Below are positions 1 through 64,000 of a DNA stretch of 64,000 nt, piece by piece. The notes under the pieces were generated by a model. That model was not told where the DNA came from and did not search any database. It saw only the letters and a program-made list of their open reading frames with translations. Within the stretch, counting starts at the first letter, position 1; the number at the start of each line of letters is the position of its first letter. Made by a program: the position numbers and the translations under genes. The stretch is from assembly GCF_943373825.1 (NCBI RefSeq), contig NZ_CALSBP010000001.1:930001-994000 (forward strand). Direction: 5' to 3'. Source of the DNA: Aquimarina spinulae. GTDB lineage: Bacteria; Bacteroidota; Bacteroidia; Flavobacteriales; Flavobacteriaceae.

Positions 1-118
1 TGTAATGGTAGGGATTATTAGTAATGAAATTACCGCAACCAGTTTTGATGTTGGTCTAAAAGAAGGCCACGAAATTAATAAAGAATTACTTCGCATTTCT
101 GATATTCTTTCTACTTAA
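1..118 (+). CDS. 6-phosphofructokinase C-terminus (partial)
   Basis: An open frame enters from the left edge (first full codon at base 2) and stops with TAA at 116-118, giving 38 residues. The tail has an MVGIISNEI stretch and ends LLRISDILST, which resembles the C-terminal strand and helix of bacterial ATP-dependent phosphofructokinases (PfkA). That enzyme phosphorylates fructose 6-phosphate in glycolysis. Only the last tenth of the gene is present, no catalytic residue can be seen, and the call rests on tail similarity alone. An intrinsic terminator lies about 75 bases downstream. Confidence 0.6.
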   Translation, partial: VMVGIISNEITATSFDVGLKEGHEINKELLRISDILST

Positions 119-193
119 AATTTTTATCCCACTTCAAAATATAAATTTTACCTGAACTACAATTAAGATTGTAACATGAGACTTTTAAAAATT

Positions 194-216
194 TGATGCA
201 TTAGCATCATTTTTTT
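194..216 (+). terminator. Intrinsic terminator
   Basis: TGATGC and GCATCA form a 6-bp stem around the loop ATTA and are followed by seven T. It sits about 75 bases after the stop of the phosphofructokinase-like gene and is well placed to end that transcript. Confidence 0.65.
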
Positions 217-321
217 CTCATTTTATTACGAAAACCTTTCAAGTTTGTGTTTTTTCTGAAATATTGATTTTGAAAACGATTTGTATTTAAGTGTTTTAAA
301 ATCAGTATTTTAAACATAATG

Positions 322-360
322 AAGTAAGTCGTGTTTGATAAATACCGACTTACTTTTCTT
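322..360. terminator. Hairpin, possible terminator
   Basis: AAGTAAGTCG (322-331) and CGACTTACTT (346-355) are perfect inverted repeats with a 14-base loop. The 3' side continues into TTCTT, a weak U tract. It could be a second terminator or part of an unannotated transcript. Confidence 0.35.
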
Positions 361-747
361 GTTTTTGATTACGTTGTAACCGTACATTTGAGGAAACAAA
401 AAAATAGTAAGATGACCCAATACAAAGGATACCAAAAGAAACAGATTTATAGCAAATATCCTAAAAGGATGTATATAACAAAACACCTTTTTTAGCCCCA
501 TTACGTACCTAATGTAAACTACCCCATAATTGCATTAAACAATGACTAATATTCTCATTACTTTGCCTTAGATAATGTATTAGGAAATACGTGCTGTGTT
601 GAACGAATAGCAAAATATGACATGTCATTATGCTTTTAGAAAAAGCATATTGAGGTTATGTCGATGTTTAGAAAACATCTTTCCTTGCATTTTTAGCACT
701 TATATCAAAGTTCTAATGCATTATCTGGGTTTAATCTGCAACTCATT

Positions 748-1020
748 ATGAATAGTATTATCAAACAGATCGAACTTGTAGAACGTATTGATCAACTTAT
801 TCGATTGCAAGCAACAGGATCACCAGAAGAACTGTCCTCTAAATTAGGGATCTCAAAAACCAAACTGTACCGCATTATTAATACAATGAAAAGTTTAAAC
901 GCTCCTATCGAGTATGACATCACGGTACAAAGTTTTGTATACGCCGAGCCCGTTGATTTTACTTTTGGGTTCTATACAAAAGATCGAAAAACAAATATTA
1001 TTAACCCTTTTATAGGGTAG
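748..1020 (+). CDS. Small helix-turn-helix DNA-binding protein
   Basis: A 90-residue protein. Residues 24-50 (TGSPEELSSKLGISKTKLYR onward) read as a winged-helix/HTH_11-type motif: a short helix, the turn LGIS, then a recognition helix rich in K, R and Y. The remaining 40 residues are short beta-type segments with no catalytic motif. Small proteins of this layout recur in flavobacterial genomes, as far as I know without an assigned function. It lies about 310 bases before the RHS genes on the same strand, so local regulation is possible, but nothing in the sequence shows which genes it controls. There is no Shine-Dalgarno site; two hairpins precede it. Confidence 0.7.
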   Translation: MNSIIKQIELVERIDQLIRLQATGSPEELSSKLGISKTKLYRIINTMKSLNAPIEYDITVQSFVYAEPVDFTFGFYTKDRKTNIINPFIG

Positions 1021-1330
1021 CTAAGAGAACGGTTAACCCAAACCAAATATCAGATACCAGATACCTAAAACCCCTTCGAATTTATTTTTAAAAAAACTTT
1101 CATTTTTTTTTCTCAGTCCCGAAAAACGAAACTGGGATGCTTTAATATTGCATTGGGAATACGATTAAAAAAACAAAAAACAAGTTCATTTATAATGCTT
1201 TACCTGTGTTTTTAGACGCTTACTAAAGATGACTTCACCAGTATAGAGTTTCTGGTTTGTTTTCATAGTTGGTTAGGAGTTTACTATGGGTAAGCAATTG
1301 AACAATTCAATCATTACAAAAATTACTTTT
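1021..1330. other. Leader region of the RHS locus
   Basis: 310 bases between the HTH gene and the preferred start of the first RHS gene. It is AT-rich with homopolymer runs of A and T near 1090-1115 and 1165-1185. I see no gene, no strong terminator and no clear TAnnTTTG box. An in-frame ATG at 1286 would add 15 residues to the RHS protein but spoils its signal peptide. Confidence 0.4.
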
Positions 1331-4300
1331 ATGAAAAAACAACTTTTATTCTTTGTTTTTATGCTGAGTGCTGTGATGGCGGGTCAGGAGTTACCAGATC
1401 TGGCTCCTCCTACTCCAGAGGTAGCCGCTATGGGTAAGTATCTTGATGTGCCTGTGAGTCTTTTTACAGGTACTCCTAATATTTCGATTCCACTGGCCAG
1501 TATCTCCGAGGGAATACTGAATGCTTCGGTCTCTGTGAGTTATCATGCTTCAGGGATTAGAGTAGGTGAGATGGCTTCCCGAGTGGGATTGGGCTGGTCA
1601 CTTCATGGCGGAGGTATGATCTCCCGCCAGGTTCGCGGTATTGCCGATGATCACACCGAAGGCTTTATTAATACCAGTAACACAATAGATCATTATTTTG
1701 CCCAGGATGCCAATGGGCGATCACAATTATTTCAATCCGCCATATCAGACAACCAGGATTTTGAATCAGATGTCTACCATATCAATGTCGCCGGGTTGTC
1801 CGGCAAGTTCTTTTTTAATCAGAACGGTACTATCGTTATGCACCAAAAGAGTGATTTAAAGATTGTGGCGCTTCGGGATGGGATTACCATTTCAGGATGG
1901 CAGGTGACCACCCCAGAAGGAGTGCTCTATAGTTTTGGAGAGATTCCGGGAACTACTCAACAGGTAGCTGAAATCAAGGAGACCCGTTTTTTTTCGCAAG
2001 GAACTAATTTACCTTCAAAAATTAGTGTACATACTACGGGATGGTACTTAACTCAGATTTCTGATTATCGCGGGAATCAAATTAATTTTAACTATACCAA
2101 GGGGACTCAGCAGATTACCTATTGGAATATAACGGGGCAAAGTAAAAATTTAATAGGAGTTGGATCATCGTGTAGTAGCAGTACTGCAGCAGAGCCTGTT
2201 TCTTTGACAGAAGATAAGTATACCCCTACCTATTTATCATCTATCACTACTACTCAAGGCAGTATTGTTTTAGAATATAATGATACCCGTATAGATCTTA
2301 AAAATGACAAAGCGCTTACTGGGGTCAAACTGTTAGATAGCAACAATGTTACTATTGATCGATATGTATTGGAACAAGGATATTTTACTTCTGCTGGAGG
2401 TATGGAGCATTTATTGAATTATGGTGATACAGATCAGCGTACCAAGCGCCTTTATCTTAAAACCATCACCCAACAAAAAGGTAGTACAGATAATAAAGTT
2501 CATCGTTTTACCTATAACCAGGCTCATCAATTACCAGAGCGTTTTTCGTTTTCACAGGATTTATGGGGGTATTATAATGGAGTAAATAATGCTAAACTAT
2601 ATCCTGGTATTGTGTATGTTCCTTATACTTCTGCTGTAGAGGTAGCAGGAGCAGATAGAACCGTAAGCGAATTGCATACCAAGGCTTTATTGTTAGAAGA
2701 GATTGTTTATCCCACAGGAGGAAAAAGCAAGTTTATTTTTGAATCCAATACCTTATCAGGGAATCAAGATTTTTTTATAGGAACCAAAATGGTAGACCAA
2801 CAAATCCCAGGAGCCCAGTTGCATAACGACGCTTCACAACCCGGGGCTACTTTTTCTACCACCTTTACCCTTAGTGAATCTACTGATGCCTATTATAGTG
2901 TAGCAGCAGAAACCTCCTGTCAATACAGTAACAACGATTGTCCGGCGATACGTTTATATAAAGACGATGCTATTATAACGACTTTTAATACCGCCAATGA
3001 GACTGGTATTGAGCGTTTATCTGCTGGTAGCTATACTATAAAAATTGAAAATGGTCCATTTCAAACGGGGAATACTGTGAGTATTGCTTTTACTCAAAAA
3101 ATAGCCATTAATGCAAGCCAGGCCAATGAAGCAATAGTTGGAGGCTTACGAATAAAAGAAATTCAGTTTATGGATCATGATAATACCATGATTAACAGCA
3201 AAAAATATGACTATCAAAAGTTTGATGATGCTACAGTATCCAGTGGCAGGTCTTTAAACCCTCCAGTTTTTGTATCGCGTAGGATCCCTTTTAGTGACTG
3301 TAGCCAGGATGTTTTACGATCAAATTCAATTTTTCCACTCAATGGTCAAGGTGGTTCTCATGTAAATTATACAAATGTTACCGAATATAATCAGGGTCAA
3401 GAAAATGGAAAAACCCAGTACATCTATAGCTACAGTGCAGATGGGAGTATTAATGCTACTAATGTATTTGATGGTATTGGTAATTTGATGGTTCCTGCAA
3501 CAGATTATTCACATCGTAGAGGGCAGTTATTAGAAGAGAAACAGTATCGATATGAGAAATCAACAAGTAAGTTTACCATAGCTGAAGCCACAAAAACGAT
3601 CTATACCCCTACCGATGATTTACGAACACAAAACCTGATGATGGGTAAGGTTGGAGATCTTAATGAACATGCAAGATATGATAACATCAGTGAACGCTAT
3701 TTACCCTCTGGTACAGAAACAACAACATATTATCCGTCGGGAGATGTAAAAACGACGACTCAGTATAGTTATGATATAGGGTATCAGGGGAGAACCATCC
3801 CTATAGCAACTACCACTACCAATAGTTTTGGGGAGACGATAACCTCTAAACGCTTTTTTGCAGATGATGTAACCTCTGCTACCGCTCTTGGAGCACCTCT
3901 TACTACCGAGGAGTATACGGCAATAGGTACTCTTAAAAAGAGTAGTAGTTATCGTATAGGAGAGCCTATCCAGCAAGAAACCTGGGTAGGGGGTCAACAA
4001 GTAAGTGTACAACGTACGACATATAAGGTTTGGAATGGTATGACCTTACCCAAGACGATTCAAGCCTCTAAATCAGGAGGGGCCCTGGAAGATCGTATCG
4101 AATACCTCTCTTATGATGCCAAAGGGAATCCCTTAGAGGTAAAACAATCAGAGGGGAGTCACCTTATTTATATCTGGGGGTATCAGGATAGTTTTCCTAT
4201 TGCCAAGGTTGTAAAATCCAGTTATACGGCGGGTATGCCAGCAGCAGTAACGAGTTTGATTGATCAGTTAAAAACGGTTTCAAACAGTGAAGATACTACC

Positions 4301-4531
4301 GCAAAAGAGCAAAGCATGCGAGATCTGGTGGCTCAGCTTCGGGCACATCCTTATTTTGCAGATGCACAGATTACTTCCTATACCTATGACCCACTGATAG
4401 GGGTAAGCTCTGTTACCGATCCCAAAGGATATACTATGCATTATAGCTATGATACCTTCAATAGATTGGAATATGTAAAGGATGATGCCGGAAAGCTGAT
4501 TTCAGAGAACAAATACGGGTATAAAAAATAA
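1331..4531 (+). CDS. Secreted RHS/YD-repeat protein, N-terminal partner
   Basis: A 1066-residue protein from the ATG at 1331. That start was chosen because it opens a normal Sec signal peptide (MKKQLLFFVFMLSAVMAGQ); the ATG at 1286 would put 15 polar residues in front. The mature N-terminus has the LPDLAPPTPEVAAMGKY and PVSLFTGTPNISIPL segments typical of large Bacteroidota YD-repeat proteins. YD-like motifs follow, for example YSYDTFNRLEYVKDD near the C-terminus. The protein ends without an RHS core or toxin domain. The next gene starts 8 bases later and carries those parts, so the pair probably works as one split RHS shell. Secretion across the inner membrane is supported; the route through the outer membrane is not visible, as there is no VgrG or clear T9SS tail. 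Confidence 0.8.
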   Translation: MKKQLLFFVFMLSAVMAGQELPDLAPPTPEVAAMGKYLDVPVSLFTGTPNISIPLASISEGILNASVSVSYHASGIRVGEMASRVGLGWSLHGGGMISRQVRGIADDHTEGFINTSNTIDHYFAQDANGRSQLFQSAISDNQDFESDVYHINVAGLSGKFFFNQNGTIVMHQKSDLKIVALRDGITISGWQVTTPEGVLYSFGEIPGTTQQVAEIKETRFFSQGTNLPSKISVHTTGWYLTQISDYRGNQINFNYTKGTQQITYWNITGQSKNLIGVGSSCSSSTAAEPVSLTEDKYTPTYLSSITTTQGSIVLEYNDTRIDLKNDKALTGVKLLDSNNVTIDRYVLEQGYFTSAGGMEHLLNYGDTDQRTKRLYLKTITQQKGSTDNKVHRFTYNQAHQLPERFSFSQDLWGYYNGVNNAKLYPGIVYVPYTSAVEVAGADRTVSELHTKALLLEEIVYPTGGKSKFIFESNTLSGNQDFFIGTKMVDQQIPGAQLHNDASQPGATFSTTFTLSESTDAYYSVAAETSCQYSNNDCPAIRLYKDDAIITTFNTANETGIERLSAGSYTIKIENGPFQTGNTVSIAFTQKIAINASQANEAIVGGLRIKEIQFMDHDNTMINSKKYDYQKFDDATVSSGRSLNPPVFVSRRIPFSDCSQDVLRSNSIFPLNGQGGSHVNYTNVTEYNQGQENGKTQYIYSYSADGSINATNVFDGIGNLMVPATDYSHRRGQLLEEKQYRYEKSTSKFTIAEATKTIYTPTDDLRTQNLMMGKVGDLNEHARYDNISERYLPSGTETTTYYPSGDVKTTTQYSYDIGYQGRTIPIATTTTNSFGETITSKRFFADDVTSATALGAPLTTEEYTAIGTLKKSSSYRIGEPIQQETWVGGQQVSVQRTTYKVWNGMTLPKTIQASKSGGALEDRIEYLSYDAKGNPLEVKQSEGSHLIYIWGYQDSFPIAKVVKSSYTAGMPAAVTSLIDQLKTVSNSEDTTAKEQSMRDLVAQLRAHPYFADAQITSYTYDPLIGVSSVTDPKGYTMHYSYDTFNRLEYVKDDAGKLISENKYGYKK

Positions 4532-4539
4532 GGAAAACA

Positions 4540-7500
4540 ATGAGAAATACTAAGATACAACAGTATATAATTTTGCTTGTCCTAATGATGAGCAGTACAA
4601 TGATGTTCTCCCAGTTTGGGGGTGGAGATCCTGTTTTGGGAGATTGTGGTATTACTTCTTACCGTGATGCCGATGGTGATGGTTGGGGAGATTATAACAA
4701 CAAAACCTGCCAGCTTACCATTCCCAGTGGATATGTTTCTAAATACGGAGATATTAATGATAATAATCAATGGATTACCAATATCCCACCTAAGAACTTT
4801 TATAGAGATGCGGATGGAGATGGTTGGGGTAATCCCAATATAGTAACCTATCGTAGTGTACGCCCTTCTGGTTATGTAACCAATAATAGTGATAGAGATG
4901 ACAGTACCAGTCTGATTACCAATATTGCACCTCGACATTTTTATAGAGATGCCGATGGCGATGGATATGGTCATCCTGGTATAAGCACCTATCGCAGTGT
5001 ACAACCCTCTGGATATGTAACCAATAGTAGTGATTGTAATGATGGCAGTAGTGCCATACACCCTAATACAGTATGGTATAAGGATAGTGATGGTGATGGT
5101 TTTGCGATTGCAACAAAAAAGCAATGTAGCAGCCCGGGAGCAGGATATACCCTTAGTGTGCTTCCGGTTACCGATTGTCATGATGGCGATAGTAGTTTAA
5201 ACCCTAATACGGTTTGGTATCCTGATGGTGATAGTGATGGCTGGGGAACGGCCTCTGATTTGGGAGCGGTAAAGAGACAATGTAGCCAACCAACCGGTTA
5301 TACACAAAAGGTAGGAGATTGTAATGATCATAACATTAATATCCACCCCGAAACCGTTTGGTATAAGAATAGTGATGGTGATGGTTTTGCCAGTACCTCT
5401 AAGGTGCAATGCATCAATCCGGGAGCAGAGTATACTTATGAAGAATTACCTCTGGGAGATTGTAATGATAGTGATGCTGCTATCCACCCTAATACGGTTT
5501 GGTATAAGAATAGTGATGGGGATGGTTTTGCCAGTACGACCAAAACCCAATGTAGTAATCCGGGAGCTGGTTATAGCTTAACGGTAAAACCACTGGGGGA
5601 TTGTGATGATAGTAATGCAGCTATCCACCCCAATACGGTTTGGTATAAGAATAGTGATGGTGATGGTTTTGCCAGTACGACCAAAACCCAATGTGCTCAT
5701 CCAGGTAGCGGCTATAGTTTAACGGTAAAACCCCTGGGAGATTGTGATGATGGTAGTGCTGCCATCCACCCTAATACGGTTTGGTATGCAGATACCGATG
5801 GAGATGGTTTTGGGGATCCTAATGTTTTAAAACAACAGTGTATTCAACCTGCGGGATATGTATTGAATAATAATGATCAATGTCCAGAAAAATCAGGCCC
5901 CCAACAAGGCTGTATTTTTATTCCTCACCAGCTTTATCTCTCTAATGAGAACTATGTGTTTACCCGGGTGTATCAAAAGCCCATGACCTCACCAGATGAG
6001 CTACATTATAATAAAGATGTGGTAGAGAGTGTTACTTACTTTGATGGATTGGGCAGAACCAAACAACAAATAGCGATCAAAGCTTCACCCGATGGTAAAG
6101 ATATTGTAACCCACATCGAGTATGATGAGTATGGCAGGCAAGACAAACAATACCTGCCTTTTGAGTCGAATACTAGCGTTGGCAGTTATAAAGATGTTGA
6201 TATTGTTAACGATATTAACCAGTATTATGAAACTAAGTACGCCGATGATTTTATCGGAGTAGCAAAAGATCATAAGGATTTTAATGCCTATTCAGAAAGT
6301 GTGTTTGAAGCTTCTCCTCTTAACAGAGTAGTAGAACAGGGAGCTCCGGGTAAGGATTGGAAGGCTAATAAAGATAGTGACACAGATCATACGATTAAAT
6401 TTAATTGGGATACCAATATCGCTAATGAAGTGGTTACTTTTAAGGTAAATTTTGCCAACCCTGGTGATACAGAAACCCCAGCCTTAGTACAAGATGGTTT
6501 TTACCCTGCCAATCAGTTGTATGTTACCATCACCAAAGATGAGAACTGGACTGCGACAGATGGCAATAACCATACGACCAAAGAGTACAAGGATAAACAA
6601 GGTAGAGTGATCTTAAAAAGAACCTATGCTTCGACAAGCTCAGCAACCCCAGAGGCGCATGATACCTATTATGTATACGATAGATTTGGGAATTTAACCT
6701 ATGTAATCCCTCCTAAAGTAACTACAAATGACGGTGTATCAGATAATGAGTTATCTGAATTGTGCTATCAATACAAATACGATAATCGTAATAGGCTTAT
6801 CGAAAAGAAGATCCCTGGTAAGGATTGGGAGTATATTGTGTATAATAAACTAGACCAACCTATTCTTACTCAGGATGCCAGTTTAAGAAAAGAAATGACG
6901 GGTAAGGCATGGGATCAATGGTTGTTTACTAAATACGATGGCTTTGGTAGAGTGTTGTATACAGGAACGGTTATTAATGGGAGTAACAGAAAAGTTATTC
7001 AGAACAGAGTAAATGACGCTACAACCCCACAGTATGAGTCTAAACTAGATTCTCCTATTACTATTGGGGGTACAACTGTTTATTATTCTAAAGATGCATA
7101 TCCAACAAGTATCTATAAGGTGTATACCATCAATTATTACGATGATTATACTTTTGATCTTGTAGGACTAACCAATCCCGGTACCGTATATGGTGAGACT
7201 GTTCTTAACCATACAAAATCTCTACCCACAGGAAGTAAAGTGCGAGTGCTAGACACCAATGATTGGATTACTACCGTTACCTGGTATGATCAAAAAGCAA
7301 GACCTATATATATCGCAAGTAAAAATGAGTATCTAAACACTACAGATATTATAGAAACCAAGTTGGATTTTATAGGTAAGGTAGAAGAAACTACTACTAG
7401 ACATAAGAAAGGTAATAATGCTGAAATTGTTACCATAGATACGTTTACGTATGATGATATGGGTAGACCGTTGATACAAACCCAAAAGATCAATGATCAA

Positions 7501-9312
7501 GGGGTTGAAACTATTGTTGAAAATAGGTATGATAAATTAGGACAGTTAGAACGTAAGAAAACAGGAGGTGGATTACAAGAGGTGGATTATACCTATAATG
7601 TACGAGGTTGGCTTACTAAGATCAACGATCCTAATACAGCTCTTGGAAACAAGCTTTTTGCTTTTAAAATCAATTACAATACACCACAACATGGAGCTAC
7701 GGCATTGTTTAATGGTAATATCTCTGAAACTACTTGGAAAACTGCAAATGATAATGTAGAGCGACATTACAAATACAGCTATGATGCTTTAAACCGAATT
7801 ACCGATGCAAATTATAATAGTCAGGATAATAGTGAGCAGGATTGGTTTAGGGTTTTTGGGATTACCTATGATAAGAACGGTAACCTAAAATCATTAAAAA
7901 GACATAAAAAAGAAAATGTGGCATTGGATTACCTATCCTATACTTATGATACAGGGAATAAACTCTTAACTGTAGAAGAACAAATCGATGGAGCCAGTGG
8001 GTTTGAAGATGGTACCAATACCAATGATGATTATACCTATGATGCCAATGGTAATATGACTATAGATCAAAACAAAGGGATCACAAGCATTATCTATAAT
8101 CATTTAAACTTGCCTAAAACAGTTACAGTAAATAATGCTTCTCATAATGGAAATATTACCTATATTTACGATGCCACTGGGGTAAAATTAAAAAAGATTA
8201 CAACAGAGGGAAGTTCTTTAACAACAGAGTATGCCGGGAATTATGTTTATAAGAATGGCGACCTGGAGTTCTTTAACCATCCAGAAGGTATTGTAGAACA
8301 TGAAGCAGATGGATATAAGTATGTATACCAGTTTAAAGATCACTTAGGGAATATTAGGTTATCGTACAAAGATGCTGATAAGAATGGTGCTATAACGCAA
8401 AGTGAGATCGTGCAGGAGAAGAATTATTATCCCTTTGGGATGACTCATTCTGGATATAATACTACATTACGCGGGAGAAATCATAATTATGGTTTCGGTA
8501 ATAAAGAAGAACAAGATGAACTTAGTTTAGCATGGTTAGACTTTGGAGCTAGGAATTATGATGCTTCTTTAGGTAGATGGATGAATATTGATCCATTAGC
8601 AGAAGAGTTTTATACTTACTCACCATACAATGCAATGATGAATGACCCAATTGGATATATTGACCCAGATGGAAGGTCAGCAGAATGGGTCCCTGGTACA
8701 GATGGAAAAGCTATAACTTATTCTGAAGATGCAAACGGGAATTTAACTGTAAGTGATAATGCTACCGCTGACACAAAACAGATAGTTGCAGGTATTAATG
8801 AGTCTGGTAGTGAAACTGCCAAAAATCAATTTAAAGGAGTTGCTGATAGCGAAGGAAAAGTAAATCTTGTTGTTAATAAAACAGATACTGGAGCAAATGG
8901 TATATCTTTAAATGGTTTACATCAACCACACGATGCAGATGGTAATGCTTTAAATTGGGATTCATCAACACAAAGTTTTGATGGTGTAGCCGATACATTT
9001 GTTGATTCAAATGGAAATACAGTTTATACAGAAGCTACAATAACAATTTTTGAATCAAATTTTAATAATGATTCTCAGAATAAATTTGGAGTATTGGGAA
9101 AAACAAGTGTTTGGGATAGTGGTTTAACTAAGTCTAACACAATGACAGGAACATTTGCACACGAAGTTGACCATAATTTAAATCAAAATACTGTTCAAGC
9201 AGTTATAGACCGAGGAAACGGAGTAGAAAACAATTATAGTGTTGAGCCACCTGCGTATAAAGTCCAGAAACAAGTTCATCAAGAAATTAAAGATAATCGT
9301 AAGAAAAATTAA
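4540..9312 (+). CDS. RHS core protein with calcium-type repeats and C-terminal HExxH toxin tip
   Basis: A 1590-residue protein with a signal peptide (MRNTKIQQYIILLVLMMSS). Residues about 35-450 hold nine MopE-like units with DxDGDG loops, likely metal-binding. DUF6443 begins near residue 470 (ENYVFTRVYQ), followed by YD repeats. The RHS core runs from DHLGNIRLSYKD (about 1266) to GRWMNIDPLAEE and YIDPDG (about 1378). The 210 residues after the core are the variable tip. They contain HEVDH at 1541-1545, a zinc metallopeptidase signature, and a downstream Glu (E1569 in SVEPPAY) placed as a possible third ligand. By analogy with polymorphic toxins the tip is inferred to be a peptidase effector sheltered by the YD shell. 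A lipoprotein gene follows after 7 bases and may encode immunity. Target and delivery route are unknown. Confidence 0.85.
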   Translation: MRNTKIQQYIILLVLMMSSTMMFSQFGGGDPVLGDCGITSYRDADGDGWGDYNNKTCQLTIPSGYVSKYGDINDNNQWITNIPPKNFYRDADGDGWGNPNIVTYRSVRPSGYVTNNSDRDDSTSLITNIAPRHFYRDADGDGYGHPGISTYRSVQPSGYVTNSSDCNDGSSAIHPNTVWYKDSDGDGFAIATKKQCSSPGAGYTLSVLPVTDCHDGDSSLNPNTVWYPDGDSDGWGTASDLGAVKRQCSQPTGYTQKVGDCNDHNINIHPETVWYKNSDGDGFASTSKVQCINPGAEYTYEELPLGDCNDSDAAIHPNTVWYKNSDGDGFASTTKTQCSNPGAGYSLTVKPLGDCDDSNAAIHPNTVWYKNSDGDGFASTTKTQCAHPGSGYSLTVKPLGDCDDGSAAIHPNTVWYADTDGDGFGDPNVLKQQCIQPAGYVLNNNDQCPEKSGPQQGCIFIPHQLYLSNENYVFTRVYQKPMTSPDELHYNKDVVESVTYFDGLGRTKQQIAIKASPDGKDIVTHIEYDEYGRQDKQYLPFESNTSVGSYKDVDIVNDINQYYETKYADDFIGVAKDHKDFNAYSESVFEASPLNRVVEQGAPGKDWKANKDSDTDHTIKFNWDTNIANEVVTFKVNFANPGDTETPALVQDGFYPANQLYVTITKDENWTATDGNNHTTKEYKDKQGRVILKRTYASTSSATPEAHDTYYVYDRFGNLTYVIPPKVTTNDGVSDNELSELCYQYKYDNRNRLIEKKIPGKDWEYIVYNKLDQPILTQDASLRKEMTGKAWDQWLFTKYDGFGRVLYTGTVINGSNRKVIQNRVNDATTPQYESKLDSPITIGGTTVYYSKDAYPTSIYKVYTINYYDDYTFDLVGLTNPGTVYGETVLNHTKSLPTGSKVRVLDTNDWITTVTWYDQKARPIYIASKNEYLNTTDIIETKLDFIGKVEETTTRHKKGNNAEIVTIDTFTYDDMGRPLIQTQKINDQGVETIVENRYDKLGQLERKKTGGGLQEVDYTYNVRGWLTKINDPNTALGNKLFAFKINYNTPQHGATALFNGNISETTWKTANDNVERHYKYSYDALNRITDANYNSQDNSEQDWFRVFGITYDKNGNLKSLKRHKKENVALDYLSYTYDTGNKLLTVEEQIDGASGFEDGTNTNDDYTYDANGNMTIDQNKGITSIIYNHLNLPKTVTVNNASHNGNITYIYDATGVKLKKITTEGSSLTTEYAGNYVYKNGDLEFFNHPEGIVEHEADGYKYVYQFKDHLGNIRLSYKDADKNGAITQSEIVQEKNYYPFGMTHSGYNTTLRGRNHNYGFGNKEEQDELSLAWLDFGARNYDASLGRWMNIDPLAEEFYTYSPYNAMMNDPIGYIDPDGRSAEWVPGTDGKAITYSEDANGNLTVSDNATADTKQIVAGINESGSETAKNQFKGVADSEGKVNLVVNKTDTGANGISLNGLHQPHDADGNALNWDSSTQSFDGVADTFVDSNGNTVYTEATITIFESNFNNDSQNKFGVLGKTSVWDSGLTKSNTMTGTFAHEVDHNLNQNTVQAVIDRGNGVENNYSVEPPAYKVQKQVHQEIKDNRKKN
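4642..5887 (+). repeat. Nine tandem MopE-like repeats inside the RHS gene
   Basis: Nine units each carry a DxDGDG-type loop followed by GY and, in most, a DCxD motif and HPNT. Units 6, 7 and 8 start at 5356, 5497 and 5638 and unit 9 at 5779, an exact 141-bp (47-codon) period. Units 7 and 8 are nearly identical in DNA (VWYKNSDGDGFASTTKTQC in both), pointing to recent duplication. Units 1 and 2 lack the DC pair. The same repeats create several long open frames on other strands that are not genes. Confidence 0.85.
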
Positions 9313-9319
9313 ATATATA

Positions 9320-9862
9320 ATGAAAGTAATGTTAGTTTCTATATGCTTGTTAGTGTTTTTAAGTTGTGCAAATACCCAAAAGACTAATCTTTACGATAAA
9401 GAAAAAGTATTGACAGAGTTAAATACTGTATTAAACAATTCAGTTCCTGAATATAAATCAATTACAGATATTGGTTTTTCAAATACTGACAAAGGTGTGA
9501 CTATTGGCTATACAATTCGAGATTTAACAGATACAACTAATATAAATAAGAGAACACCTGATGATAAGGGAGACGGTATTAAGTTTATAGAAAACCACTT
9601 CTACCACTTTGCACCAGTTATAATGTCAATGTCTTATAGTCATATTGCATATTTAGAAGATGGAAATATAAAGATTTTTAAATCTATAAACTGCATTGAC
9701 AAAGGAGACGATTTTGATAAATTTATAGCATTTGCAAAAACAAAATTGAAAGGAAATAATGATGTTTTAGAAAACTTAGAGAATTACAGAGACTTTGGAG
9801 AATATTTAATTGAAGACAATTATGGTATGACTGTCAATTGTAAATGTAAACCTTGCGAATAG
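9320..9862 (+). CDS. Small lipoprotein, candidate immunity protein for the RHS toxin
   Basis: A 180-residue protein from the ATG at 9320; an upstream in-frame start at 9239 overlaps the RHS gene and would bury the signal peptide. The N-terminus MKVMLVSICLLVFLSC is an SPII signal with lipobox Cys16, so the protein should be anchored in a membrane facing the periplasm or surface. The C-terminus is Cys-rich (CKCKPCE). No known domain was recognised. The gene follows the toxin tip by 7 bases, is followed by a terminator, and is therefore in the usual position of an immunity gene. A periplasmic lipoprotein would suit neutralising a peptidase that acts in the envelope. This role is inferred from position only. 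Confidence 0.6.
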   Translation: MKVMLVSICLLVFLSCANTQKTNLYDKEKVLTELNTVLNNSVPEYKSITDIGFSNTDKGVTIGYTIRDLTDTTNINKRTPDDKGDGIKFIENHFYHFAPVIMSMSYSHIAYLEDGNIKIFKSINCIDKGDDFDKFIAFAKTKLKGNNDVLENLENYRDFGEYLIEDNYGMTVNCKCKPCE

Positions 9863-9865
9863 AGA

Positions 9866-9945
9866 ATATCCCTGTCTCCCCCCTGCTGCTCCTAGCGTGT
9901 AATTAATCGCTCCCGCTATGCCTCTTGGCTAGTGGCGTCAAATAT
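9866..9945. other. GC-rich segment of unusual composition
   Basis: About 80 bases with many C and G (runs such as CTCCCCCCTGCTGCTCC) in a window that is otherwise about one third GC. It has no open frame of note and lies between the candidate immunity gene and its terminator. It may be a conserved 3' element of exchanged RHS cassettes or a remnant of other DNA. Confidence 0.35.
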
Positions 9946-9968
9946 TGGTAGGTAAGAGTAATAAATAA

Positions 9969-10005
9969 AAGTCACAATTGATAAAAAGATTGTGACTTCT
10001 TTAGT
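9969..10005 (+). terminator. Terminator after the RHS/immunity genes
   Basis: AAGTCACAAT (9969-9978) pairs with ATTGTGACTT (9989-9998), perfect 10-bp arms with a 10-base loop, followed by a T-rich stretch. It marks the end of the RHS-lipoprotein transcript. Confidence 0.55.
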
Positions 10006-10017
10006 TTAATAATATGT

Positions 10018-10104
10018 TATATTTACGATGCCACTGGGGTAAAATTAAAAAAGATTACCACAGAGGGAAGTTCATCGACAACAGAGTATGCAGGTAATTA
10101 TGGG
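10018..10104 (+). pseudogene. Orphan fragment of an RHS gene
   Basis: Bases 10018-10102 match 8161-8245 of the RHS gene with about six differences in 85. The encoded peptide IYDATGVKLKKITTEGSS is kept, then the frame ends at a TAA. It is a broken copy of the late YD-repeat region that has lost both flanks. Such remnants are expected where RHS tips are exchanged by recombination or cut by an insertion sequence. Confidence 0.75.
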
Positions 10105-10168
10105 TAATGTCCCAAACTGGTGCTTTTGAGAAAAAGCATGTTTTTAAAACTGATTACCAATTATTTAT

Positions 10169-10206
10169 AACATAAACAAGCCTCTTTATTGAGGCTTGTT
10201 TATGTT
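10169..10206. terminator. Strong bidirectional hairpin
   Basis: AACATAAACAAGCCTC (10169-10184) and its exact reverse complement (10191-10206) surround a 6-base loop. It sits between the RHS fragment and the transposase and would block read-through into the insertion sequence from outside. Confidence 0.55.
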
Positions 10207-10297
10207 ATTTGCACTACTTAACATTGCTTAGAAGCTATTAAATAAGGGTTTTGTATTGCTACATGGGTCTAATTGGTGCTTGGTTATATTTGCAGCT

Positions 10298-10954
10298 ATG
10301 AATTGTAAAAATTGTAACCAATCAAATTGCATAAAGCGAGGTAAGAGAAATGGTAAACAACGCTATTTCTGTAAAGATTGTCATACTTCATTTCAAAACT
10401 CATACTCTTATAAAGCATATCAAACCACAACAGATGCTTTAATTAAAAGTTTACTCAAAGAAAGCTGCGGTGTTTTGAGTATTGCTAGAATTATAGGTAT
10501 TTCAAAAAACACAGTATTATCCAGGATGCTAAAAATTAGCCATCAAATTAAAGTTCCATGTTTTAATAGGTTAGGTTGCAAATTTGAGGTCGATGAGCTG
10601 TGGAGCTTTATTGGCAGTAAGGATAATGTAACCTGGATTACCTATGCTATAGAAAGAGAGACCAAAAGTGTTGTTGATTTTTTTGTAGGTAGAAAAACAA
10701 AAGATACGATCAGGCCTTTGATAGATAAATTATTGCTATTACATCCTAAGAGCATTTATACCGACCGATTAAATATTTATCCGGGACTGATCCCTAAAGA
10801 AATTCATAAAGTGTTTCGGTATTGTACCAACAGGATAGAGCGTAAAAATTTAACCTTACGTACTCATATTAAAAGAGTATCAAGAAGAACGATTTGTTTT
10901 TCGAGAAACAAAAGATATCTCATAGCACATTTGCGAATCTATTTTTGGGGATAG
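10298..10954 (+). CDS. IS1-family transposase
   Basis: 218 residues from the ATG at 10298. An N-terminal zinc ribbon uses C3, C6, C25 and C28; a helix-turn-helix lies around residues 55-80. The catalytic part shows the IS1 DDE triad: D99 in EVDELWSF, D156 in YTDRLNIY and E181 in RIERKNLTLRTH. The ending RRTICFSRNKRY is also IS1-like. Unlike classical IS1 of enterobacteria, where InsA and InsB are joined by frameshifting, this is one continuous frame. All key residues are present, so it may be active. A TATATTTG box at 10285-10292 could be its promoter with an extremely short leader. An upstream in-frame ATG (10256) lacks support. Confidence 0.9.
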   Translation: MNCKNCNQSNCIKRGKRNGKQRYFCKDCHTSFQNSYSYKAYQTTTDALIKSLLKESCGVLSIARIIGISKNTVLSRMLKISHQIKVPCFNRLGCKFEVDELWSFIGSKDNVTWITYAIERETKSVVDFFVGRKTKDTIRPLIDKLLLLHPKSIYTDRLNIYPGLIPKEIHKVFRYCTNRIERKNLTLRTHIKRVSRRTICFSRNKRYLIAHLRIYFWG

Positions 10955-11063
10955 TTTTTATGATTAAGAAAACTGCTTCTACCTCGATTTGTTATTGATA
11001 AACTTTACTATTTTAATACTTTGTATTCATGGATTAAGCACAATGTCTTTCCTCTTAGATCTA

Positions 11064-11804
11064 TTATTTTGTTTTAGTTTCTCCTATGATTACTCCAAAG
11101 TTTCCATCTAATTGATTCCAGTTTTTAGAAGGTAGATATACTCTGGATACAAAACCATCCAGATATAATGCATTTTTGCAACCGTTTTGCTTAAAATAGG
11201 AGGCAAAATCATAAAAGTTTGTTTTCTCATTAGAGATTGCAAAAAGTAAATTTCCATTGGGTAAGATTCCTACTCCGTTTCTAATATGAACATTAGAAGA
11301 TCCTTTTCTAAATTTAGGATGGATTTTTCCATTAATCAAAAGCATAGGACCAGATTGTGTAGCATATTTGATGTGCTCATTACGCACAAACATCTTTGTG
11401 GTACAAATGACGGGTTTGTTTTTATTCGTCAAATAGAATATCCCATTGGGCTGAAGATAAAAATTACCATATCCACTTTGGGATGTATCGATCCTGGTTT
11501 TGGTTTTTCCATTTTCAATATAAAGCCCCTGGGGGGATAGGTCCTTATTATACATCCCCCCGTTCATTGCGAAAACCAATTCCTTGTTTTCTTTTTCAAG
11601 TTCTGATTTTAAATTTTGAAAACTTTTGTAATTCGTAGCGTTCTTATTTTTCCAATAGAAATGTAATTCTTGTTGCAATGGATTTATCTCGTAGCTTAAA
11701 AATGTGGATTTTTTAACCTGAGTTTCTGATTTCTTAACAAAAAAGAAACTGGTTAATAGTACCAGAGTCCCAAGTATTACTATAGAACCAATGATTTTTT
11801 TCAT
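11064..11804 (-). CDS. Phosphodiester glycosidase family protein (NAGPA-like)
   Basis: 246 residues with an N-terminal membrane anchor or uncleaved signal (IIGSIVILGTLVLLTSFFF). The body matches the NAGPA/phosphodiester glycosidase fold: FAMNGGMYNKDLSPQGLYIE, then ATQSGPMLLINGKIHPKF, RNGVGI and ALYLDGFVSR. Members of this family cleave the phosphodiester bond between a sugar and another group; the eukaryotic member uncovers mannose 6-phosphate. The bacterial substrate is not known, cell-wall or capsule glycans being likely. It lies 6 bases after the amidohydrolase gene on the same strand, so the two are probably co-transcribed. Confidence 0.8.
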   Translation of the reverse strand: MKKIIGSIVILGTLVLLTSFFFVKKSETQVKKSTFLSYEINPLQQELHFYWKNKNATNYKSFQNLKSELEKENKELVFAMNGGMYNKDLSPQGLYIENGKTKTRIDTSQSGYGNFYLQPNGIFYLTNKNKPVICTTKMFVRNEHIKYATQSGPMLLINGKIHPKFRKGSSNVHIRNGVGILPNGNLLFAISNEKTNFYDFASYFKQNGCKNALYLDGFVSRVYLPSKNWNQLDGNFGVIIGETKTK

Positions 11805-11810
11805 TACATA

Positions 11811-13085
11811 CTACTTCTTATATATTTTTCCATCTTTCATTACAAACACTACATTCTCCATAGTGCTTATTTTTTGAGTCGGATCATCATTTACGGCTAC
11901 AATGTCGGCTAAATAGCCAGGAGTAATTTGCCCGATCTGATCTTGCATATTCAGGATTTTGGCGTTGGTGGTCGTTGCACTTTGTAAGGCAGCCATTGCA
12001 GGCATACCTGCTTCGACCATAAAACCAAACTCTTTTCCGTTTTGTCCGTGTTTAAATACTCCTGCATCAGTACCAAATGCGATACCTACACCACGATCAT
12101 ATGCTTTTTTAAATGTATTTTGGATTTTTGGCCCAATCTCTAGCGCTTTAGGAACAATAATAGCAGGATAGTAATCATCGATAGCTGCTTTTTCGGTAAC
12201 TTCTTTTCCGGCAGTAATAGTAGGGACCAGATAAGCATTATGCTGTTTCATTAAATCCATAGTTTTTTCACTCATTAATGTACCATGCTCAATAGTTTTT
12301 ACACCTCCCAGAATAGCACGTTGCATTCCTTCATCACCATGTGCATGTGCGGCAACATGAAATCCATAATCTTTTGCAGTCTCGCATATCGCCTTAATTT
12401 CTTCTACAGTAAACTGAGGGTTAGAACTACTTTTTGCTACACTTAATACGCCGCCTGTAGCTGTAATTTTGATAAGATCTGCACCATTTTTATAGCGTTG
12501 TCGTACTGCTTTTTTTGCATCTTCGATACTATTTACTACACCTTCTTTTGGGCCAGGGTCACCAATTAATGATCTTTTACTACCGTTAGTAGGATCTGCA
12601 TGTCCACCAGTTGTAGCCAGAGATTTGCCCGCTGTAAATACTCTAGGGCCTTTTATGCGTCCGCTTTTAATTGCTTTTTTAAGCGAAATGTTTACTCCGC
12701 TTCCTCCTAAATCTCGCACGGTAGTAAAGCCTGCCATTAGTGTCGTTTTAGCAAACTGAACCGAATTAAAAGCGACATCTGCTTCGCTATCTGTATATTT
12801 TTGTAAATATGCCTTTGGATTTGTTTCGCCTTCTAGATGTACGTGCATATCGATCAAGCCAGGCAGAACAGTTTTATTTTTAAGGTCAATAGTGATATCG
12901 TTTTTTTTACCGGTAATAAAACCATTTTCGACTTTAATAATTTTATTTCCAGAGATGACAATCGTTTTTTCGGTATGTACTTTGCCTGCTTTGGTGTCGA
13001 TTAGTTTTCCGCATTGTAAATAGGTGTTTTGAGCAAAAATAGTCGTGCTTATAAATACAAAAAGGACTGTGTATAGATATTTCAT
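11811..13085 (-). CDS. Secreted metal-dependent amidohydrolase (imidazolonepropionase-like)
   Basis: 424 residues with a Sec signal peptide (MKYLYTVLFVFISTTIFAQ). The amidohydrolase metal site is complete: HVHLEG (H81, H83), the candidate carboxylated lysine K206 in LIKITATGG, H247 in HVAAHAHGDEG, H267 in TIEHGT and D340 in FGTDAG. Proteins of this subgroup hydrolyse amide or peptide-like bonds; several characterised relatives are Xaa-Pro or aryl-dipeptidases, so a peptide substrate is possible. It is exported, unlike true imidazolonepropionase. It heads a two-gene minus-strand unit with the phosphodiester glycosidase. Confidence 0.85.
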   Translation of the reverse strand: MKYLYTVLFVFISTTIFAQNTYLQCGKLIDTKAGKVHTEKTIVISGNKIIKVENGFITGKKNDITIDLKNKTVLPGLIDMHVHLEGETNPKAYLQKYTDSEADVAFNSVQFAKTTLMAGFTTVRDLGGSGVNISLKKAIKSGRIKGPRVFTAGKSLATTGGHADPTNGSKRSLIGDPGPKEGVVNSIEDAKKAVRQRYKNGADLIKITATGGVLSVAKSSSNPQFTVEEIKAICETAKDYGFHVAAHAHGDEGMQRAILGGVKTIEHGTLMSEKTMDLMKQHNAYLVPTITAGKEVTEKAAIDDYYPAIIVPKALEIGPKIQNTFKKAYDRGVGIAFGTDAGVFKHGQNGKEFGFMVEAGMPAMAALQSATTTNAKILNMQDQIGQITPGYLADIVAVNDDPTQKISTMENVVFVMKDGKIYKK

Positions 13086-13217
13086 GTGTGATAATGTGAA
13101 AAGTTACTATAAATTAAAATTGAGTTTTGAATATACAAAAGGAACAATTTAAAATAAATTGTTGTGATTAAGAGGGTGATTATGATTTCTTTTTGAAATA
13201 TGGGGTTAGTTTTTATA

Positions 13218-13248
13218 GACCTCACGGGTTTCACAAACCTGTGAGGTC
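13218..13248. terminator. Bidirectional terminator-like hairpin
   Basis: GACCTCACGGGTTT (13218-13231) pairs with AAACCTGTGAGGTC (13235-13248) with one G-U wobble and a 3-base loop. It is in the gap between the SNF2 helicase and the amidohydrolase, both on the minus strand, and may end the helicase transcript. Confidence 0.5.
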
Positions 13249-13266
13249 TTATCGATGACCTTGAAT

Positions 13267-13369
13267 GCGTTAGGGATAGAAGCGGTATCCTTTTTATTAT
13301 TATTTCTCGAATAACTTTTCGAAATAATAATAAAAAGATATAGCGAATAGCCTGCCTCGAACGCCAAAA
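13267..13369 (+). repeat. Intergenic structured repeat, copy A
   Basis: Begins GCGTTAGGGATAGAAGCG, then ATCCTTTT, a variable hairpin (TTATTATTATTT with its complement), then AAAAGATATAGCGAATAGCC and GAACGCCAAAA. Copy B at 38815-38940 has the same frame of conserved blocks with different hairpin sequences. Arm changes that keep pairing suggest a structured RNA or a mobile intergenic element. No function is assigned. Confidence 0.6.
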
Positions 13370-13383
13370 TAACTATAAAGATA

Positions 13384-16284
13384 TTACGTTAATAACTCGT
13401 CCAGGTTTTGTTCTATATACTGGGGGATGGCATTAATATCGATAATCTCATCAGATAAACCTTTTTTCTTTTCTTGTAATTGCAGTATTTTTTCTTCGAT
13501 CGTATTTTTAGTAATAAATCGGGTGACCATTACATTATTGGTTTGTCCTATACGATGTGCTCTGGCAATCGCTTGCTTTTCAATAAACGGGTTCCACCAC
13601 GGATCTAATAATACTACATAAGATGCTTTGGTAAGATTTAATCCAACACCTCCCGCTTTTAACGAAATAAAGAACAAATTGATATCATCATTTTGTTGAA
13701 ACTCATTTACAATAGCTTCTCGATTAGTACTCTTGGTTTGCCCAGTTAACGTTAGATAGGAAATATTATTTGTCGTACACCATTCTTGATACAGATCAAG
13801 ATGAGAAACAAAAGAACTGAACACAAGTACTTTTTTATTGGCTTTGACGAGTGTGCTTAGGTAATGCGTAACATCCTGAAATTTTCCTGATTGATCTTTT
13901 GTTTTATCATCTACAAGTTTAGGATGATTTACAATCTGGCGAAGTTTGGTGAGTGTATTAAGAATATGGATCTTATTTGTCGAAGTTGGATCGATACCCA
14001 ACAGTAGATTTCTGGCTGCAGATTTCTGAGATTCGTATTGCTTTCCCTGTTCAGAAAGCATTTCTGTGTATATAGTTTGTTCTGACAATTCGGGAAGATC
14101 TTTGGCAACCTGTTCTTTGGTTCTTCTTAATATAAAAGGATCTATTAATGCTTTTAACTCTTTGATACATTCTTGATCCTGGTGTTTTTCTATCGGAATT
14201 TTAAAGCGATCCTTAAAAAAAGGATAACTACCTAACATTCCTGGGTTAATAAATTCCATCTGAGACCAAAGATCGGATAATGAGTTTTCTATCGGTGTAC
14301 CACTCAGAGAAATCTTATGAGTAGTATGTATATTGTTTATCGCCTGAAATATTTTAGACTCTTTGTTTTTGATCTGCTGGCTCTCGTCTGTGATCAGATA
14401 GGTAAAATTAACTTTTTCTAAGGCAGTGATATCTTTTGATACCGTAGTATAGGTGGTAAGAATAATATCGTAAGTCTCTAGATATGGAGTGATTTTTTTA
14501 CGATCAGAACCTGTGTATTTAACGATATTGAGGTGGGGGGCAAAATTTAATATCTCCTGTGCCCAATTAAATACCAGAGAAGAGGGGAGTACGATCAAAG
14601 CTTTGAGATAGGTCTTTACCTCTAGAGGATCACTAAACAATTCTAATCGAATTTTCTCAACCTTTTCATCTATAGGTTCTAGCTGTTCTTTTGCATATAC
14701 CAACATTGCAATAGTTTGCAAAGTTTTTCCTAATCCCATATCATCTGCTAAGCATGCACCTAATTTGTTGTAATGATGATTGACCAACCATTGCACTCCT
14801 TCTTCCTGATAAGGACGCAATGTTGCTTTAAGTTTTGCTGATGGTTTATAATGATGACTGGTAGCATCTTCTATACTAATTTCTTCTGGCGGAATAATCT
14901 CCTTTAACAAGATGTAATTACTTTTGGTGATACGTATACTTTTATCTTGTATCTGACCAAAATCTACAAGTTTTTTATATCGCGTCATCCATTCGTTAGG
15001 GATAATAAAAACCTGATCTTCATCAATTGGAAAAAAACGATTATTTTGCTTGATATATGGTATAAATTTTGAAAAAGGAATTTCCTGATCTCCAATGGTA
15101 ACAACTCCTTTAATATCAAACCAATCATTCTTTTGTTGACTGCCGATTTCAATGGTATATGGAGCAATATTAACTGTCCTATCATCCAATAGAGGTAGTT
15201 TTATCTCAAATCCATCAGCTTCTAATTGGGCTTTGTTCGATTTTAGCCAATTCAGGATTTCAAAAGGATCATCAGAAGCTTTAGTTTCTAATAGTAGGTT
15301 ATTATTTACCTGCAGCCCTTTGGATGTGAGTAGACCAATGATTTCTTGTTCGGCTTTTGGATCACGTTTGGTTTGAATAATCTGAATTTGATCATCATTT
15401 TCTAGACGCACATTAGAAACCGTAGTTTTTGCACTATTATAATCAAAAAGAATAGTATTGTATTCAAAAATGACCTTAATCACATAAGTATTCTGGATAA
15501 AATCCTGGATGATTTCTATCCCATAAGATGCCATGTTTTTATGTGTAATGATATCAAAACCATGAGTTATAACATCTATATTTTTGATTATTGGGATGAT
15601 TACTTTTTCCAGGTAAATTTTGATATGTTTATGGGCAATGGTAATTTTTTCTTTATCAAAAAAGGGTTTTAATTTATTAGCGTTTAGGTTTTCAATTTGA
15701 TATAGGTATTTATCTACAATAATCCAGGAAGGCTCATTAAGTAGTATGCTAATATCATTATTTTTAGGAATAATGAGTGTGTCTTTATTTTTTAGAGAAA
15801 AAGCATATTCAATACCTTCATCTGTCTTAGTGAATTCGAGTATAGGTTTGAGTATCGTTTTACCAATCGATAATTTATGATTTTCGAAAGGATCTTTTCT
15901 TTGAGCATTACTGGTTATTGCATATTGATGTGTAACAACCAAGGAATAGAAAACAGATAATTTTTTATTTATATAATCAAGTACAACTTCTTTTATTTTT
16001 GGATCTTTTAATACATCTGAGAAACGTAAACTTTTCCTCCTTTTTACAGGCATAAATTGTTGTTCTAATGTTTTGATTTTTAGATGAGAACATATCTCTA
16101 ACAATTGCTCATGAGGAGTGTCCCGAAATTCTATATTGTAGCTTTCTAAAGTTTCGGGGATTGCTTGTTTTTCTACATAACCAAGATGCCCATTAGTTAT
16201 TGGTACTACATATGCTTCTGGTAAGAGCGGGATTTCAGAAAAATTATGATCAACAAGATTATAACAGATGCAAAGTGAATCCAT
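13384..16284 (-). CDS. SNF2-family DEAD/DEAH-box helicase
   Basis: 966 residues. The C-terminal half is a full SNF2 ATPase: Walker A in DDMGLGKTLQTIAML (about residue 515), the Walker B variant DESQ (about 633), SGTPIENSLSDLWSQ (motif III region), then the helicase C part with VFSSFVSHL, SLKAGGVGLNLTKASYV and ARAHRIGQ (motif VI). The N-terminal 450 residues are poorly conserved and may give substrate contact. Bacterial SNF2 proteins move along DNA or strip proteins from it; E. coli RapA recycles RNA polymerase, but this protein is not a clear RapA. It stands alone on the minus strand, with no nuclease or methyltransferase beside it that would suggest a defence role. Confidence 0.9.
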   Translation of the reverse strand: MDSLCICYNLVDHNFSEIPLLPEAYVVPITNGHLGYVEKQAIPETLESYNIEFRDTPHEQLLEICSHLKIKTLEQQFMPVKRRKSLRFSDVLKDPKIKEVVLDYINKKLSVFYSLVVTHQYAITSNAQRKDPFENHKLSIGKTILKPILEFTKTDEGIEYAFSLKNKDTLIIPKNNDISILLNEPSWIIVDKYLYQIENLNANKLKPFFDKEKITIAHKHIKIYLEKVIIPIIKNIDVITHGFDIITHKNMASYGIEIIQDFIQNTYVIKVIFEYNTILFDYNSAKTTVSNVRLENDDQIQIIQTKRDPKAEQEIIGLLTSKGLQVNNNLLLETKASDDPFEILNWLKSNKAQLEADGFEIKLPLLDDRTVNIAPYTIEIGSQQKNDWFDIKGVVTIGDQEIPFSKFIPYIKQNNRFFPIDEDQVFIIPNEWMTRYKKLVDFGQIQDKSIRITKSNYILLKEIIPPEEISIEDATSHHYKPSAKLKATLRPYQEEGVQWLVNHHYNKLGACLADDMGLGKTLQTIAMLVYAKEQLEPIDEKVEKIRLELFSDPLEVKTYLKALIVLPSSLVFNWAQEILNFAPHLNIVKYTGSDRKKITPYLETYDIILTTYTTVSKDITALEKVNFTYLITDESQQIKNKESKIFQAINNIHTTHKISLSGTPIENSLSDLWSQMEFINPGMLGSYPFFKDRFKIPIEKHQDQECIKELKALIDPFILRRTKEQVAKDLPELSEQTIYTEMLSEQGKQYESQKSAARNLLLGIDPTSTNKIHILNTLTKLRQIVNHPKLVDDKTKDQSGKFQDVTHYLSTLVKANKKVLVFSSFVSHLDLYQEWCTTNNISYLTLTGQTKSTNREAIVNEFQQNDDINLFFISLKAGGVGLNLTKASYVVLLDPWWNPFIEKQAIARAHRIGQTNNVMVTRFITKNTIEEKILQLQEKKKGLSDEIIDINAIPQYIEQNLDELLT

Positions 16285-16359
16285 GAAAAAGGAATAAGTT
16301 TAAGAGATTAAATTAGGTGTTGAAAAGATTAGATTTCTTTTTCTTCTTTCATTTCAAAC

Positions 16360-16407
16360 AAAGTCGAAAAACATCAAAGAAATTCTTCTTCAATGTTTTT
16401 CGACTTT
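16360..16407. terminator. Terminator hairpin between DegT and SNF2 genes
   Basis: AAAGTCGAAAAACAT (16360-16374) and ATGTTTTTCGACTTT (16393-16407) are perfect 15-bp inverted repeats with an 18-base loop. It lies just past the end of the minus-strand aminotransferase gene and probably ends it. Confidence 0.55.
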
Positions 16408-16435
16408 ATCTAATTTTTTTAGTTTTTTAAATATT

Positions 16436-17581
16436 TTAGATTGTGACAGATTTGCCTACAAAATCGATAACAGTACTAGTGATAAAATCAATTTGTTCAT
16501 CATCTAATTCTGTATGCATTGGTAAAGAAATTACTTCTTTTACCAACTGATTGGTTATAGGGAAATCGGCTTCATTATAGCGTTTATCCTGATATGCTTT
16601 TTGACTGTGCAGAGGGATAGGGTAATAAACACCACAAGGAATTCCATTATCATTTAGATGTTTAACCAAAGCATCGCGATCTACATCGATCACTCTAAGC
16701 GTATATTGATGAAACACATGTGTGTCTTCTTTATCAATTATAGCAGGAGTAATAATATGTTCCTGATCGGCAAAAGCTGTCGTATATTTTTTTGCTGCCT
16801 CTCGTCGGGCATCATTATAGCGATCCAAGTTAGGAAGTTTTATTCTTAGCACTGCTGCCTGTATAGAATCCAGACGAGAATTTACACCTACAACATCATG
16901 ATGATATCTCGTATACATTCCGTGGTTTACAATTCCTCTTATGATATGTGCCAAATCATCATCATTAGTAAAGATAGCACCTCCATCTCCATAACATCCT
17001 AAATTTTTGGAAGGGAAAAAAGAAGTAGAAGCTACATGGCCGATCGTTCCTGATTTTGAAGTGTTTCCATCTTTAGAATGGTAACTTCCTCCAATACCTT
17101 GGGCATTATCTTCGATTACATATAAATCATGCTCTTTGGCAATAGCCATAATGGCATCCATATTGGCGGACTGCCCAAATAGATGTACAGGTACAATAGC
17201 TTTTGTCTTAGGAGTAATTGCTTTTTTTATAGCTTCGGGATCAATATTAAAAGAATCTGGCTCTACATCTACTAGTACAGGAGTAAGCTGTAGTAAGGCA
17301 ATTACTTCTACTGTAGCAGCAAAAGTAAAATCTGCCGTTATTACTTCATCACCAGGTTGTAGACCTAGTCCCATCATGGCAATCTGTAATGCATCGGTGC
17401 CATTTGCACAAGGAATAACATGTTTTACACCAAGATAATCCTCTAGTTCTTTTTGAAAACTATGTACTTCGGGGCCATTAATAAAAGCTGTAGATTGCAC
17501 AACATCCAGAACAGATGAATCTATGCGTTCTTTGATTTGTTCATATTGACCCTTAAGGTCAACCATTTGTATCTTCTTCAT
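16436..17581 (-). CDS. DegT/DnrJ/EryC1/StrS aminotransferase
   Basis: 381 residues, the normal length for this PLP-dependent family. ANGTDALQIAMMGLGLQPGD is the cofactor-phosphate region, VIEDNAQGIGG binds the pyridine ring, and FFPSKNLGCYGDGGAI carries the Schiff-base lysine (about residue 191). These enzymes aminate keto-sugars bound to nucleotides on the way to surface polysaccharide or lipopolysaccharide amino sugars. It is divergent from the Kdo transferase gene 105 bases away, which suits a role in envelope sugar synthesis. The exact sugar cannot be told from sequence. Confidence 0.88.
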   Translation of the reverse strand: MKKIQMVDLKGQYEQIKERIDSSVLDVVQSTAFINGPEVHSFQKELEDYLGVKHVIPCANGTDALQIAMMGLGLQPGDEVITADFTFAATVEVIALLQLTPVLVDVEPDSFNIDPEAIKKAITPKTKAIVPVHLFGQSANMDAIMAIAKEHDLYVIEDNAQGIGGSYHSKDGNTSKSGTIGHVASTSFFPSKNLGCYGDGGAIFTNDDDLAHIIRGIVNHGMYTRYHHDVVGVNSRLDSIQAAVLRIKLPNLDRYNDARREAAKKYTTAFADQEHIITPAIIDKEDTHVFHQYTLRVIDVDRDALVKHLNDNGIPCGVYYPIPLHSQKAYQDKRYNEADFPITNQLVKEVISLPMHTELDDEQIDFITSTVIDFVGKSVTI

Positions 17582-17686
17582 AAATGTTTTATTGTAACCT
17601 CACGAAAGTACAAAATATTGATACTATTGCCAATGTAATTTTAGATAAAAGAAATGTATTTTAGCAATTCATAAAAATTATCATTT

Positions 17687-18928
17687 TTGGGCATTTTATA
17701 TAACATCTTTATTGCAATATTTAATAGTATACTTCCTATAGTAGGGCTATTAAGTCCTAAACTTAAATTGTTTGCTAATGGAAGGAAAACAGTTTTCGAA
17801 ACTCTTGAGCAGCATTTCCCTTCTCAAGATCGTATTCTTTGGTTTCATTGTGCGTCTTTGGGAGAATATGAGCAAGGTGTTCCTGTAATAGAGGAGTTAA
17901 AGAAAAAATATTCGGATCATAAAGTATTAGTTACTTTTTTTTCCCCTTCTGGTTACGAAGCTAAAAAAAATAGTACACTGGCTGATATTATTGTATATCT
18001 ACCTATGGATACCAATGCAAATGCTATTCGATTTATTCAATTGGTAAAACCCGAACTTGCTGTCTTTGTAAAATATGAGTTTTGGCCTAATTACCTAAAA
18101 GTATTACAAAACAAAAATGTTCCAGCAGTATTTATATCTGTTACATTTAGAGAAGATCAGGCATTTTTTAAATGGTATGGTGGTTTTATGAGAAAAACTT
18201 TACAGACCGTAGATCATTTTTTTGTTCAGGATAAAATATCACAAACATTAATAGAAAAACAAGGTTTTACCAACGTTACATCGAGTGGAGATACACGTTT
18301 TGATCGTGTGTCACACCAAATAGAAATGGATAACCATGTTGATTTTATTTCAGAATTTATTAATGAGCGACTTTGTATAGTAATGGGAAGCTCATGGCCA
18401 GAAGACGAAGATGTTTTTATAGATTATATAAACGAAGCTTCGGATAAGGTTTGTTTTATTATTGCTCCTCACGAAATAAAAGATAATAGCACAAATACAT
18501 TAAAACAAAAGATTAAAAAGAAAACCATTTTATATTCTGAAAAAGAAGGGATAGTGCTGAAAGATCAGCAGGTATTTATAATGAATACTATCGGATACTT
18601 ATCTCGGGTATATAGTTATGCAGATATAGCATATGTTGGCGGAGCTATGGGAACAGGAGGGTTACATAATATTTTAGAACCGGCAACTTTCGGAATCCCT
18701 ATTGTTATCGGTAAAAATTTTGAAAAATTTAGAGAGGCCAAGCAGCTTCAAAAATTGGCTGGGCTATTTTCGGTTTCAAGTGCTGATGAATTTAACCAGG
18801 TACTACATAAACTTGTTGAGGATAAAAAGTTTAGAGAAAAAACAGGAATGATTTCTGGTCACTTTATCAATAGTAATACTGGGGCTACAGCAATGATTAT
18901 GGCATATTTAATTAAGAAAATTAATTAA
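17687..18928 (+). CDS. waaA: 3-deoxy-D-manno-octulosonic acid transferase
   Basis: 413 residues, usual family length. It attaches Kdo to lipid A at the inner face of the cytoplasmic membrane. The start is a TTG: an in-frame stop at 17672-17674 rules out an upstream ATG, and the first residues GILYNIFIAIF match the usual membrane-associated N-terminus. FHCASLGEYEQGVPVIEEL carries the GEYEQ region with the catalytic base Glu. SPSGYE, VKYEFWPNYL and the C-terminal donor site GGAMGTGGLHNILEPATFG are all present. It is divergent from the DegT aminotransferase. Confidence 0.92.
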   Translation: MGILYNIFIAIFNSILPIVGLLSPKLKLFANGRKTVFETLEQHFPSQDRILWFHCASLGEYEQGVPVIEELKKKYSDHKVLVTFFSPSGYEAKKNSTLADIIVYLPMDTNANAIRFIQLVKPELAVFVKYEFWPNYLKVLQNKNVPAVFISVTFREDQAFFKWYGGFMRKTLQTVDHFFVQDKISQTLIEKQGFTNVTSSGDTRFDRVSHQIEMDNHVDFISEFINERLCIVMGSSWPEDEDVFIDYINEASDKVCFIIAPHEIKDNSTNTLKQKIKKKTILYSEKEGIVLKDQQVFIMNTIGYLSRVYSYADIAYVGGAMGTGGLHNILEPATFGIPIVIGKNFEKFREAKQLQKLAGLFSVSSADEFNQVLHKLVEDKKFREKTGMISGHFINSNTGATAMIMAYLIKKIN

Positions 18929-18976
18929 AATAAAAAAGCTGAAAAACAACAAAAAACCGTTGATTTTCACTTTTAA

Positions 18977-19633
18977 TTATACAGTAACGGCCTGATTAAA
19001 ATATCGTCTAAACGGAAGCATTTCTTTATATACAGCAATCACCTTATCCATAAAATCATCTTTCAGTATCTCTTCTTGGTTTAGAGGATGAATAACGGCA
19101 AATGTTCTATGACGTAGTAAATCAATATATTCATGATCAGAAGCGTATCCTTTGGGAGTAGTTTTTAGTTTGTCCTTATCTAAATACATCCCTCCAAAGG
19201 TCTGTTTAAAGCTTTTTTTGTTTAAAATTTTCACCAGTTCTTCACCATTATAGTCAATTGCTTCTCGAATACTGGCAAGCATTTTGTTTTCTGGTCTCCA
19301 GTAACCGCCAGCTAACTCACATTCGTTAATCCCAATTTGGATATAAAAATCACCTTGTTTGGTACGTTGATCCAGTCCTGCTGCAAAATGATCTTTATAA
19401 ACCGGTTTATTTGGGTGAAAAAGTAAATTGTTATTAATACGGTTAATACCTTTTTTACCTGAAGTAGGATAGTAATTTGGATCTATTGCTGCCAATTTCC
19501 CATCCAATTCATCTAGCCATTGTATAAATGAATTACGAATAGTTTGATACTGTTTTCTATTAGCATCCATCCATTCTTTATGATTATTGGCCTGCAAATC
19601 TTGTAAAAACAGAAAGAGTGTATTAAAATCCAT
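18977..19633 (-). CDS. DUF2461 domain protein
   Basis: 218 residues covering one DUF2461 (TIGR02453) domain from end to end: LFLFLQDLQANNHKEWMDAN at the start, RINNNLLFHPNKPVYKDHFA and FYIQIGINECELAGGYWRPE in the middle. The family is widespread and has no established biochemical function. There is no signal peptide, so it is expected in the cytosol. It is 14 bases from the deoxynucleoside kinase upstream and likely shares its transcript. That link is the only clue to its role. Confidence 0.85.
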   Translation of the reverse strand: MDFNTLFLFLQDLQANNHKEWMDANRKQYQTIRNSFIQWLDELDGKLAAIDPNYYPTSGKKGINRINNNLLFHPNKPVYKDHFAAGLDQRTKQGDFYIQIGINECELAGGYWRPENKMLASIREAIDYNGEELVKILNKKSFKQTFGGMYLDKDKLKTTPKGYASDHEYIDLLRHRTFAVIHPLNQEEILKDDFMDKVIAVYKEMLPFRRYFNQAVTV

Positions 19634-19647
19634 CTTGATCCAAAAAA

Positions 19648-20262
19648 TTAAAACAACCCGTTTAACTCAGCATCAATACGATTTATAATATTGCCCAAAT
19701 CCTCTGGGTTATCTACAAAATTGATGTTGTCTACATCTACAATAAGAAGGTTGCCTTTATCATAATCATGCGCCCAGGCTTCATATCGTTCATTAAGCCT
19801 GCTTAAATAATCAATACTAATTGTATTTTCATATTCACGCCCACGTTTATGAATCTGATTTACCAGGTTAGGAATACTACTTCTAAGATAAATTAGTAAA
19901 TCAGGCCCTTCTACTACATTTTCCATAAGGTCAAAAAGTGATCTGTAGTTTTCAAAATCACGATTGGTCATAAGCCCCATTGCATGTAAGTTTGGAGCAA
20001 AAATGTATGCATCCTCATAGATCGTTCTATCCTGGATAATATCTTTTCCGCTTTCACGAATATCTAATATTTGTCTAAAACGGCTATTAAGGAAATAAAT
20101 CTGAAGATTAAAAGACCAACGCTCCATCTTATTGTAAAAATCCTCTAGATAAGGGTTCTCTAATACATCTTCAAAATGAGCTTCCCATTTGTAATGTTTA
20201 GCAAGTAATCGGGTCAATGTAGTTTTTCCGGCTCCGATATTTCCAGCTATTGCTATATGCAT
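19648..20262 (-). CDS. Deoxynucleoside kinase
   Basis: 204 residues. The P-loop GNIGAGKTTLTRLLAK lies near residues 7-22, followed by FEDVLENPYLEDFYNKME, the substrate-side helix LQIYFLNSRFRQ, the DRTIYEDAYIF motif (counterpart of the DRS/ERS arginine) and the lid arginines in HKRGREYE. This is the dNK/dGK type that phosphorylates deoxynucleosides with ATP for nucleotide salvage. Which base it prefers cannot be read off safely. It forms a two-gene unit with the DUF2461 gene. Confidence 0.88.
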   Translation of the reverse strand: MHIAIAGNIGAGKTTLTRLLAKHYKWEAHFEDVLENPYLEDFYNKMERWSFNLQIYFLNSRFRQILDIRESGKDIIQDRTIYEDAYIFAPNLHAMGLMTNRDFENYRSLFDLMENVVEGPDLLIYLRSSIPNLVNQIHKRGREYENTISIDYLSRLNERYEAWAHDYDKGNLLIVDVDNINFVDNPEDLGNIINRIDAELNGLF

Positions 20263-20434
20263 AGTTGATTGTTTTTCTTGAGGGGTTTTGTAAAAATGTG
20301 CGTTAAAGTGTGGGCGTAAATATAGTGGATTTTATGAGTAACATAAAAAGGATAGAAAAGAATTTCTGTAAGATGCATATTTTAAAAACTTAAGTGCTTG
20401 CTTAATCAATATAAGTAACGTACAAAAATTGATT

Positions 20435-21115
20435 TTAGCATACTAGTTTATATCCATATCCTCTTACATTAATAATTTGAATAGATTCGTCTTGTTTTAG
20501 TTTTTTGCGAAGTTTAGTGATAAATACATCCATACTTCTACCACTAAAGAAATCATCATCACCCCAAAGCTTTTTAAGAATCATAGAACGATCCAGTACT
20601 TGATTTTTGTTTTTGATAAGGTGAAACAGCAGGTGGGCTTCTCTATGTGTAAGTTGCGATGTTTCTTCTTTGTAGGTAAGTAATTGCTTAGGGAAATCGA
20701 AAGTATAGGCCCCAATGCTAATAATTTCTGCACTCTGTTGTAAAGTAATGCGATGCAGTAAATTATTGATTCTTACGATCAATTCTTCCATACTAAAAGG
20801 TTTTTTTAGGTAATCATTACCACCAATTGTAAATCCTTCTACCACATCTTGTGTTTGAGACTTAGCTGTAAGAAATATGATAGGAATGGTGCTATCTTCT
20901 TGTCGAATTTCTTTGGCGAGCGTAAAACCATCTTTTTTAGGCATCATAACATCCAGAACAAGGAGTTTGGGCTGTACAGATTTGTATATATCATAGGCTT
21001 CTTCTCCATTTTTGGCCAGGTGTACTTTAAAACTTCTGGTTTCCAGACTCTCTTTAATGATTTGACCTAGAGAAGGTTCATCTTCTGCAAGTAGTATTTC
21101 GATTGTCTCAGCCAT
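20435..21115 (-). CDS. OmpR-family response regulator (RprY-like)
   Basis: 226 residues: an N-terminal receiver with acidic pair EDE, phosphorylated Asp in LLVLDVMMPKKDGF, Thr in FLTAK and Lys in LKKPF; then a winged-helix effector domain with RSMDVFITKLRKKL and NVRGYGYKLV. Its start overlaps the end of the sensor kinase gene by 8 bases, so translation is coupled and the two are partners. The layout matches the RprX/RprY pair of Bacteroidetes. A likely target site is the set of 10-bp phased GTTAAC repeats at 22657-22682, upstream of the GLPGLI and receptor genes. Confidence 0.9.
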   Translation of the reverse strand: MAETIEILLAEDEPSLGQIIKESLETRSFKVHLAKNGEEAYDIYKSVQPKLLVLDVMMPKKDGFTLAKEIRQEDSTIPIIFLTAKSQTQDVVEGFTIGGNDYLKKPFSMEELIVRINNLLHRITLQQSAEIISIGAYTFDFPKQLLTYKEETSQLTHREAHLLFHLIKNKNQVLDRSMILKKLWGDDDFFSGRSMDVFITKLRKKLKQDESIQIINVRGYGYKLVC

Positions 21116-22616
21116 TAGGTAAAGTAATTTTGAAATTGGTTAACCCTTGATCTAATGATAATTGTATGGTTCCTTTATGTTTTTCAATAATGGTTTTGGT
21201 ATAAAAAAGACCGATGCCAAAACCTTTAACGTCGTGTGTATTTCCTTTGGGTACACGATAGAATTTTTCGAATATTTTCTCTTTATGGGCTTTAGTTAAT
21301 CCTGTTCCATTATCTTTAATTTCTATGATGATATGTGGATCTGTATTTATAATACTAATACCCACTGTGTTTCCTCCATATTTAATTGCATTATCAACAA
21401 TATTATTTATGGCATTTTCAAAGTGAAATACATCTATTTTTCTCCAAATATTCTCATGAGAATTGGTAAAGGTTATATTTTTTTCGGGTGAATTTACCTT
21501 ATGCTTTTCTGCAATAGTATGAATCAATTTTATTAAATTCGTTTCTTCCAGATTTAATTGCAATTCATCGCTGTCTAGTGTAGCTGTTTCCAGGATTTTT
21601 TCGACCATGGTATTAAGTTTGTTTAATTGACCCGAAGACATTTCGATATACTTTTTTGTCTTTTTCTGATCGTTTTCCTGGTTGAAATTTTGAATACCTT
21701 CCAGAGCAGCACTTATGGTGGCAATAGGAGTTTTAAATTCGTGTGTGATATTACTTATTAAATCGTTTTTAAGCGCGGCCAGGTGTTTTTGATGATTAAT
21801 GATTTGAAGTAGATACAATAAGCAACCAATTACCGCAGTCATTAATATAAAAGACAAAAGTATACCAAGCAGGTTTTTCTTCAGAATAGCGATTGTGGTA
21901 TTGGTGAAAAAAAGTTTTAGAGAACTATTTGGAGGTAAATACGAAGATTTAGATTGAGTGTATAATTGGTTTTTATCGACTGTTAAAGTATCACATCTAT
22001 TATTGTGTAATTGCTCTAACTGATTGGTATATTTTAAAGTATAATCAGCAGAAACTTTTTTTCGAACGAGTTCAACCTTTAATAAGCTATCTATTTTATT
22101 AAGATTCACTTCATCCTGACTTATAGAAATAACAATTTTAGAAGTCAAGGTTTCAAATGGATTTTTATTAGTAGAAACGGTAATGGAATCATGCTCTGAT
22201 ATATTTAGCATAGTCTTAATAGAGTCAGATATTTGTAAAACCTTTATAAACTGTTTTGTAGAATCAATGTTTTTATTTCTATAGAAGGATATTTCTGAAG
22301 TTCTGATAGAATCTGATAGATCAGATTTACTGAAATGCTTTTTTGTAGAATCAATTTGTTTTAAAATTTTATCTAATTGTTTACTCGAGAAATAGTTTGA
22401 GTTTTTTGGATTGGTTATAAAGCCAAAGGTTTGGTTTTTCGCTAATTCTTCGTAATACTGGTCAACAGCATTGTCTAAACTAATCTGTACTTCATTAACC
22501 AATTGTTGTTTGGAAATCTGATAATTTTTGAAATTCCAGTATATCTGAATCACTAGGGTAACCAGAATAACGGCTGAAATAAAATACAATATGCTCTTAT
22601 AACGATTCTTTTGCAT
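21108..22616 (-). CDS. Membrane sensor histidine kinase (RprX-like)
   Basis: 502 residues. A first transmembrane helix (about residues 9-27) and a second (about 240-262, LLGILLSFILMTAVIG) flank a periplasmic sensor part of about 210 residues. The HisKA box is ISNITHEFKTPIATISAALE with the phosphorylated His, followed by the N box NAINNIVDNAIKYGG, G1 DNGTGL and G2 GFGIGLFYTK. No HAMP domain is evident. It is first in a two-gene unit with the response regulator and is divergent from the GLPGLI protein and outer-membrane receptor genes, which are probably in its regulon. The signal is unknown. Confidence 0.9.
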   Translation of the reverse strand: MQKNRYKSILYFISAVILVTLVIQIYWNFKNYQISKQQLVNEVQISLDNAVDQYYEELAKNQTFGFITNPKNSNYFSSKQLDKILKQIDSTKKHFSKSDLSDSIRTSEISFYRNKNIDSTKQFIKVLQISDSIKTMLNISEHDSITVSTNKNPFETLTSKIVISISQDEVNLNKIDSLLKVELVRKKVSADYTLKYTNQLEQLHNNRCDTLTVDKNQLYTQSKSSYLPPNSSLKLFFTNTTIAILKKNLLGILLSFILMTAVIGCLLYLLQIINHQKHLAALKNDLISNITHEFKTPIATISAALEGIQNFNQENDQKKTKKYIEMSSGQLNKLNTMVEKILETATLDSDELQLNLEETNLIKLIHTIAEKHKVNSPEKNITFTNSHENIWRKIDVFHFENAINNIVDNAIKYGGNTVGISIINTDPHIIIEIKDNGTGLTKAHKEKIFEKFYRVPKGNTHDVKGFGIGLFYTKTIIEKHKGTIQLSLDQGLTNFKITLPNG

Positions 22617-22656
22617 ACTTCAAAAGTAAGGTTCTTATCTTATATAAAACCAATCG

Positions 22657-22682
22657 GTTAACACACGTTAACACTGGTTAAC
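22657..22682. promoter_or_regulatory. Three GTTAAC repeats with 10-bp phase, likely regulator site
   Basis: GTTAAC occurs at 22657, 22667 and 22677, exactly 10 bp apart, and GTTAGG follows at 22690. OmpR-family regulators usually bind direct repeats with about one helical turn spacing. The array lies between the RprXY-like pair and the GLPGLI gene, ending about 35 bp before the predicted start of GLPGLI transcription, which fits an activator position; it may also control the regulator genes. Confidence 0.6.
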
Positions 22683-22704
22683 CTTCTGGTTAGGATTCAG
22701 TTTT

Positions 22705-22712
22705 CATATTTG
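22705..22712 (+). promoter_or_regulatory. Candidate -7 box of the GLPGLI/receptor genes
   Basis: CATATTTG differs by one base from the Bacteroidota consensus TAnnTTTG and lies 28 bases before the GLPGLI start codon. The weak match would fit a promoter that depends on the activator site just upstream. Confidence 0.4.
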
Positions 22713-22739
22713 TAACGTATTAATCAAAAAAATCTAATC

Positions 22740-23564
22740 ATGGTACGAATTATAATATTGATAGCACTATTTATGGTTGAAAGCTTGTTTGCTCAGGATT
22801 TTCAGGGTGTTGTAACATATAAGACCAATAGAAAAGTGGATCTTAATATGGAAGACTCTAAAATGAATGCTGATATGCAAAAACAACTTCAGGAGATGTT
22901 GAAAAAGCAATTTCAAAAAGAGTATGTATTAAATTTTAATACTTCAGAATCGATATATAAAGAAGAAGAAAGTTTAGGAGGGCCACAACCAGCCTCTGGG
23001 GTTCAGATTGTAATTGCAGGATCCGGAGCATCTAATATTTTGTATAAAAACATTAAAGAAAAACGCTTTGCCAGGAAACAAGATATGATGGGTAAGCTAT
23101 TTCTGGTCAAAGATAACCTGGAAAAATTGAATTGGAAGCTCGAAGATGAAACAAAAAAAATAGGGAATTATACATGTTATAAAGCAACGGCAAAACGAAT
23201 GGGGCAGCGCATGCAAAGTATGACAATTAGTGCTGATAGTGAAGAAGAAATGACAGAGCCTGAAGAAGAAGAAATTACAATTACGGCCTGGTATACACCA
23301 GAGATACCAATCTCTAATGGGCCCGGAAGTTATTGGGGGCTTCCTGGTTTGATATTAGAAATCAATAATGGGGATCAAAGTATACTAAGTACTAAATTGG
23401 TATTGAATTCAAAAAAGAAAATTGATATCAAAGAACCGACAAAAGGTAAGGTTGTTACAGAAGAAAAATTTGAAAAAATAATGGAAAAGAAAATGAAAGA
23501 AATGAGAGATAGAATGAATACACGAAGAGGTAGTGGAGATTTCGAAATACGAATCGGAGGATAA
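22740..23564 (+). CDS. GLPGLI family protein
   Basis: 274 residues with a signal peptide (MVRIIILIALFMVESLFAQ). The family-defining motif appears as YWGLPGLILEINNGD near residue 200. The domain starts with FQGVVTYKTNRKVDL, and the middle has NYTCYKATA and ITAWYTPEIPISNGPGSYWG. The C-terminus is strongly charged (many K, E, M and R). The family is confined to Bacteroidota, is exported, and has no proven function; it is often paired with an outer-membrane receptor like the next gene. The pair is divergent from the RprXY-like regulators and has phased repeats in its promoter. Confidence 0.9.
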   Translation: MVRIIILIALFMVESLFAQDFQGVVTYKTNRKVDLNMEDSKMNADMQKQLQEMLKKQFQKEYVLNFNTSESIYKEEESLGGPQPASGVQIVIAGSGASNILYKNIKEKRFARKQDMMGKLFLVKDNLEKLNWKLEDETKKIGNYTCYKATAKRMGQRMQSMTISADSEEEMTEPEEEEITITAWYTPEIPISNGPGSYWGLPGLILEINNGDQSILSTKLVLNSKKKIDIKEPTKGKVVTEEKFEKIMEKKMKEMRDRMNTRRGSGDFEIRIGG

Positions 23565-23599
23565 ATTTATATTCTAACCCAACACAATACTAATTAGAT

Positions 23600-23656
23600 A
23601 ACAGTAACTCTACTCTTCATCAAGAGTTACTGTTTCTATAACTCTGGTTATAGAAA
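23600..23656 (+). other. Two abutting hairpins between GLPGLI and receptor genes
   Basis: AACAGTAACTCT (23600-23611) pairs with AGAGTTACTGTT (23623-23634). TTTCTATAAC (23633-23642) pairs with GTTATAGAAA (23647-23656). The AGAGTTA of the first right arm can also pair with TAACTCT at 23639-23645, so the two folds may compete. It could act as an attenuator or as an RNA processing site that sets the ratio of the two proteins. Confidence 0.5.
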
Positions 23657-23675
23657 TAGATAAAATCATTATAAA

Positions 23676-26420
23676 ATGCATAAAAAATTAGGACTATTGG
23701 TATTCCTTATAGGGATATCCTTGGCATCTACTGCCCAAAAAGTACAAATTACTGGTTTTGTTAAAGATTCATTAGGAGATCCTATTGCAATGGCTAATGT
23801 AATTGCGTATAAGAAGTTGGATAATGCCATGACCAGCTACGGAATTACGAATGATCAGGGTAGGTACAAAATTTCAGTCCCTAATAATGAAACGTATCTG
23901 CTAAAAGTGAGTTTTATCGGTCTTACCGCAGAAACAAAATCAATTACAGTAACTACCAAAGATGTAATTTCAGATTTTGAAATGAAATCCAAAGAAAATA
24001 GCCTGGACGAAGTAGAAATCGTTTATGAGATGCCAGTAGTAGTAAAAGGTGATACTTTGGTGTATAATACCGATTCTTTTGTGAATGGTACAGAAAAGAA
24101 ATTAGGAGATGTGTTAGAAAAACTACCAGGAGTCGAGGTTAATGAAAATGGAGAAATTGAAGTCGAAGGTAAAACTGTTTCTAAGGTAATGGTAGAGGGG
24201 AAAGACTTTTTTGACGGAGATTCTAAACTGGCAACAGAAAATATCCCTGCTGATGCATTGGATAAGGTTGAGGTGTTACGCAATTATGAAGATGTAGGAC
24301 AAATGCGCGGGCTGCGTAATTCGCAAGATCAGATAGCCATTAATATCAAATTAAAAGAAGGCAAAAAGAACTTCTGGTTCGGTGATATAACTGCAGGTTC
24401 TGGAGTAGGAGAGACAGAGCGTTATATCATAAAACCTAAACTGTTTTATTATAGTCCAAAGTACAGTATTAATGTGCTTACAGATATTAATGATATTGGC
24501 GAGGTTCCTTTTACGATGAGGGATTATTTTAATTTCACAGGAGGTTTTAGAAATTTAGGTCGTGGTGGTACATCTTTTAACATTTCTACAGATGATCTTG
24601 CTTTTGCGACATTACAAAATAATAGAGCTAATGAAGTTGATACCAAATTTGGTGCGGCAAACTTTAGTCTTACAGCCAATAAAAAACTGGATCTTAGTGG
24701 ATATGGAATCGCAAGTGATACCAGAGTAGATTTGATCACTAACACACAGAGAGTATATATTGATGATACTACGGATCCTACAGATAACACGGTAGAAGAA
24801 ACTATTGATAACACCTGGCAACGAAGTAAGTTGGGTTTATTAAAATTAAGTGCAAGTTATAGACCTAACAGCAGTTTTAGAATGGATTATGATATCTTTG
24901 GAAAACTTTCCAGGCAAAAGGAAGATGGTGCTTTTCGATCTATAAGATCAACGATTTCTGAAGATATAAATGAGAAACTTGAAAATACTACATTTTCGAT
25001 CCAGCAAAATATGAATGCGTACTATACATTAGGTACAAAGCATATATTTTCATTAGAAGCACAACATCTATTTCAAAATGAAGATCCTTTTTATAATGCA
25101 ATACGATCAGAAATTCCTTTTAGGGGAGTTTTTACACAAATAAATAATCCTTTGCTTCCTGATACAGATACTTTTGATCCATTAGAAGAATCTGAAAACT
25201 ATAGTGTTAATCAACAAAAGGAAGTGAAAACAAATAAACTAGATGCAAAACTGGATTATTATTATGTGTTAAATAAGAAAAGTAACCTCAATTTTACATT
25301 TGGAAGTACATTAAGCAATCAAAATTTTGAATCTAATATTTTTCAGATTTTAGATAATGGAAATCAAAATAACTTTGAAGCTAATAAGTTTAATAACGAT
25401 GTAAAATATAGCTTTAGTGATCTATATGCTGGTTTGCATTATAAGTTTATTAAGGGGATTTTTACATTTAATCCAGGGGTGAGTGTGCATAATTATGGTT
25501 TAAAAGATCAACAGTTAGGAACTGAAATAACCCAGAATGAATGGCAGGTGTTACCAGATCTTTTTGTTTTAGCTCAATTAAGGCAAAGTGAAAGCTTACG
25601 ATTTAATTATTCGATAACAGCAGAATATACAGATGTTAACCGTTTGGCAGCTGGTTATGTGTTTAATAATTATAATTCATTATTTCAGGGAAACCGAAAT
25701 CTGGAAAATTCATTATATGATAATTATTCATTAAACTATTTCAATTTTAATATGTTTAATTACACTAATATTTTTGCTCAGATATCGTATAGCAATCGGC
25801 GTAATCCTATTAAGAATACTAGTGTGATTACGGGAATAAATAGAGTAGATACACCTATTAATTCTAATATGGAAGATCAAATACTTTCTGCCAACGGAAA
25901 TTTTGCTCGCACGTTTGGAAAAATAAAAGGAAACCTGAGAGCAAATATAAGTTGGTCGAGTTTTAATAATATCGTAAATACGCTCCCAAGTGAAAGCGTA
26001 AGTTTTACACAAGTGTATAGTACAGAGTGGTCAACCAATTTTAAAAAAGGACCTAATTTTGATTTAGGATATAGTCTTACGGTTAATGATTATGATAATA
26101 ATGGAGCCAAAAATACATTTTATACCAGTCAACCATTTGCGAGATTAGATTGGTCTTTTGCCAAAGGGTTTTTGATAAAATCGTCTTATAGGTATTATGA
26201 TTATCGCAATACAAAAACGACTCTAAATGAATATAGTTTTTGGGATGCAGATCTGTTTTATCAAAAGCCAAATAGTAAATGGGAGTATAAACTGTCGGTA
26301 ACCAATATTCTTGATACCAAAAGTATCAATCAAGACAATTTTAATGAATTATATAACAGTACATCGAGTTATGTGATCCAACCTCGTTACTGGATTTTAA
26401 GTATAAAATATAATCTGTAA
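23676..26420 (+). CDS. Outer-membrane beta-barrel receptor (TonB-dependent type)
   Basis: 914 residues. A signal peptide (MHKKLGLLVFLIGISLASTA) is followed by a carboxypeptidase-regulatory-like domain (about 22-105, KVQITGFVKDSLGDPIAMAN). Next comes a plug-like region with LGDVLEKLPGVEVNENGEIE and VEGKDFFDGDSKLATENIP, then a long beta-barrel rich in aromatic strands. The ending SSYVIQPRYWILSIKYNL has the terminal aromatic pattern of outer-membrane barrels. It is of the variant type that lacks a clear TonB box. The substrate is unknown. It pairs with the GLPGLI gene 111 bases upstream. A degraded copy of its tail occurs at 28802-28888. Confidence 0.88.
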   Translation: MHKKLGLLVFLIGISLASTAQKVQITGFVKDSLGDPIAMANVIAYKKLDNAMTSYGITNDQGRYKISVPNNETYLLKVSFIGLTAETKSITVTTKDVISDFEMKSKENSLDEVEIVYEMPVVVKGDTLVYNTDSFVNGTEKKLGDVLEKLPGVEVNENGEIEVEGKTVSKVMVEGKDFFDGDSKLATENIPADALDKVEVLRNYEDVGQMRGLRNSQDQIAINIKLKEGKKNFWFGDITAGSGVGETERYIIKPKLFYYSPKYSINVLTDINDIGEVPFTMRDYFNFTGGFRNLGRGGTSFNISTDDLAFATLQNNRANEVDTKFGAANFSLTANKKLDLSGYGIASDTRVDLITNTQRVYIDDTTDPTDNTVEETIDNTWQRSKLGLLKLSASYRPNSSFRMDYDIFGKLSRQKEDGAFRSIRSTISEDINEKLENTTFSIQQNMNAYYTLGTKHIFSLEAQHLFQNEDPFYNAIRSEIPFRGVFTQINNPLLPDTDTFDPLEESENYSVNQQKEVKTNKLDAKLDYYYVLNKKSNLNFTFGSTLSNQNFESNIFQILDNGNQNNFEANKFNNDVKYSFSDLYAGLHYKFIKGIFTFNPGVSVHNYGLKDQQLGTEITQNEWQVLPDLFVLAQLRQSESLRFNYSITAEYTDVNRLAAGYVFNNYNSLFQGNRNLENSLYDNYSLNYFNFNMFNYTNIFAQISYSNRRNPIKNTSVITGINRVDTPINSNMEDQILSANGNFARTFGKIKGNLRANISWSSFNNIVNTLPSESVSFTQVYSTEWSTNFKKGPNFDLGYSLTVNDYDNNGAKNTFYTSQPFARLDWSFAKGFLIKSSYRYYDYRNTKTTLNEYSFWDADLFYQKPNSKWEYKLSVTNILDTKSINQDNFNELYNSTSSYVIQPRYWILSIKYNL

Positions 26421-26470
26421 TTATAGTATAGATGATTACGACCAATTAGAGGTAATCTAAAAAAAACGTA

Positions 26471-26989
26471 ATGGCAACATATAAAGTATTGGGGTTTTTA
26501 TTTTTGATAGTGATGATATCTTGTAATCAAAGTCAAAAAAACACGTCTAAAGATGTACAAACGAATTCACAACAAGAGATGGAAGTTACCAAGGCACAAG
26601 GCATAATCACAAAAATAAGCTCTAAAAACTTTGAAGATACATACAATACATTAGTCGAGATCATTACCAATAATCCTAACCTGAAGATTATAGCGCAATT
26701 AGACCATAAAGCTAATGCTGCATCTGTAGATCTAGAATTGAACCCCACACGAGTAATCATGTTTGGTAATCCTAAATTAGGAACTCCTTTAATGCAGAAT
26801 TCTCAAATTACAGGATTAGATCTTCCTCAAAAGATTCTAATATGGCAAGATGATAATGGTGTTGTTAATGTTTCATACAATGATCCCGAATTTTTAAAAC
26901 TTCGTCATGAGATTACAGGTAAAGAGGATGTCTTAACAATCATTTCCAAAGCTTTGGATAATCTTTCGAAAGGAGCAACAGGAATATAA
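26471..26989 (+). CDS. DUF302 domain lipoprotein
   Basis: 172 residues. The N-terminus ends in VMISCNQSQ, an SPII lipobox. The DUF302 domain spans about residues 45-150, with NTLVEIITNNPNLKIIAQLD, PTRVIMFGNPKLGTPLMQ and LPQKILIWQDDNG, the three conserved segments of this family. DUF302 has a known fold but no agreed biochemical role. It is probably anchored in the envelope. It follows the receptor gene by 50 bases and may be part of the same transcript. Confidence 0.85.
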   Translation: MATYKVLGFLFLIVMISCNQSQKNTSKDVQTNSQQEMEVTKAQGIITKISSKNFEDTYNTLVEIITNNPNLKIIAQLDHKANAASVDLELNPTRVIMFGNPKLGTPLMQNSQITGLDLPQKILIWQDDNGVVNVSYNDPEFLKLRHEITGKEDVLTIISKALDNLSKGATGI

Positions 26990-27030
26990 TAACCTACAAT
27001 ACTTGAGTTAGCCCAACATTCAATACAAAT

Positions 27031-27064
27031 GTCTCCAGGATATATACTATTTATTTCTGGAGGC
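27031..27064. terminator. Terminator between convergent genes
   Basis: GTCTCCAG (27031-27038) pairs with CTGGAGGC (27057-27064) with one wobble, followed on the plus side by a TTTTTT run after TAA. It separates the DUF302 gene from the convergent small membrane protein gene. Confidence 0.45.
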
Positions 27065-27405
27065 TAATTTTTTAGTTTTACCTTGATTGGGCCTCCGCTG
27101 GATACATAACTTCCGCCTATTTCATCAATATTAATATCCAATTCGTCTTGTGTACTGATACTGTTAAGATCTATTTTAAGCTTATCATAAGTATCAATGT
27201 TTTTAATATTTACATCGATCTCATCAGTATTGCTTAGTCGAACCGTTATTGACCCATCATCGTTAATAGGGAGTAACCCATAGTTTGTTGTGGGAGTATT
27301 ATTTGCATATGCTTTTGGAAAAATATCTATATCTCTTATTACAATAATAACAAGACAGATAGCGATAATCGTGATTATAGACTTGGTATACGTATCAGTT
27401 TTCAT
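27064..27405 (-). CDS. Small exported protein of unknown function
   Basis: 113 residues from the ATG at 27405; an upstream in-frame start (27450) would add 15 residues before the hydrophobic segment. Residues about 9-25 (IITIIAICLVIIVIRDI) form a signal anchor or signal peptide. The rest is acidic with repeated DEIDVNIKNID and DELDINIDEIGG patterns, a beta-type sequence with alternating charged and hydrophobic residues. It ends PIKVKLKN. No family was recognised. It is alone on its strand, convergent with the DUF302 gene. Confidence 0.6.
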   Translation of the reverse strand: MKTDTYTKSIITIIAICLVIIVIRDIDIFPKAYANNTPTTNYGLLPINDDGSITVRLSNTDEIDVNIKNIDTYDKLKIDLNSISTQDELDINIDEIGGSYVSSGGPIKVKLKN

Positions 27406-27542
27406 AAAGTATAGTTTTTGTTTGTTAAAAAATACCAATAAAGGTGCCAAAACCTAGCTTTCTTTATATGAAATCTTATGCATATTAAGAGATTAGACGA
27501 GTAAATGCCTTAAAATCAATGCAAAAACCAATAAAAATTACC

Positions 27543-27550
27543 TAGATTTG
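27543..27550 (+). promoter_or_regulatory. Candidate -7 box
   Basis: TAGATTTG fits TAnnTTTG exactly and lies 67 bases before the acyltransferase start. No clear TTG -33 element was found at the right distance. Confidence 0.4.
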
Positions 27551-27617
27551 CGCTTTTTTAAGCAATAATAGAACCCAAAAACTCGTTTTTCGGGAACAAC
27601 CTAACCAAACCACAATA

Positions 27618-28784
27618 ATGACTAAACGTACTAGTCGATTGCATTTTCTTGATGCAATTCGGGCATTTGCAATTCTTATGATGCTTCAAGGACATTTTGT
27701 ACATTCTCTTTTAGGAGATGTATATAGGGACAAAAATAATATTGTATACGCGATCTGGGAATATTTTAGGGGTATGACTGCTCCTACATTTTTTACGATA
27801 ACAGGCTTTATTTTTACGTATTTACTACTAAAACAGAACACAAAAGGAATAGATAATCCAAGAGTTTTGAAAGGCGTAAAACGTGCTATTAAAGTTATTT
27901 TTTGGGGGTATTTATTGCGAGTAAGCTTTTATGAAGTTTTTACAGGAAGAGTGAACCCTTCGTTTTTCTATGTAGATGTATTACAATGTATAGGCACATC
28001 ATTGTTGCTGTTAATAGGAATATATCTTGTTTTGTGTCGAATTAATGAAACTTGGTTTCAAAATGTAGTGTTAGGTATTGGAGTGATTATTTTTCTTCTC
28101 CAGCCTATGTATGGTAGTTGTATACTAGAGTTTTTGCCACAAACAGTTGCAAATTATTTTACAAATAGAAATGGTTCTATTTTTACATTATTACCCTGGT
28201 TTGGATATGTGTGTATTGGTAGTTTTATGGCCAGCCTGTTTTTAAAATACGGAAAACAAAAAATGTTTTACCCTCATGCCATTATCGCACTTTTATTCGT
28301 AGGGGTATTATTGGTGTTTTATTCTTCGGCTATACTAATGGTTATTTATAATATAACAGATATTGGTATTTTTAAATCAGTAGCTTATAACAACTTCTTA
28401 TTTATAAGATTGGGAAATGTGTGTATCCTTTTTTCTGTATTTATTTTGATGAAAAACTATGTTACAAATCAGATGATAACCAAAATAGGAGGGAGAACAC
28501 TATCAATCTATATAGTTCACTTTTTTGTACTTTACGGAAGTTGGTTCGGACTGGGACTTAGTCGTTTTTTTTATCACAGTTTAACACCGGGACAAACTTT
28601 TATAGGAGCATTATTGTTTATAATTAGTATATGTGCAACAGTTTTGTATTATTATAAATATGAAGAAGAACTGAAGCTTCAAACACATTATATACTTAAG
28701 AAAACTATCTTACCAGAAGCTTTTGTGTTATTTAAAAATACTATTATTCGTACATATCGAAACATTAGATATACGAGGCGATAG
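27618..28784 (+). CDS. Membrane acyltransferase, DUF1624/heparan N-acetyltransferase type
   Basis: 388 residues with about ten hydrophobic helices. The N-terminal signature LHFLDAIRAFAILMMLQGHF, with the paired Asp, Arg and His, is that of the DUF1624/heparan-alpha-glucosaminide N-acetyltransferase domain. MTAPTFFTITGFIF is the second conserved helix. These proteins use acetyl-CoA on the cytoplasmic side to acetylate a sugar presented at the membrane. The sugar is unknown here. It has a near-consensus -7 box upstream and is followed by a receptor remnant and a terminator. Confidence 0.78.
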   Translation: MTKRTSRLHFLDAIRAFAILMMLQGHFVHSLLGDVYRDKNNIVYAIWEYFRGMTAPTFFTITGFIFTYLLLKQNTKGIDNPRVLKGVKRAIKVIFWGYLLRVSFYEVFTGRVNPSFFYVDVLQCIGTSLLLLIGIYLVLCRINETWFQNVVLGIGVIIFLLQPMYGSCILEFLPQTVANYFTNRNGSIFTLLPWFGYVCIGSFMASLFLKYGKQKMFYPHAIIALLFVGVLLVFYSSAILMVIYNITDIGIFKSVAYNNFLFIRLGNVCILFSVFILMKNYVTNQMITKIGGRTLSIYIVHFFVLYGSWFGLGLSRFFYHSLTPGQTFIGALLFIISICATVLYYYKYEEELKLQTHYILKKTILPEAFVLFKNTIIRTYRNIRYTRR

Positions 28785-28801
28785 TATTATATAGAGATAG
28801 T

Positions 28802-28888
28802 TTCAATGAGCTGTATAGTGGTGCTTCGAGTTATGTAATTCAGCTTCGTCACTAGATTTTGAGTTTAGTACTCTTGTCGGGAGTGTAA
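28802..28888 (+). pseudogene. Degraded tail of an outer-membrane receptor gene
   Basis: Translated in frame this reads FNELYSGASSYVIQLRH, stop, ILSLVLLSGV, stop. It matches the last 26 residues of the receptor ending at 26420 (FNELYNSTSSYVIQPRYWIL). The tryptophan codon has become TAG. It is the only part left of a second receptor copy, likely after a duplication and deletion. Confidence 0.75.
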
Positions 28889-28904
28889 TTGTACTCTTTA
28901 TTAA

Positions 28905-28941
28905 AAAACCTCGAATTGTATCTTTTACAATTCGAGGTTTT
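28905..28941. terminator. Strong bidirectional terminator
   Basis: AAAACCTCGAATTGTA (28905-28920) and its exact complement (28926-28941) enclose a 5-base loop; the plus side continues with three more T. It serves the converging acyltransferase and lipoprotein genes. Confidence 0.75.
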
Positions 28942-28975
28942 TTTACTTTTATTATAGAATATGTTTACATATTTA

Positions 28976-30124
28976 CTATTGTAATAGCTGAATCGGATCT
29001 GCTATAACCCTCTTATATTCGGTATAATAAGGTTCGTTCGGATTATTACTAGGAACTATAGCAGTTACATCCATAGTTAATAGTGTTGATTTTGGTATTG
29101 GTTTAGAAAAAACCTGAGTATAACCGGGAGTAGAAGAGCCATGACCAACGGTCTCTGGGGAAATAAATCCAGTAATTTCTCCGCTCTCATTAAATGTAAA
29201 ATTAATAATCACCTCTGTATCTACACCAACAGTGTTTCCTAAAAATGCGCCTAATCTATTGGATGCAAGAGATAATGAAAATTTTTCAACTGCTGCCGAA
29301 GAATGGGTAATGTCTGGGATTGTCCAAGAAAGGGTTACGCTACGTTTTGTAATATTACTTACTTTAAAATCAAAATCAGATATTAAAATCTTTTTAGGGG
29401 TTTTTACAGAAAAGTTCTTGATCTTTAATTTAGCGTCATTACCTTGATCTTTTGCTACAATTTTTATAGAATAAGTAGTATTTTCTTTTAAAGAATTAAT
29501 GCTAAAGTAATGTCCAGCAGCAGAAAAAGTATGATTTTCTTTAATTTTTACTCCATCTACAAAAATGTCATATCTATAATCAGCATATGTTGATGATGAA
29601 CCAATATACCAACCAAATCTAATTCTATCTTCATCGATATTGCTATAATATATTCTAAAATCATCATCAGATTTTTGTATTGAATATCTAAACTTTTTGT
29701 CGGCTACCCAGGATTGTTTTGTAAAATTATATACATAGGAAGTTCTTAAGGTATTGATTCCTGAATTTGGTAAGGCAATATATCGACCACTAGAAACACT
29801 CGATATGTATGTGAAATTAATACCTTCATGTTGAAGATTATATTTTTCAGTATCTCCAGTATTGGGGTTTCCATGTATGGTATTTCCTGTTTTTTCATAA
29901 TAATATCCATCAATAGCTGCCCAAGTAATTATAGTTTCTGATTTTGCTTGTGCCAATGTTGATACTGATCTTGTTTTACTTTCTAGTTTGTCAAAAGCAA
30001 TGGGTGTTGGTTCTAATATAGGTTTTTCAATCGAATCAACTTGAAATTCTTCTTTCTCACAAGAGGTAAAAAAAACAATAGTTAATGCCATGGATAGCGT
30101 TGCTATTTTTTTGATTGTAGTCAT
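28976..30124 (-). CDS. Lipoprotein with fibronectin type III-like parts
   Basis: 382 residues. MTTIKKIATLSMALTIVFFTSCEKEE is an SPII signal with the lipobox at FTSC. The body has two beta-rich stretches that look like Fn3 domains: YSIKIVAKDQGN (about residue 215) and VSNITKRSVTLSWTIPD (about 255). The N-terminal 150 residues have no recognised domain. It would be anchored in the outer membrane. It has its own terminator and no clear operon partners, so function cannot be assigned. A CGAAACTA sequence near 30169 is one base off a minus-strand -7 box. Confidence 0.65.
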   Translation of the reverse strand: MTTIKKIATLSMALTIVFFTSCEKEEFQVDSIEKPILEPTPIAFDKLESKTRSVSTLAQAKSETIITWAAIDGYYYEKTGNTIHGNPNTGDTEKYNLQHEGINFTYISSVSSGRYIALPNSGINTLRTSYVYNFTKQSWVADKKFRYSIQKSDDDFRIYYSNIDEDRIRFGWYIGSSSTYADYRYDIFVDGVKIKENHTFSAAGHYFSINSLKENTTYSIKIVAKDQGNDAKLKIKNFSVKTPKKILISDFDFKVSNITKRSVTLSWTIPDITHSSAAVEKFSLSLASNRLGAFLGNTVGVDTEVIINFTFNESGEITGFISPETVGHGSSTPGYTQVFSKPIPKSTLLTMDVTAIVPSNNPNEPYYTEYKRVIADPIQLLQ

Positions 30125-30305
30125 ACTTTTAAGATGTTTTATGTTAATATTATGTGTTATATTCTATGCGAAACTATAGTGTTATATCAAAAAGAATTAC
30201 CCTGTTTTCAGTGAAAGGTTTCTTTTAAAAAAGAATTCATTTCATATTTTTTTATTATTCTAATAATCAGTATCTTATAGTGGTTTAATCAATACTCATT
30301 TTGTC

Positions 30306-30728
30306 ATGCCAACAATAAAATCATTAAACAAATGGGCTAATGCACATACGTATTATCCGTTAGATTTGTTAAGAATTGCATTAGGAGTTTTCTTATTTAT
30401 AAAAGGAATAAATTTTATTAGTAATAGCCAGATTCTAGTAGATCTTATTAAACCTGTTCAAAACCTTGCGGGTGCTATGATTATAATTCATTATGTAGCT
30501 CCGGCACATTTAATAGGAGGTTTACTTATTTCTTTTGGATTACTTACTCGATGGTCGGTTACAGCACAGCTTCCATTATTAATTGGTGCAGTTCTTATCA
30601 ATTTTGTGGGAGAGATGAATGTGGCAAACCTTGTTATTGCTAGTATAATTTTGTTATTATGTGTATTTTTCTTGTTCTACGGTTCGGGGAAACATTCTGT
30701 AGATTACTATCTAAAAATGCAACAATGA
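30306..30728 (+). CDS. DoxX family membrane protein
   Basis: 140 residues with four transmembrane helices. LDLLRIALGVFLFIKGINF is the DoxX family opening helix, VAPAHLIGGLLISFGLLTRW the second conserved segment, then GAVLINF and a last helix LVIASIILLLCVFFLFY. DoxX proteins are inner-membrane proteins linked in various bacteria to redox or thiol stress; no exact role can be given here. A strong terminator follows within 45 bases, so it is a single-gene unit. Confidence 0.85.
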   Translation: MPTIKSLNKWANAHTYYPLDLLRIALGVFLFIKGINFISNSQILVDLIKPVQNLAGAMIIIHYVAPAHLIGGLLISFGLLTRWSVTAQLPLLIGAVLINFVGEMNVANLVIASIILLLCVFFLFYGSGKHSVDYYLKMQQ

Positions 30729-30770
30729 AACAATAAAAACAAAATAAAGAGTTTAGTGCATTTCGAAAAT

Positions 30771-30800
30771 AAAAAAACCGCTCATTGAGCGGTTTTTTTT
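30771..30800. terminator. Strong bidirectional terminator
   Basis: CCGCTCA and TGAGCGG form a compact GC-rich stem flanked by seven A on the left and eight T on the right. It ends the DoxX gene and the convergent minus-strand gene. Confidence 0.85.
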
Positions 30801-30805
30801 ATTTT

Positions 30806-31147
30806 TTACCATCCCGATAAGCGGGATTTCCCACTATTAGAAGGAATGTCTAAGTATATAGTGTCTATTTTTTTTGAAGCATAAACATTGCTTTTGTATT
30901 TAGAAGCTCTTTTTTTATTCTTTTCAATTTGTTTTCTTATTTTTTTCCACTTCTTTTCACTATAAATAGTAGTGTTTTTTGATTGCTGAGCTACATTTTT
31001 ATTTGCCTCTACCGAGTTAGTAGTATAAGAGGAAGCTTGTTTTTGTAACGTGTTATTAGTAATAGGTTTGAAATCAGTTGTGTTACTTTGTCCTATCGAT
31101 GAATACGATATACATAGTAATAGTACTGTAGTCATAGCAATTTTCAT
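30806..31147 (-). CDS. Small secreted basic protein, SRLSGW paralog 1
   Basis: 113 residues from the ATG at 31147, chosen because it opens a signal peptide (MKIAMTTVLLLCISYSSIGQ) like its paralog; an ATG at 31177 would add ten residues. The mature protein has a Ser/Thr/Asn-rich middle followed by a basic coiled region (KKWKKIRKQIEKNKKRA) and a conserved tail ASKKIDTIYLDIP to SRLSGW. No known domain. The C-terminal 50 residues are shared with the gene at 31653-32018, so the tail is the functional or export-related part. It does not look like a classical T9SS domain. Confidence 0.65.
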   Translation of the reverse strand: MKIAMTTVLLLCISYSSIGQSNTTDFKPITNNTLQKQASSYTTNSVEANKNVAQQSKNTTIYSEKKWKKIRKQIEKNKKRASKYKSNVYASKKIDTIYLDIPSNSGKSRLSGW

Positions 31148-31652
31148 TTTTTTAGATTTTGGGGGGTTAGTAATCATAAGTATAAAATTGAAGTTATTTA
31201 TATAAGATTAATTTTTATAATCTGGATATTAAATAAATATCTGATCTTCAGTTACTAAGATAGTTATACTAATTCAATTTTGACTACGGAAAAACCGCAA
31301 TATAGTACAGGGATTTTTCCCCTAAAATGTGCTGAGAAGTACTGTGGTTACTCGTATTTTTTTCTAAATAGTAACCGAAAATTTTATTTTATATTTTATA
31401 CAAGAAAAATATAAAATATAGAGTTAATCAAGTGGTAATAAGGGATGAAAGCTATTTTGAAAAACCGAATAAAAAAACTGATTTTCTTGAAAATAATGCT
31501 TTTTTCAAGAAAATCAGCCTGTTTTTTATTTCACAAAATGGTGAAAAACGTCAAATTTTAGACTATATAGAAATAACTATATGTTAATAAAGTGATATAA
31601 GGTAATTGAAAAAGTTGCTTTTTTCAGAATATTATAGACCTAATTATATAGT
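31148..31652. other. AT-rich gap between the SRLSGW paralogs
   Basis: About 500 bases, very AT-rich. Apart from the hairpin at 31478-31517 I see no gene. The part next to 31147 must hold the promoter of paralog 1, but no CAAAnnTA (reverse -7) box with a good -33 element was found. Confidence 0.4.
31478..31517. terminator. Bidirectional terminator hairpin
   Basis: CTGATTTTCTTGAAAA (31478-31493) and its exact complement (31502-31517) enclose an 8-base loop. Runs of A on the left and T on the right give U tracts in both directions. It probably ends the minus-strand paralog 2 transcript. Confidence 0.6.
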
Positions 31653-32018
31653 TTACCAACCCGATAAACGAGATTGACCACTACCTATATTATATGCAGG
31701 AATATCTATATATATAGTATCCATAACCTTTGAAGCATAAATACTATGTTTTGCATTAGAAGCTCTTCTTTTATTTTTTTTGAGTTGTTTTTTGATTTTT
31801 CGCCACTCTTTTTTACTATAAAAATCCTTATCCTTCATTTTTATAGGAGCATGTATCACCAAACGATCTGTCATAGCAATTTCATCAGTACTATATTGCT
31901 CTTCCTGAATTTGATTATCAATAGTTTTTACCGAAGTCAGATCATTTTCAAAATCCTGACCAAAAGACATACTAAACACTAATAAAAAAGCGATATTGAA
32001 TGCAAATTTTAATTTCAT
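31653..32018 (-). CDS. Small secreted basic protein, SRLSGW paralog 2
   Basis: 121 residues with a signal peptide (MKLKFAFNIAFLLVFSMSFGQ). The C-terminal half aligns with the protein at 30806-31147: YSKKEWRKIKKQLKKNKRRA, then YASKVMDTIYIDIPA and the identical last six residues SRLSGW. The N-terminal halves differ. The two genes are in the same direction but each has its own terminator, so they are separate units from an old duplication. No function is known to me; the basic region could bind nucleic acid, polysaccharide or peptidoglycan. Confidence 0.65.
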   Translation of the reverse strand: MKLKFAFNIAFLLVFSMSFGQDFENDLTSVKTIDNQIQEEQYSTDEIAMTDRLVIHAPIKMKDKDFYSKKEWRKIKKQLKKNKRRASNAKHSIYASKVMDTIYIDIPAYNIGSGQSRLSGW

Positions 32019-32232
32019 TTCCCTAAATTTAAATGAATTAATAGCGGTACACTAAAATTCTAAAACTAAAACATATCGAAATTATTTTCCCTCCAAATAG
32101 ATATGTTTATGTACCTCATTATATTAATGTGATAAATGTAATGATAATACTTGATTTCGTAATACGGGAAAACCTCATTTTTTCAGAGCTTCACCTAATT
32201 TTTCGATGAATAACTATAAAACCAGATAAAAA

Positions 32233-33489
32233 CTAGATATTAAAAGCTTTTTTAACAGCTTCTACATAGTCAAGTTTCTCCCAGGTAAATAACTCTACTT
32301 CCTTTTCAATTTTACCAGAATACGGACTTTCAAAAACCTTAGTAATCGTTTGTGGTTCTTTACCCATATGACCATAGGCAGCTGTTTCCTGATAGATAGG
32401 ATTACGTAATTTAAGACGTTTCTCGATAGCAGCTGGACGCATATCGAAGATTTTACCTACTGTTTCTGCAATTTCACCATCAGTTAATCCAAGTGAGCTA
32501 CTTCCGTAAGTGTCTACAAAAATAGAAGTAGGTTCAACAACACCAATCGCATAAGATACCTGTACCAATACTTCATTCGCTACTCCTGCGGCTACAAGAT
32601 TTTTGGCTATATGTCTGGATGCATATGCAGCAGAACGATCTACTTTACTTGGATCCTTACCCGAAAAAGCACCTCCACCATGAGCACCTTTACCACCATA
32701 AGTGTCGACTATAATTTTTCTTCCGGTAAGACCAGTATCTCCATGAGGACCACCAATTACAAATTTTCCGGTTGGATTAATGTGATATGTGATCTGATCA
32801 TTAAATAATTGTTGAATATAACTAGGTAATTGAGCAATTACTCTAGGCATTAAAATAGAAATGATATCATTTTTTATTTTACTTAGCATTACATCATCAT
32901 TGCTATCAAAATCATCATGCTGTGTAGATACTACAATAGCAACGATACGTTGAGGTACATTGTCATCATTATATTCGATAGTTACCTGGCTTTTAGAATC
33001 AGGACGTAAATAAGGGATTTCTATACCTTCACGTCTTAGTTTGGCCAATTCAATTAATATTTTATGAGAAATATCAAGAGCCAAAGGCATGTAATTAGCA
33101 GTTTCTTTGGTAGCATATCCAAACATCATTCCTTGGTCACCAGCACCTTGCTCTTCTTTATTCTCACGATCAACCCCTTGATTTATATCTTGCGATTGTT
33201 CATGAATAAGAGAGATTACTCCACAAGAATCACCACTAAATTGGTATGCACCTTTGGTGTAACCAATTGTATTGATGACATCTCTTGCAATATGTTGTAC
33301 ATCGAGATATGTTTTTGATTTTACTTCTCCGGCAAGTACTACCTGACCAGTAGTTACAAGCGTTTCGCAGGCTACTTTAGAGTCAGCATCAAAAGCTAAA
33401 AAGTTATCTAATAATGCATCACTTATCTGATCTGCTACTTTATCTGGGTGTCCTTCAGATACACTTTCTGAAGTAAATAAATATGCCAT
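32233..33489 (-). CDS. metK: S-adenosylmethionine synthetase
   Basis: 418 residues from the ATG at 33489, giving the canonical N-terminus [20 protein letters not shown]; a longer frame starts at 33552 without support. It makes SAM from methionine and [15 protein letters not shown] (ATP and methionine site), [20 protein letters not shown] and [20 protein letters not shown] (phosphate-binding loop and metal sites) are intact. The mRNA has a leader of about 150 bases containing a SAM-II-like riboswitch, so the gene is likely repressed by its product. It stands divergent from the metY unit. Confidence 0.97.
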
Positions 33490-33557
33490 TCTTTGTTGTT
33501 TTATGAGAAAATACTTAGACGTAATTGCAATGTGAAGCTTTCGACAGAACATCTTAA

Positions 33558-33641
33558 TCGAACTGCTTTAGCATTTTTTATACTGTAAAAAAAAATTATT
33601 TCAGTATTTGGGTTGCAATCAGTCAAATCTTTCCCCGAAAA
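33558..33641 (-). promoter_or_regulatory. SAM-II-like (long-loop) riboswitch of metK
   Basis: On the minus strand the metK leader reads GATTTGACTGATTGCAACCC, then a hairpin ATACTG with CAGTAT, then AATGCTAAAGCAGTT. This order (GATTTG, TTGCA, GCTAAA) is that of SAM-II aptamers. ACTG of the first loop can pair with CAGT after GCTAAA, as in the SAM-II pseudoknot, and GGG before and CCC after give a short first stem. The extra hairpin and the bases between GGG and GATTTG suit the long-loop variant. Assigned by eye. Confidence 0.55.
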
Positions 33642-33649
33642 TATTTTGG

Positions 33650-33657
33650 CAAAGGTA
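33650..33657 (-). promoter_or_regulatory. metK promoter -7 box
   Basis: The reverse complement TACCTTTG is an exact TAnnTTTG match. It starts the metK leader so that the riboswitch lies just downstream of the transcription start. The -33 region is A/T-rich without a clear TTG. Confidence 0.5.
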
Positions 33658-33784
33658 AAAAAAATGATAATACTTAAAAGCATTTAACGTATCATTAATT
33701 TTCTTTAATGAAGATTATTTTTAGGAAGCCAACTTTAATCAAATAATTTTTGAAGGAAAAATGATTTGATTAAAAAATAATTAC

Positions 33785-33792
33785 TAGATTTG
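33785..33792 (+). promoter_or_regulatory. metY operon promoter -7 box
   Basis: TAGATTTG is an exact TAnnTTTG match; TTTG at 33765-33768 could be the -33 element, though the 16-base gap is short. Transcription would start around 33798, about 20 bases before the SAM-I aptamer. Confidence 0.55.
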
Positions 33793-33820
33793 TCCCCGAA
33801 GTTTCTTATACATATTAGTA

Positions 33821-33927
33821 AGTTATTAAGAAAGGTGGAGGGAATAGACCCGGTGAAACCTTAGCAACCCTTTGATTTATTAAAGAAGGTGCTACATTCT
33901 ATCTCAATTAATTGGGAGAAGATAACT
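33821..33927 (+). promoter_or_regulatory. SAM-I (S-box) riboswitch before metY
   Basis: P1 is AGTTAT (33821) with ATAACT (33922). The core is plain: GGTGGAGGGA, GTGAAACC, TAGCAACC, AAGGTGCTA and AGAAGATAA in the right order. The copy at 55006-55107 has the same core with different outer stems. Binding of SAM should switch off the metY, metX-like and thrA-type genes that follow. The start codon is 118 bases after the aptamer, leaving space for a terminator. Confidence 0.92.
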
Positions 33928-33931
33928 CGAT

Positions 33932-33965
33932 ACAATTATTATTTCTGTAATTGTCTTTCCTTTCT
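33932..33965 (+). terminator. Possible riboswitch-controlled terminator
   Basis: ACAATTA (33932-33938) pairs with TAATTGT (33948-33954), followed by the pyrimidine-rich CTTTCCTTTC and TTTTT. A weak stem, but in the right place to be the expression platform of the SAM-I element. Confidence 0.4.
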
Positions 33966-34044
33966 TTTTAATTTTCTATTTACATACACTATAATCGAGT
34001 GTTTGATGTATTTGAATTTTGTTTAAAATTTAAAATAGAAAATT

Positions 34045-35331
34045 ATGAGTATACAAAAATTTGCAACAGGAGCTTTGCATGCAGGTCATGATGTATCTGC
34101 CAATGGTGGAACAAGAGCGGTGCCAATTTATCAAACAACATCGTATGTTTTTAACAATTCTGATCATGCTGCCAATCTATTTAACTTGTCCGAAACAGGA
34201 TTTATTTATACGAGATTAAATAACCCGACAAATGATATCCTAGAACAACGCCTTGCAACATTAGAAGGAGGTATTGCGGCAGTAGTAACGTCGTCGGGGA
34301 CAGCAGCAATCAATACGACTTTGCTAACCTTACTAAAAACAGGTGATCATATAGTAGCATCGAGTAGTTTGTATGGCGGGACATACAACTTGTTAAATGT
34401 TACATTGCCTAGATTTGGCATTACAACAACTTTTGTAGATCCTTCAAACCCGAATAATTTTAAAGATGCTGTACAAGAGAATACACGCGCATTTTTTGTA
34501 GAATCATTAGGAAACCCAAAGCTAGATGTATTAGACTTAAAAGCAATTTCGTCTGAAGCCAAAACCTATAAAGTACCTTTAATAGTTGATAATACAGTTG
34601 CTACACCGGCATTACTTAACCCTATCGAGTATGGGGCTAATATCGTAATTCATTCCCTTACAAAATATATTAGTGGTAATGGAACATCTCTTGGAGGAGC
34701 AATTATCGATGCAGGGACTTTTGATTGGTCTAGTGGCAAGTTTCCGGAGTTTACAGAGCCTTCACCGGGATACCACGGATTAGTATATCACGATGCATTA
34801 GGACCAGCAGCATTTATTGCAAAAGCAAGAATAGAAGGATTGCGAGATCATGGAGCTGCACTAAGTCCATTTAATGCATTTCAGATTTTACAAGGTTTAG
34901 AAACCTTAGAAATCAGAATAAAAAAACATAGCGAAAATGCATTGAAGCTTGCTAAATGGTTAGAAGAGCAAGAAGAGGTAAGTTGGGTAAAGTATCCGGG
35001 ACTCAAAAATGATACATACTATGAGCTAGCTAAAGAATACTTGCCAAAAGGGCAAAGTGGGATCATCACTTTTGGAGTAAAAGGTGGTTTTGACTCTGCT
35101 AAAACGGTAGCAGATGAAACAAAAATTTTCTCTTTACTAGCAAATATAGGAGATTCTAAATCTTTAATTATACATCCTGCTAGTACCACGCACCAACAAC
35201 TAGACCCTGCACAGCAAGAATCTACTGGGGTAACTCAGGATTTGATACGATTATCAGTTGGACTCGAAGATATTGAGGATCTAAAAGAAGATTTAAAAGA
35301 AGCTTTTAATAAAGTAAAAGTTAAAATTTAA
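34045..35331 (+). CDS. metY: O-acetylhomoserine sulfhydrylase (aminocarboxypropyltransferase)
   Basis: 428 residues, the length of MetY rather than the shorter MetB/MetZ enzymes (about 390). It joins sulfide to O-acetylhomoserine to give homocysteine, using PLP. FATGALHAGHDVSANGGTRA and VPIYQTTSY open the protein. SSGTAAINTTLLTLLKTGDH binds the cofactor phosphate, and IHSLTKYISGNGTSLGG carries the PLP lysine. It is the first gene after the SAM-I riboswitch and is followed by a MetX-like acyltransferase that would supply its substrate. A second sulfhydrylase (metZ) lies 4 kb away. Confidence 0.93.
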   Translation: MSIQKFATGALHAGHDVSANGGTRAVPIYQTTSYVFNNSDHAANLFNLSETGFIYTRLNNPTNDILEQRLATLEGGIAAVVTSSGTAAINTTLLTLLKTGDHIVASSSLYGGTYNLLNVTLPRFGITTTFVDPSNPNNFKDAVQENTRAFFVESLGNPKLDVLDLKAISSEAKTYKVPLIVDNTVATPALLNPIEYGANIVIHSLTKYISGNGTSLGGAIIDAGTFDWSSGKFPEFTEPSPGYHGLVYHDALGPAAFIAKARIEGLRDHGAALSPFNAFQILQGLETLEIRIKKHSENALKLAKWLEEQEEVSWVKYPGLKNDTYYELAKEYLPKGQSGIITFGVKGGFDSAKTVADETKIFSLLANIGDSKSLIIHPASTTHQQLDPAQQESTGVTQDLIRLSVGLEDIEDLKEDLKEAFNKVKVKI

Positions 35332-35413
35332 AAGATCCAAAAATCGGTATCCTTTTTATAAGGATTTATAATAATGAGGGAGTATTAAAATAACCTCAAA
35401 GAAATTATAAAGA

Positions 35414-36376
35414 ATGCTTCAAGAATTAGACATCTTAAACTATACTACAATAAAGGGAAGATCTATTGATCAGATTCATCTCACATACGAAGTATTTGGG
35501 AAACCTCTCTATACGGCACCAATTGTTTTAGTTAACCATGCTCTTACCGGCAATTCTGCTGTATGTGGAGAGCATGGTTGGTGGAACGGCTTGATAGGGA
35601 AAGATAAGTGCATTGATACCAATAGATACACCGTTTTGTCTTTTAATATTCCTGGAAATGGATATGATGGAAAAGAAGAAAACTTAATTGAAGAGTATAA
35701 AATATTTAATGCACGAGATATTGCTATTATCTTTTCTGAAGGGTTAAAACTATTGAAAATTGATAAACTACATGCTGTAATTGGAGGATCTGTTGGTGGT
35801 GGTATTGCGTGGGAATTAGCAGCTCTTAATCCTAGTTTAATTACCCATTTAATTCCGGTAGCTACAGATTGGAAATCTACAGATTGGTTAAAAGCTAATT
35901 GTTTGGTACAAGAACAGATTTTATTGAATTCTAAAAACCCTGTTCATGATGCCAGATTACATGCTATGCTGATCTATAGATCCCCAGAATCATTTAAGCA
36001 AAAATTTGATCGTACTTATAATGATGAAAAAGACATGTATAATATAGAAAGCTGGCTATTGTATCATGGAGAAAAACTAGACGGTAGATTTGCACTTTCT
36101 GCCTACAAGGAACTAAATCATATCCTGGCAAATATCGATATAACAGAAGGACGAGGAAATTTTGATGAAGTAGCCGCATCAATCCAATCCAATATTCATG
36201 TCATCAGTGTAGATTCTGATATATTTTTTACAGCGGCAGAAGATAGGGTTACATTTAAAAAGCTGAAAAGAGTAAAACAAAATGTTACTCATAAAATAAT
36301 TAACTCGGTTCACGGCCACGATGCCTTTTTAATAGAATTTGAACAATTGAATGCATTATTGAAAGATGTGTTTTAA
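35414..36376 (+). CDS. Homoserine O-acetyltransferase-like alpha/beta hydrolase
   Basis: 320 residues, somewhat shorter than standard MetX (about 350-380). It has the MetX marks: VNHALTGNSAVCGEHGWWNG near the oxyanion region, SFNIPGNGYDG, the nucleophile elbow GGSVGGGIAWELA, ATDWKSTDWLKA, and a C-terminal acid/His pair (VDSDIFFTAAED, HGHDAFL). It should transfer acetyl from acetyl-CoA to homoserine. The context is strong, with metY before it and the homoserine-making enzyme 13 bases after it. The lid region is reduced, so substrate detail (acetyl or succinyl) is not certain. Confidence 0.85.
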   Translation: MLQELDILNYTTIKGRSIDQIHLTYEVFGKPLYTAPIVLVNHALTGNSAVCGEHGWWNGLIGKDKCIDTNRYTVLSFNIPGNGYDGKEENLIEEYKIFNARDIAIIFSEGLKLLKIDKLHAVIGGSVGGGIAWELAALNPSLITHLIPVATDWKSTDWLKANCLVQEQILLNSKNPVHDARLHAMLIYRSPESFKQKFDRTYNDEKDMYNIESWLLYHGEKLDGRFALSAYKELNHILANIDITEGRGNFDEVAASIQSNIHVISVDSDIFFTAAEDRVTFKKLKRVKQNVTHKIINSVHGHDAFLIEFEQLNALLKDVF

Positions 36377-36389
36377 AGAAAAAGAAAAA

Positions 36390-38804
36390 ATGAAAGTTTT
36401 AAAATTTGGAGGAAAATCACTTGCTAACGGAAAAGGAATTCATGCAGTGATAGATATAATTGAAGATAAGGTTAAAAATGGTGAAAAGATTACCGTTGTC
36501 CTTTCTGCTCGTGGTAATACAACTGATGAGCTTGAAGAAATTCTTGAAAAAGCCGTTAAAGGAAAAAATTACCAGTTGCAGTTAGAAGCACTTAAAAAAT
36601 ACCAAATTGCAGATTTTGATAATGCTGATTTTACCAAGGAGTTCGAAACATTAGACAAACTTTTTGAAGGAGTTTCACTTTTGGGAGACTATAGTAAGAG
36701 GGTAAAAGATCAAATACTATCACAAGGCGAAGTTGTTTCGGCCAAATTGGTAACGCAAATTCTTAAAGAGAAAAACATCAAAGCTAATTTTACCGATAGT
36801 AGAACTCTGATCATAACAGATGCCCAATTCGGAGATGCCCAGCCACTCGATAAGTTATCCAAAGAAAATGTAATTAATCACTTTCAAACGTATAATGGTA
36901 CTACAGTAAATATTGTTACAGGTTTTATAGCATCTAATACCAAAAATGAAACAACCACTTTAGGAAGAAACGGAAGTAATTATACAGCATCATTGCTAGC
37001 AAATTATTTAGAAGCAGAGGAGTTACAAAGTTTTACTCATGTAAACGGGATCTATACGGCAAACCCAGACTTAGTGCCTGATGCTATAAAAATTGAAAAA
37101 CTATCATTTACAGAAGCTAATGAATTAGCATATTTTGGAGCTAATATTTTACATGCAAAAACTATAATCCCATTAATTGAAAAGAATATCCCACTTAGGA
37201 TTTTGAATACTTTTGATCATAAAAATAAAGGAACTTTAATTACATCAGAAGCGAGTGAAAAGGGAATCAAATCTCTTTCGGTTTTAGAAAATGTAGCTCT
37301 AATCAATCTTGAAGGAAGAGGACTCTTAGGGAAAGTAGGAGTAGATGCAAGAATATTTAAAGCACTAGCCCATAAAAATATTAGTGTTAGTATTATTTCA
37401 CAAGGTTCATCAGAACGTGGGATAGGTTTTGTTGTCGAAGCTGATAAAGCAAAAGAAGCTAAATCTATATTAGAACAAGAATTCGAATCAGATTTTTATA
37501 AACGTGATGTTAGTGGGATTTCAATAGAAAAAGATGTCTCTGTGATTTCTATTATTGGCCAGGATCTAAGCACATTTCATAAGCCATACAATGCATTGAT
37601 TAAGAATCAGGTAATTCCATTATTGTTTAATAATACGGTTACAGGAAAGAATGTGAGTTTGGTAGTGCGAAAAGAACAATTGCATCGCGCCTTAAATGTG
37701 ATTCATGGTGAGATTTTCGAAATTTCTAAAAAAATCAACATAGCTATATTTGGTCATGGATTAGTAGGAGGTACGTTGATAGATCAAATCTTAAAATCTT
37801 CAGAGCAGATCGAAAAACGAAAAAAAATCAACCTCAATATTTTTGCAGTAGCAAATTCTAGAAAAGTACTCTTAGATAAAAACGGGGTCGCGCAAAACTG
37901 GAAAAATGCTATCGGTGAAAAAGGAATTTCATATACGGTTGAAGATGTGATTCGATTTGCAGATGATCATCATTTAGAAAACCTGATAGCTATTGATAAT
38001 ACAGCTAGTCAAGGGTTTACCGAAAACTATATCAATTTGGTAGAACACGGTTTTGATTTAGTTTCCTCTAACAAAGTAGCTAATACATTAAGTTTTAATT
38101 TTTATAAGAAATTAAGAGCTAGGCTAGAAGAAAATCAAAAACAATACCTGTATGAAACTAACGTAGGAGCTGGGTTGCCATTGATTGATACTATTAAATT
38201 ACTGCATTTGTCAGGAGAAAATATAACTCGAATTAAAGGTGTTTTCTCTGGGTCACTAAGTTATTTATTTAATACTTTTTCTGTAGAAGAACGACCGTTT
38301 AGTGAGGTATTGCAAGAGGCAATTGATAAAGGATTTACTGAGCCTGACCCTAGAGAAGATCTATGTGGTAATGATGTAGGGCGAAAATTATTAATTCTAG
38401 CAAGAGAATTAGATTTAAGTAACGAATTTGAAGATATTAATATTCATAATCTAATTCCTGAAGAATTAAGGGCTGGAGAAGCAAAAGAGTTTTTAGGAAG
38501 GCTAAAAGAGTTGGATGTTGTTTATAAAAAAGTTAAAGAAGAGCAAAAACCTAATCATGTATTGCGATATATTGGTGATCTTTGGGGTGATTTGTCACAA
38601 GAGAAAGGGAATTTGGATGTTAAATTAGTTTCTGTACCTCAAAGTAGTGCGTTAGGACAGGTAAAAGGTTCCGACTCTATATTCGAGATTTATACAGAAT
38701 CATATGGCGATCAACCTATCGTAATTCAGGGAGCTGGTGCCGGAGCAGCTGTAACAGCAAGAGGAGTGTTTGGAGATGTCTTACGATTAGCAGAAAAAGG
38801 ATGA
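36390..38804 (+). CDS. thrA: Bifunctional aspartokinase/homoserine dehydrogenase
   Basis: 804 residues from the ATG at 36390 (MKVLKFGGKSLANG); an earlier in-frame ATG at 36366 overlaps the previous gene. The N-terminal aspartokinase shows KFGGKS and TTTLGRNGSNYTA. ACT-type regulatory regions lie at about 310-450 (VSIISQGSSERGIGFVVE). The C-terminal homoserine dehydrogenase has the NAD-binding IAIFGHGLVGG, NKVAN and the catalytic segment KGVFSGSLSYLFNT with DPREDLCGNDVGRK. It turns aspartate into aspartyl phosphate and aspartate semialdehyde into homoserine. Standing behind the SAM-I riboswitch with metY, it is a methionine-side enzyme. Confidence 0.94.
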   Translation: MKVLKFGGKSLANGKGIHAVIDIIEDKVKNGEKITVVLSARGNTTDELEEILEKAVKGKNYQLQLEALKKYQIADFDNADFTKEFETLDKLFEGVSLLGDYSKRVKDQILSQGEVVSAKLVTQILKEKNIKANFTDSRTLIITDAQFGDAQPLDKLSKENVINHFQTYNGTTVNIVTGFIASNTKNETTTLGRNGSNYTASLLANYLEAEELQSFTHVNGIYTANPDLVPDAIKIEKLSFTEANELAYFGANILHAKTIIPLIEKNIPLRILNTFDHKNKGTLITSEASEKGIKSLSVLENVALINLEGRGLLGKVGVDARIFKALAHKNISVSIISQGSSERGIGFVVEADKAKEAKSILEQEFESDFYKRDVSGISIEKDVSVISIIGQDLSTFHKPYNALIKNQVIPLLFNNTVTGKNVSLVVRKEQLHRALNVIHGEIFEISKKINIAIFGHGLVGGTLIDQILKSSEQIEKRKKINLNIFAVANSRKVLLDKNGVAQNWKNAIGEKGISYTVEDVIRFADDHHLENLIAIDNTASQGFTENYINLVEHGFDLVSSNKVANTLSFNFYKKLRARLEENQKQYLYETNVGAGLPLIDTIKLLHLSGENITRIKGVFSGSLSYLFNTFSVEERPFSEVLQEAIDKGFTEPDPREDLCGNDVGRKLLILARELDLSNEFEDINIHNLIPEELRAGEAKEFLGRLKELDVVYKKVKEEQKPNHVLRYIGDLWGDLSQEKGNLDVKLVSVPQSSALGQVKGSDSIFEIYTESYGDQPIVIQGAGAGAAVTARGVFGDVLRLAEKG

Positions 38805-38814
38805 AATTATAATT

Positions 38815-38940
38815 GCGTTAGGGATTGAAGCGACATCCTTTTGTAACCCTATCACCCTAAAATAGAATCAAGGGATTTTGATAGATTATAAAAGATATAG
38901 CTGAAAGCCTGGCCCCTAATTGATTAGGGGAACGCCCAAA
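38815..38940 (+). repeat. Intergenic structured repeat, copy B
   Basis: Blocks GCGTTAGGGATTGAAGCG, CATCCTTTT, AAAAGATATAGCTGAAAGCC and GAACGCCCAAAA are shared with copy A (13267-13369). The last variable hairpin is CCCCTAAT with ATTAGGGG around TG; the arm sequences differ from copy A. It lies between the thrA-type gene and osmC. Confidence 0.65.
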
Positions 38941-38950
38941 ACAATATACA

Positions 38951-39376
38951 ATGAAAATACAGCTAAAAAGAATAGACAACGATTATCATTTCGAATTAAA
39001 AAATGAAAGAGGGCATGTAACTTATATAGATAGTACGGCCAAAGTTGGAGGACATGACCAGGCACCAAGTCCAATGGAATACGTATTAATGGGAGTCGCT
39101 GGGTGTAGTGCTATTGATGTGATTTCTATTTTAAAGAAACAACGACAAGAAATTACAGGCTATAGAGCAGAAGTAGATGGTGCTCGCGAAGAAATTGATG
39201 GGGCAAAACCTTTTAAGAAAATTACGGTAACTGTTTATCTCGAGGGGGATATTGTTCCAGAAAAAGCACAGAGGGCTGCAGAATTGTCATTTGAGAAATA
39301 TTGTTCGGTATCCAAAACATTAGAACCTACAGCTACAATAGAGTACAAGGTAGTGGTTAATAATAAAGAAGTATGA
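38951..39376 (+). CDS. OsmC family peroxidase-like protein
   Basis: 141 residues, one OsmC/Ohr domain. The conserved Cys in VAGCSAIDVISIL and the second in KYCSVSKTL are both present, so thiol-based peroxide reduction is possible. GGHDQAPSPMEYVLMGVAGC is the family signature. The last 4 bases overlap the start of metZ (ATGA), meaning coupled translation. OsmC proteins deal with organic hydroperoxides or, in some cases, reactive sulfur species; the coupling to a sulfhydrylase makes a sulfur-related role attractive but unproven. Confidence 0.88.
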   Translation: MKIQLKRIDNDYHFELKNERGHVTYIDSTAKVGGHDQAPSPMEYVLMGVAGCSAIDVISILKKQRQEITGYRAEVDGAREEIDGAKPFKKITVTVYLEGDIVPEKAQRAAELSFEKYCSVSKTLEPTATIEYKVVVNNKEV

Positions 39377-40551
39377 GCCTTAAAAATTTAAATTTTGAAA
39401 CACAAGCGGTAAGAACGCAAACGGATAAAACACAGTTTTTAGAGCATTCTACTCCAATGTATTTAACCTCGGGCTTTGTTTTTGAAGATGCAGAAGAGAT
39501 GAGAGCTGCTTTTGCAGAAGAGAAAGAACGAAATCTATATAGTCGCTTTAGTAATCCTAATACAACAGAATTTGTAGATAAGATTTGCAAATTAGAAGGA
39601 GCAGAAGACGGGTATGCATTTGCAACGGGTATGGCAGCAGTGTTTTCTACATTTGCTGCATTGTTAGATGCTGGTGATCATATTGTTTCGGCTCGGTCTG
39701 TATTTGGTTCTACGCATACTTTGTTTACCAAATATTTGCCAAAGTGGAATATAGAAACCAGTTATTTTAGAGTAGATGAGGTGGATAAAGTAGAAAGCTT
39801 GATCCAGCCCAATACAAAAATTATATATGCAGAATCTCCAACAAATCCGGGAGTAGATGTTTTAGATTTAGAATTGTTGGGAGCGATAGCAAAAAAACAC
39901 AACGTGCTTTTGGTTATTGATAATTGTTTTGCGACTCCATATTTGCAAAACCCGATTAAGTTTGGTGCAGATTTAGTAATTCATTCTGCAACTAAGCTAA
40001 TTGATGGCCAGGGAAGGGTTCTGGGAGGAGTGACTGTTGGTAAAAAAGAACTGATAAGAGAAATTTACCTCTTTTCGCGTAATACCGGACCATCACTATC
40101 GCCTTTTAATGCGTGGATATTGTCTAAAAGTTTAGAAACCTTGGCGGTTCGGGTAGATCGTCACTGTGAGAATGCACTAAAACTAGCAGAGTTTTTAGAA
40201 TCACATCCTAAAATAAACTGGGTGAAATATCCATTTTTGAAATCTCATCCACAATATGAAGTTGCCAAAAAGCAAATGAAAATGGGAGGTAATGTTGTTG
40301 CTTTTGAAGTAAAAGGAGGTGTACAAGGAGGTAAAACTTTTTTTAATAGTGTACAAATGTGTTCTCTGTCTGCCAATCTTGGTGATACCAGAACCATAAT
40401 TACACATCCCGCTTCAACAACACATAGTAAACTAGCCGAAGAAGATAAGCTTGTTGTTGGGATTACAGATGGAATGGTGCGTTGTTCTGTGGGGTTAGAG
40501 CATATCGATGATGTTATATCGGATATAGAACAAGCATTAGAAAAAATATAG
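39373..40551 (+). CDS. metZ: O-succinylhomoserine sulfhydrylase-type PLP enzyme
   Basis: 392 residues, MetZ/MetB length. The PLP lysine is in VIHSATKLIDGQGRVLGG, and the phosphate-binding region is GYAFATGMAAVFSTFAALLD. It opens NFETQAVRTQTDKTQFLEHS, common in O-succinylhomoserine sulfhydrylases. It would make homocysteine directly from an activated homoserine and sulfide. Having both metY and metZ in the window suggests use of two acyl-homoserines, different sulfur donors, or different conditions; only metY follows a SAM riboswitch. Cystathionine gamma-synthase activity cannot be excluded. Confidence 0.85.
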   Translation: MSLKNLNFETQAVRTQTDKTQFLEHSTPMYLTSGFVFEDAEEMRAAFAEEKERNLYSRFSNPNTTEFVDKICKLEGAEDGYAFATGMAAVFSTFAALLDAGDHIVSARSVFGSTHTLFTKYLPKWNIETSYFRVDEVDKVESLIQPNTKIIYAESPTNPGVDVLDLELLGAIAKKHNVLLVIDNCFATPYLQNPIKFGADLVIHSATKLIDGQGRVLGGVTVGKKELIREIYLFSRNTGPSLSPFNAWILSKSLETLAVRVDRHCENALKLAEFLESHPKINWVKYPFLKSHPQYEVAKKQMKMGGNVVAFEVKGGVQGGKTFFNSVQMCSLSANLGDTRTIITHPASTTHSKLAEEDKLVVGITDGMVRCSVGLEHIDDVISDIEQALEKI

Positions 40552-40587
40552 AAGCTATAAAACTTCTTGTAGTATTAGTATAAAATG

Positions 40588-40624
40588 AAAAATGCTCTGA
40601 AAATTAATTTTTCAGAGCATTTTT
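40588..40624. terminator. Strong bidirectional terminator
   Basis: AAAAATGCTCTGAAAA (40588-40603) and its exact complement (40609-40624) enclose a 5-base loop. It ends metZ and also the convergent peptide genes. Confidence 0.8.
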
Positions 40625-40650
40625 TGATGAAAATTAATTAATTTTTACGG

Positions 40651-40842
40651 TTATATAAAATGACAACGCCCGTTTGACATGCATGTACCTGCATCACAAA
40701 ATAAACGTACTCCACCTCTCCAGGTACAGCATTGATATCCGTTTTGATAACAACCAAAACCTCTTGCTCCCGAACCAGAGATTGAACTTTGTTCGGTTTT
40801 ACTTAATAAGGAAACTCCTTTTAAATTTAAAATTTTTTTCAT
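40651..40842 (-). CDS. Six-cysteine precursor-like peptide 1
   Basis: 63 residues from the ATG at 40842. The leader MKKILNLKGVSLLSKTEQSS resembles the short leaders of Bacteroidota bacteriocin-like and natural-product precursors, which usually end in Gly-Gly; here the matching place reads ISGSG. The C-terminal part has six cysteines, C31, C38, C39, C49, C54 and C60, in the pattern C-x6-CC-x9-C-x4-C-x5-C. It is a close paralog of the peptide 13 bases upstream. Three disulfides in a knot-like fold, or thioether modification, are possible. No modifying enzyme or peptidase-transporter is nearby. The longer frame starting at 40878 runs into the neighbour and is not preferred. Confidence 0.65.
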   Translation of the reverse strand: MKKILNLKGVSLLSKTEQSSISGSGARGFGCYQNGYQCCTWRGGVRLFCDAGTCMSNGRCHFI

Positions 40843-40855
40843 AAAATAATTTGTT

Positions 40856-41041
40856 TTAAGAATACACACAATATCCATTAGGTAGGCATTGCCCTACATC
40901 ACAGAAATTTCCGTTACCAGTTTCTCTACAGCACTGATTTCCGTTTTGAAAACAAGGAGTCCCGCTGCGCGAACCCAAAATTTGACTTTGATCATTTTTA
41001 CTTAATAGGGTAACTCCTCCTAAGTTTAAAACTTTTTTCAT
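40856..41041 (-). CDS. Six-cysteine precursor-like peptide 2
   Basis: 61 residues. The leader MKKVLNLGGVTLLSKNDQSQ is parallel to that of peptide 1, followed by ILGSRSG in place of a double glycine. Cysteines C30, C37, C38, C47, C52 and C58 follow C-x6-CC-x8-C-x4-C-x5-C, the same frame with one residue less in the long loop. Both genes share the upstream sequence ATTCTTAAAACAAATTA, so the duplication included the leader region; for peptide 1 this sequence lies at the end of the peptide 2 gene. A role as bacteriocin, signal or defensin-like secreted peptide is inferred from architecture only. Confidence 0.65.
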   Translation of the reverse strand: MKKVLNLGGVTLLSKNDQSQILGSRSGTPCFQNGNQCCRETGNGNFCDVGQCLPNGYCVYS

Positions 41042-41129
41042 AATGTAATTTGTTTTAAGAATGAATAGAATTGCGCCTTTAAATCGGGGTATTATTGGTT
41101 AAATGAACAATTCTATAGATTTAGTTTCT

Positions 41130-41137
41130 CAAATTTA
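41130..41137 (-). promoter_or_regulatory. Candidate -7 box of the peptide genes
   Basis: The reverse complement TAAATTTG matches TAnnTTTG. It would give a leader of about 80 bases before peptide 2. No good -33 element was found. Confidence 0.4.
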
Positions 41138-41223
41138 AAATTTGAATAAAGGATATATACCCCCGTAAACAGGGGAATATGTGTTTTTGATTATAAAAAC
41201 AGGTTTTAGGAAAATGAGCAAAT

Positions 41224-41253
41224 AAAAAAACTGAGGAATTCCTCAGTTTTTTT
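41224..41253. terminator. Strong bidirectional terminator
   Basis: CTGAGG and CCTCAG flank AATT, with seven A before and seven T after. It ends the minus-strand lipoprotein gene at 41281 and isolates the peptide genes from it. Confidence 0.8.
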
Positions 41254-41280
41254 ATTCAAAGAATTTAGAAGCTTATGGCC

Positions 41281-41823
41281 TTATTTTTTTGTCAGAGTAA
41301 AAATTTGACTTCCGGTAACTTCAAAAGTAATTCCTTGTTGTTCTACCGTTTCTTTGATGTCTTTTTTTATACTCATGGTTTGTGCTGTTAATGCAATAAT
41401 ATCAAAAGACGCATCTTTTTCGGCAACAGTAGTAATTAATTTGGTCCCATCTATTTTCCACTCCCCAGCTCCAATAAAATCTGGAATTGATTCTTCATAA
41501 TCAATAGATTGTGTAGGGATAGTTATTTTTGCTACTAATGTAAACCCTCCAGAGCTAATAAAAGTATTGGGTTTATCGGTATCAGAAACTTCTGTAAAAG
41601 TTGCTTCTGCAGTATAATCTTTACCCGATATAGAATAACTGCCACTCACAGGTATGTTTTCAATAGTAGCAGTAACTTTCCCATTTTCAGATTTGACATC
41701 TGAAAGACTCCACTCGCCAGGGATTAAGGATTGATCAATTTCAATTGGAGAATCATCATCGTTGTTACAAGAAACAAATAGTAGGGTACTTGCTAAACAT
41801 AAAAGCATTGCAAATCTTTTCAT
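41281..41823 (-). CDS. Lipocalin-like lipoprotein
   Basis: 180 residues with SPII signal MKRFAMLLCLASTLLFVSC followed by an acidic NNDDDS stretch, typical of Bacteroidota surface lipoproteins. The body begins IPGEWSLSDVKSENGKVTA and has GEWKIDGTKLITTV, the repeated GxW strand pattern of lipocalin-like domains. It ends FTLTKK. No ligand or function can be assigned. It is a single-gene unit with its own terminator, convergent with no gene and divergent from the sulfate operon. Confidence 0.65.
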   Translation of the reverse strand: MKRFAMLLCLASTLLFVSCNNDDDSPIEIDQSLIPGEWSLSDVKSENGKVTATIENIPVSGSYSISGKDYTAEATFTEVSDTDKPNTFISSGGFTLVAKITIPTQSIDYEESIPDFIGAGEWKIDGTKLITTVAEKDASFDIIALTAQTMSIKKDIKETVEQQGITFEVTGSQIFTLTKK

Positions 41824-41988
41824 TTCGATTATATATTTTGGGTTAATATTACTTTTATCAACGAGTTAGAAATTCACATATTGTCAATTTTTCTAGACAA
41901 AATCTCTTTTTATGTGATTTTTAAGGATAATTAATAAAAGTTTAATAGGATGTTCTTCAATAAATTATACAAAGATTACAGGGTTGAC

Positions 41989-42013
41989 TTAATAATCTAC
42001 TAAGTTACTAGGG
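41989..42013 (+). promoter_or_regulatory. Operator-like element, distal copy
   Basis: TTAATAATCTACTA, six free bases, then TAGGG. The same 14-mer, gap and 5-mer occur 115 bases downstream at the transcription start. Lies about 105 bases upstream of the -7 box. Confidence 0.5.
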
Positions 42014-42094
42014 TTTTTGTTGAAAATATCATAATTCTTACGATTTTCTACAAGAACTTTTGAGATTTTTATGCTTTAAACAAAATATTATATA

Positions 42095-42102
42095 TACATT
42101 TG
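42095..42102 (+). promoter_or_regulatory. -7 box of the sulfate operon
   Basis: TACATTTG, an exact TAnnTTTG match, 48 bases before the DUF2061 start codon. There is no clear -33 TTG, which would be consistent with need for an activator. Transcription would start near 42108, inside the proximal operator-like element. Confidence 0.5.
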
Positions 42103-42103
42103 T

Positions 42104-42128
42104 TTAATAATCTACTATTCCGATAGGG
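42104..42128 (+). promoter_or_regulatory. Operator-like element, proximal copy, with inverted repeat
   Basis: TTAATAATCTACTA, six bases, TAGGG: identical in layout to 41989-42013. This copy also forms an imperfect inverted repeat over 42109-42137 (AATCTACTATTCC against GGGTAATAGATT) followed by TTTTTT. It overlaps the predicted transcription start, so it may be a repressor site; as RNA it would also make a small terminator-like hairpin. Confidence 0.55.
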
Positions 42129-42149
42129 TAATAGATTTTTTGAAAAAAA

Positions 42150-42416
42150 ATGATTTTAGATCAAATGATATTAGATAAAGTAGCTACACAGAAAACAACG
42201 TATCAGGATGATAAAACCTCTGAGAAACCAATACGTAGTATCGCAAAAGCAGTAAGCTGGAGAGTCGTGGGTACATTAGATACATTAATAGTGTCTTATG
42301 TGTTAACGGGAGAGATCGCTCTTGCTACTTCGATTGCATCTATTGATTTTGTGACAAAAATGATTCTGTATTTTTTTCACGAAAGAATTTGGAATCGTAT
42401 TAAATGGGGGAAATAA
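42150..42416 (+). CDS. DUF2061 membrane protein
   Basis: 88 residues. The domain runs from IRSIAKAVSWRVVGTLDTLI to MILYFFHERIWNRIKWG and contains two short hydrophobic segments, so the protein is probably in the inner membrane. DUF2061 has no proven function; its usual place at the head of sulfate-assimilation operons, as here, points to a role linked to sulfate or sulfite handling. First gene of the operon; the next start is 32 bases downstream. A second ATG six codons in is possible. Confidence 0.88.
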   Translation: MILDQMILDKVATQKTTYQDDKTSEKPIRSIAKAVSWRVVGTLDTLIVSYVLTGEIALATSIASIDFVTKMILYFFHERIWNRIKWGK

Positions 42417-42448
42417 TTGCTATAGTAGAAAAACAAGTATAGTAGGCT

Positions 42449-43075
42449 ATGAGTTTAACAGGAAAAGAAATAGAAAATTTAAATAAATCTCTAAAGGATA
42501 AAACACCTTTAGAAATTGTACAATGGGCAGTTTTAAATGCGAAAACTCCGGTTGTAACTACTAATTTTAGACCATATGAGGTTGCAATTCTTAATGTTTG
42601 TTCAAAAGCATTGTCAGATATTCCGGTAATATGGTGTGACTCTGGATACAATACTCCAAACACCTATAGACATGCCGAAGAGGTTATTGATATGCTAGCA
42701 CTAAATGTTAAATTATATGTTCCTAAACAGACCACAGCACATAGAGATGTAACTATGGGAATTCCGGATATTGATGATCCCAAACATAAAATTTTTACAG
42801 AACAAGTAAAATTAGAACCATTTAGAAGAGCAATGTCGGATTTTACTCCTGATGTTTGGTTTACAAACCTAAGGAAAGGACAAACGGCACTTAGAGATTC
42901 GCTGGATATTGTAAGTATGGGTAAAGATGGAATTTTAAAAGTAAGTCCATTTTACTATTACAATGATGAAGAGTTAGATGTGTATTTAGAAGAACATAAA
43001 TTACCTAACGAATTTAAATATTTTGATCCAACTAAAGTATTGGAAAATAGAGAGTGTGGATTACATACTAACTAA
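42449..43075 (+). CDS. cysH: (Phospho)adenylylsulfate reductase, cluster-free type
   Basis: 208 residues. It reduces activated sulfate to sulfite with a thiol donor. IWCDSGYNTPNTYRHAEEVI and LRKGQTALRDSLDI are conserved substrate-site segments, and the catalytic Cys lies in the C-terminal ECGLH. The protein has only three cysteines and none of the paired cysteines that bind the [4Fe-4S] cluster in APS reductases. By the usual rule that means PAPS, yet no APS kinase gene (cysC) is seen in the operon and CysN carries no kinase domain. The substrate is therefore open. Tightly linked with cysD. Confidence 0.88.
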   Translation: MSLTGKEIENLNKSLKDKTPLEIVQWAVLNAKTPVVTTNFRPYEVAILNVCSKALSDIPVIWCDSGYNTPNTYRHAEEVIDMLALNVKLYVPKQTTAHRDVTMGIPDIDDPKHKIFTEQVKLEPFRRAMSDFTPDVWFTNLRKGQTALRDSLDIVSMGKDGILKVSPFYYYNDEELDVYLEEHKLPNEFKYFDPTKVLENRECGLHTN

Positions 43076-43096
43076 TAAAATACGAAAAAGATAAGA

Positions 43097-44056
43097 ATGG
43101 AAATACTAGAAAAGAAAATAGAACAATTAGAAGGGACGGCAGGAAATCTGGCTGGAGCATCTGTTCTTAAGGTAAATCCTTTGGAGAGTGAAGCAATTTA
43201 TATTTTTAGAGAAGTAGTAGCACAGTTTGAAAAACCAGTATTACTTTTTTCTGGAGGAAAAGACTCTATTACTTTGGTACGATTGGCCCAGAAAGCATTT
43301 TATCCAGGAAAAATTCCTTTCCCTTTATTACATATTGATACGGGGCATAATTTTCCCGAAACTATAGAATTTAGAGATCGATTAGTTAAAGAGTTAGGGG
43401 TAGAACTTATTGTTCGCAATGTTCAGGATTCTATCGATCAAGGTAAGGTTATAGAAGAAAAAGGAAAATACGCTAGCCGTAATAGTTTACAAACTACCAC
43501 ACTTTTAGATGCTCTGGAAGAATTTAAGTTTGATGCAGCTATTGGTGGAGCTCGTAGGGATGAAGAAAAAGCCAGAGCCAAAGAACGTATATTCTCTGTT
43601 AGAGATGATTTTGGTCAATGGGACGAGAAAAACCAACGTCCTGAATTGTTTGATCATCTTAACGGAAAAATTGATTTAGGCCAAAATGTAAGAGTGTTTC
43701 CAATTAGTAACTGGACAGAATTAGATGTATGGAGCTATATCCAAAAAGAAGGAATCGAAATTCCGTCTATATATTTTGCTCATACCCGTAAAACATTTGT
43801 GAGAGATGGGATGATTTGGTCTGCCGAAGATGATGTTGTGTATAGAGAAGATGATGAAGTGGTAGAAGAAAGAATGGTGCGCTTTAGAACTGTTGGTGAT
43901 ATGTCATGTACCGCAGCAGTCCTTTCTGATGCAATCACTATAGATAAAGTAGTATCAGAGATCAGAGAATCTACAATTTCAGAACGAGGAGCTCGTATCG
44001 ATGATAAACGATCAGAAGCTGCGATGGAAAAACGAAAACAACAAGGATATTTCTAA
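43097..44056 (+). CDS. cysD: Sulfate adenylyltransferase subunit 2
   Basis: 319 residues, close to E. coli CysD (302). It forms APS from ATP and sulfate with the GTPase CysN. The PP-loop SGGKDSITLVRLA (about residue 53) and the GGARRDEEKARAKERIFSVR segment that shapes the active site are intact, as is WTELDVWSYIQKEGIEIPS. The C-terminus RGARIDDKRSEAAMEKRKQQ is typical. It follows cysH by 21 bases and precedes cysN by 148 bases. Confidence 0.96.
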   Translation: MEILEKKIEQLEGTAGNLAGASVLKVNPLESEAIYIFREVVAQFEKPVLLFSGGKDSITLVRLAQKAFYPGKIPFPLLHIDTGHNFPETIEFRDRLVKELGVELIVRNVQDSIDQGKVIEEKGKYASRNSLQTTTLLDALEEFKFDAAIGGARRDEEKARAKERIFSVRDDFGQWDEKNQRPELFDHLNGKIDLGQNVRVFPISNWTELDVWSYIQKEGIEIPSIYFAHTRKTFVRDGMIWSAEDDVVYREDDEVVEERMVRFRTVGDMSCTAAVLSDAITIDKVVSEIRESTISERGARIDDKRSEAAMEKRKQQGYF

Positions 44057-44204
44057 AATTAGTTCCTGGTTATTAGTTTTCTAATGATTAGTGAGAATAT
44101 AAATTAAGGATCAAAATAATTGGTGATAGTATTGGTAAAGGAATCTTTTATAAGTCATAAAAAAGATCTTCAACAAAAAACTATTAACCATCAATCAAAT
44201 TAAG

Positions 44205-45452
44205 ATGGATGTATTAAAAATAGCAACAGCAGGAAGTGTAGATGATGGTAAAAGTACCTTGATCGGTCGTATTCTATATGATACAAAATCATTAACGACA
44301 GATAAATTAGAAGCAATTGAAACCAGAAGTAAAGCCAATGGTTTTGATTATTTAGATTTTTCGTTGGCTACAGATGGATTAGTAGCCGAACGTGAACAAG
44401 GGATTACTATTGATGTTGCTCATATCTACTTTTCTACAAAAACCAAAAGTTATATTATAGCCGATACCCCTGGGCATATTGAATATACCAGAAATATGGT
44501 TACCGGAGCATCGACATCACAAGCCTCTATCATTTTGGTAGATGCTCGTAAAGGTGTAATAGAACAAACTTATCGTCACTTTTTTATCAATAACCTGTTA
44601 AGAGTTAAAGACGTGATTGTAGCAGTTAACAAAATGGATTTGGTAGATTTTTCTCAGGAAAAATATGAAGCTATTAAAGCCGATTTTGAAACATTGATCG
44701 AAAAAAGTGACTACAAAGAACAGAATATAACATTTATCCCGGTAAGTGCATTGCAGGGCGATAATGTGGTAGATAAATCTGAGAATACCCCATGGTATAC
44801 CGGGCAAACTTTACTAGAGCACTTAGAGAAATTAGATGCGCAGGATGTATATGAAAAAGCTCAGGTACGTTTTCCAATTCAAACGGTAATTCGTCCTAAA
44901 AAAGATGAGTTTCATGACTTTAGAGGATATGCAGGTAAATTATACGGAGGCGACCTTTCTGTTGGAGATGAAGTAACAATTTTACCTTCATTAACTACGT
45001 CAAAAGTAAAAGAAATTTACTTCTTTGATCAGAAATTTGATACCGCAGGTAGAGGGAGTTCTTGTACTATTACTTTAGAAGATGATGTAAATGTAAGTCG
45101 AGGAGATATGATTGTAAAATCATCAGAGAAGCCTCGGGTAGAAAAACAATTGACTGCAACAGTATGTTGGATGGATAGTAAAGACCTAAATCCAGGAACA
45201 AATTACTTTATACAAAGTGGAAGTAATAGAATTCTAGTAAAAGTGAAAAGTATAAACGGAACCATAGCAACCGATTTTTCTGGAGACGATACTTCAAAAA
45301 ATGCTTTGAGTTTAAACGAAATAGGAAAAGTTCAGATACAGTTGAGCAAACCTTTAGCAGTTGATTCTTATAGCAAGAATAAAGCTTCAGGATCATTTAT
45401 ATTAATAGATTCACAAACCAATACTACTTCAGGAGTTGGTTTTATAGAATAA
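44205..45452 (+). CDS. cysN: Sulfate adenylyltransferase subunit 1 (GTPase)
   Basis: 415 residues, shorter than E. coli CysN (about 475) and without a fused APS kinase. G1 is GSVDDGKSTLIGRIL, G3 DTPGHIEYTRNM and G4 NKMD; the switch region has EREQGITIDVAHIYF. Domains II and III (from about residue 225, PIQTVIRPKKDEFHDFRGYA) are present. It couples GTP hydrolysis to APS formation by CysD. A hairpin with a T run lies between this gene and the sulfite reductase and could lower downstream expression. Confidence 0.95.
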   Translation: MDVLKIATAGSVDDGKSTLIGRILYDTKSLTTDKLEAIETRSKANGFDYLDFSLATDGLVAEREQGITIDVAHIYFSTKTKSYIIADTPGHIEYTRNMVTGASTSQASIILVDARKGVIEQTYRHFFINNLLRVKDVIVAVNKMDLVDFSQEKYEAIKADFETLIEKSDYKEQNITFIPVSALQGDNVVDKSENTPWYTGQTLLEHLEKLDAQDVYEKAQVRFPIQTVIRPKKDEFHDFRGYAGKLYGGDLSVGDEVTILPSLTTSKVKEIYFFDQKFDTAGRGSSCTITLEDDVNVSRGDMIVKSSEKPRVEKQLTATVCWMDSKDLNPGTNYFIQSGSNRILVKVKSINGTIATDFSGDDTSKNALSLNEIGKVQIQLSKPLAVDSYSKNKASGSFILIDSQTNTTSGVGFIE

Positions 45453-45515
45453 ATATAAGTCATTCTTTATAGGAAGAAAAACAAAAAATTAGAATCATAA
45501 AACCATCATACAAAA

Positions 45516-45536
45516 GTCATAACTATGACCTTTTTT
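45516..45536 (+). terminator. Internal hairpin, possible partial terminator
   Basis: GTCATA and TATGAC flank AC and are followed by CTTTTTT. Small stem, but it lies in the only 100-base gap inside the second half of the sulfate operon. Confidence 0.4.
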
Positions 45537-45558
45537 AAAGGCAGAAATACGAAAAAAG

Positions 45559-47649
45559 ATGCAAAGTTTTAGAACCGAAATAGAAAACCCAATTGTTCAA
45601 AAAGATGTTATAGAATTAGCTAATAAAATTGAGCAATTCCATAAGGGTAAGATTGATGAAGAAAAATTTCGTAGCCTTCGTTTGGCACGTGGTGTATATG
45701 GTCAACGCCAGGAAGGAGTGCAGATGATTCGTATTAAGTTACCCTATGGTAAAGTGTTGAGTAATCAACTAAGACGTATTTGCGAAGTTTCTGATGAGTA
45801 TTCCAGAGGAAGATTGCATATCACGACACGCCAGGATATTCAGATTCATTATGTAGATTTAAATAGAACCCCAGAACTTTGGGCAGAGTTAGAAAAAGAT
45901 GATGTAACGTTAAGAGAAGCTTGTGGTAATACAGTTCGTAATGTAACTGCATCAGAAACTGCCGGAATTGATCCAAAAGAACCTTTTGATGTATCACCTT
46001 ATGCAGATGCATTATTTCGTTTCTTTTTAAGAAACCCTATCTGTCAGGAAATGGGACGTAAATTCAAAGTTTCTTTTTCAGGAACTGAAGAAGATACAGG
46101 ACTATCCTATATGCATGATCTTGGCTTTATTGCTAAAATTGAAAATGGAGTTAGAGGATTTAAAGTAATGCTAGGCGGTGGATTAGGGTCGCAACCAAGA
46201 CATGCAGATGAGTTGTACAATTTCTTGCCATCAGAAAAGATTATTCCTTTGATGGAAGGGGTTTTGAGGATTTTTGATCGTCATGGTGAACGAAAAAGTA
46301 GAGCCAAGGCAAGAATGAAGTTTTTACTTAAAGACATAGGAGTTGAAGCGTTCAAAGAATTAGTAGAAGCAGAACAAAACGCAATAGAACAGAAAACTGT
46401 TGTGATTGATGCAGAAGCATATAAAACTTCAGTTCCAGTTGAAGTTGAAGCACCTCAAGTAGAGATCAAAAACCAAAAAACCTTTGACCTGTGGAAATCT
46501 ACCAATGTAATAGCACAAAAACAAGAGGGGTATGTAGCCATAGGTGTCAAAGTACTATTAGGAGATTTTTATACTGATAAAGCTAGATTACTAGCAGATT
46601 TAGTTGAGAAATATGCGGCAGGAGAAATAAGATTATCATTGCGCCAGAATATTTTGATCCCTTTTGTAAAAGAAGATATAGTACCGTTTTTCTATCAAGA
46701 ATTAGAAAAATTAGGATTTGTAGAATCTGGTTACAATAAAGCAGTAGATATAACCGCTTGCCCAGGAACAGATACCTGTAATCTAGGAATTGCAAGTAGT
46801 ACAGGTATTGCCGAGGAACTAGAACGAGTAATCAAGACAGAATACCCTCAATATCTTGAAAAAGAAGATTTGGTGATCAAAATTAGTGGATGTATGAATG
46901 CTTGCGGGCAACACAATATGGCAAATATTGGTTTTCAGGGAATGTCTGTGCGTACTAAGGATAAATTAGTTGCACCTGCATTACAAGTATTATTAGGAGG
47001 AGGGAACTTAGGAGATGGTAATGGTCGTTTTGCGGATAAAGTAGTAAAAATACCAAGTAGAAGAGGGCCAGAAGCATTACGTAGAATTCTTAATGATTTT
47101 GAAGCAAATGCTAACGGTAAAACTTTTATAGACTATTATACCGAGCAAGGAGAAAAGTATTTCTATGATTTTCTTACCGATTTATCTAATGTAGATAGTC
47201 TTACTCAAGAAGATTTTATTGATTGGGGAACAGAAGAGAATTATGTAAAAGCAATCGGAGTAGGAGAATGTGCAGGAGTAGTTATAGATTTAATAGCTAC
47301 TTTGTTCTTAGAAAGTGAAGAGAAAATAGAAAATGCGAAAATATCTTTTGAGAATGAAATATACTCTGATGCTGTATATCATGCATACAGCTCATTAGTT
47401 AATTCTGCAAAAGCATTATTATTAGCCGAAAACAAAAAAACAAATACACATGCAGGAATCATTCGTCAGTTTGACGAAGAATTTGTCGCAAGCGGAAAAG
47501 TACAATTAGAAGGAACATTTGCAGACTTGATTTATCAACTTCAAAAAAATGCACCCACTAGAGATTTTGCAGTAGATTATATAAAAAATGCAGAGCAATT
47601 TTTGCAAAAAGTGCAGGAGTTTAGAGCTGTTGAAGTAGAAAATGCATAA
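45559..47649 (+). CDS. Ferredoxin-type sulfite reductase fused to a HEPN domain
   Basis: 696 residues. Two ferredoxin-like half domains and two siroheme/4Fe-4S domains occupy about 1-560: SRGRLHITTRQDIQIHYV and GNTVRNVTASETAGI in the first half, and ACPGTDTCNLGIASS and KISGCMNACGQHNMANIGF with the four cluster cysteines in the second. It reduces sulfite to sulfide with six electrons. Residues about 565-690 are an extra alpha-helical domain of HEPN type (SDAVYHAYSSLVNSAKALLL, THAGIIRQFDEEFVASGK). No RxxxxH nuclease motif of HEPN toxins was seen, so a binding or regulatory role is likelier. The siroheme genes and a ferredoxin reductase follow. Confidence 0.92.
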   Translation: MQSFRTEIENPIVQKDVIELANKIEQFHKGKIDEEKFRSLRLARGVYGQRQEGVQMIRIKLPYGKVLSNQLRRICEVSDEYSRGRLHITTRQDIQIHYVDLNRTPELWAELEKDDVTLREACGNTVRNVTASETAGIDPKEPFDVSPYADALFRFFLRNPICQEMGRKFKVSFSGTEEDTGLSYMHDLGFIAKIENGVRGFKVMLGGGLGSQPRHADELYNFLPSEKIIPLMEGVLRIFDRHGERKSRAKARMKFLLKDIGVEAFKELVEAEQNAIEQKTVVIDAEAYKTSVPVEVEAPQVEIKNQKTFDLWKSTNVIAQKQEGYVAIGVKVLLGDFYTDKARLLADLVEKYAAGEIRLSLRQNILIPFVKEDIVPFFYQELEKLGFVESGYNKAVDITACPGTDTCNLGIASSTGIAEELERVIKTEYPQYLEKEDLVIKISGCMNACGQHNMANIGFQGMSVRTKDKLVAPALQVLLGGGNLGDGNGRFADKVVKIPSRRGPEALRRILNDFEANANGKTFIDYYTEQGEKYFYDFLTDLSNVDSLTQEDFIDWGTEENYVKAIGVGECAGVVIDLIATLFLESEEKIENAKISFENEIYSDAVYHAYSSLVNSAKALLLAENKKTNTHAGIIRQFDEEFVASGKVQLEGTFADLIYQLQKNAPTRDFAVDYIKNAEQFLQKVQEFRAVEVENA

Positions 47650-47657
47650 AGAAAATA

Positions 47658-48425
47658 ATGAATAGTAAAACACCAAAATTAACAGTAGTAGGAGCAGGTC
47701 CGGGAGATCCGGATTTGATCACTCTTAAAGCAATTAAAGCTTTAGAGTCTGCAGATGTGGTGTTATATGATGCACTCATTAATGAAACCTTATTGGGTTA
47801 CGCGTCTAATGCAGAGAAGATATTTGTTGGTAAAAGAAAAGGATGCTATGCATATCAACAAGAACAGATTAATGAATTAATAGTAAGTAGAGCCAAGAGC
47901 CATGGGCATGTAGTGCGATTAAAAGGAGGAGATCCTTTTATTTTTGGACGTGGAGCAGAAGAGATTGATTATGTACAACAGTTTGATGTAGAAACCAATA
48001 TGGTTCCGGGGATATCATCATCTTTAGCTGTTCCAGCATACCAGGGAATCCCGTTAACAAAAAGAGGATCCTCAGAAAGCTTTTGGGTAATTACAGGAAC
48101 TACAAAATCCCACAAATTATCACAGGATATATGCCTGGCAGCAAAATCAAATGCAACTGTGGTAATTTTGATGGGAATGAGTAAGTTGAATGAAATAGTT
48201 AGTATCTTTGCTGCCGAAAATAAGCAAGACATTCCAGTAGCTATTATCCAAAACGGAACCACAGAAAAAGAGAAGTTTGGATACAGTACAATAGAGAATA
48301 TTGAGGAAGTAGTTTTAGAAAAAGAATTATCCTCACCAGCAATTATTATAATAGGAGAAGTGGTAAGCCAACGAGTTCGACTAGCTTCGATTTATAATGA
48401 AGTTCGAGAAGAAATTGTATCTTAA
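47658..48425 (+). CDS. cobA: Uroporphyrinogen-III C-methyltransferase
   Basis: 255 residues, a complete SUMT domain. VGAGPGDPDLITLKAIKAL is the N-terminal SAM-binding loop; VRLKGGDPFIFGRGAEEI and VPGISSSLAVPAYQGIPLTK are diagnostic. It adds two methyl groups from SAM to uroporphyrinogen III to give precorrin-2, the first step to siroheme for the sulfite reductase encoded 8 bases upstream. It is separate from the dehydrogenase/chelatase that in E. coli CysG is fused to it. Confidence 0.95.
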   Translation: MNSKTPKLTVVGAGPGDPDLITLKAIKALESADVVLYDALINETLLGYASNAEKIFVGKRKGCYAYQQEQINELIVSRAKSHGHVVRLKGGDPFIFGRGAEEIDYVQQFDVETNMVPGISSSLAVPAYQGIPLTKRGSSESFWVITGTTKSHKLSQDICLAAKSNATVVILMGMSKLNEIVSIFAAENKQDIPVAIIQNGTTEKEKFGYSTIENIEEVVLEKELSSPAIIIIGEVVSQRVRLASIYNEVREEIVS

Positions 48426-48446
48426 TAGTTTGGGACTAGCTTAAAG

Positions 48447-49040
48447 ATGAAAGAAAGAAACAATTTATATCCAGTTTTTTTAAAGGCTGCAAACCTTGAA
48501 ACCCTTATCGTAGGAGGAGGAAATGTAGCAGAAGAAAAACTTACGTTCTTATTAAAATCTAGCCCAGATGCTAAGGTGACTATAGTGTCATCAATGTTTA
48601 GAGAAGGTACAATAGCATTAGCAAATAAGTTTGGAGTGGAAATGATACATAAAAAATATCACAAACGTTTTCTTAAAGGAAAACATATTGTGATTGCTAC
48701 CACAGATGTTCCTAAAGTTAATATGCAGGTGTATAAAGATTGTAGGAAACGAAGTATACTGGTTAATGTAGCAGATAATCCGCCGTATTGTGATTTTTAT
48801 ATGGGCGCGATTGTAACCAAAGGCAATGTAAAAGTGGCAATCTCTACTAATGGGAAATCACCAACTACAGCCAAACGATTACGTCAGTTTTTTGAGGAAG
48901 CGATACCTGAAAATATTGATGATTTAGTTAAAAATTTAAACGAGTACAGAAAAACAATAAAAGGTAATTTTGAAGAAAAAGTGGAGACACTAAACGAATT
49001 TACCAAAGGATTAATAGGAAAAAAAGAAGTTGAAAAATGA
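48447..49040 (+). CDS. Precorrin-2 dehydrogenase/sirohydrochlorin ferrochelatase
   Basis: 197 residues, matching the N-terminal module of CysG or yeast Met8. VGGGNVAEEKLTFLLKSSPD is the NAD-binding loop, IATTDVPKVNMQVYKDC and VNVADNPPYCDFYMGAIV carry the active-site Asp region, and STNGKSPTTAKRLRQFFEEA is conserved. It oxidises precorrin-2 and inserts iron to make siroheme. Its last 4 bases overlap the start of the reductase gene that follows. Confidence 0.92.
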   Translation: MKERNNLYPVFLKAANLETLIVGGGNVAEEKLTFLLKSSPDAKVTIVSSMFREGTIALANKFGVEMIHKKYHKRFLKGKHIVIATTDVPKVNMQVYKDCRKRSILVNVADNPPYCDFYMGAIVTKGNVKVAISTNGKSPTTAKRLRQFFEEAIPENIDDLVKNLNEYRKTIKGNFEEKVETLNEFTKGLIGKKEVEK

Positions 49041-50092
49041 TCAAGACTGATATTTTAATAATCGGAGCGGGACCAACAGGACTATTTACTGTTTTTGAAG
49101 CAGGATTACTGAAGTTAAAGACGCATCTTATTGATGCCTTACCACAACCAGGTGGGCAATGTTCAGAAATATATCCCAAAAAACCAATATATGATATTCC
49201 TGGTTTTCCAGAAATACTTGCAGGAGAATTGGTAGATAACCTAATGGAGCAAATAAAACCTTTTAAACCCGGGTTTACTCTAGGAGAAAGAGCAGAAACT
49301 ATCGAGAAATTAGAAGATGATACTTTTTTGGTAACTACCAATAAAGGAACACAACATAATGCACCGGTAGTTGCAATTGCTGGAGGATTGGGTTCTTTCG
49401 AGCCTCGTAAACCACCGATTCCAAATATTGCTGATTTCGAAGATAAAGGAGTAGCGTATATCATACGTGATCCAGAAGTATATAGAGATAAACGAGTTGT
49501 AATTGCAGGAGGAGGAGACTCTGCTTTAGATTGGTCGATTTTCTTGGCAGATGTGGCCAGTGAAGTAACTCTAGTGCACAGGCGAAACGAATTTCGTGGC
49601 GCTTTAGATTCGGTAGAAAGAGTAGCAGAGCTTTCCAAATTAGGAAAAGTAAACCTGATTACTGAAGCTGAAGTAAAAGAATTGAAAGGTGATGACCACA
49701 TTACAGCAGTTGGTATAAAACATAAAACCAAAGGTGAAATTATTTTAGATACAGATTACTTCATCCCGTTATTTGGATTATCCCCAAAATTAGGACCAAT
49801 AGGAGATTGGGGATTAGAGATCGAAAAAAATGCGATCAAAGTAGATAATTCATACGATTACCAAACTAATATCCCGGGAATTTACGCTATTGGTGATGTA
49901 AATACATATAAAGGAAAACTAAAATTAATCCTTTCTGGTTTTCATGAAGCAGCCATTATGTGTCAGAGTGCTTATCAAAGAATCTTTCCAGATAAAAAGT
50001 ATGTGATGAAATATACAACCGTTGGTGGAGTAGAAGGATTTGATGGAACTAAAAAAGAAGCTAAAAAAGAAGTAGTAAAAGCTATTAATTAG
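49037..50092 (+). CDS. Thioredoxin reductase-like ferredoxin-NADP+ reductase
   Basis: 351 residues. FAD-binding GAGPTGLFTVFEAGLLKL, GQCSEIYPKKPIYDIPGFP, NADPH-binding AGGGDSALDWSIFLADVASE and the second FAD motif IPGIYAIGDVNTYKGKLKL are present. The CxxC of thioredoxin reductases is absent, as expected for this class of ferredoxin/flavodoxin-NADP reductase. It would pass electrons from NADPH to ferredoxin for sulfite reduction. It overlaps the previous gene by 4 bases and ends the operon before a strong terminator. Confidence 0.9.
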   Translation: MIKTDILIIGAGPTGLFTVFEAGLLKLKTHLIDALPQPGGQCSEIYPKKPIYDIPGFPEILAGELVDNLMEQIKPFKPGFTLGERAETIEKLEDDTFLVTTNKGTQHNAPVVAIAGGLGSFEPRKPPIPNIADFEDKGVAYIIRDPEVYRDKRVVIAGGGDSALDWSIFLADVASEVTLVHRRNEFRGALDSVERVAELSKLGKVNLITEAEVKELKGDDHITAVGIKHKTKGEIILDTDYFIPLFGLSPKLGPIGDWGLEIEKNAIKVDNSYDYQTNIPGIYAIGDVNTYKGKLKLILSGFHEAAIMCQSAYQRIFPDKKYVMKYTTVGGVEGFDGTKKEAKKEVVKAIN

Positions 50093-50117
50093 AAAAGAGT
50101 TTATTTTAAAAATAAAG

Positions 50118-50165
50118 CAGGTGTATACCGAAAATCAATTTTCGGTATACACCTGTCCTTTTTTT
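50118..50165 (+). terminator. Strong terminator of the sulfate operon
   Basis: CAGGTGTATACCGAAAA (50118-50134) and its exact complement (50139-50155) surround TCAA, followed by TCC and eight or more T. Confidence 0.85.
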
Positions 50166-50341
50166 AGAACCCTATGAACAAAGATTAAATTGCTTCAATA
50201 TCTCATTTTAACGTTATTAAAAATGGTATAATAGATTACAAAATAGGTTGTACTTCTATGAAATGATGTGTTTTGTAGAAAAAAATTTTAAACCCTGTTT
50301 TTTTTCTTTACCTATGGTTCTAATTTTTTTTAAACGTTCTT

Positions 50342-51475
50342 ATGAAAAAGCTATTTTCTATTCTTTCGATTGTTTTTGTGTTAATTGCTTGTAAAAATAA
50401 AGCTGAAACTGAAAAAAGTGTAATTACTAAAAACAAAATATCTGTTTATGCATGGGCACATTTACCCGAAAATGCATCAGATGAAGAATTGAAAAAACAA
50501 TTTCAGGAATTAAAAAATAAAGGAATAGATGGTTTAATGTATTCTGCAGGCCATGATCCTTTAATCTATAAAAGAGTTGGTAAAATTGTTAAGCAAACGG
50601 GAATGGAGTTTCATGCATGGATACCGACCATGATACAAAACTCTAATCCAAAATTAAAACCAGAATGGTATGCTATTAATCGAAATGGTGAATCTGCATA
50701 TGATAAACCGGCATATGTTTCGCATTACCAGTTTTTATGCCCTAATAAAGATGAAGTGTATGATTTCCTTAAAAACCTTTACAGAAGTGTTGCTGATGTA
50801 GAAGAAGTAGATGGAATTCATCTAGACTATATCCGGTTTCCAGATGTGATTTTGGCAAAAGGATTATGGGAAAAATATAACCTGGTAATGGATAAAGAAT
50901 ATCCCCAATTTGATTATTGTTACTGCGATAAATGCGTTCATGATTTTAAATCATTATCAGGTATTGATATTAAAGATGTTGAAGATCCTTCGCAAGTAGG
51001 AGAATGGAAACAATTTCGTTATGATTTGATAACTAAAATGGTGAATAGATTGGCAGATGTAGTGCATGACAAAAATAAAGTGATTAATGCGGCAGTGTTT
51101 CCAGGACCAAATTCTATTGCAAAAAAATTAGTAAGACAAGAGTGGAATACATGGAATTTGGACGCGTTTTTCCCTATGAATTATAATGACTTCTATCTAG
51201 AAGATACAAAATGGATTGGCGAGCTAACAAAAGAAGAAGTAACTGCTGTTAATAGTAAGAAACCTGTTTATAGTGGTTTATTCATTTGTCCGAAACCTAA
51301 AAATAAAGCAAATGAAACAGATCCCGAAAATCATGGGCTATTACCCGAAGAATTAGAAGCCGCAATTATTGAATCTATTCAAAATGGAGCCACTGGCATT
51401 TGTTTATTTACACCAAATAGGATGACAGATGCACATTGGGAAGTCTTGCAAAAAACAATTAATAAAGATTTTTAA
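50342..51475 (+). CDS. GHL10-type glycoside hydrolase lipoprotein
   Basis: 377 residues. MKKLFSILSIVFVLIACKNK is an SPII signal. The TIM-barrel has the GHL10 marks: KGIDGLMYSAGHDPL, MEFHAWIPTM, DGIHLDYIRFP (with the likely catalytic acidic residues) and FFPMNYNDFY. The family is related to alpha-amylase-like barrels that act on peptidoglycan or polysaccharides; the substrate is unknown. The lipid anchor puts it in the outer membrane or periplasm. Two bases separate it from the DUF5009 acyltransferase gene, so the two must act together on a glycan. Confidence 0.85.
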   Translation: MKKLFSILSIVFVLIACKNKAETEKSVITKNKISVYAWAHLPENASDEELKKQFQELKNKGIDGLMYSAGHDPLIYKRVGKIVKQTGMEFHAWIPTMIQNSNPKLKPEWYAINRNGESAYDKPAYVSHYQFLCPNKDEVYDFLKNLYRSVADVEEVDGIHLDYIRFPDVILAKGLWEKYNLVMDKEYPQFDYCYCDKCVHDFKSLSGIDIKDVEDPSQVGEWKQFRYDLITKMVNRLADVVHDKNKVINAAVFPGPNSIAKKLVRQEWNTWNLDAFFPMNYNDFYLEDTKWIGELTKEEVTAVNSKKPVYSGLFICPKPKNKANETDPENHGLLPEELEAAIIESIQNGATGICLFTPNRMTDAHWEVLQKTINKDF

Positions 51476-51477
51476 AT

Positions 51478-52650
51478 ATGAGAATAGCATCAATAGATAT
51501 TTTTAGAGCTTTAACAATGGTTTTAATGATCTGGGTAAATGACTTCTGGACACTTACAGATATTCCTAAGTGGCTTCAACATGCGACTGCTAGTGAAGAT
51601 TATATGGGTTTTTCTGATATTATTTTTCCGTTGTTTTTATTTATTGTTGGCCTTAGTATTCCTTATGCAATCGAAAATAGACTTGCTAAAAAAGAAAGTA
51701 AAACTTTAATAGCAAAGCATATAATTATAAGATCTTTTTCATTGTTGTTAATTGGTTTTTTTATGGTAAACTATGAAACAGCTCACCATGAAAGCATTAT
51801 TATTGGAAAATATTTTTGGGGTTTACTTATGGCCCTGGCCATATTATTAATTTGGATGAATTGGAAAAAAAGTCCAATTCAAAAAAAATGGCATGTTTAT
51901 TTTCATGTCTTAGGAATTATTATACTTATTTTTTTGGCAGTTATATACAATGGAGGTTCTAGGGGGGAGAGTTGGATGAAAATACATTGGTGGGGTATTT
52001 TAGGACTTATTGGTTGGGCTTATGTCATAAATGGGTTAATTTACCTATATAGTAAAAGGAATATTACGATAATGGTTATTTTATGGGTGATTTTTAACCT
52101 GCTCTCTATATTGAATCAGACCGATAAGCTAATTTTCGAAAATGATAATATTACTTTTTTCTCTACATTATATACAGGTACTATTCCCGCATTTACTACT
52201 GCTGGTATTGTAGCAACATTAATATTTAAAAAGTTATCAGGAACAAACATAAAATGGCGATATATAAGTTTAATAGGATTAGGAGTACTACATGTTATTT
52301 ATGGAATAGCAACCAGACCATATTGGGGTATTTCTAAAATACAAGGAACACCATCTTGGTTAGCTATCTGCACAGGAATAGGTTTTCTTATGTTTACAAT
52401 ATTGTATTACATCACAGATGTGAAAAAACAAACTAGCTGGGCAAAGATAATTGCTCCGGCTGGTACAGCAACATTAACATGTTATATGATCCCTTATTTT
52501 TTATATCCAATGTATGCCATTACCGATATTAAATTTCCTGATATTTTGAACTCTTCTGGCTTAGGGCTGTTTATATCTTTTATCTTTTCTTTATTAGTAG
52601 TCGTTTTTACCGGCTGGTTAGAACAAAAAAAATATAAGCTAAAACTGTGA
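51478..52650 (+). CDS. DUF5009/NagX-like membrane acyltransferase
   Basis: 390 residues with about ten transmembrane helices. IASIDIFRALTMVLMIWVND and GFSDIIFPLFLFIVGLSIPY are the DUF5009/heparan-alpha-glucosaminide N-acetyltransferase signature. GGSRGESWMKIHWWGILGLI and the C-terminal GTATLTCYMIPYFLYP are also characteristic. It likely moves acetyl groups from cytoplasmic acetyl-CoA to a sugar at the membrane, in step with the GHL10 hydrolase encoded just before. It is only distantly like the DUF1624-type protein at 27618. Confidence 0.85.
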   Translation: MRIASIDIFRALTMVLMIWVNDFWTLTDIPKWLQHATASEDYMGFSDIIFPLFLFIVGLSIPYAIENRLAKKESKTLIAKHIIIRSFSLLLIGFFMVNYETAHHESIIIGKYFWGLLMALAILLIWMNWKKSPIQKKWHVYFHVLGIIILIFLAVIYNGGSRGESWMKIHWWGILGLIGWAYVINGLIYLYSKRNITIMVILWVIFNLLSILNQTDKLIFENDNITFFSTLYTGTIPAFTTAGIVATLIFKKLSGTNIKWRYISLIGLGVLHVIYGIATRPYWGISKIQGTPSWLAICTGIGFLMFTILYYITDVKKQTSWAKIIAPAGTATLTCYMIPYFLYPMYAITDIKFPDILNSSGLGLFISFIFSLLVVVFTGWLEQKKYKLKL

Positions 52651-52974
52651 TATCTTCTTTTTTTCCCCTATTTCTTTAACATAATAATGATGAAAGGTAG
52701 ATAATAGTATTGATTTTATTTTTTTTCATTAAGAGATACTTTTTTTTATTGGTTTAGTTTTTATAAAATAGATGTTAATAAATGATTATTATTTGAATGA
52801 TTTTTTATAAGATTCAGTATATTTGATCCTTCAAAATCTTCATAATTACTGGTTTAAAAAAACGAGATACGACTCTTAGATAAAATACGCTAAACAATTT
52901 AAAATAAAATGCAAAAGACCTTAAATAAAATCGGTAAGGTCTTTGATTATATTTGTAAACAGAAATAAAAAGAT
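52651..52974. other. Intergenic region with ferredoxin promoter
   Basis: 324 AT-rich bases. An inverted repeat AAAGACCTTA (52914-52923) with TAAGGTCTTT (52935-52944) stands directly before an exact -7 box TATATTTG at 52948-52955, which is 19 bases from the ferredoxin start codon. The repeat occupies the -40 to -15 zone, a suitable operator position. The rest shows nothing clear. Confidence 0.5.
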
Positions 52975-53295
52975 ATGTCAGATGTTACCATAAAAATAAA
53001 AGATAGAGAAGGTGTAGTACATGAGATACAAGCACCGACAGATATGGCTATGAATTTAATGGAGGTTTGTAAAGCTTATGAATTACCAGTAGAAGGAACC
53101 TGTGGGGGAATGGCCATGTGTGCTTCTTGTCAATGCTATATTTTATCTGATCACAAATTACCAGAAATGGGACAGGATGAAGATTTGATGTTAGCAGAAG
53201 CCTTTTATGTAGAGGATAATAGTAGATTAGGATGTCAAATCCCAATTACTCCCGAGTTGGATGGATTAGAAATAGAATTGGCCCCGGAGTCTTAA
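52975..53295 (+). CDS. 2Fe-2S ferredoxin (adrenodoxin type)
   Basis: 106 residues, one 2Fe-2S domain. The ligands are in VEGTCGGMAMCASCQCYIL and the fourth in SRLGCQIPI. The protein is acidic, ending ELDGLEIELAPES. It carries single electrons; partners could include the sulfite reductase and the ferredoxin-NADP reductase of this window, though other redox enzymes may use it. It has its own short-leader promoter with an inverted repeat and converges on the Coa1-like gene, 5 bases apart. Confidence 0.93.
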   Translation: MSDVTIKIKDREGVVHEIQAPTDMAMNLMEVCKAYELPVEGTCGGMAMCASCQCYILSDHKLPEMGQDEDLMLAEAFYVEDNSRLGCQIPITPELDGLEIELAPES

Positions 53296-53300
53296 TTATA

Positions 53301-53729
53301 TTATTCTCCCAGGATTTTAATAGATTCTTTTTTGGGTTTTTTAATTCTAACGGTAATTTTTTGATATTCCCAGTTAGCTCCTTTTTTATAGGCTACGATA
53401 TCTAGTTTAGCTTTTCCTTTGGTGCCTCTAATTCCTACGGTTAATGCAATTGAAGTATTGTGATTTGAATATTCAACTTCTCCTTCTAGTAACCGAAAGA
53501 AATCTATAGGAGATAGTTCACCTAATTTTTCAATAACACGATCGTTTTTTTTAGCTATTTCAAGAGCATTTCCTGTAAGATCGGGTTGAACATAAACAGA
53601 TCCGTATCTAAATGCAGCATTACCCGTCATCATAAAAAACACGAATATACAAATAACTATCCCTGTTGTAGGAAGCACCCATTTCCAATTTCGATTCCAC
53701 CAACTTTTTTTAGAAATTAATTCGTTCAT
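53301..53729 (-). CDS. Coa1-like cytochrome oxidase assembly family protein
   Basis: 142 residues. The N-terminus SWWNRNWKWVLPTTGIVICI leads into a single transmembrane helix (about 17-35), followed by NAAFRYGSVYVQPDLTGNAL and a small soluble domain (residues 45-130) with IEKLGELSPIDFFRLLEGEV. This matches the bacterial family named after mitochondrial Coa1 (TIM21-type fold). In mitochondria the protein helps assemble cytochrome c oxidase; the bacterial function is not established. It is convergent with the ferredoxin gene with almost no gap. Confidence 0.75.
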   Translation of the reverse strand: MNELISKKSWWNRNWKWVLPTTGIVICIFVFFMMTGNAAFRYGSVYVQPDLTGNALEIAKKNDRVIEKLGELSPIDFFRLLEGEVEYSNHNTSIALTVGIRGTKGKAKLDIVAYKKGANWEYQKITVRIKKPKKESIKILGE

Positions 53730-53996
53730 GATAGCGAATAGTATTGTTGTTAAGCTCTTTTTTATAAAGACCCCTTGTTAAATATATTTGTTGCAATACT
53801 CACAAAAGACAAAAGGTGTTTTCCTCTTGTAATAGATGTATTACACTTATATAAAATGGGGTTTTTGACCCCGTTTTTTGACCTGTTTTGATTGTATTTT
53901 TGAATTGAGAAAATAGACTTAAAACATTGTTAGGAGTATTTGTCTAATGAGAACTAACATAACTACAGTATAAAAAAACACAAAAAACAAAGGGGC

Positions 53997-54845
53997 ATGA
54001 GAACAAAAAAAAATCGATTTAATTTAGGCATTTCCATTCTTTTATTAGCAAGTATATTATTATTTACAAATTGTGAAAAAGAATCAATTGTAAACGAAGA
54101 ATTAAACACATTAAATACAGAACAAGAAGAATTCCTCACTAAAGCAAAAGAGAATTATTTGAAGGAAAACGGAATCAATATTGATATCATAGATATCGAT
54201 TGGTGTTCTATTATACCAAATTTGTCTGGGTATTATTATGCTAATGATGGAGGGCATTATTATGTTAGACATATTGGAAATAAGGTGTACTGGTTTGGGG
54301 AACATCCATCAGGTATTTGGGCCAATGTTTTTAAGGGTACTGTTAGTGGTAAAATAATTACCGGAAGTTTTTATGATGTGCCTAAAGGTAAAATAGCAGG
54401 AAGTGGGAATTTAACATTGTCTATAGGTTGTTTTGGAAGTGGTTTTACCAAAATATCCGGGAGTAATTTCGGAGGTTCAGTTTGGACAAAAACCGTAAGG
54501 CCTTCGCATCTCCCTCGTCCACGTCAGGCAGGATTTGGAGTTGTGAATGATAGCAATAATATTACCGGTCGATGGGTTGGCGATGATGGAGGTATTTACT
54601 ATATAAGACAAATAGGTAATATGGTAGTTTGGTTTGGAGAACGTAATTTTGTAAATGGTCGCCCTACATGGTCCAATGTTGCCTGGGGGAGTCGTTTCTA
54701 TAGCCAGTTATGGTTAGATTGGGTTGATGTTCCTAAAGGGAATACAAATAACGGAGGAATTCTAAGAGGATTTGTCGAAGGGCCAAATTATATATCTCTA
54801 GGGCATAATACTGGAGGTTTTGGAGGTTCAGAGCTTCGAAGGTAA
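53997..54845 (+). CDS. Lipoprotein with duplicated beta domain
   Basis: 282 residues. SPII signal with lipobox at FTNC (residue about 27). Two copies of a beta-strand domain follow: GYYYANDGGHYYVRHIGN with KVYWFGEHPSG (about 80-150), and GRWVGDDGGIYYIRQIGN with MVVWFGERNFVNG (about 190-270). Each has the pattern GxYYxRxxGNxVxWFGE. The first copy is joined to TGSFYDVPKGK and the second to DWVDVPKGN. Similar repeats occur in exported bacterial proteins without assigned function. The start is supported by AAAGGGG seven bases upstream, a rare near-Shine-Dalgarno. Single-gene unit. Confidence 0.7.
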   Translation: MRTKKNRFNLGISILLLASILLFTNCEKESIVNEELNTLNTEQEEFLTKAKENYLKENGINIDIIDIDWCSIIPNLSGYYYANDGGHYYVRHIGNKVYWFGEHPSGIWANVFKGTVSGKIITGSFYDVPKGKIAGSGNLTLSIGCFGSGFTKISGSNFGGSVWTKTVRPSHLPRPRQAGFGVVNDSNNITGRWVGDDGGIYYIRQIGNMVVWFGERNFVNGRPTWSNVAWGSRFYSQLWLDWVDVPKGNTNNGGILRGFVEGPNYISLGHNTGGFGGSELRR

Positions 54846-54869
54846 TATAAATATATACATATAAAATAG

Positions 54870-54897
54870 AGATTACCCTTTTGGGTAATCTTTTTTT
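54870..54897 (+). terminator. Intrinsic terminator
   Basis: AGATTACCC and GGGTAATCT flank TTTT, followed by six T. It ends the lipoprotein gene. Confidence 0.85.
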
Positions 54898-54927
54898 GTT
54901 AATACGAGGTGAAATTGATAAATAAAC

Positions 54928-54958
54928 TTGCATAACAAAAGGCTATGTCTTTTATTTG
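54928..54958 (+). promoter_or_regulatory. Candidate promoter of the metH transcript
   Basis: TTG at 54928-54930, 20 bases, then TTTATTTG (one base from TAnnTTTG) at 54951-54958. It would start RNA near 54965, about 40 bases before the SAM-I aptamer. Confidence 0.4.
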
Positions 54959-55005
54959 CACTTAAATTAACAGCAATTGCTGTTTAGTTCATATATATTT
55001 TAATT

Positions 55006-55107
55006 GTTATCGAGAAAGGTGGAGGGAATAGACCCTATGAAACCTTAGCAACCCTTTATCCTGTAAAGAAGGTGCTACATTCTATCCGTTGTAACGGTAT
55101 AGATAAC
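55006..55107 (+). promoter_or_regulatory. SAM-I (S-box) riboswitch before metH
   Basis: P1 is GTTATC (55006) with GATAAC (55102). The core blocks GGTGGAGGGA, ATGAAACC, TAGCAACC and AAGGTGCTA are as in the copy at 33821-33927, while P1 and the last stem differ. It should shut off the split methionine synthase and perhaps metF when SAM is abundant. Confidence 0.92.
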
Positions 55108-55114
55108 CAAAACT

Positions 55115-55135
55115 CATAGCTCAGCTATGTTTTCC
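55115..55135 (+). terminator. Likely riboswitch-controlled terminator
   Basis: CATAGC and GCTATG flank TCA, followed by TTTTCC and further T-rich sequence. It starts 8 bases after the aptamer, a fitting expression platform. Confidence 0.5.
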
Positions 55136-55256
55136 ATTTATTTTTCTTGATACACTTTCTTTACTTAAATAAAGAATTAAATAATGTTTTGTTTTTCCAG
55201 TGTTTGGTTTATACTTAGTATAGATTACGGTTGGAATACACAATAATATTTGATAA

Positions 55257-56261
55257 TTGATGAAAGACATATACAAAATACTAGAAGAGAGAATCCTTGT
55301 GCTCGATGGAGCCATGGGAACCATGCTGCAAAGGCATAAGTTTACAGAAGAAGATTTTAGAGGAGAACGATTCAAGGATTGGCCTGTTCCTGTACAGGGT
55401 AATAATGATTTGTTGAGCATTACTCAGCCCGAAGCAATAAAAGAAGTACATCGACTTTATTTTGAAGCAGGTGCAGATATTGTAGAAACCAACACCTTTT
55501 CGGGAACAACCATAGCTATGGCTGATTATGAAATGGAAGATTTGGTTTATGAACTAAATTATCAGTCGGCAAAAATTGCCAAAGAAGTAGCAGATGAGTT
55601 GACAGAAAAAGAACCTCATAAACCTCGTTTTGTAGCAGGATCTATTGGCCCAACAAACAGAACAGCAAGTATGTCTCCCGATGTAAATGACCCAGGATAT
55701 AGAGCAGTAACTTTTGATGAATTAAGAATCGCTTATAAACAACAGGTCGAAGCACTATTAGATGGAGGTGTAGATATTTTATTGGTAGAAACCATTTTCG
55801 ATACATTAAATGCCAAAGCAGCACTTTTTGCAATTGAAGAGGTAAAAGATGAAAAAAATATCGATGTTCCAATTATGGTAAGTGGTACGATAACAGATGC
55901 AAGTGGTAGAACATTATCGGGCCAAACAGCAGAAGCATTTTTAATTTCGCTATCTCATATTCCGATGTTATCTGTTGGATTTAATTGTGCATTGGGAGCA
56001 AATCAATTAACTCCTTATTTAGAAGTTTTAGCTCAGAAAGCAAGTTTTGGAATATCTGCACATCCTAATGCCGGACTGCCAAATGCGTTTGGAGAGTATG
56101 ACGAAACACCAGAACAAATGGCAGAACAGATTAAAGAATACATGGAAAAAAACTTAGTAAATATTATAGGCGGTTGTTGTGGGACCACTCCAGAACATAT
56201 CAAAGCAATAGCAGATTTAGCAAAAGATTATAAACCAAGAGTAGTAGGAGTAGAAGTATAG
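55257..56261 (+). CDS. metH: Methionine synthase, homocysteine-binding part
   Basis: 334 residues that match the N-terminal homocysteine domain of Met[17 protein letters not shown] opens the barrel; the three zinc cysteines are in [11 protein letters not shown] and [25 protein letters not shown] and [10 protein letters not shown] are also conserved. It binds homocysteine as zinc thiolate for methylation. The remaining MetH domains are in the next gene, 3 bases downstream, so the enzyme is made as two chains. It follows a SAM-I riboswitch. The start codon is about 150 bases after the aptamer. Confidence 0.93.
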
Positions 56262-56264
56262 CAT

Positions 56265-58967
56265 ATGAGTACTAAGGAAAAAAGAAAATATCTTAAACTC
56301 TCTGGTCTGGAGCCAATGATTGTTTCTGCTGAAACGAATTTTATTAACGTTGGAGAACGAACTAATGTAGCAGGGTCACGCAAGTTTTTACGTTTAGTCA
56401 AGGAAGAAAAATTTGATGAAGCTTTAGATATAGCAAGGCATCAGGTAGAAGGAGGAGCACAGGTCATTGATATCAATATGGATGATGGCTTAATCGATGG
56501 TAAGGATGCAATGGTAAGATTTCTTAATCTTATAATGGCAGAACCAGATATTGCCCGAGTACCCATTATGATAGATAGCTCTAAATGGGAAATCATCGAA
56601 GCTGGATTGCAAGTAGTGCAAGGAAAATGTGTGGTAAATTCTATAAGCCTTAAAGAAGGTGAAGAAGAGTTTATATCACATGCAAAAGCCATAAAAAGAT
56701 ATGGTGCTGCTGTAATTATAATGGCATTTGATGAGGTAGGACAAGCAGATAATTATGAGCGTCGTATCGAAATCTCAAAACGATCTTATGATATATTGGT
56801 TAACAGACTGAGTTTTCCACCAGAAGATATCATATTTGATTTAAATATATTTCCGGTTGCAACCGGAATGGAAGAGCATCGTAAAAATGCCATCGATTTT
56901 ATTGAAGCCACACGATGGGTAAGAGAAAATCTACCACATAGTAGTGTAAGTGGTGGTGTAAGTAATGTTTCATTTTCCTTTAGAGGAAATAATACAGTTC
57001 GCGAAGCTATGCATTCCGTTTTTTTGTATCATGCAATTAAGGCCGGAATGAATATGGGGATTGTAAATCCTGCAATGTTAGAGGTGTATGACGATATTCC
57101 TAAAGATCTTTTAGAACATGTAGAAGATGTAATTCTGGATCGAAGAGATGACGCTACCGAACGACTATTGGATTTTGCAGAAACGGTTAAAGGAACCAGT
57201 AAAGAGAGGGTGGTTGATCTTTCCTGGAGAGAAGAACCATTACAGGATAGAATTACAAGAGCCCTTGTGAAAGGGATTGATCAATATATAGTAGAAGATG
57301 TAGAAGAAGCAAGGCAAATAGCAGATAAACCCATAGAAGTTATAGAAGGAAATCTGATGACAGGAATGAATGTTGTTGGTGATCTTTTTGGATCTGGTAA
57401 AATGTTTTTACCTCAGGTAGTCAAATCCGCCAGAGTAATGAAAAAAGCAGTAGCGTATTTACTTCCATTTATTGAAGAAGAAAAGAAAAAGAATGCACTT
57501 TCTGGGGGTGTCGTAAAAGAAAATGATTCTAATGGCCGCATTTTAATGGCAACGGTAAAAGGTGATGTGCATGATATTGGTAAAAATATTGTTTCGGTAG
57601 TATTAGGATGTAATAATTATGAAATTGTAGACCTTGGTGTAATGGTTCCTCCTGATAAAATTATTCAGACGGCAATCGATGAACAAGTAGATATCATTGG
57701 ATTAAGTGGCTTGATAACTCCATCTCTAGATGAAATGGTTCATCTAGCTAAAGAAATGGAACGTAAGAATTTCAATATTCCTTTATTGATTGGTGGGGCA
57801 ACTACATCAAAAGCTCATACCGCAGTTAAGATCGATCCACAATATAAAAATGCAGTAGTGCACGTTAATGACGCATCAAGAGCGGTAACAGTTGTTGGTG
57901 ATTTACTGAATAAAAGAAGCAACCAAAAATATGTAGGTAATCTTAAAGAAGATTATGAAAAATTTAGAGATGGATTTCTAAAGAGAACAAAACAAAAAGA
58001 ATATCTGAGTATCAAGGAAGCCAGAAAAAATAAATATGTAATTGATTGGCAAACCTCCGAAATTGTAACACCAAACAAACTAGGAGTTAAGGTTATAGAA
58101 GATTTTGATTTGAAAAAACTAGAACCTTATATCGATTGGTCTCCGTTTTTTAGATCCTGGGACTTACATGGTAAATACCCTGCTATTTTAACTGATACCG
58201 TGGTTGGAGAACAAGCTACATCTTTATTTAAAGATGCGCGAGAATTATTGCAAAGAGTGTTTGATGAAAAATTATTAGGAGCAAAAGCCGTATATGGATT
58301 GTTCGAGGCTAATATGGTAGATGATGATGATATTGAGGTGTCTTCAGAACAAGGAGTTTTTAAATTCAGAACACTACGTCAACAATTAAAAAAACATGCA
58401 GGAAAACCCAATTTTGCGTTGTCTGATTTTGTAGCACCAAAAGAAAGCGGAATTCAAGATTATATGGGATGTTTTTGTGTAACAACAGGTTTTGGAACGA
58501 AGGAACTTGCAGAAGCTTTTGAAGCTGATCACGATGACTATAATTCTATTATGATTAAGGCATTAGCAGATCGTTTAGCCGAAGCTTTTGCAGAATATTT
58601 ACATAAAAAAGTACGTATAGAAGATTGGGGATATGCTAATGATGAATCATTAACCAATGAAGAATTAATAAAAGAAGCCTATAAAGGTATTCGACCCGCA
58701 CCTGGATATCCAGCTTGCCCGGATCATCTCGAAAAGATAACAATTTGGGAATTACTTCGTGTTAAAGAACAAATCGGAGTAGAATTAACCGAAAGCCTGG
58801 CTATGTGGCCGGCAGCATCTGTATCTGGATATTATTTTGCTAATCCCGAAGCTCGATATTTTGGATTAGGAAAAATGAAAGAAGATCAGGTAAAAGATTT
58901 TGCAAAACGAAAGAATATAGATTTTGAGTATGCAAAGAAATGGTTGAGTCCCAATATAGTGGACTAA
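56265..58967 (+). CDS. metH: Methionine synthase, folate, cobalamin and activation parts
   Basis: 900 residues. The pterin-binding barrel (about 20-300) has [14 protein letters not shown]; the helical cap and cobalamin domain (about 370-600) have the lower-ligand motif [11 protein letters not shown] and [13 protein letters not shown]; the C-terminal activation domain has [14 protein letters not shown] with the SAM-contacting Arg. It moves the methyl group from methyl-tetrahydrofolate through B12 to homocysteine bound by the preceding protein. Split MetH is common in Flavobacteriia. A DinB-like gene and metF follow. Confidence 0.95.
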
Positions 58968-58982
58968 ATAAATACGAACCCA

Positions 58983-59453
58983 ATGAGTATAAAAGATAGC
59001 ATTAGAAAGTATGATGAGGTTTTTGAAGGAGAGCCATGGTTTGGTACTTCTATATTAAAATCATTAGAGCATATTCCTGCACTTTTTTGGAATGAAAAGC
59101 CGAAAAAAGTGTCGCACTCTATATCAGAACTAGTATATCATCTTATAGATTGGAGAGGGTTTGTTATCGAAAAACTAAAAGAAAATAGAGCTTTTGATAT
59201 TGATTTAAACTCTGAAAAGGATTGGAGAAAAAATGTTTCAATACGAAATGAAAAAGAAAAGAAAAAAACTCTTGAAGAATTAGTCGAAACTCAAAATATA
59301 ATATGCGAATTGCTATTAACAAAACCAGATTCATGGCTGAATGAACAAGTAGCTGGCCGTCAATATCGAAATGGATACATGGTAAATGGAGTGATACAGC
59401 ATGATATATATCATTTGGGACAAATCAATATGGTATATAGTCAATTAAAATAA
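58983..59453 (+). CDS. DinB-family four-helix protein
   Basis: 156 residues of the DinB superfamily. The three histidines expected to bind metal are in ISELVYHLIDW and IQHDIYHLGQI. ILKSLEHIPALFWNEKP is the first helix. DinB-like proteins include thiol-dependent S-transferases and many of unknown function; the location 15 bases after metH suggests a link to thiol or one-carbon metabolism, but no substrate is known. It is probably on the metH transcript. Confidence 0.82.
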   Translation: MSIKDSIRKYDEVFEGEPWFGTSILKSLEHIPALFWNEKPKKVSHSISELVYHLIDWRGFVIEKLKENRAFDIDLNSEKDWRKNVSIRNEKEKKKTLEELVETQNIICELLLTKPDSWLNEQVAGRQYRNGYMVNGVIQHDIYHLGQINMVYSQLK

Positions 59454-59601
59454 AGAATAAGGTATTTTGTAAAGAAGAGACTTCATGTTAACACTTTGTA
59501 TACGATACAGAGATATTAAAAACGTAAGTCTAAAAATACAGATAATGATAATTATCCTAATACCAAAAATGATAAACGAAGAATCAGGAATTATAGATTA
59601 G

Positions 59602-60555
59602 ATGAAAGTAACAGATCACATAAAAAAAGCTAAAGAAAAAACATTATTTTCTTTTGAATTAATACCGCCTCAAAAAGGGAGAAGCATACAAGAATTATAT
59701 GATAATATTGACCCATTAATGGAGTTTAATCCTCCTTTTATTGATGTGACTACGTCTCGGGAGGAATTTATTTATATAGATAGAGAAGGGTTGTTAGATA
59801 AAAAACTAACCCGTATGCGACCAGGTACTGTAGGTATTTGTGCTTCGATTACTCATAAATACAATGTAGATACAATCCCTCATGTGTTATGCGGTGGGTT
59901 TACCAAAGAAGAAACAGAATATTTATTGGTAGATTGTCACTATTTGGGTATTGAAAATGTAATGGCTTTACGTGGTGATGCAATGAAGGAAGAAAAATAT
60001 TTTACCCCTACCAAAGGAGGGCATAGTTATGCTAATGAGCTGGTAGAGCAGATATTGAATATGAATAAAGGAAAATTTCTTCATGAAGTGATTGAAACAG
60101 ATAACAAATCCGATTTTTGTATTGGAGTTGCCGGCTACCCAGAAAAACATATGGAAGCTCCTTCTGTAGATTCTGATATCAGAAGATTAAAAGACAAAGT
60201 AGATGCAGGAGCAGATTATGTAGTGACCCAAATGTTTTTTGATAACAAAAGATATTTTGATTTCGTGAAAAGAGCTAGAGAAGCAGGAATTAAAGTGCCT
60301 ATAATCCCTGGGATTAAACCCGTAGCAGTAAAAAGACATTTACAATTATTACCTCAGGTTTTTAAACTGGATATGCCAGATGAATTGGTGAGAGCAGTAG
60401 AGAAATGTAAAACAAATAAGGAAGTCAGAGAGGTAGGAATTGAGTTTGCAATACAACAATCTAAAGAACTGATGGAGTTTGGAGTTCCTGTATTGCATTA
60501 TTATTCAATGGGTAAATCTGATAATATTAGAAAGATTGCCGAGGGAGTCTTTTAA
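59602..60555 (+). CDS. metF: 5,10-methylenetetrahydrofolate reductase
   Basis: 317 residues. FELIPPQKGRSIQELYDNI contains the catalytic Glu region, VTTSREE and GICASITHKY follow, NVMALRGDAM binds FAD, and GADYVVTQMFFDNKRYFDF and IPIIPGIKPV complete the barrel. It makes 5-methyl-tetrahydrofolate, the methyl donor of MetH. No riboswitch was seen in the 148 bases before it, so it may be read through from the metH transcript. It ends before a strong terminator. Confidence 0.95.
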   Translation: MKVTDHIKKAKEKTLFSFELIPPQKGRSIQELYDNIDPLMEFNPPFIDVTTSREEFIYIDREGLLDKKLTRMRPGTVGICASITHKYNVDTIPHVLCGGFTKEETEYLLVDCHYLGIENVMALRGDAMKEEKYFTPTKGGHSYANELVEQILNMNKGKFLHEVIETDNKSDFCIGVAGYPEKHMEAPSVDSDIRRLKDKVDAGADYVVTQMFFDNKRYFDFVKRAREAGIKVPIIPGIKPVAVKRHLQLLPQVFKLDMPDELVRAVEKCKTNKEVREVGIEFAIQQSKELMEFGVPVLHYYSMGKSDNIRKIAEGVF

Positions 60556-60623
60556 AAAAACATTCTTTCCTAAACATAAGAGAACGGCAATTATTGCCAA
60601 TTTTAAGTATATAATTTTAGTGT

Positions 60624-60658
60624 AACCCTGTTAGATTAAGGTCTAGCAGGGTTTTTTT
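60624..60658 (+). terminator. Terminator after metF
   Basis: AACCCTGTTAGA (60624-60635) pairs with TCTAGCAGGGTT (60642-60653), one G-U wobble, 6-base loop, followed by a run of T. Confidence 0.75.
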
Positions 60659-60802
60659 ATGAACTATAAACAGCATAAAATAGTTGCTTTTTTATCAGAT
60701 TCACTGTTTACAGGGAACTTTTCATCCTGCACAAAACGGATTTTTTCACCTGTATTACTGCAGTGATAGAAAAATACTCTAAAAAACTTTAAACTAAAAC
60801 AA

Positions 60803-60965
60803 ATGAAAAATTTGAAATTCTTTGTTGTGCTATTCATTAGAGCAATGGTTATATCATGCTCTAGTGATGATGACTCTTTAACTTCTGAAACTGCAAATGC
60901 TGCAAAAAAATAAGACCTTAGGTAAAACTGTAAAAGCAGACGTTTCTGAACTTTTATATTTTTAA
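60803..60965 (+). pseudogene. Short frameshifted lipoprotein gene
   Basis: An ATG at 60803 opens MKNLKFFVVLFIRAMVISCS, an SPII-like signal, followed by SDDDSLTSETANAAKK and a stop at 60911-60913 (36 residues). Just before the stop is a run of seven A (60904-60910). In another frame the sequence continues NKTLGKTVKADVSELLYF to a stop at 60963-60965. One inserted or lost A joins the two parts. It is either a decayed lipoprotein gene or one switched by slippage in the A run. Confidence 0.5.
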
Positions 60966-61030
60966 TATGCTGATTTTAAGATATTTGTAGTGATGAAATA
61001 ATGCTAAGATAAAACCAAACCTATGAGTGT

Positions 61031-61061
61031 TTGGAAACCTCGAAGGTCTATCATACTTTTG
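61031..61061 (+). promoter_or_regulatory. Promoter of the lipid A deacylase gene
   Basis: TTG at 61031-61033, 20 bases, then TACTTTTG at 61054-61061, an exact fit to the Bacteroidota pattern. The start codon at 61066 is so close that the mRNA would have almost no leader. Confidence 0.6.
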
Positions 61062-61065
61062 CCGC

Positions 61066-62163
61066 ATGATAAAAAGGATTTATTTACTCATCTTTATCGT
61101 TCATTTTGGTACGTACGCTCAGACAGAATCTAAAATACATTATACACTGGATGTCAATAACTTTTATGGCACCATACTAAAACATAATCCCGATATTTCG
61201 CATTTAATTACGGGTCATCCATCTGGTGTGATTCTTTCCTTTCAGCGCAAAACATTTGGAGATAAAAAATGGCAACGATTATATAATTATCCTGATTATG
61301 GCGTTTCTTTTTTATATCAAGATATGGATAATGAGTTTTTGGGAAAGCATTTAGGTCTGTTTGTCCATTATAATTTTTATTTCTTAAAACGGTATCTAAA
61401 CCTTAGAATAGGCCAAGGAATTGGGTATAGCACAAACCCTTATGATGAAGATGATAATTATAGAAATGTAGCTCATGGTACACATTTATCCAGCGGAACT
61501 TATTTTTTATTACAAGCTAAAAAGGAGAACCTTATTAAGGGTTTTGGGTTACAAGCAGGTTTAGGAGTTGTCCATTATTCTAATGGAAATTCTAAGGCGC
61601 CAAATAAAAGTACTAATACATTGTTCTTAAATGCAGGAATAACCTACACATTAGATCAGGAAACCCCAGAATACATAGAGAAGGAAGAAGGAGCTCTTAA
61701 AGGAGGAGAACCAATAGGTTATGGTTTTATTTTTAGAAGTGGAGTTAATGAAAGTGATGTAGTAGGATCGGGAAGATTTCCTTTTTATACGTTTGGAGGT
61801 TTTGTAGATAAGAGATTAAATAAAAAAAGTGCCATTCAGTTAGGAGCAGAAGTGTTTTTTTCTAAAACCTTGGAGCGTTATATAGATTTTAGAGCAGCAG
61901 GAGGGTTTAATGATGGAACTACAGGGGATGAAGATGCTAAACGAGTAGGAATGTTCCTGGGGCACGAATTAAGAGTAAATAGAATTTCTGTACTTACACA
62001 GGTAGGGTATTATGTGTATTATCCTTATGATTTTGAAGGACAAACGTATCTTAGAGCAGGAGTTCAATATTATTTTACTAAAAACATATTTGGTTCGCTA
62101 ACTGTTAGATCTCATGCTGCCAAAGCTGAGGCTATGGAGTTTTCGATAGGGTATAGATTATAA
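61066..62163 (+). CDS. Acyloxyacyl hydrolase / PagL-like lipid A deacylase
   Basis: 365 residues from the ATG at 61066, which opens a signal peptide (MIKRIYLLIFIVHFGTYAQ); a GTG at 61027 lies inside the promoter. The beta-barrel region of about 40-200 matches the PagL family, with GLGVVHYSNGNSKAPNKS holding the catalytic His-Ser pair. The C-terminal half is a second barrel-like part (GYGFIFRSGVNESD to SIGYRL), longer than PagL itself. It should remove an acyl chain from lipid A in the outer membrane and so alter the surface. Confidence 0.85.
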   Translation: MIKRIYLLIFIVHFGTYAQTESKIHYTLDVNNFYGTILKHNPDISHLITGHPSGVILSFQRKTFGDKKWQRLYNYPDYGVSFLYQDMDNEFLGKHLGLFVHYNFYFLKRYLNLRIGQGIGYSTNPYDEDDNYRNVAHGTHLSSGTYFLLQAKKENLIKGFGLQAGLGVVHYSNGNSKAPNKSTNTLFLNAGITYTLDQETPEYIEKEEGALKGGEPIGYGFIFRSGVNESDVVGSGRFPFYTFGGFVDKRLNKKSAIQLGAEVFFSKTLERYIDFRAAGGFNDGTTGDEDAKRVGMFLGHELRVNRISVLTQVGYYVYYPYDFEGQTYLRAGVQYYFTKNIFGSLTVRSHAAKAEAMEFSIGYRL

Positions 62164-62262
62164 AAATACTGCTGAAATGAGCCATAACAATCGAATGGAT
62201 ACCAACCAAGATGTTAAATGGCAAATTCCATCTGACAACTAAAAAACAATAAAAAAGAACAG

Positions 62263-63081
62263 ATGAATCTTAATGTAAGTTTAAAAAAACAGAATGTTGG
62301 ACTTGACATGTCGAAGTCTTTTTTAAAATATATAGTAGTAAGATGTATAGGGATATGGGTTGTATTATTTTTATTTGGTTGTGATTCTGAAAATGCTTCA
62401 GATTGTTTTCAAAGAACAGGAACAATAGTTAGAAAAGAAATTGAAGTTACTGATTTTACACGTATTTTGGTAAATCCAAATATAGAACTAATCGTAAAAG
62501 AAGGTGCTATTACTTCAGTAATTATTGAAACGGGAGATAATTTGCTAAACGAAGTTTCGGCAATAGTCGAAGATGATCGACTGGTGCTTAGTAATACTAA
62601 TGATTGTGCATTTTTTAGAGATTTTAATCAAACTAAGATTTTTGTTACTGCTCCTAATATTACAGAAATAAGGAGTGGAACACAATTCGATATCTCATCC
62701 GATGGGGTATTAAACTATACTTCATTAACATTATTATCTGAAGATTTTGGTGAAAATACCGAAACTACAACAGGAACATTCAATTTGAGTGTAGATTGTG
62801 AATCTATTAATGTTGTAGGAAATAATATTGCTTCATTTTTTATAACTGGAACAGTACAGACATTAGATGTCAATTTTGCTTCCGGAACCGGAAGATTTGA
62901 AGGAGCTAATTTAGTAGCAGAGAATGTTCAGGTTTTTCATAGAGGGACCAATAAAATTATAGTAAATCCTCAACAATCAATTACAGGAGAGATACGAAGT
63001 ACAGGAGATGTAATTTCGGTGAACAGACCTTCAATTGTTGAAGTAGAAACATTTTTTACGGGAAAACTTATATTTCAATAG
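62263..63081 (+). CDS. DUF2807 (head GIN) lipoprotein
   Basis: 272 residues from the first ATG; a start at 62308 (MSKSFLKYIVVRCIGIWVVL) would give a more normal SPII signal ending in LFLFGC and may be the true one. The DUF2807 domain follows: VRKEIEVTDFTRILVNPNIE, LIVKEGAITSVIIETGDNLL and repeated short beta segments to the end, the right-handed beta-helix pattern of putative auto-transporter adhesins in Bacteroidota. The function is not known; it should sit in the outer membrane. It follows the deacylase gene by 99 bases. Confidence 0.82.
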   Translation: MNLNVSLKKQNVGLDMSKSFLKYIVVRCIGIWVVLFLFGCDSENASDCFQRTGTIVRKEIEVTDFTRILVNPNIELIVKEGAITSVIIETGDNLLNEVSAIVEDDRLVLSNTNDCAFFRDFNQTKIFVTAPNITEIRSGTQFDISSDGVLNYTSLTLLSEDFGENTETTTGTFNLSVDCESINVVGNNIASFFITGTVQTLDVNFASGTGRFEGANLVAENVQVFHRGTNKIIVNPQQSITGEIRSTGDVISVNRPSIVEVETFFTGKLIFQ

Positions 63082-63311
63082 TTATTCAATACGCCTCTCC
63101 TTAGCATTGATAAATAGAATACCTGTGTTGCTTTTACATTTCTTTTTCTTCTATAGTATCGTTTCCATTTCGAACTGATTTCAACAAAGTTTACTTAAAA
63201 CAATAGTAAGGTAACACCATAAAAAGTTTGCGGAATTTAAATCTTTCTAATTGAAATTAATGTCTAACTTTATAAGACACCAGGATTTTATTCCAAATTT
63301 TATATTTAAAA

Positions 63312-64000
63312 ATGATTCAAAATCAGTTTGATAAGACTCAAGATGTTGAGAATGTAGAAGAAAATTATCTTAAAGAAGAACTGTATGCTCTTATTAAGAA
63401 AGACGATTATATTTTTGATTTTATACAAAAATCGAGCCTTGATGGGCTTTGGTTTTGGGATTTAGATAATCCCGAAAACGAGTGGATGAATTCTAAGTTT
63501 TGGACCACTTTGGGATATGATCCCAATAAGATGCCACATAATGCTTCTGCATGGCAGGATATTATAAATAAAGAAGACTTAGAAGTAGTATTTCTTAATT
63601 TTACAAAACATTGTAAAGATCCTTCACATCCGTATGATCAAATCGTAAGGTATAAACATAAATTTGGGCATACCGTATGGATTCATTGTAGAGGATTAGC
63701 GATACGCGATAGTAAAGGAAAACCAGTACGAATGTTGGGCGCTCATACCGACATTACTAAATTAAAAAAAGTAGAAATACAGCTACAAAGGCAGGTAGAT
63801 CGTTACCAACACATTATTGAAGGGACAAACCTGGGGACTTGGGAATGGAATGTAAAAACAGGAGAAACTATGTTTAATGAGAGGTGGGCTAATATAGCTG
63901 GGTATACGCTCTTAGAGTTAGAACCAGTTTCTATCAATACATGGGCAGAATCAGTGCATCCCGATGATTTGGAAAAATCTAATAAACTATTAGAAGATCA
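63312..64000 (+). CDS. PAS-domain sensor protein, N-terminal part
   Basis: Open from the ATG at 63312 to the right edge (229 complete codons). Two PAS_3-type domains are seen: the first at about 36-150 (SSLDGLWFWDLDNPENEWMN to HTDITKLKK), the second beginning near 160 (IIEGTNLGTWEWNVKTGETM) with NERWANIAGYT and HPDDLEKSN. The arrangement is usual for PAS-rich histidine kinases or diguanylate-cyclase-like sensors, but the output domain lies beyond the window. No transmembrane helix precedes the PAS domains, so sensing is probably in the cytosol. Confidence 0.85.
   Translation, partial: MIQNQFDKTQDVENVEENYLKEELYALIKKDDYIFDFIQKSSLDGLWFWDLDNPENEWMNSKFWTTLGYDPNKMPHNASAWQDIINKEDLEVVFLNFTKHCKDPSHPYDQIVRYKHKFGHTVWIHCRGLAIRDSKGKPVRMLGAHTDITKLKKVEIQLQRQVDRYQHIIEGTNLGTWEWNVKTGETMFNERWANIAGYTLLELEPVSINTWAESVHPDDLEKSNKLLED

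Follow-up and report, generated by a model that had tools for sequence, protein, structure and literature searches.

Two tandem six-cysteine precursor peptides of Aquimarina spinulae with a double-glycine-type leader, and a candidate maturation route through distant genes

Bacteroidetocins are Bacteroidota peptides for which a class IIf has been proposed. In the accessible part of their description (PMC6671954), they are made with a double-glycine leader of 15–16 residues ending in GG, bacteroidetocins A and B have four cysteines and come from a four-gene cluster with a C39 peptidase–ABC exporter, and deletion of the thiol oxidoreductase attenuates toxin activity. The leaders cut by C39-type domains follow a rule set out in the accessible part of PMC6363468: Leu at −12, a hydrophobic residue at −4, and GG, GA, or GS at −2/−1. 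RiPP-like clusters specific to Aquimarina have been reported (PMC10734526, part accessible), and the accessible parts of PMC10352776 and PMC11278639 hold nothing decisive for the six-cysteine peptides or the fusion enzyme considered here. A search covering titles and abstract openings, with few subscription papers among them, returned no paper on a C39–VKOR fusion or on this six-cysteine family, a silence that is a weak sign of novelty.

We analysed a window of 64,000 nucleotides (G000:C1:930001-994000) from the 6.24-Mb host genome, for which a tandem pair of six-cysteine precursors had been proposed. Both ORFs are present on the minus strand with the cysteine spacing that had been claimed, and the duplication does reach upstream of the start codon, since 17 identical bases precede both ATGs. 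The features of the locus are as follows.

41219..41258, minus strand: terminator-like hairpin separating the pair from the lipoprotein gene upstream.
41130..41137, minus strand: TAnnTTTG motif upstream of the pair, found in 7/7 aligned upstream regions (window included).
41046..41062, minus strand: 17-base duplicated sequence, copy before gene 1.
40856..41041, stop codon included, minus strand: gene 1, six-cysteine precursor of 61 aa (ORF list, alignment, profile scan, and orthologue comparison).
40970..41041, minus strand: gene 1 leader, 24 aa, ending in ILGS, predicted cut after GS (leader alignment and the rule in the accessible part of PMC6363468).
40859..40969, minus strand: gene 1 predicted mature peptide, 37 aa, C-x6-CC-x8-C-x4-C-x5-C.
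40847..40863, minus strand: 17-base duplicated sequence, copy before gene 2, partly within the end of gene 1.
40651..40842, stop codon included, minus strand: gene 2, six-cysteine precursor of 63 aa when its start is placed at the leader ATG (the mechanical ORF begins 12 codons further upstream, at 40878).
40771..40842, minus strand: gene 2 leader, 24 aa, ending in ISGS (leader alignment).
40654..40770, minus strand: gene 2 predicted mature peptide, 39 aa, C-x6-CC-x9-C-x4-C-x5-C.
40588..40624, minus strand: terminator-like hairpin after gene 2.

The two proteins are 56% identical in the alignment, their ORFs are separated by 13 bases, and the core of gene 1 has a net charge of 0. Neither protein has a match in Pfam or NCBIfam at E values up to 10, and Rfam finds nothing in window 39500-42500. 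The TAnnTTTG motif resembles the Bacteroidota −7 box. Around the pair there are five hairpins in 1.1 kb, two of them weak and inside gene 1, against 0.6 expected from shuffles. Since the hairpin at 41219..41258 parts the pair from the lipoprotein gene, the pair probably forms a separate unit. Elsewhere in the window, we noted a 1590-aa protein (4540-9312), YD/Rhs-like by eye and with N-terminal repeats of type YRDADGDGWGDPN, and an ORF resembling an insertion-sequence transposase (10256-10954, IS1-like by eye).

The leaders had been described as near-identical, similar to bacteriocin precursors, and lacking Gly-Gly. They are indeed similar, but near-identity was an overstatement since 17/24 leader residues are identical. 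In an alignment of 78 family members (A3, see below), the leader consensus is MKKILNLxGVQKLSKxxQxxIKGA, where L13 and G23 are invariant and I21 is conserved in at least 90%; counting back from the Ser/Ala, Leu13 is at −12, Ile21 at −4, and Gly23 at −2. Because Leu(−12), Ile(−4), and Gly-Ser are in register with the rule in the accessible part of PMC6363468, the pair carries a double-glycine-type leader, which supports the bacteriocin-type assignment. The supposed lack of Gly-Gly loses its force, since Gly-Ser is there an accepted double-glycine variant, grouped with Gly-Ala and Gly-Gly. Removal of the leader after Gly-Ser by a C39 exporter can thus be predicted from the sequence.

Are these genes conserved? 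Gene 1 is encoded at 6/6 orthologous loci (L060-L065) and gene 2 at L060, L061, L062, and L064; gene 2 does not figure among the ORFs listed for L063, and a scripted search did not find it in L065. In the ORF lists of three loci, the same neighbour genes flank both peptides in L060 and L064 and gene 1 alone in L063. Judged from these sequences, the pair is old. Core dN is lower than core dS in 10/10 comparisons with the window (six orthologues of gene 1 and four of gene 2), each with small counts. Together with the orthologues at L060-L065, this means that the pair are not chance ORFs. The core of gene 2 is nearly constant across four relatives while synonymous changes build up, a near-fixed sequence that argues for a putative conserved target.

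Going by family resemblance, the most likely role would be that of bacteriocin-like interbacterial peptides. The strongest competing explanation, which we nevertheless find somewhat doubtful, is that these are signalling or other non-killing exported peptides, used for example in kin recognition or host interaction. It draws on the almost unchanged core of gene 2, whereas an arms-race toxin would be expected to vary, and on the fact that no immunity gene was identified near the pair, where the lipocalin-like lipoprotein is seemingly a separate unit. However, a large set of divergent cores that share one type of leader is no less compatible with toxins, and bacteroidetocins, the nearest tested analogue, kill according to the accessible part of PMC6671954. 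The lipoprotein gene (Lipocalin_4, window 41281-41823, minus strand) lies upstream of the pair and is present in 3/3 orthologous loci with ORF lists (L060, L063, and L064). We rejected it as an immunity protein on two counts: 1) its BSAP-5i match scores 17.5 against a 150-bit cut-off and covers residues 1-54, probably the lipoprotein start, and 2) the hairpin at 41219..41258 stands between it and the pair.

We then asked how large the family is, in a census based on genome scans. A profile made from the two sequences has 27 matches in the host genome at E ≤ 0.1, pair included, a few of which may be spurious; three with E < 0.1 (L014, L015, and L017) contain an internal stop. The same profile matches 50/91 sampled genomes and 6/25 genera, weakly outside the genus. 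On fetched loci, the leader pattern yielded 96 distinct peptides, 86 with six cysteines, nine with four, and one with two. Removing the 16 with a GG end or another cysteine number leaves 80 six-cysteine, non-GG sequences, which include the window pair and near-identical species copies, and 78 of which make up alignment A3 (two omitted). With a larger profile and at most 16 candidates scored per genome, 41/395 genomes and 5/109 genera match in a sample of the order; many of these matches share the leader without the six-cysteine core, and among the inspected loci the clear six-cysteine G[AS] members outside the genus are L207 and L208 (genomes G258 and G124). The search for leader plus cysteine pattern that had been suggested therefore finds a large family. 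On this sequence evidence, the pair belongs to a multigene family with a shared leader (Leu −12, Ile −4, Gly −2, and Ser/Ala −1) and differing cores.

Six-cysteine members occur singly or as tandem arrays, such as the array of five in the host genome at G000:C3:765634-767199. A large protein adjoins the arrays in the host genome (L075:5617-8217) and at L066, L067, L069, L070, L071, and L261; the host copy combines an endonuclease I domain with a Por secretion tail, and the copies at the other loci were matched by eye from their similar N-termini. Acetate kinase-like genes (by eye) lie on the arrays' other flank at several loci. We take the endonuclease I-like gene beside arrays as synteny. Near the six-cysteine array of L071 there is a second tandem array, of four GG-leader, cysteine-containing peptides (L071:14799-15822).

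The peptides had also been called knot-like. In inhibitor cystine knots, the cysteine order is C-C-CC-C-C. This order is absent from the family: the core starts with C-xn-CC in 33/80 sequences (C-xn-CC-C-C-C overall) and with CC-xn-C in 47/80 (CC-xn-C-C-C-C), while C-x4-C between cysteines 4 and 5 is found in 80/80. Since the C-CC-C-C-C order of the pair differs from that of knots, the term is unsupported so far. A peptide model has no match among solved folds, which does not make the fold new. We discarded a likeness to NFAP, the sole match in a PDB profile search, as its E value of 2.2 is at chance level.

As had been noted, no maturation gene was recognised near the pair in the surrounding ORF lists, inspected by eye. 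The corollary had been that maturation would use distant genes or disulfide formation alone; for the distant genes there are now two candidates, a C39 exporter and a C39-like/VKOR/DsbA fusion, but their link to the pair is by family and not by position, because the pair is far from both enzymes. The host genome has three C39 matches, and its C39 and VKOR genes lie away from the pair. The fusion enzyme, of ~530 aa, is the most novel part of the system: it joins a C39-like domain without the catalytic cysteine to VKOR and DsbA. The predicted fold of its N-terminal part matches LahT/PCAT1-type C39 domains, while the VKOR part has kept its redox cysteines and matches VKOR–thioredoxin structures (4nv2 and 4nv5). 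We aligned 29/40 fusion-like rows (A4). The 11 left out were either fragments or sequences with a long alternative start, and in two of them (L163 and L170) a Cys falls within the first 10 residues of such a start. Across the phylum, with at most three candidates scored per genome, the fusion profile matches 41/395 genomes and 13/171 genera.

Two further regions of the host genome are worth recording. In L084 (G000:C3:684001-704000), a C39 exporter is clustered with several different double-glycine peptides, some of them rich in glycine and poor in cysteine, and with a 406-aa protein that is LanC-like by eye. L085 (G000:C2:2211001-2231000) has a LanB match beside a C39 exporter and several GG-leader peptides, as well as a second VKOR gene, whose fusion match is interrupted by a stop.

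On which side of the membrane would the fusion work? Family-averaged hydropathy gives five clear membrane segments. A weak sixth, at 218-236, comes from the model and from the fold match to VKOR (L238 has five by script), and with six segments one helix precedes the VKOR core and one follows it. In the model, the C39-like domain, the VKOR cysteines, and the DsbA domain are all put on one membrane side. That side has 14.5 Lys+Arg per sequence over 87 residues, about half of it in one stretch after the last helix, against 1.1 over 24 residues on the opposite side, and two conventional four-helix VKORs used as a topology control show the reverse charge pattern. Under the positive-inside rule of membrane protein topology, this charge bias suggests that the fusion faces the cytoplasm, as do some VKORs in archaea. 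Such an orientation would explain why an oxidase carries a leader-binding domain, since the leader is lost during export.

We next looked at whether enzyme and peptides go together. VKOR is found in 44/52 genomes of the genus and, among the 51 genomes with both scans, peptides occur in 41/43 VKOR-positive versus 1/8 VKOR-negative genomes (Fisher 2e-6; 5e-4 in near-complete genomes). Among 395 genomes of the order, with at most 10 VKOR candidates scored per genome, VKOR is present in 41/41 peptide-profile-positive versus 32/354 negative genomes (p 5e-36, relatedness of genomes ignored). Of the co-occurrences that had been suggested, C39 tracks as well, at 42/47 versus 0/4 genomes (p 0.13 in near-complete genomes), and for radical SAM of the SPASM type no link was seen, with no match in the host genome and a non-significant p of 0.14 in the genus. 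LanB, our control, also co-occurs with the peptides, which are found in 38/40 LanB-positive versus 4/11 LanB-negative genomes of the genus, and in the order 31/41 profile-positive versus 27/354 negative genomes carry LanB. Bare presence is therefore partly a mark of peptide-rich genomes, and the order-level control slightly lowered our confidence in the fusion model. The VKOR link is found both among LanB-positive (31/31 versus 14/27, p 6e-6) and LanB-negative genomes (10/10 versus 18/327, p 3e-12).

Proximity offers a second line of evidence. Outside the host genome, 36/122 peptide hits, from 17/40 other positive genomes, lie within 5 kb of VKOR, and four of the 122, all in one genome, have LanB nearby; in genus g5, VKOR proximity is seen in G319 only. 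Among 40 VKOR-centred regions, taken from 75 VKOR matches, 18 contain peptides found by a leader model (58 in total) and 22 do not, versus 0/20 random regions, the training leaders of the model including those of the host genome's VKOR-linked array. In a phylum sample of 20 fusion loci, host's own included, a double-glycine, cysteine-rich ORF adjoins the enzyme in 18 (5/5 outside the order), versus 2/60 random 4.5-kb pieces, the random control being 20 regions from five genomes of this genus. The post-leader cysteine count is even in 29/30 ORFs beside the fusion.

These data could also mean that the VKOR fusion serves only the adjacent GG-leader peptides, and that the Gly-Ser/Gly-Ala six-cysteine group is oxidised after export by general periplasmic or extracellular chemistry. 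At the genus loci read, six-cysteine G[AS] arrays are not beside VKOR, and the host array adjoins the endonuclease I-like gene. However, leaders of the GG and G[AS] groups are alike, and a model built mostly from G[AS] leaders finds the VKOR-adjacent peptides. Genome G027 also speaks against it, as a G[AS] six-cysteine peptide is found there together with a single VKOR match; it has four profile matches (one six-cysteine precursor read), one C39 match with an adjacent HlyD, and neither a LanB nor a SPASM match. We regard this explanation as unlikely.

The least credible option, and a very improbable one, is that these are ribosomal peptides with thioether crosslinks, akin to lanthipeptides or sactipeptides, for which LanB or radical-SAM enzymes would be encoded elsewhere. 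In its favour, LanB is present in 41/52 genus genomes including the host (a single match, on a different contig from the pair) and tracks the peptides at both genus and order level, and leader models for lanthipeptides or grasp-with-spasm peptides weakly pick up a few of the family (best E 0.0028). Against it, 10/41 profile-positive order genomes are without LanB and 0/41 without VKOR, LanB is rarely near peptides, G007 as well as G027 have peptides and no LanB, SPASM matches are absent from 26/52 genus genomes as from the host, and the cores have a mean of 4.1 Ser+Thr per six Cys, with at least six Ser+Thr in 19/78.

Taken together, these findings make it likely, in our view, that both genes of the pair code for precursors of small, disulfide-bonded peptides destined for export and matured by the fusion enzyme and a C39 exporter encoded elsewhere in the genome. 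From the sequences, the family is probably exported, and its disulfides probably come from the distant fusion enzyme, which seems built for leader recognition. The proposed route would have two steps. First, the leader would be bound by the C39-like domain, devoid of its catalytic cysteine, of the membrane fusion enzyme, and the DsbA-like domain, re-oxidised by VKOR and quinone, would form the disulfides with the leader still on, i.e., before export. Second, a C39 peptidase–ABC exporter with HlyD would cut the leader after Gly-Ser and export the peptide. More tentatively, and here we would put the chances below even, Bacteroidota may possess a leader-guided, cytoplasm-facing oxidase in which a dead C39 domain captures precursors and an inverted VKOR–DsbA oxidises them before export, acting in trans for a scattered repertoire that includes the pair. 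If so, disulfide formation would count among the modifications steered by a leader that is later removed, and for many orphan, cysteine-rich "bacteriocin-like" genes of Bacteroidota there would be a maturation route open to testing. A single set of enzymes could account for genomes that keep dozens of scattered precursors with no biosynthetic genes beside them. The fusion enzyme offers a handle for genome mining, and the set might serve the production of small disulfide-rich peptides.

How does this system compare with those already described? The NCBIfam model NF047798 (leader_Chryseo, "bacteriocin-like protein") also describes a short leader, similar to this one, and 30/78 members of A3 match it weakly (best E 0.011), unlike the pair, for which it gives nothing even at E values up to 10; the model spans 18 residues and is silent on the core, and its cut-off is exceeded by one Chryseo-type peptide, which comes from a different family of the order. 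LahT/PCAT1-type C39 domains, as presented in the accessible part of PMC6363468, share the leader rule (Leu −12, a hydrophobic residue at −4, GG/GA/GS) and the predicted N-terminal fold of the fusion, whose domain differs in having no catalytic cysteine and in being joined to an oxidase rather than a transporter. As in Synechococcus VKOR (4nv2 and 4nv5), which bears the name VKORC1/thioredoxin protein, a VKOR core with its redox cysteines is followed by a thioredoxin-fold domain, but the fusion adds an N-terminal C39-like domain and a first membrane helix, and its charge pattern suggests an orientation opposite to that of VKOR–thioredoxin fusions. Bacteroidetocins, as far as the accessible part of PMC6671954 goes, are likewise small Bacteroidota precursors with a double-glycine-type leader for which a C39 exporter and an oxidase come into play, both as candidates here; our candidate oxidase, the C39-like/VKOR/DsbA fusion, is set against the bacteroidetocin oxidoreductase by description. 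The pair is nonetheless set apart from them by 1) leader length and end, 24 aa ending in GS versus 15–16 aa ending in GG, 2) cysteine number, six versus four in bacteroidetocins A and B, and 3) gene cluster, since no adjacent membrane protein, thiol oxidoreductase, or C39 exporter was recognised around the pair. By analogy, the pair may still work as bacteroidetocins do, as exported, disulfide-bonded peptides that depend on an oxidase.
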